From a virus, in IMG/VR virus record IMGVR_UViG_3300044695_000735, positions 1 through 27,669 of that record: DNA of 27,669 nucleotides. One strand, 5' to 3'. The notes under the pieces are model-generated. The model worked only from the letters and a program-made list of their open reading frames with translations. It made no database searches and was not told the DNA's origin. The first letter of the stretch is position 1, and every line of letters starts with the position of its first letter. This document shows positions 1-27,669 of this stretch, piece by piece. Both the position numbers and the translations under genes were made by a program.

Positions 1-492
1 TCCTGCAGGTACTTCTAATAAAGCAGGGTCGTTAGCATCAGTTAAGTAACTTGCTATGTATCCATTAGTTGAAGCCGTAATATCTGTTCCTGCACCTGCA
101 ATAGGGTCTTTACTAAATTCTCTATAAGCAACACCTCCAATAGTACCTTGCGAAACACTTGAATTTAGATAATAAGATACAGAACTTCCCCCACCTGTTG
201 ATGTTGGGAAATCTGCCAATGCGCCATCCCCTCTAACATATTGAGTAGCATCCCCTGCAAATCCTATATTAATAGTTCCTGCACTTGTAATTGGACTGCC
301 TGTTATTGTTAAAGCGTTGCCTGTTTCTGTAACTCCAACACTTGTAACTGTACCTGTTGTAGCAAATAAATCAGCTATCTGTAATAACGTAATCTTTTTA
401 CTTACACCTGTAATTGGGTCGCCTATAATCGTTAAATCAGAGGTAGCAGGTGCCATCTCTGTTGCTAGTTGATTTATTTTTTTAGATTCCAT
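1..492 (-). CDS. Tail fibre / receptor-binding-like protein, N-terminal part (cut by window edge)
   Basis: An open frame of 164 codons starts at the ATG at 490-492 and runs off the left edge without a stop, so only the N-terminus is seen. It begins MESKKINQLATEMAPATSDL and is rich in Thr, Ser, Gly and Ala. The motif TVTSVGVTETGNALTITGSP followed by a YVRGDGALADFP segment is the repeat style of phage tail-fibre and virion-associated proteins that precede host-recognition or pectin-lyase-like domains. The start overlaps the stop of the preceding tail-joining gene by 11 bases, as expected in the virion operon. The receptor-binding role is inferred from composition and position at the end of the structural block; the informative C-terminus lies outside. 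Confidence 0.6.
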   Translation of the reverse strand, partial: MESKKINQLATEMAPATSDLTIIGDPITGVSKKITLLQIADLFATTGTVTSVGVTETGNALTITGSPITSAGTINIGFAGDATQYVRGDGALADFPTSTGGGSSVSYYLNSSVSQGTIGGVAYREFSKDPIAGAGTDITASTNGYIASYLTDANDPALLEVPAG

Positions 493-916
493 TTGTAGGT
501 ATTTGACAAGTGTCGTTTAATGAAGATAATGTTAATGAAAAATCAATCTTTACACCTGCTAAATAATCAGGGTCTGATTCCGTAAAAAAAGTTACTGACA
601 TATTATCATTAGCAGTCCATTGATAAATATGGTCTCTAAGACTAGCAACCATATCCTGACCTACTAAAATCATATCACTTAATACTTCTGTTTCGTTTGT
701 TTCTTCCATTAACATCCTATCCATACAATAGATAGAAAAATTATATTGTATTTGCTTTGCTAAAATTTGAGCATCAGTTAAAGTGAAAAACATAGCAGGG
801 TATGTTACCTCGCCATTACTTAATCGTTCCCAAACATCCCCAAAGTAAACAAACTTAATTTGCTCGTGGTTGTTTCCGAATTCCGTTATTTGCTTTACTA
901 TTTGATTTAAGGTCAT
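482..916 (-). CDS. Putative tail terminator / head-tail joining protein
   Basis: 144 residues, no signal peptide or membrane segment. The size, the mixed alpha/beta look, and the place directly after the portal and connector genes fit the tail-terminator or head-tail-joining slot (lambda gpU / SPP1 gp17 type). The middle holds a helical stretch (ETEVLSDMILVGQDMVASL) and the C-terminus a strand-rich end (YLAGVKIDFSLTLSSLNDTC). Such proteins form the ring that stops tail-tube polymerisation or docks the tail to the head. No catalytic motif is visible, so the call rests on context and fold impression, not on a diagnostic signature. Confidence 0.45.
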   Translation of the reverse strand: MTLNQIVKQITEFGNNHEQIKFVYFGDVWERLSNGEVTYPAMFFTLTDAQILAKQIQYNFSIYCMDRMLMEETNETEVLSDMILVGQDMVASLRDHIYQWTANDNMSVTFFTESDPDYLAGVKIDFSLTLSSLNDTCQIPTNGI

Positions 917-983
917 TCTTTTTTGTTTTTTCTAAATAAACTTTTAGCTTATTTTGATTCTTAATGTTAGCTTCTTTGCTCAT
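855..983 (-). CDS. Possible 42-residue lysine-rich protein (weak call)
   Basis: A short frame starts at ATG 981-983, two bases below the stop of the connector gene, and ends at TAA 855-857, overlapping the start of the tail-joining gene by 62 bases. The peptide is Lys/Asn-rich and begins MSKEANIKNQNKLKVYLEKT, with a short amphipathic helix. It fills the only gap in the run from 3936 to 1. The long overlap and low-complexity composition argue against it, so it may simply be the spacer before the 916 start. Confidence 0.25.
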   Translation of the reverse strand: MSKEANIKNQNKLKVYLEKTKKNDLKSNSKANNGIRKQPRAN

Positions 984-984
984 A

Positions 985-1560
985 TTAGCAACCTATTTTA
1001 CCTTGATATTTTTCTGATAAAGGCTTTTTCCCCCAACAATCGCAATCGTCATCTAAAAATAAAGAAGTAGTGTAACCTTCTAAATCAGGGATAATTGTAT
1101 CTATTCCGCTTGTATAGTTTAAGTATTCAGGGAACATAGTATTGTTCTGTCTAAGATATTTAATTAATCTTTGCTTGTAAAACTCTGCTCTTGTCCTGTA
1201 TCTATTAGCTACATCAATCATATCTTGCATAGAAGGGTTTTCCTGATTTTCCCCTGACTTTCTTAGCAATCCTTTATTGTAAAACTGATATGATAACCCC
1301 ATAGGTAATTCACTCATTACATAATAAATCAAACAATCTGTTACATAATTGTTAAGTAAAGATTGCTCATTAGCATTTAAGTTATTACCATTTATACCTG
1401 CTTGTAATCTATTGTAAAATGTACTACCTAGTGCAGGCATGATATACATATCTTGTGCAGTCTTAATTTCAGGCAATATTAATTTTTCATCTACGTTTGC
1501 GTGTAAGCCTGTTCTATCTTTAATGCTCTGTACTGATATGAATAATGTATTTAATGACAT
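985..1560 (-). CDS. Head-tail connector (adaptor) protein
   Basis: 191 residues, directly downstream of the portal gene (4-base gap). The N-terminus has helices around SVQSIKDRTGLHANVDEKL, then KTAQDMYIMPALGSTFYNRL, an arrangement typical of the all-helical connector family (HK97 gp6-like; DUF6712-type proteins of Bacteroidota phages) that binds beneath the portal ring. The C-terminus is acidic with a DDDCDCWGKK patch holding two close cysteines and a third Cys at the last residue, so disulphide or metal pairing is possible. Position next to the portal and before the tail-joining gene supports the neck role. The family call is from recognition of the N-terminal pattern and context. Confidence 0.6.
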   Translation of the reverse strand: MSLNTLFISVQSIKDRTGLHANVDEKLILPEIKTAQDMYIMPALGSTFYNRLQAGINGNNLNANEQSLLNNYVTDCLIYYVMSELPMGLSYQFYNKGLLRKSGENQENPSMQDMIDVANRYRTRAEFYKQRLIKYLRQNNTMFPEYLNYTSGIDTIIPDLEGYTTSLFLDDDCDCWGKKPLSEKYQGKIGC

Positions 1561-1564
1561 CTTA

Positions 1565-3562
1565 TTATTTTTTTCTTGTAACTATATTTGTTTTCCACTC
1601 GTGTCTGCAGGATACCGAATGTATATTAGTGCCTTTTTTAGTCCACCAACCTCCACCTCTATCCCATACAGAATAACCTAACCTTGCTGACATCTGTTCA
1701 ATTTCGCTTCTGCTATAAAATTTATCAGCTCTAATTAAATTTTGACAAAATGGTCTGCTTGTTCTTAAATCAGAATCGCTAAATCCTGACTTCCATTCGT
1801 AAGAATATCTAACAAGCATTTCTGTTGTTGTTGGTTTAACTTCTCCAATAGTTACTCCTAATGGCTTAACTAATTTCCTTTCAACTATAACATTTGAATC
1901 AATTCCTTTGCCTATTTTTTTATCAACAGAAGTTATAATATTTCTTTCTTCTAGGCTTCTAATAACTACTATAATTTCAGCTACACTTACATTTAAAACC
2001 TGTGCAAGTACTTCAGGAGTAATATCTTTTTGCTTTGAAATTTGGTCTAATACATTTGATTCTAATTGATTAACCTCTGCAAACATTTGATAATCGCTAT
2101 CATCTGAAAATCTAGATTTCTTTTGCCATACATTATAACCATCCTTTACATCACCAAATTCAAAAAATACTTTATAATCTTCTTCAGAAAATTCAGCTTC
2201 TAATTCTTCTAATCCCAACCAAGTTGTGACTTCTTCATCACTTAATGCATATCCTGTTTTAAGCATCGCACTAGCCTGTTCTCTATTAATTTTGCCCTTG
2301 TTAAACTCACGAATAATACGCTGCATATTTTGCCATTCTCTGCCCTTTAATCCTTTGATATGCTCATTAACTGATAGCGTTTCAACAGGTGCTTCAGTTG
2401 AAACATCTGCAGGAGTTGGTAAATATTTATTAATATCAATACCAACCTTTTCTAATATCCATTCTTTAGGAGCAACAGAAACTATTGTAGCCTCGCTAAA
2501 TTCGATACCTATTGGCTCTGTTGGTATAATCTTAATTTCACTTTCTACACCTTTATATTTAGCTAACATATTAAATACACTTTCTAAGTGCATCTGCTTT
2601 GCGTTAACATAAGTGTTTTTAAATATTTCGTAACCATCACGCATTTCAGTTCTTGTACCTAATTTACCTGCTTCTGCAATACCCATAATTGATGGAGTAG
2701 TAACCTGATGCCCACTAAATATATTAGTCTGTATTAATTCATCTATCTTACCAAAATCTTCTTTTGTTAAGTCGCTAGTACCTAAATCATCAATAACAGG
2801 CTTTCTAGATATGTCATTAACAAATGCAATCATATACTTTTTACCGTCTGCTCCACTATATGTTTTTCTAATACGTTGGTCTACATTACGCTTTTCTTCA
2901 TCATTAGGTTCACCATTAGGTAAGGTGATAAGTTTACTAGCAGAAAACCCTGTCTGCGCATTCCCTAAGATATGCTTAGATACTTCAATATCAGATTCAA
3001 TGTAGTTTAAAGCAGCAAAATAACTAGGTAATCCATAGATACCAATATTAGGTCTGTATTCCTTTACATATAAAATTTGCTTACCTATCGGTTGCTTAGG
3101 ATTAAAAGCAGCTACTACAATAGGCTTTACTTTGTTATCCTTCCAATCTTCTTTATACCAATACTGCGTATTATCTTTATTCGTGCGCATTTTTGTATAA
3201 TCACAATGCCAAATCTCTGCTAGGTTACCTGACATATCCCAAATGATTTCTAAAAAAGCACCACCGAAAATTTCAATATCTAAAGATACCTTTCTAGTTA
3301 AATCGTTTAAAGATTCAATTCTATTAGCCTTATCTATAAATGCTTGTGCATCAGGCTGCCCTGACCACCCATTACCTGTAATGTAATGTACCTTGCTTTT
3401 AATAATAGCACTATGCTTAGAGGACTTATTGTATAAGTCTACTATGTATTCAGGATAATCATTATTTTCGCCATATTTAATATATCCACCATCAATACCC
3501 TTCTTCTCTGCGAATTTAGGTTGTCTAGCTTCTGCGAATGTTAATACTCTTAAATCTATCAT
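1565..3562 (-). CDS. Portal protein with winged-helix-like and MuF-like C-terminal extensions
   Basis: 665 residues, longer than a typical HK97-type portal (about 400-500). Residues 1 to about 390 read as a portal: an N-terminal clip/wing region (GGYIKYGENNDYPEYIVDLY, then KSKVHYITGNGW), and a middle part with a TSDLTKEDFGKIDELIQTNI segment and QVTTPSIMGIAEAGKLGTRT. Residues about 395-450 are helical. Residues about 493-548 look like a winged helix-turn-helix (ITPEVLAQVLNVSVAEIIVV then SLEERNIIT). Residues 601-665 carry TSRPFCQNLI and a terminal CRHEW, which resembles the Cys/His tail of MuF/minor-head morphogenesis proteins. The start ATG overlaps the previous stop (ATGA). It forms the dodecameric DNA gate of the capsid; the roles of the extra domains are inferred. 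Confidence 0.8.
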   Translation of the reverse strand: MIDLRVLTFAEARQPKFAEKKGIDGGYIKYGENNDYPEYIVDLYNKSSKHSAIIKSKVHYITGNGWSGQPDAQAFIDKANRIESLNDLTRKVSLDIEIFGGAFLEIIWDMSGNLAEIWHCDYTKMRTNKDNTQYWYKEDWKDNKVKPIVVAAFNPKQPIGKQILYVKEYRPNIGIYGLPSYFAALNYIESDIEVSKHILGNAQTGFSASKLITLPNGEPNDEEKRNVDQRIRKTYSGADGKKYMIAFVNDISRKPVIDDLGTSDLTKEDFGKIDELIQTNIFSGHQVTTPSIMGIAEAGKLGTRTEMRDGYEIFKNTYVNAKQMHLESVFNMLAKYKGVESEIKIIPTEPIGIEFSEATIVSVAPKEWILEKVGIDINKYLPTPADVSTEAPVETLSVNEHIKGLKGREWQNMQRIIREFNKGKINREQASAMLKTGYALSDEEVTTWLGLEELEAEFSEEDYKVFFEFGDVKDGYNVWQKKSRFSDDSDYQMFAEVNQLESNVLDQISKQKDITPEVLAQVLNVSVAEIIVVIRSLEERNIITSVDKKIGKGIDSNVIVERKLVKPLGVTIGEVKPTTTEMLVRYSYEWKSGFSDSDLRTSRPFCQNLIRADKFYSRSEIEQMSARLGYSVWDRGGGWWTKKGTNIHSVSCRHEWKTNIVTRKK

Positions 3563-3936
3563 TGTCTAATTGTATAAGTGTCTGTTGTTGTAAATTGATT
3601 ATATGACAAGGTAGAACCTGATAGCCACATAATGCCTGTTTCTAGCTTGTTTAAGCCTGTTATATTTGTATTGCTAGTGCTAGTTTGCTCATATACTTCG
3701 TAGGTATATTGACCCTCTAATGCAGTAGCAAAGTTAGTGTTTGTAACTATGTTAAATTCATTGTATCTATCTTTGTATTGACTTACATCAGATGCGTTTA
3801 AAACTACAAATTTAATTACATTATTGCTACTTCTGTTTGTAAACACAAAAAGGTAGTTAGGGTTAGTCAATAACTGCTTTTCAGTTAATGTCATAACGAT
3901 AGTATTTGTTTCGCCTTTTGTTAAGTGTATCATCAA
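3559..3936 (-). CDS. Virion-associated protein of unknown function
   Basis: 125 residues beginning MMIHLTKGETNTIVMTLTEK, strongly beta-patterned (alternating hydrophobic residues, many Thr, Asn and Ser), with no membrane segment. It is the first gene after the terminator and operator-like region at 3990-4110 and overlaps the portal start by 4 bases, so it is translationally coupled to the portal. Proteins of this look accompany portal genes in Bacteroidota phages and are probably structural (head decoration or neck). Either MM start codon is possible. No function can be assigned from motifs. Confidence 0.6.
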   Translation of the reverse strand: MMIHLTKGETNTIVMTLTEKQLLTNPNYLFVFTNRSSNNVIKFVVLNASDVSQYKDRYNEFNIVTNTNFATALEGQYTYEVYEQTSTSNTNITGLNKLETGIMWLSGSTLSYNQFTTTDTYTIRQ

Positions 3937-3989
3937 TTATAAATAGCATTTATATAAATATTTACAAAATGAATCAGTAAAGGTAAAAC

Positions 3990-4038
3990 TTGACTTATAT
4001 TGTAATAAAGTAAGTCAATAACTTTACTTTTTGACTTA
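3990..4038. promoter_or_regulatory. Three copies of TTGACTTA at 20-21 bp spacing (operator-like)
   Basis: The octamer TTGACTTA occurs at 3990-3997 and 4031-4038 on the plus strand and inverted (TAAGTCAA) at 4011-4018. Starts are 21 and 20 bases apart, about two helical turns, so all sites face the same side of the DNA. The flanks are similar too (TTGACTTATAT in both direct copies). They lie in the 199-base gap before the 125-residue gene and portal. A binding site for a phage regulator is the likely reading; no binding protein can be named. Confidence 0.45.
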
Positions 4039-4050
4039 TATCTGATATGT

Positions 4051-4078
4051 ATACGCATATTTACAAATATATGCGCAT
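4051..4078 (-). promoter_or_regulatory. Inverted repeat containing a TATATTTG -7-like box
   Basis: ATACGCATAT (4051-4060) and ATATGCGCAT (4069-4078) form an imperfect inverted repeat (9 of 10) around an AT spacer. On the minus strand TATATTTG at 4069-4062 matches the Bacteroidota -7 box TAnnTTTG. No TTG lies at the usual -33 distance because the terminator sits there, so any promoter would need an activator. It would drive the 125-residue, portal, connector and fibre genes. Confidence 0.35.
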
Positions 4079-4110
4079 AAAAAACCCCCACCTAGAAAAC
4101 TAGGCAGGGG
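4079..4110 (-). terminator. Rho-independent terminator after the tail-tube candidate gene
   Basis: Reading the minus strand, GGGG-style outer arms and a perfect inner stem CCTAG-TTTT-CTAGG form a hairpin: inner arms 4091-4095/4100-4104, outer arms 4086-4089/4107-4110 with a small bulge. Six T residues follow (4084-4079). It lies 26 bases past the stop of the 4136-4654 gene, so it closes the transcript carrying the capsid and tail-tube genes. Confidence 0.8.
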
Positions 4111-4135
4111 AACTAAACTATGAAAACTACAAACT

Positions 4136-4654
4136 TTATCCTGCAGTTGTAAGTGCAGCAGCAACAGTGCTATTAACTTCAGGAGCTAATGCAGGTTCAG
4201 CACCTGTAAAAGTCAAAGTATAACCACTTCTATCGCCTTCGGCAGTACCTGATGTAGCACTACCTGCAGTCAGGTCTAATGCTCTTGTTTTACCAAGATA
4301 CCAATATTTACCATTGTTATCTTTAGCAACCGCAACAAGTGAATTTTGAGCCAATAACAAGATTTCGTTTCTTGTGTTAGCTTGTAACTTGTTTAAAATT
4401 ATTGTTAATTCAGGAGTAAAATACATAGTACCATTTTGAACATTCGATGCAACATTCTCTGTTAACATAGAAGTCCCTTTTACTAATTCATATTTAAAGA
4501 ATCTTTTACCTGCAGCTTTTGTTAAAGCAGTAATTACACCACTTGCTTCGGTAGTAGAAGTTACATCTGAACTTGCAATAAAATAAACTTCAGTAATTCC
4601 ACCTAAGGAATCTCTGCAGTCAAGGGTATAATTTTGTGTTAATGCGCACGGCAT
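4136..4654 (-). CDS. Putative major tail (tube) protein
   Basis: 172 residues starting MPCALTQNYTLDCRDSLGGI. The body is beta-rich, with LAQNSLVAVAKDNNGKYWYL and a GDRSGYTLTFTGAEPALAPE segment near the C-terminus; this ending resembles tail-tube proteins, where a conserved GY-(T/E)-LTFTG-type strand closes the barrel. It has its own terminators on both sides (4676-4704 upstream, 4079-4110 downstream), consistent with a highly made virion protein needing separate dosage. Alternatives are a head decoration protein or other abundant structural protein. The structural class is fairly sure; the tube assignment is inferred. Confidence 0.5.
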   Translation of the reverse strand: MPCALTQNYTLDCRDSLGGITEVYFIASSDVTSTTEASGVITALTKAAGKRFFKYELVKGTSMLTENVASNVQNGTMYFTPELTIILNKLQANTRNEILLLAQNSLVAVAKDNNGKYWYLGKTRALDLTAGSATSGTAEGDRSGYTLTFTGAEPALAPEVNSTVAAALTTAG

Positions 4655-4675
4655 ATTATATTATTTTATTGTTTT

Positions 4676-4704
4676 AAAAAATGGGGAGTATATTTCAACT
4701 CCCC
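4676..4704 (-). terminator. Rho-independent terminator after the major capsid gene
   Basis: On the minus strand GGGGAGT (4704-4698) pairs perfectly with ACTCCCC (4689-4683) over an 8-base loop, followed by ATTTTTT (4682-4676). It lies 8 bases past the capsid stop codon. Partial termination here would lower expression of everything downstream relative to the capsid protein. Confidence 0.8.
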
Positions 4705-4711
4705 TTTATAA

Positions 4712-5662
4712 TTAGATAACTACTTTTACGATTTCATCAGGGAATGCGATATTCACACCCATTTTGAATTCAGCAGCAAATCTTACTTCATCAGCTTCTT
4801 TAGCAAAGAAGATTTCAAACTTCTCTTCTTCGTTCAATAAGTCTGTACCTAAGAACAAGTTACTTAAACGCATTGCGTAAATATCATTTGTTCCGTTCAA
4901 ACCTTGAACTGCTACAACTTTGATTGAAGTACCTGGCAATACAAATTCAGAATCAGCTTTACCATCGAATGCATAGTTGAACATATTAGCGTTCTTCAAT
5001 GCAATAGTGTAAGTTCTGAAAGTATCTTGACCTACGAAGATAGTCATATCATCAGCAGCTACTACTTTAGCAGGGATTGCTCTGTAAACACCATCTAATA
5101 ATGAAATTACATTAGAAGGAGTAATAGATGTTAAAGGCGCACCTGAAACGAATCCTGATACGTTAGCATCAACAACTCCTGAAGCAGCACCAATCAATTT
5201 AATTAAACCATCAAACTTGTTTAAGTTACCATTTGCAGAAGCAGTATCACCTTGCCAAATTGCAGTCTCTAATTGAGAAGCAATTGTTTCAGCTTTTTTG
5301 TTTGAGAATTCTTGCTCAAAAGGAATTGAATCGTACTGAGAACCTGTTGGTAAAGCTTTTTGTAAATACTTAGATTCTAATGTCTTAGGACATAAAGCCT
5401 CTTGTACTTTAATTTTACCAACTGTTACAGTTCTTTGTGTGAAAGAAGTTGTACCTGATGCGTTCCAACCGCAAGTACCACCTGCTTGAAAGAATGCATC
5501 TGTATCCATAATGTTGATTGTCTCTGCAGACTTTACACCAACCATTACATTACCTGCACTTTTAATTAAAGCTGCAGTTTTTGCGCCTAAAACAGAAGAA
5601 GTTACTAATAGTGCTTCGTTCTCTTTAGTATAGTTTGCTAATGAACTTACTGAAAATGCCAT
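4712..5662 (-). CDS. Major capsid protein (HK97-fold type)
   Basis: 316 residues, the usual length for a major capsid protein of a Bacteroidota siphophage without a long delta domain. It is Ala/Val-rich, has no membrane segment and few Cys. Typical capsid stretches include an E-loop-like region (TTSFTQRTVTVGKIKVQEAL), a spine-helix region (QYDSIPFEQEFSNKKAETIA followed by LETAIWQGD) and a P-domain/A-domain region (ADDMTIFVGQDTFRTYTIAL). It follows the scaffold and protease genes, the classical head-assembly order, and is followed at once by a strong terminator. The start ATG is preceded by an A-rich leader with no Shine-Dalgarno sequence, as usual in Bacteroidota. Confidence 0.85.
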   Translation of the reverse strand: MAFSVSSLANYTKENEALLVTSSVLGAKTAALIKSAGNVMVGVKSAETINIMDTDAFFQAGGTCGWNASGTTSFTQRTVTVGKIKVQEALCPKTLESKYLQKALPTGSQYDSIPFEQEFSNKKAETIASQLETAIWQGDTASANGNLNKFDGLIKLIGAASGVVDANVSGFVSGAPLTSITPSNVISLLDGVYRAIPAKVVAADDMTIFVGQDTFRTYTIALKNANMFNYAFDGKADSEFVLPGTSIKVVAVQGLNGTNDIYAMRLSNLFLGTDLLNEEEKFEIFFAKEADEVRFAAEFKMGVNIAFPDEIVKVVI

Positions 5663-5673
5663 TGTTTATTAAT

Positions 5674-6261
5674 TTATTTGTTTAAAATTGCGTTTCTATA
5701 TTTTTCCAATCTTTCATATTTACTATCATTAGTACTTACATAAGATTGAAATGCGTTTGCTGCTTTTTGAGTAGGCTCGGCAGTTGGAGTGTTTGAAAGT
5801 GCTTCTACTAATTCAGCTACTTGTGCAAACCCTTGTTTAACCTTGCTTTCTAATTCAGCAATCTTTTTTTCTAATTCCATTTTTTTCTTCTCGTAGTCAT
5901 CCTTTAATTCCTGAATCATTGCAGTTGTGTCTTGTGCAGGTGCTACAGGAGCAGCAGGTGCAACAGGTTCTTCTTCAATTACATCTTCTTTAGGAGAAGA
6001 AATTTCTACGATAGCACCTAATTCATCAACTTCAATAGATGTACCATCCATTAATTGATGTTCTCCCATAGGAGCAGGAGTGCCGTCAGCCATTGTTACC
6101 ATACCACCAATTTCTAAAGCAGATATCATAACCTTAGTTCCATCTACTAAAGAATATTCAGCCATTTCTACCTTTGTTACTGCAGGAGCAACAGGCTCAA
6201 CAACTTGTGGCATATCTTCAAATAATGCTCTTATTTGTTGTAATGCTTCTTTTGAATTCAT
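5674..6261 (-). CDS. Capsid scaffolding protein
   Basis: 195 residues. The N-terminal half carries two short repeated strand units around DGTKVMISALEIGGMVTMAD and MDGTSIEVDELGAIVEIS. A Pro/Ala/Glu linker (EEEPVAPAAPVAPAQ) follows, then a clear coiled coil of charged heptads at about residues 115-150 (LKDDYEKKKMELEKKIAELE). A coiled-coil acidic protein directly between the prohead protease and the capsid gene is the standard place for the scaffold that templates procapsid assembly and is then removed. The repeated N-terminal module is unusual for a scaffold and may bind capsid or protease. Function is inferred from context and coiled coil. Confidence 0.65.
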   Translation of the reverse strand: MNSKEALQQIRALFEDMPQVVEPVAPAVTKVEMAEYSLVDGTKVMISALEIGGMVTMADGTPAPMGEHQLMDGTSIEVDELGAIVEISSPKEDVIEEEPVAPAAPVAPAQDTTAMIQELKDDYEKKKMELEKKIAELESKVKQGFAQVAELVEALSNTPTAEPTQKAANAFQSYVSTNDSKYERLEKYRNAILNK

Positions 6262-6310
6262 TTTTCTTTTTATTTAAATGTTAATAAATATTATTGTTTA
6301 TCACTTAGAA

Positions 6311-6898
6311 CTAAATTTGTTCTAATATGTTAATTATTTTCTGCATTTTAATTTCCTCGTTAGTTAGCTTAGGAGTATAATTAAATATACCCTCAATAGA
6401 AAATCCATTGATTAAACCTTCTTTTACTTTCTCCCATACAGGCTCATTTTCTACTAACATAGATACAAACCAACTACCATTTGGTGCATCCTCAAATCCT
6501 TTCATTGGCAAAATGCCTCTTTCCTTATCACTGATAAAACTTTCAAACATTGTAACCCCTGTTTCAATTTGATTAGGGTCGTGCATTAAGTTTACATTGT
6601 TTTGGTAACCTTTCTTAAAGAATTTTTGAACAATCTTTGTGATAGTATCCTTAGAAAATGCGACATAGTAATCGCCAAAAGCAGCATCACTCCTAAAAAT
6701 AGGAGTATCAGCCAACATAGCACAACCACTAATAATTCGCTTATCTTCACTAACAATCTGAAACTTTTGTTCATTCTTAAAAGCATTCCAATTTTTTTGT
6801 ATTGCAGGTCTATCGACTAAAGAAACGAATTGCACCTCTGCATCATCGTTTAAGTCATCTGATATTTCCAACATATATAAAGGTAATTCCATACTCAT
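6311..6898 (-). CDS. Prohead maturation protease (XkdF-like serine protease)
   Basis: 195 residues. The N-terminus has the signature EVQFVSLVDRPAIQKNW, which matches the XkdF-type putative phage serine proteases, followed by strands around KRIISGCAMLADTPIF and DYYVAFSKDTITKIVQKFFK. A conserved His lies in VNLMHDPNQ and a C-terminal GLINGFSIEGIFN strand-turn-strand closes the domain, as in the HK97 protease fold. Catalytic His/Ser cannot be fixed without alignment. It is encoded between tape measure and scaffold and would cleave scaffold and capsid during maturation. ATG at 6898 or the third codon ATG could start the protein. Confidence 0.7.
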   Translation of the reverse strand: MSMELPLYMLEISDDLNDDAEVQFVSLVDRPAIQKNWNAFKNEQKFQIVSEDKRIISGCAMLADTPIFRSDAAFGDYYVAFSKDTITKIVQKFFKKGYQNNVNLMHDPNQIETGVTMFESFISDKERGILPMKGFEDAPNGSWFVSMLVENEPVWEKVKEGLINGFSIEGIFNYTPKLTNEEIKMQKIINILEQI

Positions 6899-6918
6899 AA
6901 ATAGTGTTTTATTAAATA

Positions 6919-8904
6919 TTAACTAAATCTTGCTCTTTGTCTTATTGCTGCTATTCTTTGTTGGTTGCTAGTTACATCGCTTTCAACTACATAAGCCCTA
7001 ACTGCCTGATTGCCAATATCGTTAATTGTGCTTTGACTTAAATTAGTTGTTTGTGCCTGTGGTAATTGTGGTGCTACAGGTGCAGACATACTGACATTAG
7101 CACTCATACCTGCTCCTGCATTATTTGGCAATGGAGTAGCCATAATTTTTTTAACACTTAAAAAACCTGAAGCAATAGTTGTAGCTGCAGCAACAAAGTT
7201 AAATGGATATGGTACATCTTTTAATGCTCTTGTAGCACCTGTATATGTGTTCATAACCGCTTGTGCGATTGCTAATGCTTTACCTGCAGCAGATTCCCTA
7301 CCTACAATTTCAATAGCTGCATTAATACCTGCATTTAAAATGTTTAACTTTTCATTTTGCACTTGTCTTTCTAATGCTATCCGTTGTGTTGCAGTTTGTT
7401 TATCAAATGTATCTAATTCGGCTTGTGTGTGCTTTCTTGCTGTAATATTTTGCCTTTCTAATTCTCTTGATTTATTAAATCCATCTAATTGGTCTTGATA
7501 TGTAGCTTCTCCTAATGCCTTTCTTAATTCATAATCAGCAAATAATAACGCTTCTTCTTCAACTCTTGCTTGTGCTTCTCTATTTAATTTAGCAATAGCA
7601 ATGCCATCATCAAGATTAGATAATTCAATTCTAAGAGCAGTTACCTTTTCATTATAAGCTATTTCTGCATCTGTTCTTGCCTGTGTACCTACATTGTAAT
7701 TATTAATATTATCTTGTAGCCTTTTAAGTTCTATGTCTGCTTCTTCTTTGCTAATCTGTTTTTTTGTTTCTAGTTTTAATACTTCATCTTTAATAAGTTC
7801 TGCATTAGCCTTTCTTTCATCTAATGTAATCTTATTATTACTAGCTGCAATAGAAGCGTCTAATGCTAATTTTTCTTTTGCTAATCCTGTTTGATTAACT
7901 AAATATTCAGACCTTAAACCTGCAACCTGTGCTTCAATGGCTGCTTGTTCGTTAATAGCCTCTTTTAATGCAACTTGTAAATCAATACTTGTTTTATTTT
8001 GTGCAAGTTCAGCGGCAGCAGCAGCAACTTTTGTAGCAGCTAATTTCTTCATTGCCTTTTCTTGCTCATCTAAAACACCGCCTAGTTTATTATTTGCTGC
8101 TATTCTATCATCAATACTTTTAAATTCATCATCTCTTACTTGTCTTAATGTCTCTGCTTGTCTATCATATTTTTCAACTAATCCTGCTAATTCTGCAGCA
8201 GCTAATTTTGCATTATTTTGAAGTGCAATAGTTGCTTTTGATTGCTCATATATTGCTTTTACATTTATTTTAGATGCTTTGTCAACCACACCACTTACTA
8301 CATCAACAACAGACGCAGCAGCAGCACCAAAGTTATTATAAACTTTCTTACCTGCATCAACTGCTTTATCTGCAGTTTCGGCTAAAAAAGTTTTAGTTTC
8401 TTCAATACCTTTTGCTAACTGCTTTATCTTTTCAGTATCGCCACCACCAAGAAATGAATCTTCCCAAGCTAATTGCGCCTGTTGAATAAATAATTTAATC
8501 CCACCAAATGCTACTTTTAATGGAGTAATTGCTAGTGTTAACAATCCTGTCATTACTTTTCCTAGCGCATCAAATCCATTAGTATTTTTACCTACTGAAT
8601 CAGTAACATCAATAAATATTTCTATTAGCTTATTAGCTATTGTTGCAATAGTGTTAAATACTGCAGCAACCGAATCCGCAACCTTTTGGTTTTTGCTTAA
8701 TGTTTCTTTAAAGAAATTAAATGCACCTGCAATTACAGAAATTACACCTAATGATTTAATAGTATTCCCTAAAGATGAAAATGCACCTTGCCCTTCTTTA
8801 GCAGATTTAACACTTTCTTTTGTCTTATTATTTAGATTGTCTACATTTTTAGAACCTGCTTCTGTATCAATCGTTATCTTTAAATTTAAATTTTCTTGTG
8901 CCAT
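6919..8904 (-). CDS. Tape measure protein
   Basis: 661 residues, mainly long alpha-helical, Ala/Lys/Glu/Gln-rich. Hydrophobic stretches near the N-terminus (SLGVISVIAGAFNFF; VMTGLLTLAITPLKVAFGGI) and another near residue 550 (AGKALAIAQAVMNTYTGATR) are typical of tape measures. Coiled coil dominates residues about 210-520. It sits directly after the large tail genes and its start codon touches the previous stop. At roughly 1.5 angstrom per residue it would set a tail of about 100 nm (inference). It is short for a siphophage but normal for Bacteroidota phages. It acts inside the tail tube during assembly and possibly in membrane passage of DNA. Confidence 0.85.
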   Translation of the reverse strand: MAQENLNLKITIDTEAGSKNVDNLNNKTKESVKSAKEGQGAFSSLGNTIKSLGVISVIAGAFNFFKETLSKNQKVADSVAAVFNTIATIANKLIEIFIDVTDSVGKNTNGFDALGKVMTGLLTLAITPLKVAFGGIKLFIQQAQLAWEDSFLGGGDTEKIKQLAKGIEETKTFLAETADKAVDAGKKVYNNFGAAAASVVDVVSGVVDKASKINVKAIYEQSKATIALQNNAKLAAAELAGLVEKYDRQAETLRQVRDDEFKSIDDRIAANNKLGGVLDEQEKAMKKLAATKVAAAAAELAQNKTSIDLQVALKEAINEQAAIEAQVAGLRSEYLVNQTGLAKEKLALDASIAASNNKITLDERKANAELIKDEVLKLETKKQISKEEADIELKRLQDNINNYNVGTQARTDAEIAYNEKVTALRIELSNLDDGIAIAKLNREAQARVEEEALLFADYELRKALGEATYQDQLDGFNKSRELERQNITARKHTQAELDTFDKQTATQRIALERQVQNEKLNILNAGINAAIEIVGRESAAGKALAIAQAVMNTYTGATRALKDVPYPFNFVAAATTIASGFLSVKKIMATPLPNNAGAGMSANVSMSAPVAPQLPQAQTTNLSQSTINDIGNQAVRAYVVESDVTSNQQRIAAIRQRARFS

Positions 8905-10925
8905 TAGTAGGTTGTTTCAATTACTTTTAATAAACTTATTTTGGTCGTATTGTATTCCATAGGGTTAAAATTCTCAACCTTATTTAATCTAAATAGAACT
9001 CCGTCAATCCAAATGTACTTGCTAAAATCTAGATTATTAATATCATTAGTATTTAATAAAGCAGAACAGGTAAGTAGCTTACTATCTTTACTTGTAATTT
9101 CTGCTATGTAATCACTATGATATGCGTTAAATATATTTGCTATTGGATAGCCGCTAGTATTAAACTTAGTCTCAAATGGCACACCAAAATTAATATCATT
9201 AGTTGGCGCAAATGGGTCGTTAAGATGTCCACCATATCCATAAGTAGTAATAGTATCAATTACTGACAATCCGTTTAATATATTATAACTTGTTCTACCT
9301 GTTATTTTTTTAGCTTGTAATATTCTAATAACACTTTCCATTGAATTTTCTTTAGTATTATTATCTGATATTTTATATATAGCAGGATATATCTTATCTG
9401 TTCCATCTTTTTGATATAAAACACTTGGCGCAAATATTACTTCAAGTGTATCTGTTTCTTTACTAAAATCATATTCTGTATCATATATCCTATCTCCATA
9501 GCTTTCATTGTATTTTTTATTATAATTCTCATTGTAAAAATCATTGTCTTTTGTAAACTTATAATCAAAATACCTTGCATTTAGTTCACTCATAGGCTTA
9601 ATACTTAAAGGCTTAGACCTGTCTATTTTATTAGACCAATCTAAAGCATTAGCATAAGTGTCATCATAAAAGTTAATATAAGGCTTTATAATTAATTTCT
9701 TATCATTCCAAGTATCTTCGTAAACATATAAGTTAAACATTTTAACTATGCTTAAAAAGAAGTCTCTTTGGAATATACCTTTTGGTATTGTATCATTAAT
9801 AACTAATGCATCACCATAGGCAACATTAACAGGCACAAGTGCATCTGAAAAAAATGATACTTGACCTTCTGTTATTGTAACAGGTGGGTCATCTCTATTA
9901 GGTGCAGTATTTGTAAATCTAAAACTAATTGCATCGTTAGTATTTATTAACAATTCAAATTCTCCGTCTTCTCCAACCCCTCCAACAAAATTTGATTCAT
10001 AAACGCTTAATCCATTTTTTAATATATAAAAAACACCACTTGTTGCATCACCACTAAATGAATAAATCATTTTTAATGTTGTAGAAGCCGTTCCTGTATA
10101 TGTGAATACACTATTAGAACCACTTGGAACTAATCCTGACCCTGTAACAGTTGTAAATCTATAAAGGCTTGTTCCTGTAATTACTAGGTCAGTTGTCCTT
10201 GTAGCTACGTTTAAAGTTCCTGTTGTTTTAGTTAAATTAATTTGATTATGAGGAATAATAAGCCTGTTAAATAGTTCTTGTTCTGCTGATAATAAATTTA
10301 ATGTATAAGTATAATCCGTTCCTTCAAATATCTTTTGTAAATATTCTTTTACATATAAAGCAGGTCTAAATGCACTTACTTGAAAGTTTATTTTATCTGT
10401 GCTTACATTGCCATAATCAATTAATGGATAATAGTAACCTGACCCTGCAATAGTATCCCAACTAGCTTTAATATTAGCAATATTATAAACGTGATTGTAT
10501 GCACTAAAATCTAAATCTTGTAATCTTTTATTTCCTAGTGTATTTATAAACCCACCTAGTTCACCAAATACAGAACACTGATACTCAATAGTTTTATCAT
10601 CTATTACAATTTCCAATATCCTTAATGTACCCTTAAATATCTGTACCTTATCAATAAAGATTCTACATTGAGCCGACTTTGAAGCATTAAAATTATAGTT
10701 TACATTAGGCAATTCATTGTCCGTAAAGTTTGCGTTACCTAAATCAAACACAAAGCCAAATATTCTATTGTTAATTGCAGTTCCTGAAATATTAATGGTC
10801 TTAGAATAAGATGTATTCCTACTGCCAAAATCGTTAACATCATCAATAGAATAGTTAAACTCTGTACTTATGTCTTGCAATAAGTCTAATTTGTATCCCT
10901 CAATATATATCTCTGTACTTATCAT
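8904..10925 (-). CDS. Large tail / baseplate structural protein (Tal-hub position)
   Basis: 673 residues, aromatic and Asn/Asp-rich, beta-patterned, without membrane segments. The N-terminus (MISTEIYIEGYKLDLLQDIS, then TSYSKTINISGTAINNRIFG) recurs in tail proteins of Bacteroidota siphophages. A middle Thr/Gly/Ser-rich part (about 240-350) looks like an Ig- or carbohydrate-binding-like beta domain, and residues about 400-470 contain a Trp/Tyr-rich segment (FNLYVYEDTW). It starts in the stop codon of the 408-residue gene and its own stop touches the tape-measure start. Its size and neighbours suggest a baseplate hub or tail-tip protein; no enzymatic motif was identified. Confidence 0.55.
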   Translation of the reverse strand: MISTEIYIEGYKLDLLQDISTEFNYSIDDVNDFGSRNTSYSKTINISGTAINNRIFGFVFDLGNANFTDNELPNVNYNFNASKSAQCRIFIDKVQIFKGTLRILEIVIDDKTIEYQCSVFGELGGFINTLGNKRLQDLDFSAYNHVYNIANIKASWDTIAGSGYYYPLIDYGNVSTDKINFQVSAFRPALYVKEYLQKIFEGTDYTYTLNLLSAEQELFNRLIIPHNQINLTKTTGTLNVATRTTDLVITGTSLYRFTTVTGSGLVPSGSNSVFTYTGTASTTLKMIYSFSGDATSGVFYILKNGLSVYESNFVGGVGEDGEFELLINTNDAISFRFTNTAPNRDDPPVTITEGQVSFFSDALVPVNVAYGDALVINDTIPKGIFQRDFFLSIVKMFNLYVYEDTWNDKKLIIKPYINFYDDTYANALDWSNKIDRSKPLSIKPMSELNARYFDYKFTKDNDFYNENYNKKYNESYGDRIYDTEYDFSKETDTLEVIFAPSVLYQKDGTDKIYPAIYKISDNNTKENSMESVIRILQAKKITGRTSYNILNGLSVIDTITTYGYGGHLNDPFAPTNDINFGVPFETKFNTSGYPIANIFNAYHSDYIAEITSKDSKLLTCSALLNTNDINNLDFSKYIWIDGVLFRLNKVENFNPMEYNTTKISLLKVIETTY

Positions 10926-12151
10926 TATCTAAATTGACTTGTTATATATTTACCAACCTCAATATCTATTTCAAAGTTAAATAGCTTGTCCGAACTTTCT
11001 AATCTATATTCGTAATTCGTGCTGCTGATTGTAACAGGGAAGTATGCGCCTTGCACCTCCATATATACAATAGTACTTGCAAATAACTGTGCTAACCATT
11101 CGTAATCCTGTTGACTTACCCAATCCGAAATAAGATGGAATCTATCCTTATGCTGAATAGCATAGTTTAAAGTAGTCTCATTATACTTATTGTAAGCATC
11201 AATATTAGTCATTGTATTGCCTGATAACTGCCAATCATTGCGTCTATATGATGCCCTTTGTACCTCTGTTGACCTCTTGTTAACCAAAGCAAATTTCATT
11301 GTATCCCAACCGCCTAATCTGTTTAAGAAATGCAAGTTATACTGCTTGTATTTAGGATAGCACTTTTGTTTAAATTGTAGCTTTCTAGATATTGCGACCC
11401 CTCTTTTTAAATAAACATTATATCCATAGGTATCCTCTGTAATTAAAGTTCTACCTGCAAAGGTATTGATATGTCCTGCCTGACAATTAAATAGATTCAT
11501 TTCACCTGCGAATGTAATTCCACCACTAACCGTATCTAAAACTGTACCCGATTCGTTAATAGTTTCTATCCATGCAGAATAAGTACCTGCAGTTATCTTA
11601 AAATATGTAGCATAAAAATTATCGCCATATTCTATTGTTATATTCTCTGCATCCCTTTCTGTAATCCAATCATCTGTAAAGTTTTCAATTAATAGATTAT
11701 CGTAATAGTCTGATAGGACTAAAGGAGTATTGTTATTAACAAATAGAATGTCAGCAAATAATGGTGGGTAATAGTTATAAGCACTTAATGCTCCTGAAAC
11801 TAATCCTGCGCTAGTAACTAAGTTACCACCACTTACATATTCTTCGCCTACCTGTATTGTAGAATTAACTTTAATCTTGTCATTAGACGCAACTAGAATA
11901 GAACTACCTGAAGGCTCAAAGTAGTTAGTTACAAATGCCCTTACCATTGGGGATGCGTTAAATACTCCATAACTGCCTTCTGCAGATGGTGATGGATATA
12001 CCTTTGTTCTGCTTACCTGTGAGCCATTAACATAAACATCGTAAACAAACTTAAATGCAGTTTCGCCTACATTAGTTGAACTTGATACATACCATAAGTC
12101 ATCGTGCATACTAGAATATGGTGCAGGACTGCTCTGTATTGTTATTGCCAT
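10925..12151 (-). CDS. Tail structural protein (distal-tail-like)
   Basis: 408 residues, starting MAITIQSSPAPYSSMHDDLW. The sequence is beta-rich with many Tyr/Asn/Thr. A distinctive LHFLNRLGGWDTMKFALVNK segment in the second half recurs in Bacteroidota phage tail proteins, followed by a compact C-terminal domain ending NFEIDIEVGKYITSQFR. It lies between the tail-completion candidate and the 673-residue baseplate protein, and start/stop codons touch on the downstream side. A distal-tail (Dit-like) or tail-tip role is inferred from order and composition only. Confidence 0.55.
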   Translation of the reverse strand: MAITIQSSPAPYSSMHDDLWYVSSSTNVGETAFKFVYDVYVNGSQVSRTKVYPSPSAEGSYGVFNASPMVRAFVTNYFEPSGSSILVASNDKIKVNSTIQVGEEYVSGGNLVTSAGLVSGALSAYNYYPPLFADILFVNNNTPLVLSDYYDNLLIENFTDDWITERDAENITIEYGDNFYATYFKITAGTYSAWIETINESGTVLDTVSGGITFAGEMNLFNCQAGHINTFAGRTLITEDTYGYNVYLKRGVAISRKLQFKQKCYPKYKQYNLHFLNRLGGWDTMKFALVNKRSTEVQRASYRRNDWQLSGNTMTNIDAYNKYNETTLNYAIQHKDRFHLISDWVSQQDYEWLAQLFASTIVYMEVQGAYFPVTISSTNYEYRLESSDKLFNFEIDIEVGKYITSQFR

Positions 12152-12155
12152 TTTA

Positions 12156-12866
12156 TTATTTCGCTTTTGATTCTTTTGTAATATTTGCTGCTATCCTTAC
12201 TGCTGCATCACTTATAACTGCATAAGCTACTGCATCTGTAAACTTCTTATCGAATACCTGTGCTATTGCATTGTCAAAATACTTAGTTTGTTTAATACCT
12301 CTTTTTTTAATGTTAACAGATATTGCGTATGCTAATCCCCTTTTATTCTTTGCGCTTGTCAGCGTCTTTTTTAATCCTTGTTTCTTTGCCTGTGTAGGAC
12401 TTTCGCCACCATCTCTGCTAGTTGTTACATTGTCAGACCTTACAGATTTCCTAGCTTTATTTAGCCAAGTAAATATATTAGCTGCCATTTTCCTATTAGG
12501 GTAAATGGTTTTATATGCGTATGGAGTATTAGAAGGCTCACCGCTTATCTTACCTTTAACCCCTTTGTTTATAAAATCAAAGTACTTAATCTGTTCGCTA
12601 TCAGCAGGATAACCTAAAGCTAAAATATATTGAGTGCCGAATTTAGTAATAGTAGGAAATGAAACTTCTGTTAGTTTGCCACTAGCAATCGACCCTGATT
12701 TTTCTAGATTATCTAATATAGCTTTATTAAAATCTAATCCAAATTCAAGCAAAGTCTGTTCTAATATAGGCAATTTCTTAGAATTAAGCACCTTATAGTC
12801 ACCGCTACCTATCCTTTGGATATAGCCGTCTCTTAGTGCTTCTATTTGATTCCTACTAATGCTCAT
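12156..12866 (-). CDS. Putative tail completion / neck protein (HK97 gp10-like)
   Basis: 236 residues, basic, mixed alpha/beta. Features: an N-terminal helix, a strand pair around EVSFPTITKFGTQYILALGY, a Lys/Arg-rich low-complexity middle (SPTQAKKQGLKKTLTSAKNK) and a C-terminal helix block with GLAYAISVNIKKRGIKQTKY. The AISV-KKRGI-K-T motif before a terminal helical block resembles HK97 gp10-type neck or tail-completion proteins. It opens the tail block after the hairpin at 12901-12924. The assignment is tentative. Confidence 0.45.
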   Translation of the reverse strand: MSISRNQIEALRDGYIQRIGSGDYKVLNSKKLPILEQTLLEFGLDFNKAILDNLEKSGSIASGKLTEVSFPTITKFGTQYILALGYPADSEQIKYFDFINKGVKGKISGEPSNTPYAYKTIYPNRKMAANIFTWLNKARKSVRSDNVTTSRDGGESPTQAKKQGLKKTLTSAKNKRGLAYAISVNIKKRGIKQTKYFDNAIAQVFDKKFTDAVAYAVISDAAVRIAANITKESKAK

Positions 12867-12900
12867 ACCAATAAATAGTATAATAGGCTTAAAATAACTA

Positions 12901-12924
12901 TCCCCACCTTTTTACGGATGGGGA
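12901..12924 (-). terminator. Hairpin between chaperone genes and tail genes, weak terminator
   Basis: TCCCCA (12901-12906) and TGGGGA (12919-12924) pair fully, with a further CC/GG pair inside after one bulged base and a loop of seven. On the minus strand it is followed by a mixed tail (TAGTTATTTTAAG), so the U-tract is poor. It lies 27 bases past the 12951 stop. It could be a leaky terminator or an RNA processing/stability hairpin. Confidence 0.5.
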
Positions 12925-12950
12925 CGTTAACCAAAAATCCACTATGAAAA

Positions 12951-13115
12951 CTATTTTATCTTTTTAATCTGCTCATTATCGTAATCATTCTTAGCTTTTA
13001 AATATGATAATGTATTTAAAAAATGTATAACCTTTAACTCGTAAACATCTTGCAGAACTATTGCCTCGTGTTCTGATACTATTTTTGCGCAGTATTGCCA
13101 TCCAAAATACTCCAT
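12951..13115 (-). CDS. Small -1 frame ORF, likely T-like partner of the tail chaperone
   Basis: From the ATG at 13113-13115 this frame gives 54 residues (MEYFGWQYCAKIVSEHEAIV onward), ending KKIK. It overlaps the upstream 207-residue gene in the -1 frame. The frame is open further upstream, through a Gly/Ser/Gln-rich stretch, to a run of nine T on the minus strand at 13230-13222, so it could be read as an extension of the upstream protein by -1 frameshifting. Residues after the overlap (LQDVYELKVIHFLNTLSYLK) form an amphipathic helix and look like true protein. Position before the tail genes fits the classical G/GT chaperone pair. Independent translation from the ATG is the alternative. Confidence 0.55.
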   Translation of the reverse strand: MEYFGWQYCAKIVSEHEAIVLQDVYELKVIHFLNTLSYLKAKNDYDNEQIKKIK

Positions 13116-13702
13116 AAAATTGCTGCCACCTTTTCTGCCTTGTCCATTGTCAGACCCTCCTTGTTCAGATTCTCCGTCAAATAATCCTTTGTAATTGGAG
13201 TCCAATCGTTGAATACTTGATAAAAAAAAACAACCGAAAAGTAAACCTCTTTAAAATTAGCGTGTAAAATATCATTCGCATATTCTTGATGCAGGTCTGA
13301 ATCGTATTTTAAATCCCTATATTTAAACCATTTCCGTTCTTGTGGAATTACTATCGATGCAGCTATTTTATGCAGATTAGGTATTAGGTCTTTCATAAAA
13401 AACTTGCTCTCTATATACCTTGCAGTGTTTATATCCTTAGAATCTTTAATAAACTTATATATTCTTTTATTAGCATAGATTCTATTTACAGGTTGCCCTT
13501 CGTAGTTATCCTTTAAAAAATATAACTCTGCCCTGTATTTATCTAATTGCTTTTTAGGTAAATTGCTTACCTGATTTTCAGTTAAGTTATTTATAATAGA
13601 TATTAGCTTATTCTCAATATCCTTTTCAGTCCAATCTTTTGATGGGTTAGTAATTATTGGATACATCTGTTGATAATGCCATACTGTTATTTTATGCCAC
13701 AT
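13079..13702 (-). CDS. Putative tail assembly chaperone (G-like)
   Basis: 207 residues, helical, with many Lys/Asn/Tyr. The N-terminus MWHKITVWHYQQMYPIITNP resembles Bacteroidota-phage tail chaperones, which commonly open with a K-I-T-V-x-x-(Y/F)-Q motif. The C-terminal third holds a hydrophobic VYFSVVFFYQVF stretch encoded by the T9 run, then MDKAEKVAAILWSILDG. The overlapping -1 frame ORF at its 3' end is the usual layout for tail chaperones that bind the tape measure protein. It starts within the upstream one-TM microprotein gene. The TMP lies four genes downstream, not directly next, which weakens the call. Confidence 0.5.
   Translation of the reverse strand: MWHKITVWHYQQMYPIITNPSKDWTEKDIENKLISIINNLTENQVSNLPKKQLDKYRAELYFLKDNYEGQPVNRIYANKRIYKFIKDSKDINTARYIESKFFMKDLIPNLHKIAASIVIPQERKWFKYRDLKYDSDLHQEYANDILHANFKEVYFSVVFFYQVFNDWTPITKDYLTENLNKEGLTMDKAEKVAAILWSILDGNTAQK
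13222..13230 (-). other. Nine-T slippery run, candidate -1 frameshift site
   Basis: On the minus strand the 0 frame reads GTT GTT TTT TTT TAT. Preceded by T, the TTT TTT codons make a T-TTT-TTT heptamer, the canonical X-XXY-YYZ form. A -1 slip leads into an open frame (TTA TCA AGT) that continues to 12951. Nine T residues also allow RNA polymerase slippage. The 0 frame continues for about 46 codons after the run, which is longer than in typical G/GT pairs. Confidence 0.4.
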
Positions 13703-13812
13703 ATCGCCTTAATTTTAGATAAAGATACTGCAATTATAAATACTAAACAAGCTAATGGTACGCTAAATAGTATAAACTTTAATAGTTCGTATGTAAATAT
13801 TAGTTGCTTCAT
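13687..13812 (-). CDS. One-TM microprotein, 41 residues
   Basis: ATG at 13810-13812 overlaps the preceding TGA (ATGA), and the TAA at 13687-13689 lies just inside the chaperone gene, so both junctions look coupled. The peptide is MKQLIFTYELLKFILFSVPL followed by ACLVFIIAVSLSKIKAICGI and K: one membrane span at about residues 12-33 and a short basic tail. It may be a holin-like or membrane-associated phage protein; function is unknown. Overlap on both sides, without gaps, is the main support for a real gene. Confidence 0.55.
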   Translation of the reverse strand: MKQLIFTYELLKFILFSVPLACLVFIIAVSLSKIKAICGIK

Positions 13813-14057
13813 TGTTGCTTATTATGTAAGTTGTAAATCATTTGATTAATCTTTTCATCTATTTTATCCCTTCTTTCTAGAAATTGTTTTCTTCTATCTT
13901 TTTCATCTAAGTATGGTTCTAGGTCTTTTTTTAGCATCTTAATAGCTAATTCTTTGTCTGCTAATTCCTTTTCTAGTTTAGCTATCTTCTCTATTAGGCA
14001 TTCATTTTCAAGCCTTATTAAGTATTCCTGACTGATTGTGTAGTTGTTTTTTACCAT
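13809..14057 (-). CDS. Small coiled-coil protein, unknown function
   Basis: With the ATG at 14055-14057 the protein has 82 residues; a longer TTG-started version (14084) would begin inside the terminator hairpin and is rejected. It is nearly all heptad-patterned and charged: ECLIEKIAKLEKELADKELA, then IKMLKKDLEPYLDEKDRRKQ. A dimeric coiled coil is likely. It is the first gene after the second regulatory region and is coupled (ATGA) to the TM microprotein gene. No family is recognised. Confidence 0.65.
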   Translation of the reverse strand: MVKNNYTISQEYLIRLENECLIEKIAKLEKELADKELAIKMLKKDLEPYLDEKDRRKQFLERRDKIDEKINQMIYNLHNKQQ

Positions 14058-14069
14058 AGTGTTTGTTTT

Positions 14070-14138
14070 AAAAAACCACCCCAAGTACCCAAATTACTAT
14101 CTTTGTTTTATTTTAATATTAAAAATTTCTTGAGGTGG
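14070..14138 (-). terminator. Long-stem hairpin with U-run in the leader of the virion operon
   Basis: On the minus strand CCACCTCAAG (14138-14129) pairs with CTTGGGGTGG (14085-14076), ten pairs with one G-U, followed by TTTTTT (14075-14070). The 43-base loop contains a perfect 14-base palindrome TTTTAATATTAAAA (14111-14124). It lies between the 25-codon leader ORF and the first virion-operon gene, 12 bases above that start codon. It looks like an intrinsic terminator or attenuator. Confidence 0.55.
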
Positions 14139-14147
14139 TCTATGCTC

Positions 14148-14225
14148 TTAAATGTTCTGATATATCGCAACTACTAAGAATGCGAATATAAGAATAATTA
14201 CTGCTTGTTTGTTTTCTTTTTTCAT
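14148..14225 (-). CDS. 25-residue one-TM leader microprotein
   Basis: ATG at 14223-14225, TAA at 14148-14150. The peptide has a basic start (MKKENKQAV) and one hydrophobic span (IILIFAFLVVAIY). It lies 20 bases below the -7-like box at 14245-14252 and just above the hairpin at 14070-14138. It may be a real membrane microprotein (holin/lysis or superinfection-type are guesses) or a leader peptide whose translation affects the hairpin. The clean hydrophobic pattern supports translation. Confidence 0.4.
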   Translation of the reverse strand: MKKENKQAVIILIFAFLVVAIYQNI

Positions 14226-14244
14226 ATTGGTTTGTTTGATAAAT

Positions 14245-14252
14245 CAAAGATA
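14245..14252 (-). promoter_or_regulatory. -7-like box TATCTTTG before the virion operon
   Basis: TATCTTTG on the minus strand fits the Bacteroidota -7 consensus TAnnTTTG. No TTG is found 17-23 bases upstream, so the -33 element is missing or degenerate. The tandem repeats at 14291-14336 lie about 40-85 bases upstream, the position of an activator or phage-factor site. It would transcribe the 25-codon leader and, past the hairpin, the virion genes. Confidence 0.4.
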
Positions 14253-14290
14253 GTGTAAGATATATACACATTGCGTACATAATCTAAACT

Positions 14291-14336
14291 ATTTTTAAAC
14301 TTTGTGATGAACGGCAAATAATAAGGATGAACGGTA
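14291..14336. repeat. Regulatory repeat block, copy 2 (two GATGAACGG(C/T) units)
   Basis: GATGAACGGC (14306-14315) and GATGAACGGT (14326-14335) are direct repeats with a 20-base period; on the minus strand they read (A/G)CCGTTCATC. The block also contains ATTTTTAAACTTT (14291-14303), which is identical to 25076-25088 beside the other copy. It lies directly below the TerL stop codon and above a -7-like box, so it is likely a regulator-binding region. Confidence 0.65.
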
Positions 14337-14337
14337 A

Positions 14338-15489
14338 TTATAGAAAGGAATACCTGCCTGACCCCCTTCTAATGCTAAAGTTAGACCACGCTAAAGCCAA
14401 TGACATTACGCAGTCATCGTGGAATCCACTAGGTGCAGAGTACTTAACCCCATTAGCCGTAAACTGATATTCAAACACTTGTAACTCATTTGTAATTGCG
14501 CCTTCAGGGAATCCTATTCTGCCTTGTTGTATAGCAGTTGCAAGACCTTCCATTAGTTGTTGCTTACTTGAACTTGTAAACTTTAAGCCTTCAATAGCTA
14601 TGCCTTCCCTTTGTAAGTCCTCTAGGATAGGGTCACCTACTCCTGTGCTATCTATTAATATAGGGCATCTTGGCAGCCTCTTTATATTCTCCTTAGTGTT
14701 ATGCCAATCCATTTGATACCTGTCAAAGTAAGCCACATTGCCATTATTATCAAGACCTATTATCACCGTATGGTCAACAGACTTTGCAAGGTCAATCCCA
14801 AATGCTACTATTTGTTGACTGCTAATTGGTCTTATACAATCTTGAATGAACTTATTTCCAAATGGGTTTGCGCTATTCTCTGAAGGGTTAGCCATATACT
14901 CCTGCTCAAATACTACATTTGGCAGTTGCATCCTAGCATCATCTATTTCCTGTGGGTCTATAAAAGGATTGTCATAGCTAGTAAATTTAAAGGATGCCCA
15001 ATCAGTTTCACCCTCTTTCATAAACAGGCTATAGAAATAGTTTTTGCCTCTAGGAGTAGATAAGAAAATTGCCTTACCCTTGTAATCTGTAAGGGTTGGT
15101 CTAATACTGTTCTGCCATCCTGCTTCTAAGTCAGGTATAAAGGATGCTTCATCTATAATAACCAAATGGAATTTACGACCTCTAAGGTTATCTAGTCGTT
15201 CACCTGTAAAGAATTCTACCTGCCCACCATTAGGGAAATCTATTTTAAGGTCAGACTTGTTTTTAGGCATTTCTAAGGACTCTGTTAACTTGCTAAAGAA
15301 AACCTTAGCTAATCCATAAGTAGGGGTAATATAAGCCACAGAAAGACCTTTAACGGCATAGGTTACAGAAAGTATCTGAGATAGTTCTGACTTACCAAAT
15401 CTACGACCACACATAACCACCCTAAAACGCTTATCACATTCTAAGATTCTTTGTTGGTTTGCGTGTGGGTTAGGTAGAAATATCTGCAT
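14338..15489 (-). CDS. terL: Terminase large subunit
   Basis: 383 residues, compact for a TerL. The ATPase half has a Walker A (CGRRFGKS, residues 27-34), a Walker B with catalytic acid (LVIIDE, 109-114) and a motif III-like IFLSTP (141-146). The nuclease half has the expected acidic residues: D233 in GIDLAKSVD, D280 in PILIDSTGVGD and D358/D359 in FHDDCVMSLALAW, the RNase H-like two-metal site. It translocates DNA into the procapsid through the portal and cuts it. It starts at the last base of the methyltransferase gene's stop codon region, and the regulatory repeats follow its stop immediately. Confidence 0.95.
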   Translation of the reverse strand: MQIFLPNPHANQQRILECDKRFRVVMCGRRFGKSELSQILSVTYAVKGLSVAYITPTYGLAKVFFSKLTESLEMPKNKSDLKIDFPNGGQVEFFTGERLDNLRGRKFHLVIIDEASFIPDLEAGWQNSIRPTLTDYKGKAIFLSTPRGKNYFYSLFMKEGETDWASFKFTSYDNPFIDPQEIDDARMQLPNVVFEQEYMANPSENSANPFGNKFIQDCIRPISSQQIVAFGIDLAKSVDHTVIIGLDNNGNVAYFDRYQMDWHNTKENIKRLPRCPILIDSTGVGDPILEDLQREGIAIEGLKFTSSSKQQLMEGLATAIQQGRIGFPEGAITNELQVFEYQFTANGVKYSAPSGFHDDCVMSLALAWSNFSIRRGSGRYSFL

Positions 15490-16112
15490 TAAAATAAACT
15501 TTGTTGCATTTGATGTTTACTTAATCTATCTAGTGCCTTTTCGTAATATTCAGTATCTAATTCACAGGCAGTTAAATCAAATCCGTAATCGTGACAAGCT
15601 ATTGCTATTGAACCAGAACCTAAATGAGTATCTAATATCTTATCTCCTTGCTTTGCATATTTATCAAGTAACCATTTATATAATGCAACAGGTTTTTGTG
15701 TTGGGTGTATTCTTTTTTCTAATATATAATTAGATTGAATTGCAAATTTAAAAGACTTTAAAGAACCTTTATATGAAGTATAAGCTAATTCTCCAGATGA
15801 AAAATCAACTTTTCCTGTAATTAATTTATCCCAATATATCCATTCAGAGGAAGGTTTTAATAAATTAGAATAATTATTTGCACCCCATATTATTTGGTTT
15901 TTGGTAATTCTATATAATTCGTTAAAATATTCTTGATTAGGGGATTGATTATCCCATTTTTTTGATTTATGTTTTGTTTTTTCTCCTTTTCTAACTCCCA
16001 TATTCATATTTACATTAATACCATAAGGAGGGTCAACAATAGCTAAATCAAAGTGCTTATCAGGATAACGTGCCATTAAGTCTATATTATCCTCGTTAGT
16101 TATTGTTATCAT
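15489..16112 (-). CDS. DNA methyltransferase (amino-MTase, beta-type order)
   Basis: 207 residues. Catalytic DPPY (residues 27-30, N6-adenine or N4-cytosine type) comes first, HPTQKP at 136-141 and the SAM-binding DTHLGSGS at 161-168 come later, so the motif order is that of the beta class. A target-recognition region lies between (about 35-130). No restriction enzyme partner is present, so it is an orphan methylase that probably protects phage DNA from host restriction or marks DNA for replication or packaging. It is placed between the small and large terminase genes, an uncommon insertion point. The target base and recognition site cannot be read from sequence alone. Confidence 0.9.
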   Translation of the reverse strand: MITITNEDNIDLMARYPDKHFDLAIVDPPYGINVNMNMGVRKGEKTKHKSKKWDNQSPNQEYFNELYRITKNQIIWGANNYSNLLKPSSEWIYWDKLITGKVDFSSGELAYTSYKGSLKSFKFAIQSNYILEKRIHPTQKPVALYKWLLDKYAKQGDKILDTHLGSGSIAIACHDYGFDLTACELDTEYYEKALDRLSKHQMQQSLF

Positions 16113-16124
16113 AATATAAAGATA

Positions 16125-16490
16125 CTACAAAATGGTTTTACCATCTACAAAGATTACTTCTATTTTATTATCTGACTTGATATCCATTTGTTCCTTTGGT
16201 TTGCCATATACTCTAGTAAGTAAAGTATCTAAAGAATACAGGCTGCCATTGCCCATAGATTTTAATATGGCTTTTGCTACTGTCTTTTCTAGTACAGTTG
16301 CTTTATCATTAGTGCTAACTGATTTTATTTCTTCTTCATCCATAGACATCAAAGCCTGAATACTATCATTGATTTCTGATAGCTTATAGCCTTGTTCCTT
16401 TAACAGGCTGACATATTTTCTAGGTCTGCCATTTGGATTACCTGAAACCCCTTTAGGAAATTGATGTTCTATAATATCTTGTGCTGCCAT
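16125..16490 (-). CDS. Putative terminase small subunit
   Basis: 121 residues. The N-terminus carries QFPKGVSGNPNGRPRKY, the GVSGNPNGRP motif found in DUF5681-type and some terminase small-subunit-like proteins. The rest is helical, with acidic and basic patches (DEEEIKSVSTNDKATVLEKT) and a C-terminal YGKPKEQMDIK tail. It is one gene upstream of TerL (across the methyltransferase), where the DNA-recognition subunit is expected. The protein would bind phage DNA and recruit TerL. The class is inferred from motif plus position. Confidence 0.65.
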   Translation of the reverse strand: MAAQDIIEHQFPKGVSGNPNGRPRKYVSLLKEQGYKLSEINDSIQALMSMDEEEIKSVSTNDKATVLEKTVAKAILKSMGNGSLYSLDTLLTRVYGKPKEQMDIKSDNKIEVIFVDGKTIL

Positions 16491-16508
16491 TGTGCTGCTA
16501 TTGTGTTG

Positions 16509-16862
16509 TTATTTGTCTAATTTTGCTTTATAATGCTCACAAAGAATTTCCATCTTTGCTATGTAGTATGTGCTAAAGTCCTTGTATCCTTCGTTGTTTT
16601 GTTGATAGTTTATAAATAAAATACCCCTTAATCTTTGGGATGGGGTTTTGTTTGTATCAAGGTCTGTTTTAATACTGTCTAAGTTATCTAGTTCTTCTTG
16701 TTGGAATGATTCCTCTTTGATAGCTATGTAACAGAACCTTTGATTTAATTGGAATACCTGTGCTGCATCAGCAGGTGATAGTTCCTGTGTGCCAAAGGTA
16801 ACCTTGATTGTCTTATCCTTTCTTGATGTTAGCCCTTCTATTTGTGCAGGTAGTATTATCAT
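16509..16862 (-). CDS. Conserved-looking phage protein, unknown function
   Basis: 117 residues beginning MIILPAQIEGLTSRKDKTIK. The first 45 residues look like a beta-strand module (KVTFGTQELSPADAAQVF), the rest is helical, with PSQRLRGILFINYQQ and a C-terminal EILCEHYKAKLDK. The start overlaps the stop of the 40-residue basic protein (ATGA), and it precedes the small terminase. It probably acts in packaging or replication, but no motif identifies it. Confidence 0.6.
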   Translation of the reverse strand: MIILPAQIEGLTSRKDKTIKVTFGTQELSPADAAQVFQLNQRFCYIAIKEESFQQEELDNLDSIKTDLDTNKTPSQRLRGILFINYQQNNEGYKDFSTYYIAKMEILCEHYKAKLDK

Positions 16863-16981
16863 TTGCCTTGTCCTCTACTAGGTTTTGGTTTTGGTGTATG
16901 TTTGTTATAAGACTTCTTAGCTTGTCCTCTTTTGCGTTTACCAAATGAAACTTTTGTTGAATCACTTTTAACTTTTGCCAT
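16859..16981 (-). CDS. 40-residue highly basic protein
   Basis: ATG at 16979-16981 and TGA at 16859-16861. The peptide starts MAKVKSDSTKVSFGKRKRGQ and continues AKKSYNKHTPKPKPSRGQGK; about a third of the residues are Lys or Arg, with no hydrophobic core. It overlaps the HNH gene by 14 bases and the next gene by 4 (ATGA), so it is embedded in the packaging operon. It is likely disordered and nucleic-acid binding. Function unknown; coupling on both sides and clear non-random composition support the gene. Confidence 0.65.
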   Translation of the reverse strand: MAKVKSDSTKVSFGKRKRGQAKKSYNKHTPKPKPSRGQGK

Positions 16982-17225
16982 TTAATTTATCTTTATGTTT
17001 ACTCTTTAAATACTCCATGTGTGTTTTAGTATCCCCCATAACTAAATGACATTGCCTACATAATGCCATAAGATTGTTTATATTGTCTGCCTTTTTATCA
17101 CCGCCCATTCCCCTAGCTTCTATATGATGTATGTCAACTGCCTTTGCACCACAGGATTCACAAGGGATAAAATCTTCTATGCCATACCCAAAGTAATCTA
17201 AATATAGTTTAGTGTGTTTTTTCAT
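16968..17225 (-). CDS. HNH endonuclease, packaging-associated
   Basis: 85 residues with a complete HNH motif: zinc Cys pair C22-x2-C25, the DIHHIEARGMGG core (H33/H34), N51 in NINNLMALC, and C56-x2-C59-H60. Small HNH proteins encoded beside terminase genes (for example HK97 gp74) stimulate terminase cutting of the packaged genome, typically at cos sites. Here only small genes and the methyltransferase separate it from TerL, which suits that role. A homing nuclease is the alternative, but the short length without DNA-binding repeats favours the packaging role. Confidence 0.85.
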   Translation of the reverse strand: MKKHTKLYLDYFGYGIEDFIPCESCGAKAVDIHHIEARGMGGDKKADNINNLMALCRQCHLVMGDTKTHMEYLKSKHKDKLNGKS

Positions 17226-17391
17226 TTAACATTATGAAGTTCAAAGATATGAATATTAATCCTATGTTTAAACTCCTATGTAATTGAGCAAATTCATCTA
17301 CTGAATAACCCATTGAAATACCTAATTGAATAGTTTCAGTTAATACCCCTAATGATATTCTAAAGTTACCAAATTGTAAATAGTATTCCAT
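17209..17391 (-). CDS. Small protein of unknown function
   Basis: 60 residues, MEYYLQFGNFRISLGVLTET onward, with one hydrophobic stretch near the end (GLIFISLNFIML) that could be a membrane or buried helix. It overlaps the HNH start by 17 bases and follows the 80-residue gene by 3 bases, so it fills its slot exactly. No motif or family recognised. Confidence 0.5.
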   Translation of the reverse strand: MEYYLQFGNFRISLGVLTETIQLGISMGYSVDEFAQLHRSLNIGLIFISLNFIMLNEKTH

Positions 17392-17394
17392 TAC

Positions 17395-17637
17395 TTATCT
17401 ATTTGCTCTTGCTTTACCTACTGCAGTTCCACATTCTCCCCAACCATTTTCTTCTGCCCATTTTAAAGCCTTCTTAGCATTGTTACTAGCTGATTCAGGA
17501 TAGTCATTATAAGTTTTTTTATATTTACCACTAGCTATAATTCCTGCCCATACCTTAGCAGCTTGTACTTGTGTGTCATATATGCAACTACCTGTGCCTA
17601 TTCTATACTTTCCATTACTACATTTGCTTATTGGCAT
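17395..17637 (-). CDS. Small protein with KCSNGKYRIG and NDYPESASNNAKKAL motifs
   Basis: 80 residues. MPISKCSNGKYRIGTGSCIY, with two Cys near the N-terminus, resembles short modules often seen at termini of phage virion proteins. Residues about 43-80 (NDYPESASNNAKKALKWAEE then NGWGECGTAVGKARANR) match a recurrent helix-turn module, also found in phage head-related proteins. The start overlaps the GT4-type gene's end by 20 bases. A role in the virion or in protein-DNA contact is possible; unknown. Confidence 0.6.
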   Translation of the reverse strand: MPISKCSNGKYRIGTGSCIYDTQVQAAKVWAGIIASGKYKKTYNDYPESASNNAKKALKWAEENGWGECGTAVGKARANR

Positions 17638-18628
17638 TACCTATTAATTTATTATATATAGCGAATCTTTTGTTATTTATAGTGTGCAAGTTAAAGTTAG
17701 CATTGCAGTAATCAAATAGCTTCTGCCCATATTCAGTCCTAGCTGCTTCATCAAAGGTCAGTAACTTAATCCATTTATACCAATCCTGTTGATTGTTTAC
17801 ATAGCATACAGGCATATTTTTATAAGGGTGTACATTGCTAACTATAGCAGGGTTTTTCTTTGCTGCAGTCTCTAATACCTTTAGGTTAGATTTCATTGCT
17901 CCAAATTTATTTTCTACTAATGGTATAATGCTAATGTCGGAATCAGCATATGCACCCATATATTTGCTTACTTCAGAGTAGTCATATATAGTTGGATTAA
18001 GTTTTAAGCCATTAGTAAATACCCCAATCATTCTATCCCAAAGATGCTTCTCACCTAGATTATAACCTGCAATAATTGTTTTAACAGGGAAGTTAATCTT
18101 CTTCATTGGGTTACGCAGGATGTCAATATCAGGAACGTGAGTGCCTGACCCTGACCAAAACAACCTAACCAAATCTGATTCTAATTTATTATCTTGAAAC
18201 TGCTCCTCACCGTATGGTAAAGCATTTGGTAATATTTCTACATTAGGATTGTACTTATATATTTCTTCAGCTAACCTTTCGTGAGTACAAGTACAAAGGT
18301 CTGCCACTCGCATATACTCTGTAATTATATCTGTTATATTGCTATTTCTATATCTCTGTGCTAAAATATGCGAAGGCGGCAATATCCAATAATCATCATT
18401 ATCTACTATCAATTTAAAGTTATACTTTAACTTCATTTCAACTAATAGCTTTGCATCTGTTGCAGCTAAGAATCTATTAAATATTACGATGTCATAGTTA
18501 TTGTCAAATACTACTTCATTAATAGTATCAGTAATTAAGCAATAGTCTTTACGCATATTAACTAATGGCATCATAATTCTATGATAACCGACCCCACTAA
18601 ATTTGCTTGTTATTGCTAGTATTCTCAT
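17618..18628 (-). CDS. Glycosyltransferase, GT-B fold (GT4/GT1-like)
   Basis: 336 residues. The N-terminal domain begins MRILAITSKFSGVGYHRIMM, the glycine-rich strand-loop of GT-B enzymes; a DNDDYWILP stretch follows near residue 97. The C-terminal domain carries VRLFWSGSGTHVPDIDIL and a conserved-looking acidic site in SNLKVLETAAKKNPAIVSN, which corresponds to the E-x7-E-type nucleotide-sugar site of GT4 enzymes. It transfers a sugar from an NDP-donor to an unknown acceptor. The start overlaps the GT2 gene's stop (ATGA). Together with the GT2 and beta-helix transferase it forms a three-gene sugar cassette between the regulator and packaging genes. Confidence 0.8.
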   Translation of the reverse strand: MRILAITSKFSGVGYHRIMMPLVNMRKDYCLITDTINEVVFDNNYDIVIFNRFLAATDAKLLVEMKLKYNFKLIVDNDDYWILPPSHILAQRYRNSNITDIITEYMRVADLCTCTHERLAEEIYKYNPNVEILPNALPYGEEQFQDNKLESDLVRLFWSGSGTHVPDIDILRNPMKKINFPVKTIIAGYNLGEKHLWDRMIGVFTNGLKLNPTIYDYSEVSKYMGAYADSDISIIPLVENKFGAMKSNLKVLETAAKKNPAIVSNVHPYKNMPVCYVNNQQDWYKWIKLLTFDEAARTEYGQKLFDYCNANFNLHTINNKRFAIYNKLIGNANKQM

Positions 18629-19212
18629 AATGCAATGTAATATGATTTAGTTCCGTTTGAATATTCTGATACATTAGAATTATGTAAATCCCAAGTCTTT
18701 TTTACTAAGTCCATTTTGTTATAACCATAAGCATCTGCACCATTCTGTTCTATATGCGTAGCTTTAATAGATGGTATGTATTTAGTATGTAATCCTGCTG
18801 CCCTGCATCTTGTGCAATAATCTAAGTCTATTGCTCCATAAGGGTCTAGTTGCTTATTAAATGCGCCTAGCTTTTTAATTGCTTCTGCGCTTATTGTAAA
18901 ATTACCAATTAAGTCTAAAGAATCACCATTGAACCCACCTAAAGGAATAGAACAAATGCCTATGGTTTTATCTTGCATATAGTCATTTCTTATTTGTAGC
19001 CAATTATCAGGCTCTAAAATGTCATTACCCATAATTGTAACATACTCAACATAGTCATAGTTAAAATGTCTTAACCCTTTGTTGATTGCATAGGCTATAC
19101 CTGTTTCATTAATTATGCTTATAAAGTCAATATGCTTACCTGAATTTTTAATGTTAGCAAACAAGGTATCTGTGTTTCTATCCTGATAGTTTAAATAAAT
19201 TATTGCGTTCAT
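18625..19212 (-). CDS. Glycosyltransferase, GT-A fold (GT2-like)
   Basis: 195 residues, shorter than a full GT2 (about 250-300). It starts MNAIIYLNYQDRNTDTLF and has GIAYAINKGLRHFNYDYVEY followed by TIMGNDILEP, in the position of the DxD metal site (here GND-x-L-E-P), then LDPYGAIDLDYCTRCRAAGL, the ED/D-x-x-x-R-type acceptor region typical of GT2. No membrane span. Coupled by 4-base overlaps to both neighbours. It would add a sugar to a protein, lipid or DNA acceptor that cannot be identified here. Confidence 0.75.
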   Translation of the reverse strand: MNAIIYLNYQDRNTDTLFANIKNSGKHIDFISIINETGIAYAINKGLRHFNYDYVEYVTIMGNDILEPDNWLQIRNDYMQDKTIGICSIPLGGFNGDSLDLIGNFTISAEAIKKLGAFNKQLDPYGAIDLDYCTRCRAAGLHTKYIPSIKATHIEQNGADAYGYNKMDLVKKTWDLHNSNVSEYSNGTKSYYIAL

Positions 19213-19691
19213 CGTGGCTTATTTACTCCTAATTTTCTTGCAGGTACTCCTGCGTATTTTGTAAATGATTCTGATTCACCTTTAAAAAATGCACTTGCTC
19301 CAATCATACAACCTTCTTGTATTACACTAAACTGATGCAATACTGCATTAAGTCCTATGTTTGAATTTTGCATAATGGTTGAATGACCGCCTATCTTTGC
19401 TCCGCAACTAATTGTTACATTAGATAATATTTTGCAGTCGTGTCCTATATGTGCGTGTTTCATTATAAAGCAATTATGTGCAATCATGGTTGTTTCTTCT
19501 GTACCTGCATCTATTGTCACTAATCCTGTAATAATATTATTATCACCAATAAACACTTTGCCTTTTGGCTTGTCCCAATACTTTTTATGTTCTGCAGTAT
19601 CGCCTATAATACAATAAGCACCTATGTAATTGTTGTCCCCTAGTACAACATTCTCCCCTATTATTGCAGTTGGATGAATATAATTAGCCAT
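19209..19691 (-). CDS. Left-handed beta-helix transferase (LpxA/acetyltransferase-like)
   Basis: With the ATG at 19689-19691 the protein has 160 residues and begins MANYIHPTAIIGENVVLGDN; an ATG seven codons earlier (19712) would only lengthen the overlap. Hexapeptide repeats (I/V/L-x-x-x-x) run through the protein, for example YIGAYCIIGD, VFIGDNNIITGLVTI and CKILSNVTISCGAKIGGHST, and a H-x-x-IG-H motif (KHAHIGHD) supplies catalytic-type histidines as in UDP-GlcNAc acyltransferases. It ends with a YAGVPARKLG segment common to sugar O/N-acetyltransferases. It probably acetylates or acylates a nucleotide sugar or glycan used by the two adjacent glycosyltransferases. Confidence 0.8.
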   Translation of the reverse strand: MANYIHPTAIIGENVVLGDNNYIGAYCIIGDTAEHKKYWDKPKGKVFIGDNNIITGLVTIDAGTEETTMIAHNCFIMKHAHIGHDCKILSNVTISCGAKIGGHSTIMQNSNIGLNAVLHQFSVIQEGCMIGASAFFKGESESFTKYAGVPARKLGVNKPR

Positions 19692-19977
19692 TTGTTTTTG
19701 GTTTGCGACCACGCTTTTTTGGTTCTGTAATTTCTGATTGCATTAATAAGTTGTCTTCATTTAATACCTTATGATAATGAGCATATAATCTTACTACCAT
19801 ATCCATACGACAATTGCCGCACCAAATAGTTAAAATAAAATTTGGGTCTATATATTTTCTATATAAACTTTCATAGGTCTTCATTATGGATAAATCTAAG
19901 TTTCTTAGATACCCACTTTGCGAAGTTTCGTAATTGTTGTAATGCTCTTTTAGATATAATCTATCTACTAATTCCAT
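19684..19977 (-). CDS. Small protein with CGNC and AT-hook-like tail
   Basis: 97 residues. The middle has LTIWCGNCRMDMVVRLYAHY (a CxxC pair), and the C-terminus ends with EPKKRGRKPKTNG, which contains an AT-hook-like RGRKP core that could bind the minor groove of AT-rich DNA. It overlaps the next gene's start by 8 bases and the membrane-protein gene by 10. The CxxC could be redox or zinc related. Function unknown; it lies in front of the sugar cassette. Confidence 0.6.
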   Translation of the reverse strand: MELVDRLYLKEHYNNYETSQSGYLRNLDLSIMKTYESLYRKYIDPNFILTIWCGNCRMDMVVRLYAHYHKVLNEDNLLMQSEITEPKKRGRKPKTNG

Positions 19978-20207
19978 ATCTTATAAATTAATGTTTCAGT
20001 AATAGCAGCAAGAAAACCCGAAATGAATATAACACTTGCTATGTTTACAATCAATTCAGGTGCGAAATATAATACAATTCCAATCCACGAAGCCAAGCAA
20101 CTTCCACAACTGAAAGGCTTGAAATTGACTCCCCATTTTCTATGTAGGTTGTGGATAGTATTAAAAAATAATGATGCGCAGACACTTGTTATTATGATTT
20201 GAATCAT
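19968..20207 (-). CDS. Small two-TM membrane protein
   Basis: 79 residues with an N-terminal hydrophobic segment (MIQIIITSVCASLFF), a loop with FSCGSCLASWIGIVLYFAP, and a second long span (LIVNIASVIFISGFLAAI). The CGSCLASW motif with two cysteines is typical of small phage membrane proteins of unknown role. It overlaps the sigma-like gene by 4 bases and the 97-residue gene by 10. It could be a holin, but is not adjacent to the endolysin. Confidence 0.6.
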   Translation of the reverse strand: MIQIIITSVCASLFFNTIHNLHRKWGVNFKPFSCGSCLASWIGIVLYFAPELIVNIASVIFISGFLAAITETLIYKIWN

Positions 20208-20686
20208 TTACGAATAAATTTTTTAAGTTCAGATTTAGTTTGTTTTAAAGTTCTTATGATTGACATATATGGAATACCTGTTTGCCTACTTAATTCCTTT
20301 GCATTCTTGTTAAAGTCAAAAGTATATAGCCTTAATATTTCCTTTTGATACCAATGTAGTTTTTCAATACCCTTCTCCATTACATCTATCACACTATTAC
20401 TTTCTACTTCTGCAACTTCTTTACCATTGTATTCTGTATAATTCCTGTACTTCTTCCAAAATTGACTTCTATCTGACTTAATCATATTAAGCATAGTACG
20501 AACTATGTAAAATCTAATTTCGCCTCTTTCGTGTAAACCAAATAACTTTTCATTAGTCATTTCCAATAAAACCATAAACACTTCAACCTTTAAATCATAT
20601 TGCAATTCTTCAGGTTGCATCTTTGCAAATGCCTGATTGACTTCATCATTAAGCCAATATTGCTCTATAATTTTATTTTTCTCCAT
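20204..20686 (-). CDS. Sigma-70-like transcription factor
   Basis: 160 residues. The N-terminal part (about 30-85) reads like sigma region 2 (DLKVEVFMVLLEMTNEKLFG, then GEIRFYIVRTMLNMIKS), and the C-terminal part (about 108-157) like sigma region 4 with a helix-turn-helix: YQKEILRLYTF, then AKELSRQTGIPYMSIIRTLK. Such small ECF-sized factors recur in Bacteroidota phages. It would bind host core RNA polymerase and direct it to phage promoters or, with region-4 contacts, act as an activator. It sits between replication and virion genes, the usual place for a late switch. Conserved -7-like boxes and repeats before the two operons are candidate targets (inference). Confidence 0.65.
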   Translation of the reverse strand: MEKNKIIEQYWLNDEVNQAFAKMQPEELQYDLKVEVFMVLLEMTNEKLFGLHERGEIRFYIVRTMLNMIKSDRSQFWKKYRNYTEYNGKEVAEVESNSVIDVMEKGIEKLHWYQKEILRLYTFDFNKNAKELSRQTGIPYMSIIRTLKQTKSELKKFIRK

Positions 20687-20979
20687 TCAATTAGTACAGG
20701 CTGATTATCTTTTTCAGTACAAATATATACTAATCCCTGACAATTATGGATATCTTCTAATCTTTCTTTTTGTTCAATACTTAACTTATCGCCTATTTTT
20801 TTTACTTCAACTGCAACATATTTACCTTCAGATGTGTAACCTTGTAGGTCTGCCCATCCTTTTTGTATTGTTCCTTTACGTTTACCGTATGGTATATTGT
20901 TTACTCTATTAAGCCTGTACCCAATATATTCTAAATTTTTTTTTGCCCATTTTGTTAGGTCGTTTGCCGATATGTCCAT
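20665..20979 (-). CDS. VRR-NUC type nuclease
   Basis: 104 residues, the size of a minimal VRR-NUC phage nuclease. The restriction-like core is visible: KGWADLQGYTSEGKYVAVEV with the catalytic D44 and E58-V-K60, then GDKLSIEQKERLEDI with Q70, and a final LVYICTE strand. The family cuts Holliday-junction-like or flap structures and fits a role in phage replication/recombination or genome processing. It overlaps the sigma-like gene's start by 22 bases and the preceding small ORF by 25. Confidence 0.75.
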   Translation of the reverse strand: MDISANDLTKWAKKNLEYIGYRLNRVNNIPYGKRKGTIQKGWADLQGYTSEGKYVAVEVKKIGDKLSIEQKERLEDIHNCQGLVYICTEKDNQPVLIEWRKIKL

Positions 20980-21125
20980 AGTAATTCGTAAAATTGTTTT
21001 TTAAATAATAACCTATTTGTGCCATCAATAGCATCCTGTCTTGTAGGATAGCAGTCAAAAAAGTTAATTGTATAACAATATTTAAGGCTACCACAATAAG
21101 TATATTTAACCTGAAAGACCCTCAA
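20955..21125 (-). CDS. Small ORF with TTG start, 56 residues
   Basis: The 126-base gap between the replication genes and the nuclease is filled by a frame from TTG 21123-21125 to TAA 20955-20957. It overlaps the upstream stop by 20 bases. The peptide reads (M)RVFQVKYTYCGSLKYCYTIN and ends ELLWTYRQTT, with natural-looking beta-strand and aromatic content and an AIDG turn. No ATG is present in this frame, and a GTG-started frame (20909-21094) overlaps it, so the call is tentative. Confidence 0.45.
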   Translation of the reverse strand: MRVFQVKYTYCGSLKYCYTINFFDCYPTRQDAIDGTNRLLFKKQFYELLWTYRQTT

Positions 21126-21846
21126 AGTATTTGACAAGTGCTAATTTTTTACATTGTGTATCAATAAAATCATCATCTTTTAGTTTTTTACTAAACTCCT
21201 TTGCATCTAATCCTACTAATTTATTCATTTTCAACAGATTATCTTCCCTAACCATCTTGATAATTTGTAACATTTCGTGTTCCTCAAATTTTAATTTGCC
21301 CTGCTTTAATAATATTGCGAATACCTTATTAGCATTAAATACTCTATTAAAGTCATTTCTAGGCGATTCTAGCCATTCTTTCTGTGTGAATGATACAATA
21401 TCATCATCTGATAATTTTGGTGGCTCTATTTCGTTTATAATAGGTTTTATCATTTTTCTTACTTCTAATGCTTTTTTTGTATATGCTGCCATAACCTGAC
21501 CTATAAACTTTGGACTGAATTTTTCATAGTGTTCTGTGCTACAGTCTAATTTACCCTGTACTGCCATCTTAAATGCTAACCTGAATTCTTCAACTGTAAA
21601 CAATGGATAGCTAGTTCTAATGAAATCTTCAATAACTACCATTTCCTGTGTATCAGGATATTTAGTAAAACCTAGCAATGTGAAGATATAAGCTAAATTT
21701 TCTTTCAAAGTAATGGGTGAAACTAGATTAAGTTTATTCCCTTTGAATGCTTCAGCTATTTCATTATCAACTATGTACCCACTTTGCAAGGGCATCCATT
21801 CTTTCTGAACTTGTAGCGGTTGGGTTAAATGTTTTTGTATTTCCAT
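21106..21846 (-). CDS. Replication-associated protein (helicase-loader position), unknown family
   Basis: 246 residues, mainly helical, starting MEIQKHLTQPLQVQKEWMPL; an internal ATG at residue 18 (21795) is an alternative start, but the upstream part is in a true overlap with the DUF4373 gene. Notable segments: YIVDNEIAEAFKGNKLNLVS, IRTSYPLFTVEEFRLAFKMA and a KLSDDDIVSFTQKEWLESP helix. No Walker A or HTH signature was found. Its position directly after the replication initiator-like gene suggests helicase loading or replisome assembly. The 80-base overlap in a different frame with the previous gene is long for this genome. Confidence 0.55.
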   Translation of the reverse strand: MEIQKHLTQPLQVQKEWMPLQSGYIVDNEIAEAFKGNKLNLVSPITLKENLAYIFTLLGFTKYPDTQEMVVIEDFIRTSYPLFTVEEFRLAFKMAVQGKLDCSTEHYEKFSPKFIGQVMAAYTKKALEVRKMIKPIINEIEPPKLSDDDIVSFTQKEWLESPRNDFNRVFNANKVFAILLKQGKLKFEEHEMLQIIKMVREDNLLKMNKLVGLDAKEFSKKLKDDDFIDTQCKKLALVKYFEGLSG

Positions 21847-22453
21847 ATCTAAGTTTGTTTTTAATCCAAGTATTTATTCTTCTTTTTGCATCAAAAAACT
21901 TTTCAAGTTCATAACGCAATTTACCATTTTTATTTGGTTCGCACCAATATTCTATAAATTCTGTATATGAATCACCTAATATATCTTTATATTCTTCTAT
22001 ACTATTAACAAAATTATCTTTAGTATTATTATTAGTTTCATTTTCTTTTATTTCCTTTTCTTTTCTTTTCTTTGCATTACCCTCCCCAATAGCCACCCCA
22101 TTAGCCTCCCCATTTCCCCATCTGCTAATTGCACCATTTTTACCGCTTTCACTTAACTTTGCCCTTAATCCAAGATGGTCATTAAGTCTTTCTGACCAAA
22201 ATTCTCCTTCATTAATTTTAAAAAGGTCAAATTGCATTATAACACCTTTAACCTTTATATCAGTTGATTGCATTTGCATTGCTAAGACAGGTATTAATTC
22301 AATTGGTAATTTGCCACCTGCATCGGCTAATCTTTCAATTATAAACCAATAAATGCCATAGCCTTCCATACCTAATTGATGTCTTAAAAAAAGAACTTTT
22401 GTATCATTAGCTGCATTATAATCATGACTAAAATAATATGATTTATTTTTCAT
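21767..22453 (-). CDS. DUF4373 / Lin1244-like replication organiser protein
   Basis: 228 residues. The N-terminus KSYYFSHDYNAANDTKVLFL and GMEGYGIYWFIIERLADAGG is the typical opening of DUF4373 (Lin1244/Lin1753-like) proteins, a winged-helix-like domain of phage replication initiators/primosome components. A Lys/Glu/Asn low-complexity linker (KKRKEKEIKENETNNN) follows, then a second helical domain (about 150-205). It is preceded by the structured leader at 22465-22541 and by a DnaA-domain-IV-like gene. It probably recognises the origin or loads helicase. The ATG lies immediately after a T-rich tail of the hairpin structure. Confidence 0.7.
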   Translation of the reverse strand: MKNKSYYFSHDYNAANDTKVLFLRHQLGMEGYGIYWFIIERLADAGGKLPIELIPVLAMQMQSTDIKVKGVIMQFDLFKINEGEFWSERLNDHLGLRAKLSESGKNGAISRWGNGEANGVAIGEGNAKKRKEKEIKENETNNNTKDNFVNSIEEYKDILGDSYTEFIEYWCEPNKNGKLRYELEKFFDAKRRINTWIKNKLRYGNTKTFNPTATSSERMDALAKWVHS

Positions 22454-22464
22454 AAAATAAAAAT

Positions 22465-22541
22465 GGGGTTCAGATTCCCTGCTAGTCGCATTAGCAGTTC
22501 ATCATCCCCCCAATATTGTTTATAAACTAAATGCGACTTAG
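22465..22541 (-). promoter_or_regulatory. Two hairpins with complementary 7-base loops in the leader of the replication gene
   Basis: On the minus strand the first hairpin is CTAA-GTCGCAT-TTAG (22541-22527) and the second CTGCTA-ATGCGAC-TAGCAG (22497-22479). The two 7-base loops are perfect complements, so they can form a kissing complex; the arms can also partly pair as one extended duplex. The second hairpin is enclosed by GGGG/CCCC arms (22511-22506 and 22468-22465) and ends in T-rich sequence up to the start codon at 22453. A control element for translation or a DNA site (origin/operator) are the two readings. Confidence 0.55.
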
Positions 22542-22548
22542 CTCTTGA

Positions 22549-22977
22549 TTATTTTGTAGACAAATATAAAGCATATTTATCCATTTCCTCACAAAGTTGT
22601 TCTATTTTTTCTTTGAACCAATATTCAGTAGACATTATATCCCTACATTTAGTAATAGAATATAATACTGTAGTATGGTCTTTTACACCTATATATGATG
22701 TAATTTCAGATAGACTAAGCCTTGTATACATTCTTAACATATATGCTGCTGCCTGTCTGCCAAATATAGTTTTTTGTTTTCTATTTGGTGCTTTGATATC
22801 TGTACTAAAAACTTCTTCAACTAACTGAACAATCTTTTCAGGCTTAATAGTTTTATCTGTAACAGGCAACCTTATATCATCAAGTATAATACCTTCTTTA
22901 ATTAAAAGATTTTGAAGGTAGTTAAAGCTATCTTTTTGCATTACATACGCAGCATATATTTCTTCTTTATTTGTCAT
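22549..22977 (-). CDS. Stand-alone DnaA domain IV-like DNA-binding protein
   Basis: 142 residues. Residues about 65-125 match the DnaA C-terminal HTH: FGRQAAAYMLRMYTRLSLSE with the basic loop, then ITSYIGVKDHTTVLYSITKC, where DHTTV is the signature of DnaA domain IV that contacts the DnaA box. No AAA+ domain (no Walker motif) is present, so it is a truncated-type phage version that could bind origins or DnaA boxes and replace or block host DnaA. The first 60 residues are a separate helical region. It is directly followed by the structured leader and the DUF4373 replication gene. Confidence 0.8.
   Translation of the reverse strand: MTNKEEIYAAYVMQKDSFNYLQNLLIKEGIILDDIRLPVTDKTIKPEKIVQLVEEVFSTDIKAPNRKQKTIFGRQAAAYMLRMYTRLSLSEITSYIGVKDHTTVLYSITKCRDIMSTEYWFKEKIEQLCEEMDKYALYLSTK
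22561..22594 (-). promoter_or_regulatory. Candidate promoter inside the DnaA-IV-like gene
   Basis: On the minus strand TATATTTG (22568-22561) fits the -7 box TAnnTTTG, and TTG (22594-22592) lies 23 bases upstream, the edge of the allowed 17-23 spacing. It is in the 3' end of the DnaA-IV-like gene. Transcription would start near 22554, giving a leader of about 100 bases that carries both hairpins before the 22453 start. AT-rich background makes chance matches likely. Confidence 0.35.
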
Positions 22978-22979
22978 AA

Positions 22980-23174
22980 TTAAAATGGTAAATCTGTTTT
23001 TTCACTTTTCATTACATAAGTATCTTCATAAATCTGATAGTCAGGATGGGAATTCTTATCTTTGTATTTATTTTCCCACATTGAATATCTTTTACCTTCT
23101 ATTGTAAAATTAATTACAATACCTTTTGTAGTCTCTTTTTTCCAAGCACCATACTTCTTTTTTTCTTCTGACAT
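22980..23174 (-). CDS. Small protein, unknown function
   Basis: 64 residues, MSEEKKKYGAWKKETTKGIV, with a strand-turn-strand IVINFTIEGKRYSMWENKYK region, then an acidic/Tyr-rich end (DYQIYEDTYVMKSEK). It sits between the HTH and DnaA-IV-like genes; its start touches the HTH stop codon. The type is common in small Bacteroidota-phage replication neighbourhoods, without a known function. Confidence 0.55.
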   Translation of the reverse strand: MSEEKKKYGAWKKETTKGIVINFTIEGKRYSMWENKYKDKNSHPDYQIYEDTYVMKSEKTDLPF

Positions 23175-23386
23175 TACTTTTTAGTTTTAATTAATGAATA
23201 TTTTGCTACAAATTTAGGATTATTTTTAGTACCTACGTTTACTCTTTCGGTAATTATATTATGACCTTCGTCTTTAAGATTAAAGACTAATGCTGCTAGT
23301 CTTAATGTACCATACTTTTTTAATGCCACTAATGGAGTAAGCGGTTCTTTTTTAAGGTGATTAAGCACCTGCGTTTGTTGACTCAT
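23174..23386 (-). CDS. Helix-turn-helix protein (HTH_39-like)
   Basis: 70 residues. The N-terminal part (QTQVLNHLKKEPLTPLVALK) with TLRLAALVFNLKDEGHNIIT is the HTH_39-type winged helix found in many phage regulators; the wing follows in VGTKNNPKFVAKYSLI. It likely binds DNA and may regulate the replication operon; its target cannot be seen. It overlaps the previous small gene by 26 bases. Confidence 0.65.
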   Translation of the reverse strand: MSQQTQVLNHLKKEPLTPLVALKKYGTLRLAALVFNLKDEGHNIITERVNVGTKNNPKFVAKYSLIKTKK

Positions 23387-23564
23387 TTTGTTTGTTTTTT
23401 AATTTTGAAAAATTATATTGATTATTTAAAGACATTGCATTATGAATTAATTTATTATCACAATACTGACTAGATACATTTAGCCTTTTAACCCATTCGT
23501 TAAAGTCTAATCTTTCATCAGGAAATGCAATCCTGCTTAATTTAATACCCCATTTATTTTCCAT
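23361..23564 (-). CDS. Small protein, unknown function
   Basis: 67 residues with the start at ATG 23562-23564 (a start at 23588 would only add residues inside the upstream gene). It reads MENKWGIKLSRIAFPDERLD, then FNEWVKRLN and an Asn/Ser-rich tail (QNESTNAGA). The first half may be a small folded unit; the tail is likely disordered. It overlaps the previous gene by 11 bases and the next by 26. No motif recognised. Confidence 0.5.
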   Translation of the reverse strand: MENKWGIKLSRIAFPDERLDFNEWVKRLNVSSQYCDNKLIHNAMSLNNQYNFSKLKNKQNESTNAGA

Positions 23565-23799
23565 AATTGTTTTTGTAAGTTTTTTCAAAATAGTTTATGC
23601 CGCCTTCAAATTCGAAAGATTCATCTCTTTTGCCATTCCATACGTTGATTTCGCCATCATCAAAGGCTTGTCTAATTTGTACTTCTTCAGTATACAAATA
23701 TTTATCTTCAATAGTTTTAGCTAGTTGTTCAGGTAAAAATGTAAATGTATTAGCAGTTTTTATGTACTCTAATAGTTCTTGCATTGCTGTTTTTTCCAT
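23554..23799 (-). CDS. Small protein, unknown function
   Basis: 81 residues, MEKTAMQELLEYIKTANTFT onward, with an amphipathic N-terminal helix (LLEYIKTANTF) and acidic body (EVQIRQAFDDGEINVWNGKR). The start lies 2 bases below the stop of the Cys-rich small protein. Unknown function in the early recombination block. Confidence 0.55.
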   Translation of the reverse strand: MEKTAMQELLEYIKTANTFTFLPEQLAKTIEDKYLYTEEVQIRQAFDDGEINVWNGKRDESFEFEGGINYFEKTYKNNYGK

Positions 23800-23801
23800 A
23801 G

Positions 23802-23972
23802 TTATTGTTTTTTTTTGATTTGTTCTTGTTCTAATGCTATTTCATTTTGTCTATCTTGTTCTAATTCTTCTTCGTCTGCTTCATCTTCCCAATCGCAATG
23901 TTCTAAGCAATCAGGACATATATCTATTTCGGTAAAGTTTGTATGTGCGCCACAACAAGTTGAATAAGCCAT
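23802..23972 (-). CDS. Cysteine-rich acidic microprotein, 56 residues
   Basis: ATG at 23970-23972 and TAA at 23802-23804. It reads MAYSTCCGAHTNFTEIDICP, then DCLEHCDWEDEADEEELEQ. Two cysteine pairs (CC early; CPDC and a later C) make a likely zinc-knuckle, followed by a strongly acidic helix (DEEELEQ) that may mimic DNA or bind a basic partner. It fits the slot between the ERF gene and the 81-residue gene without gaps (1 and 2 bases). Confidence 0.65.
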   Translation of the reverse strand: MAYSTCCGAHTNFTEIDICPDCLEHCDWEDEADEEELEQDRQNEIALEQEQIKKKQ

Positions 23973-23973
23973 A

Positions 23974-24519
23974 TTATTTTATTTGATTTTCTTTAATACT
24001 TTTTAATGCTTTATTATATTGCTCTATGGTAGTATATTGACTGATTCTATTTGCTATTGAATCTTTGGTTGTACTATTATATGTAGTGTTTTCTAATAGC
24101 ACAATTAGTTCCAATCTTTTTTCTTCACCTAGTTCGTCTTTATGCTCATTTGTAGCATCAGAATCTTTAGTATCATCTATAGCAAATAATCCATTAAGTG
24201 CGTACTTTCGTGCGTAACTAGATGCACTACCTGTAATCTGCGCTGCATCCATACCTTTTTTAACTTCTTCTTCTCTTGCCCAACCGCTTACGCTTATGCT
24301 ATCATCTGTGCCATCAAGTAATGTTGCAGTAGCTTTTATGTAGATTCTATCACCTACCTGTACTACTTCATCACTTACTACTAAAGCATTTCCGTATTTA
24401 TTTAAAATAGGCTTTACTGCTTCTACGATGTCTTCTGCACTTCGGTACTTATATTTGCCAAATGCGTTTGTTTGATTTTTAGGTGCTTTTAATTCGGCTT
24501 GAATTTTTACTAAGTTCAT
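23974..24519 (-). CDS. erf: ERF-family single-strand annealing protein
   Basis: 181 residues. The N-terminal core has AFGKYKYRSAEDIVEAVKPI (typical ERF opening) and a KATATLLDGTDDSISVSGW strand region; the conserved GSASSYARKYALNGLFAI motif at 97-114, followed by D115-D116, is the family signature. The C-terminus (about 120-181) is charged and helical. ERF proteins anneal complementary single strands and drive recombination-dependent replication. The nearby DEDD exonuclease could supply single strands. The adjacent small genes form an early recombination block. Confidence 0.85.
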   Translation of the reverse strand: MNLVKIQAELKAPKNQTNAFGKYKYRSAEDIVEAVKPILNKYGNALVVSDEVVQVGDRIYIKATATLLDGTDDSISVSGWAREEEVKKGMDAAQITGSASSYARKYALNGLFAIDDTKDSDATNEHKDELGEEKRLELIVLLENTTYNSTTKDSIANRISQYTTIEQYNKALKSIKENQIK

Positions 24520-24537
24520 AGTTTTGTTTTTTTAAAG

Positions 24538-24813
24538 TTACTCAATTTCTGCCATTTTATTATACTCTATTTCAGCCTGATGCTGCATCCATTGTCCGAA
24601 TGTAAACGCATCATCTTCATAGTCATAACCTGCAAATAAGGTTGGCTTTTTGTTATAGAATTTAAAATAATCATCTACAGATACTAATGTATTATTAACA
24701 TTAATCCTGCCTTTGTATTGCATTTGCCAATAGATAAAGCTATCTAAAGCATCAATAGTTTCTATACCAAATTTGGTACATAGTTCTGTGTAAGTGTGTA
24801 GTTCTTTTTGCAT
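24538..24813 (-). CDS. Small acidic protein, unknown function
   Basis: 91 residues, MQKELHTYTELCTKFGIETI onward, then LDSFIYWQMQYKGRINVNNT and YNKKPTLFAGYDYEDDAFTF; rich in Tyr/Phe and acidic residues, no membrane span. Its start overlaps the last base of the previous gene's stop. It is one of the first genes after the promoter at 25031-25061. No motif recognised. Confidence 0.55.
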   Translation of the reverse strand: MQKELHTYTELCTKFGIETIDALDSFIYWQMQYKGRINVNNTLVSVDDYFKFYNKKPTLFAGYDYEDDAFTFGQWMQHQAEIEYNKMAEIE

Positions 24814-25010
24814 TAGTCAATAGTTTTAGTTTCTAAAATAGTTTTTACAGGTTCTAAGCTGCCGCCATTTGATAAAATAGTAAATTTTTCATAAGCAACT
24901 TCTTTATCAAAGCTACCTGAATCACTTACATAACAATCATTAATAGATGTGTAAAACCAAATGTCACTAGAGTTGATTCTAGTCTGTTGTACGAATTCAA
25001 TTTTTTTCAT
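24813..25010 (-). CDS. Small protein, first gene of the early/recombination operon
   Basis: 65 residues, MKKIEFVQQTRINSSDIWFY, then TSINDCYVSDSGSFDKEVAY, strand-rich and compact. Starts 21 bases below the -7 box of the good promoter, with an AT-rich leader and no Shine-Dalgarno sequence. Unknown function. Confidence 0.6.
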   Translation of the reverse strand: MKKIEFVQQTRINSSDIWFYTSINDCYVSDSGSFDKEVAYEKFTILSNGGSLEPVKTILETKTID

Positions 25011-25030
25011 AATATGTTTTGTTTATAAAG

Positions 25031-25061
25031 CAAATCTACAGGCTTTAAACATACTATCCAA
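25031..25061 (-). promoter_or_regulatory. Bacteroidota-type promoter TTG-N20-TAGATTTG
   Basis: On the minus strand TTG (25061-25059) is followed after exactly 20 bases by TAGATTTG (25038-25031), matching the -33/-7 consensus TTG-N(17-23)-TAnnTTTG of Bacteroidota housekeeping sigma. It lies in the gap before the 65-residue gene and behind the repeat block at 25076-25121. It drives the recombination/replication operon. Confidence 0.7.
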
Positions 25062-25075
25062 GTATTATGTACTTA

Positions 25076-25121
25076 ATTTTTAAACTTTATGATAAACGGT
25101 AAATGTGAATGATGAACGGTA
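25076..25121. repeat. Regulatory repeat block, copy 1 (GAT(A/G)AACGGT units)
   Basis: GATAAACGGT (25091-25100) and GATGAACGGT (25111-25120) repeat with a 20-base period; the adjoining ATTTTTAAACTTT (25076-25088) is identical to the block at 14291-14303. It lies just below the stop of the HExxH gene and directly above the promoter at 25031-25061, so it is probably a binding site for a phage regulator acting on both operons. Confidence 0.7.
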
Positions 25122-25127
25122 AATTAA

Positions 25128-25397
25128 CTATTTACTGCCATCTTGTAGGGGTAAGTGCTTACTATTGTCTACCTGTCTGTAGCCTAAACTCCATAGCATT
25201 TTAGTAAGAGTAACACTCTTTTCAATGATTTGCTCCTCTGTATCTTCTGCATTAAGCAGGTGGAAAATCTCGTGTATGTATATTTCCAACTTCTTTCTAC
25301 CCTTTAATCTAGGGTCAATATATATAATACCATCACTTTCGGCAATGCCGTGTGCCTGTTCTCTGCCTAGCTTCTTATATACTATTTTTATCTTCAC
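25128..25397 (-). CDS. Small HExxH metallopeptidase-like protein
   Basis: 89 residues. YIHEIFHLLNAEDTEEQIIE contains the zinc-binding HEIFH (HExxH) with a following acidic stretch, as in small phage M78/ImmA-like or SprT-like proteins. The N-terminal half is a strand pair (AESDGIIYIDPRLKGRKKL). A host-target protease or an anti-defence role is possible; the third zinc ligand is unclear, so catalysis is uncertain. It overlaps the next upstream gene by 4 bases. Confidence 0.65.
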   Translation of the reverse strand: MKIKIVYKKLGREQAHGIAESDGIIYIDPRLKGRKKLEIYIHEIFHLLNAEDTEEQIIEKSVTLTKMLWSLGYRQVDNSKHLPLQDGSK

Positions 25398-25579
25398 GAT
25401 TTCATTAATATTTCATCGGGTCTGTCCATCTCTATTAATTCAACCTTTTGACCGCCTCTAATCATTGCCAATATTCTTCTATACTCTGCTTCAATAGAAT
25501 ATATTTCCTGCAACTTATTATTAAAATATGTTTCTTGTTGTAGTAAAGACCACTTGTTAAATCCTTTAGGCATACGCAT
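25394..25579 (-). CDS. Small phage protein, unknown function
   Basis: 61 residues: MRMPKGFNKWSLLQQETYFN, then a helical NKLQEIYSIEAEYRRILAMI segment, then RGGQKVELIEMDRP. An alternative start at the third codon is plausible. It couples to the HExxH gene (4-base overlap) and is followed upstream by the GIY-YIG gene. Similar small helical proteins are frequent in Bacteroidota phages; function unknown. Confidence 0.55.
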   Translation of the reverse strand: MRMPKGFNKWSLLQQETYFNNKLQEIYSIEAEYRRILAMIRGGQKVELIEMDRPDEILMKS

Positions 25580-25582
25580 AGT

Positions 25583-26143
25583 TTATATTTTTTTAAATTT
25601 ACAATTATTAAAATGAAATCTTTTTAATACAGGCACTCCACCAATTATATTGCAATGAGGACATTTTGTCGTAGGCTTTTTCATTCCTTTATTTGACAAA
25701 GAAATTTTTTCTTTTTGCTCATCTGACATTTTTATACCTTTATTTGATGGTATATTCCCCATCTTTGCTTTAGACATTTTATTGCAAGTTTCACTATTTA
25801 GTTTCCTACCTTTTAATTTTAGACTTATAATTTTCTTTGATTCATCATTTAAAACATGACCATATGTTCCTTCACCACCATTAGTTAAATTAGATAAAAT
25901 ACCTGTATTTAAATCTTTTCTACCATATAATTTTATAAATTCTTTTTCTTTTTCACAGGCTTGTTCCCAAGTTAAATTATCTAAAATAATATCTACTTCA
26001 TATTCTGTTTTATTTATAATTGAATTCCAAATTCTATTATTTCTAAATTTACAAGATGCTCTTTTATAGTCATTATCTGAACCAATCCCAATATAGAATG
26101 GTTCATTTTTATCAATCCTAATATGTCTATAAACGTATGCCAT
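25583..26143 (-). CDS. GIY-YIG homing endonuclease with NUMOD3 repeats
   Basis: 186 residues. The catalytic domain has degenerate motifs: AYVYRHIRI (GIY position; VYR at 4-6) and FYIGIGS (YIG, residues 17-19), then R28 and a Glu-rich helix with E65 and the N in LSNLTNGG. Two NUMOD3-type DNA-binding repeats follow: about 111-130 (KGRKLNSETCNKMSKAKMGN) and 135-152 (GIKMSDEQKEKISLSNKG). The C-terminus has C161-C164-H177-C181, a probable zinc finger. Such enzymes are selfish elements that spread by cutting related genomes lacking the insertion. It stands alone between two small genes. Confidence 0.85.
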   Translation of the reverse strand: MAYVYRHIRIDKNEPFYIGIGSDNDYKRASCKFRNNRIWNSIINKTEYEVDIILDNLTWEQACEKEKEFIKLYGRKDLNTGILSNLTNGGEGTYGHVLNDESKKIISLKLKGRKLNSETCNKMSKAKMGNIPSNKGIKMSDEQKEKISLSNKGMKKPTTKCPHCNIIGGVPVLKRFHFNNCKFKKI

Positions 26144-26147
26144 TGTA

Positions 26148-26339
26148 CTATTTAGTATTTTGTTTAGTTTTTATAATTTTCTTTAAATAAATAGCTAAAT
26201 CTAGTGCTTCTTCGTATGCGTGTTGCAGCCAATCCTGCTCACTTAAATCAGTCCTATCCATTGTTGTTCCGTATTCTTTTAAACCTTTGTCTTCCCTAAT
26301 TAAAAGGTCATCAATAATTGAGTATAATATTCTGCTCAT
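26148..26339 (-). CDS. MazG-like mini-protein (NTP pyrophosphohydrolase-related)
   Basis: 63 residues. LLIREDKGLKEYGTTMDRTD, then QHAYEEALDLAIYLKKI: an all-alpha fold with the EE-x-x-D acidic segment that resembles MazG/all-alpha NTP pyrophosphatases (family motif EExxE...ExxD). At 63 residues it is truncated relative to MazG domains (about 100), so either a minimal form or a partner subunit. It could trim non-canonical nucleotides or counter alarmone signalling; not certain. The start touches the exonuclease stop. Confidence 0.6.
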   Translation of the reverse strand: MSRILYSIIDDLLIREDKGLKEYGTTMDRTDLSEQDWLQHAYEEALDLAIYLKKIIKTKQNTK

Positions 26340-27073
26340 TATTTATCAGTTTTTGAATGTAGCTTACCACAATTTTTACATTTGAATTGAATCTTAACTA
26401 AACCTGAAGCCATAATTCTTCTGTTGTTTTTTATAACTTCATCACTACCACATTCAGGGCAACTGCCTCTATCCCCTCCAAATATAACTCCGTAATGAGT
26501 TTTAGCAGGTATATGATTGTTCAATGCTTTGTGTACTTTCTCTAATAGAAGTACATCTTGAATGCAATAGTCAATCATTGTGTTCATAGACTTAGTGCAA
26601 TTCTTTAGCATTATGTCTTTCCATAAATCAAAGTTAGTATGATTCTTTTGACCTAATCCTAAAAACTTACCAATATAATCAAGCCTATTTGAATTAAATC
26701 TAAACTTAGAACGAGCAATCTTTAAAGTATCTATTGTATTATATGTAGGAAACATATCTATTTTATGCAATAAACATCTAGTTCTAATCCAAGACAAATC
26801 AAACTTATCTCCATTATGTCCAACTAATTCATCAGCCTCATTTGCTACATTGATAAACTCTTGTAGTAACTTTTTATCACATTGCTTTTTATCCCATTGT
26901 AGATAATATACATCTTTGTCATCTTCCCATTTATAACAAATACAAATAACTGCTCTTTCCTTAATTATGTTCTCTGTACCAATTTGTAATTTGTACCCTG
27001 ACTGCCAAAATAAACCCACGTTTGCACTTACTTCAATATCAAAGTATAGCCTTCTGCGTTTTGTTTTTAGCAT
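26339..27073 (-). CDS. DEDD 3'-5' exonuclease with zinc ribbon
   Basis: 244 residues. The RNase H-like exonuclease core has D12-x-E14 in LYFDIEVSAN, VGHNGDKFDLSWIRTR (D92, second motif), and YCIQDVLLLEKV (D173), the DEDD acidic set of DnaQ-like nucleases. The C-terminal 40 residues carry C205-C208 and C232-C235 (CPECGS and CKNCG), a zinc ribbon. The enzyme probably degrades one DNA strand to feed ERF annealing or replication. It is preceded by the endolysin gene. Confidence 0.8.
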   Translation of the reverse strand: MLKTKRRRLYFDIEVSANVGLFWQSGYKLQIGTENIIKERAVICICYKWEDDKDVYYLQWDKKQCDKKLLQEFINVANEADELVGHNGDKFDLSWIRTRCLLHKIDMFPTYNTIDTLKIARSKFRFNSNRLDYIGKFLGLGQKNHTNFDLWKDIMLKNCTKSMNTMIDYCIQDVLLLEKVHKALNNHIPAKTHYGVIFGGDRGSCPECGSDEVIKNNRRIMASGLVKIQFKCKNCGKLHSKTDK

Positions 27074-27077
27074 AAGT

Positions 27078-27584
27078 TTAAATTAGTACAAAGCCATTCT
27101 TATCAACTTTGCCTGTTTTATGTAATGTTTGCAATTCTGCAATAGATTTACCAAGTGTTTTTTGAAAGTGTGGTGCATCATTAAACTTCCAATCCCCACC
27201 CCATTCATAGCCGTATCTTTTAAAAATAGCTACAATCTCCTGCCAATCACTTTTGCCATCACCGTCAAAGTCAGTTTTTAAATCCCAACTTGCGGTTTCA
27301 AAAGTGCCATTCTTATCCTTGTCAACTAACAAAACAATATCAATAGCTAATCCGTAGTTATGATAAGACTGACCGCCTTTAGCCTTAGTAACAATAGCAC
27401 CAGCCTTTGTTCTACCTTGTGCAAACAATGCATCTTGTTCTGCAAAGGTTCTAAGCGTATAAGCAAAACGACAAGCTGCTGTGCCTGTTAAAGCTGCAAC
27501 AATTTCATCATACATAGTTAACGCTTCTTCTCTTAACTTAGGGTGTAATAATTGGATTCGTTCCAACGTTTTTTGGTCTTTCAT
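27078..27584 (-). CDS. Endolysin, peptidase M15 (L-Ala-D-Glu / VanY-type)
   Basis: 168 residues. The zinc site is SYHNYGLAIDIV (H75, D82) plus DAPHFQ (H139), the SxHxxGxAxD and xxH motifs of M15 peptidases such as T5 endolysin. An R45 in LRTFAEQDALFAQG occupies the usual substrate-binding place. Inserted between are DKDKNGTFE (88-96) and DFDGDGKSDWQE (105-116), EF-hand-like calcium loops. No signal peptide, so it needs a holin. The enzyme cuts peptide stems of peptidoglycan to lyse the host. Confidence 0.85.
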   Translation of the reverse strand: MKDQKTLERIQLLHPKLREEALTMYDEIVAALTGTAACRFAYTLRTFAEQDALFAQGRTKAGAIVTKAKGGQSYHNYGLAIDIVLLVDKDKNGTFETASWDLKTDFDGDGKSDWQEIVAIFKRYGYEWGGDWKFNDAPHFQKTLGKSIAELQTLHKTGKVDKNGFVLI

Positions 27585-27586
27585 TT

Positions 27587-27669
27587 TTATAACATTTTAA
27601 TTGTAAAATATGTCAATAACACTACCCATAAGATAAAGCCTATGAGTAATGCTCTTTTTTCGTTATTCG
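27587..27669 (-). CDS. Partial one-TM protein, holin candidate (cut by window edge)
   Basis: A frame reaching off the right edge gives the C-terminal 26 residues: NNEKRALLIGFILWVVLLTY followed by FTIKML and a stop (TAA at 27587-27589), 2 bases above the endolysin start. One membrane span is visible; the start is outside the window. Small TM protein next to endolysin suggests holin or a similar lysis protein. Confidence 0.5.
   Translation of the reverse strand, partial: NNEKRALLIGFILWVVLLTYFTIKML

Follow-up and report, generated by a model that had tools for sequence, protein, structure and literature searches.

Lytic development is usually thought to be run by phage-coded switches acting on the host polymerase, and early and late activators such as CII and Q of lambda and MotA and AsiA of T4 are phage-encoded. 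A response regulator of the host has also been described as controlling phage promoters: the Pho-box promoters of cyanophages (P-SSM2, S-PM2d) are under the host PhoBR system, with host binding shown (PMC10976474). Another type of response-regulator site is the LytTR operator, for which the AlgR core site reads CCGTTCGTC, with the variant CCGTTTGTC (PMC4064291), and the YehT/BtsR site of E. coli reads ACCGCTTA...ACCACTCA (PMC4847170). The AgrA site is centred near -60 (PMC4227749), and in LytTR regulatory systems, including those of Bacteroides, the repeats are found 10-11 bp upstream of the -35 or -33 element (PMC6193735). Here we examined a repeated block in an environmental phage, and we put at about two in three the probability that its copies are tandem LytTR-type operators, read at the early and late promoters by a LytTR activator that the host encodes.

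In the window (i.e., the whole stretch of DNA analysed, 27,669 nucleotides), the long genes all lie on the minus strand, and two blocks of the form RCCGTTYATC-N10-RCCGTTYATC were found on that strand, one at 25120-25091 (early) and one at 14335-14306 (late) (Table 1). Both read, in order, ACCGTTCATC-N10-(A/G)CCGTT(C/T)ATC, AAAGTTTAAAAAT, and a TAnnTTTG box. The early block, 7 bp behind ORF 25128-25397, precedes the operon that holds the gene for the Erf-like annealing protein; the late one stands directly behind the terminase large subunit gene (TerL) and leads into the virion genes, the distance from stop codon to block start being 5-7 bp at both. When searched as GATRAACGGY-N10-GATRAACGGY with up to three mismatches, the window held the early and late blocks only, against a chance expectation of 0.01 in shuffles, none of which held two; the single box alone gave 6 matches in the window at one mismatch versus 2.8 expected, which was not significant. 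The initial annotation, made from the sequence alone, had placed both blocks at these coordinates, judged a chance origin unlikely for their length and geometry, and pointed out a shared 13-mer, a stop codon just before each block, and a TAnnTTTG box after it. All of this was borne out, and the 13-mer (ATTTTTAAACTTT, at the positions given for AAAGTTTAAAAAT in Table 1) is identical at the two blocks. The early AAAGTTTAAAAAT copy may occupy an UP-element-like position.

Table 1. Positions of the paired blocks, promoter elements and neighbouring genes in the window
Feature	Position	Strand	Remark
Putative early operator, promoter-distal LytTR-type half-site ACCGTTCATC	25111..25120	-	
Putative early operator, promoter-proximal half-site ACCGTTTATC	25091..25100	-	period 20
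A+T-rich AAAGTTTAAAAAT, between early operator and -33 region	25076..25088	-	same in both blocks
-33 region ACTTGG, early promoter	25058..25063	-	TTG 20 bp before -7 box
-7 box TAGATTTG, early promoter	25031..25038	-	52 bp from block
First gene of early operon	24813..25010	-	followed by Erf-like annealing protein gene, 23974-24519
Terminase large subunit gene (TerL)	14338..15489	-	
Putative late operator, promoter-distal half-site ACCGTTCATC	14326..14335	-	just behind TerL stop
Putative late operator, promoter-proximal half-site GCCGTTCATC	14306..14315	-	
AAAGTTTAAAAAT, late copy	14291..14303	-	identical to early copy
-33 region, late promoter, TGTACGCAA	14271..14279	-	
-7 box TATCTTTG, late promoter	14245..14252	-	53 bp from block

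Conservation of the repeats in related phages, a check named beforehand, was then evaluated and confirmed. A scan of IMG/VR with the exact pattern found at least 118 stretches, and among the matches listed, 109 of 118 share genes and belong to one group of related, uncultured phages, of which the paired block is a hallmark, the rest being mostly singletons without promoter context. Five matches (L023, L044, L055, L060, and L063) and a few singletons (L007, L067) were set aside, as they lack promoter context and look like chance matches. Across 50 contigs, a relaxed pattern gave 92 matches versus 0 for the same pattern written backwards, with two to five copies in 28 of the 50, though these site counts are not independent because the phages share ancestry. 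The anatomy was read from 31 contigs rebuilt from overlapping pieces, several of which carry end repeats of ~125 bases and are probably complete. There, one block follows TerL and another precedes the early operon; some contigs have one more at a third promoter, next to family f22, which leads into an inserted module on the opposite strand. The period of good tandems is always 20, never 19, 21 or 22. A block of this type follows the TerL stop in 55 of 76 relatives, and at most late sites it begins 5-8 bp after the stop codon; one contig (G580, of L165) has a single weak block away from the usual place. BLASTN of the block against cultured phages returned only matches with E≥0.9. In four stretches of one lineage (L017, L086, L113, and L119; lineage G009/G038), an inverted half-site-like GAACGGTT or a variant was seen ~15 bp downstream of the tandem block. 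Separately, contig G047 (of L115) is 63,203 bp long, about twice the usual genome length, and has two TerL-type and two early-type blocks ~31.5 kb apart; it resembles two related genomes joined head to tail and is possibly an assembly product.

The blocks also keep a fixed relation to the promoter. TAnnTTTG is the sigmaA -7 consensus of flavobacteria, in which the -7 box spans -12 to -5 (PMC9723704), and an exact copy is plausibly placed at 45 of 61 non-redundant sites. Distances from block to TAnnTTTG fall into three classes (31-34, 40-42, and 50-53 bp) and are phased at period 10 with R=0.83, a value reached by 0 of 20,000 uniform draws, so that the tandem is upstream of the -35/-33 element and in phase, centred near -59.5, -68.5 or -79.5 when the -7 box is taken as -12 to -5. 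Steps of about one helical turn point to a DNA-bound protein that has to face RNA polymerase. For sites of the 50-53 bp class, A+T content is 0.91 over the 15 bp that immediately follow the block, and the alpha subunits of the polymerase could bind there. The late -33 element of this phage is degenerate, reading TGTACGCAA versus TGTTTGGAA in most relatives, which would fit dependence on an activator. Overall, the part of the initial annotation that proposed a tandem-bound regulator common to the early and late units is supported by the fixed 20-bp period, the conservation at both operons in relatives, and the helically phased promoter distance; the binders it proposed fared worse (see below).

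We next compared the box with known regulator sites. A single base separates the half-site CCGTTYATC from the AlgR core site, read either as CCGTTCGTC or as the variant CCGTTTGTC; some phage copies are exactly CCGTTCGTC, and in other phages the pair consists of two copies of ACCGCTTATC or two of ACCACTCATC, so variants of the AlgR and BtsR sites are in use, often in both half-sites together. The geometry (10-bp direct repeats with a 10-bp spacer) falls within the 9-11 bp repeats and 10-13 bp spacers of LytTR operators. The same scan over 257 Gb of chromosomes found only 74 stretches, and 21 of these 74 have a LytTR gene within the locus (≤8 kb), many of them adjacent, compared to about 0.8 expected from the 201 LytTR genes counted in 138 Mb (1.45 per Mb). 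The LytTR-linked copies come from several phyla, including Bacteroidota (L219, L220, L256, and L271), and the Bacteroidota genomes examined contain 1-21 LytTR genes each. Sequence, geometry, and genomic linkage all identify the motif as a LytTR box. It also occurs in triple arrays with period 20, in a Saprospiraceae MAG (L219, 4328-4377) and at G053:C16:131937-131986, and the former, beside two short LytTR proteins, is a candidate host LytTR target. Other chromosomal arrays, of units that contain (A/G)CCGTTYATC, with a 10- or 20-bp period (L204, L242, L244/L261, L260, and L269), look like simple tandem repeats and not operators.

The phages themselves lack a gene for such a regulator. LytTR (PF04397) was detected in 0 of 50 phage contigs at E≤0.01, with control genomes positive, and our own LytTR HMM found nothing better than E 0.59 in 31 phage contigs; many contigs in this sample are fragments, and several are complete by end repeats. 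Because the phages encode no LytTR, the regulator would most likely be a host-encoded response regulator. Mechanistically, each block would offer two 10-bp half-sites, two turns apart on one helix face, upstream of a Bacteroidota sigmaA-type promoter; an active LytTR-domain regulator would bind the tandem as a dimer and, from that helix face, activate rather than repress transcription by the sigmaA-type RNA polymerase. Both operons, the early one for recombination/replication and the late one for the virion, would then be gated by a single host signal. The sole host link comes from one of the 74 chromosomal stretches, L200, a phage contig that was binned with a Chitinophagaceae MAG and has a terminase 87% identical to the one in G010. 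The main weakness of the host-LytTR interpretation is that the exact tandem, with one mismatch allowed, is rare in Chitinophagaceae (3 of 249) and Saprospiraceae (9 of 248) genomes. LytTR regulators can have very few targets, and such rarity is thus not fatal.

A natural experiment is provided by an operator swap between close relatives. L172 or L186 and L181 have TerL genes of 92-93% nucleotide identity, sigma-like proteins of 98-99% identity, and promoters that hardly differ between the -33 region and the vicinity of the start codon, and the DnaA domain-IV-like protein (DnaA_C) is 100% identical between L172 and L181; for one such pair, the sigma-like and DnaA-like proteins together are 99-100% identical. 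The operators differ, with ACCGCTTATC twice (LytTR-type) in one and TTTAACATTTTTTTAAG in the other. The repeat TTTAAC-N5-TTTAA(G/C) was found in 12 relatives, always 41-42 bp before TAnnTTTG, with 0 in the backwards control. In L166, L167, L173, L175, L178-L181, L185, L154, L158, and L159 it replaces the LytTR block behind TerL. A period of 11 is the shape of PhoB/OmpR-family sites, and by repeat shape this one looks like a PhoB/OmpR-type site; among six Bacteroidota genomes, TTTAAC-N5-TTTAAG gave few sites, and no phosphate genes were recognised alongside. As the phage proteins stay constant while the operator changes, they are unlikely to be its specific readers, and a host factor is the simpler answer. 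We tentatively suggest, at somewhat less than even odds, that two-component signalling of the host is connected to the early and late promoters by exchangeable operator cassettes, LytTR-type in most phages and the PhoB/OmpR-like TTTAAC-N5-TTTAAG repeat in near-identical relatives, while the promoter core is left unchanged. If so, operator swapping would tune phage gene timing to different host signals with the phage regulators unchanged.

The alternative that survives best, though we regard it as unlikely, is that a phage-specific activator reads the block, most plausibly the DnaA domain-IV-like protein of the main lineage (22549-22977) or else an unrecognised protein. Phages carry the motif far more often than chromosomes do, and a phage-coded factor would explain this restriction. 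The protein at 22549-22977 matches PF08299 (4e-14), lacks the ATPase part, and keeps the DHTTV motif, and the DnaA_C family occurs in 26 of 50 contigs, including complete main-lineage genomes. However, the chromosomal motif copies sit beside LytTR genes, and the blocks do not resemble targets of DnaA domain IV, as the window has 2 TTWTNCACA (TTATNCACA-type) DnaA boxes versus 5.1 expected, none of them in the blocks. Further, DnaA_C is identical in L172 and L181 despite their unrelated operators, and none of DnaA_C, the sigma-like protein, and HTH_39 is present in G009, which carries blocks, belongs to another lineage, and by its end repeats is circular and complete. More broadly, no regulator family is common to all block-bearing lineages. 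The block could nonetheless be bound by a phage protein whose fold is new.

The initial annotation had proposed as binders the sigma-like factor (20204-20686) and the HTH_39 protein (23174-23386), and it is very improbable that either reads the block. The former is an unannotated protein of 160 aa with no Pfam or PHROG match and a predicted sigma-factor-like fold (model pLDDT 77, pTM 0.46), similar to that of ECF-type sigma factors, the top Foldseek matches being nearly all sigma factors (lowest E 4e-3). Although it is conserved in the main lineage, it is missing from the G009/G019/G037/G038 lineage and barely changes across the swap, and with the host-type -7 box 31-53 bp downstream, the block is outside sigma contacts; the profile for HTH_39 finds this family in only 10 of 31 contigs. 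DnaA_C, the sigma-like factor, and HTH_39 were therefore rejected as binders on their distribution and the operator swap. Equally improbable is a reading of the repeats as replication-origin iterons and not operators: they are direct, at a DNA-turn period and with a DnaA-like gene nearby, but usually only two to four widely spaced copies occur per genome, each preceding a promoter in the same orientation at a helically phased distance, and no arrays of more than two boxes were seen in phages. Least credible of all is a role at the RNA level, with the repeats serving as a terminator or antitermination element in the 3' end of the preceding transcript, as the stop codon just before the block at most late sites might suggest, since the repeats are direct and not inverted, some copies lie between divergent genes (the third site beside family f22), and the fixed relation, in turn-sized steps, is to the downstream promoter.

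Under the host-LytTR interpretation, the switch point that this large environmental phage group conserves appears to be where a signalling protein of the host lands, and the timing of DNA recombination and virion building could be set by host physiology. The boxes also offer a specific bait for finding the host regulator, and perhaps the host.

Compared to known systems, the phage blocks resemble LytTR operators (AlgR, AgrA, BtsR/YehT, and LytTR regulatory systems) in their paired direct repeats, their CCGTTCGTC/ACCGCTTA/ACCACTCA-type half-sites, and their place upstream of -35. Blocks of the 31-34 bp class are like AgrA in a tandem centre near -60 and like LytTR regulatory systems in lying 8-11 bp before -33, and the 10-bp spacer (period 20) is at the short end of the usual 10-13 bp. 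Unlike known LytTR operators, they are carried on phage genomes without a LytTR gene, where they would drive the early and virion operons, and they also occur one and two turns further upstream. With lambda CII/Q and T4 MotA/AsiA they would share dedicated control of phase-specific phage promoters, whereas those factors are phage-encoded and no phage candidate tracks the block here. In the literature searched, no paper connected LytTR with phage promoters, and we found neither LytTR boxes at core early and late phage promoters nor their exchange for another operator type. Host response regulator control of phage promoters is already known from the cyanophage Pho boxes, and it is the LytTR version and the operator exchange that, as read from sequence, appear new. 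Like the cyanophages, these phages have promoters with putative sites for a host two-component response regulator; but the cyanophage sites are for PhoB (OmpR family) at auxiliary and other genes, whereas here LytTR-type boxes stand at the core early and late promoters, group-wide.
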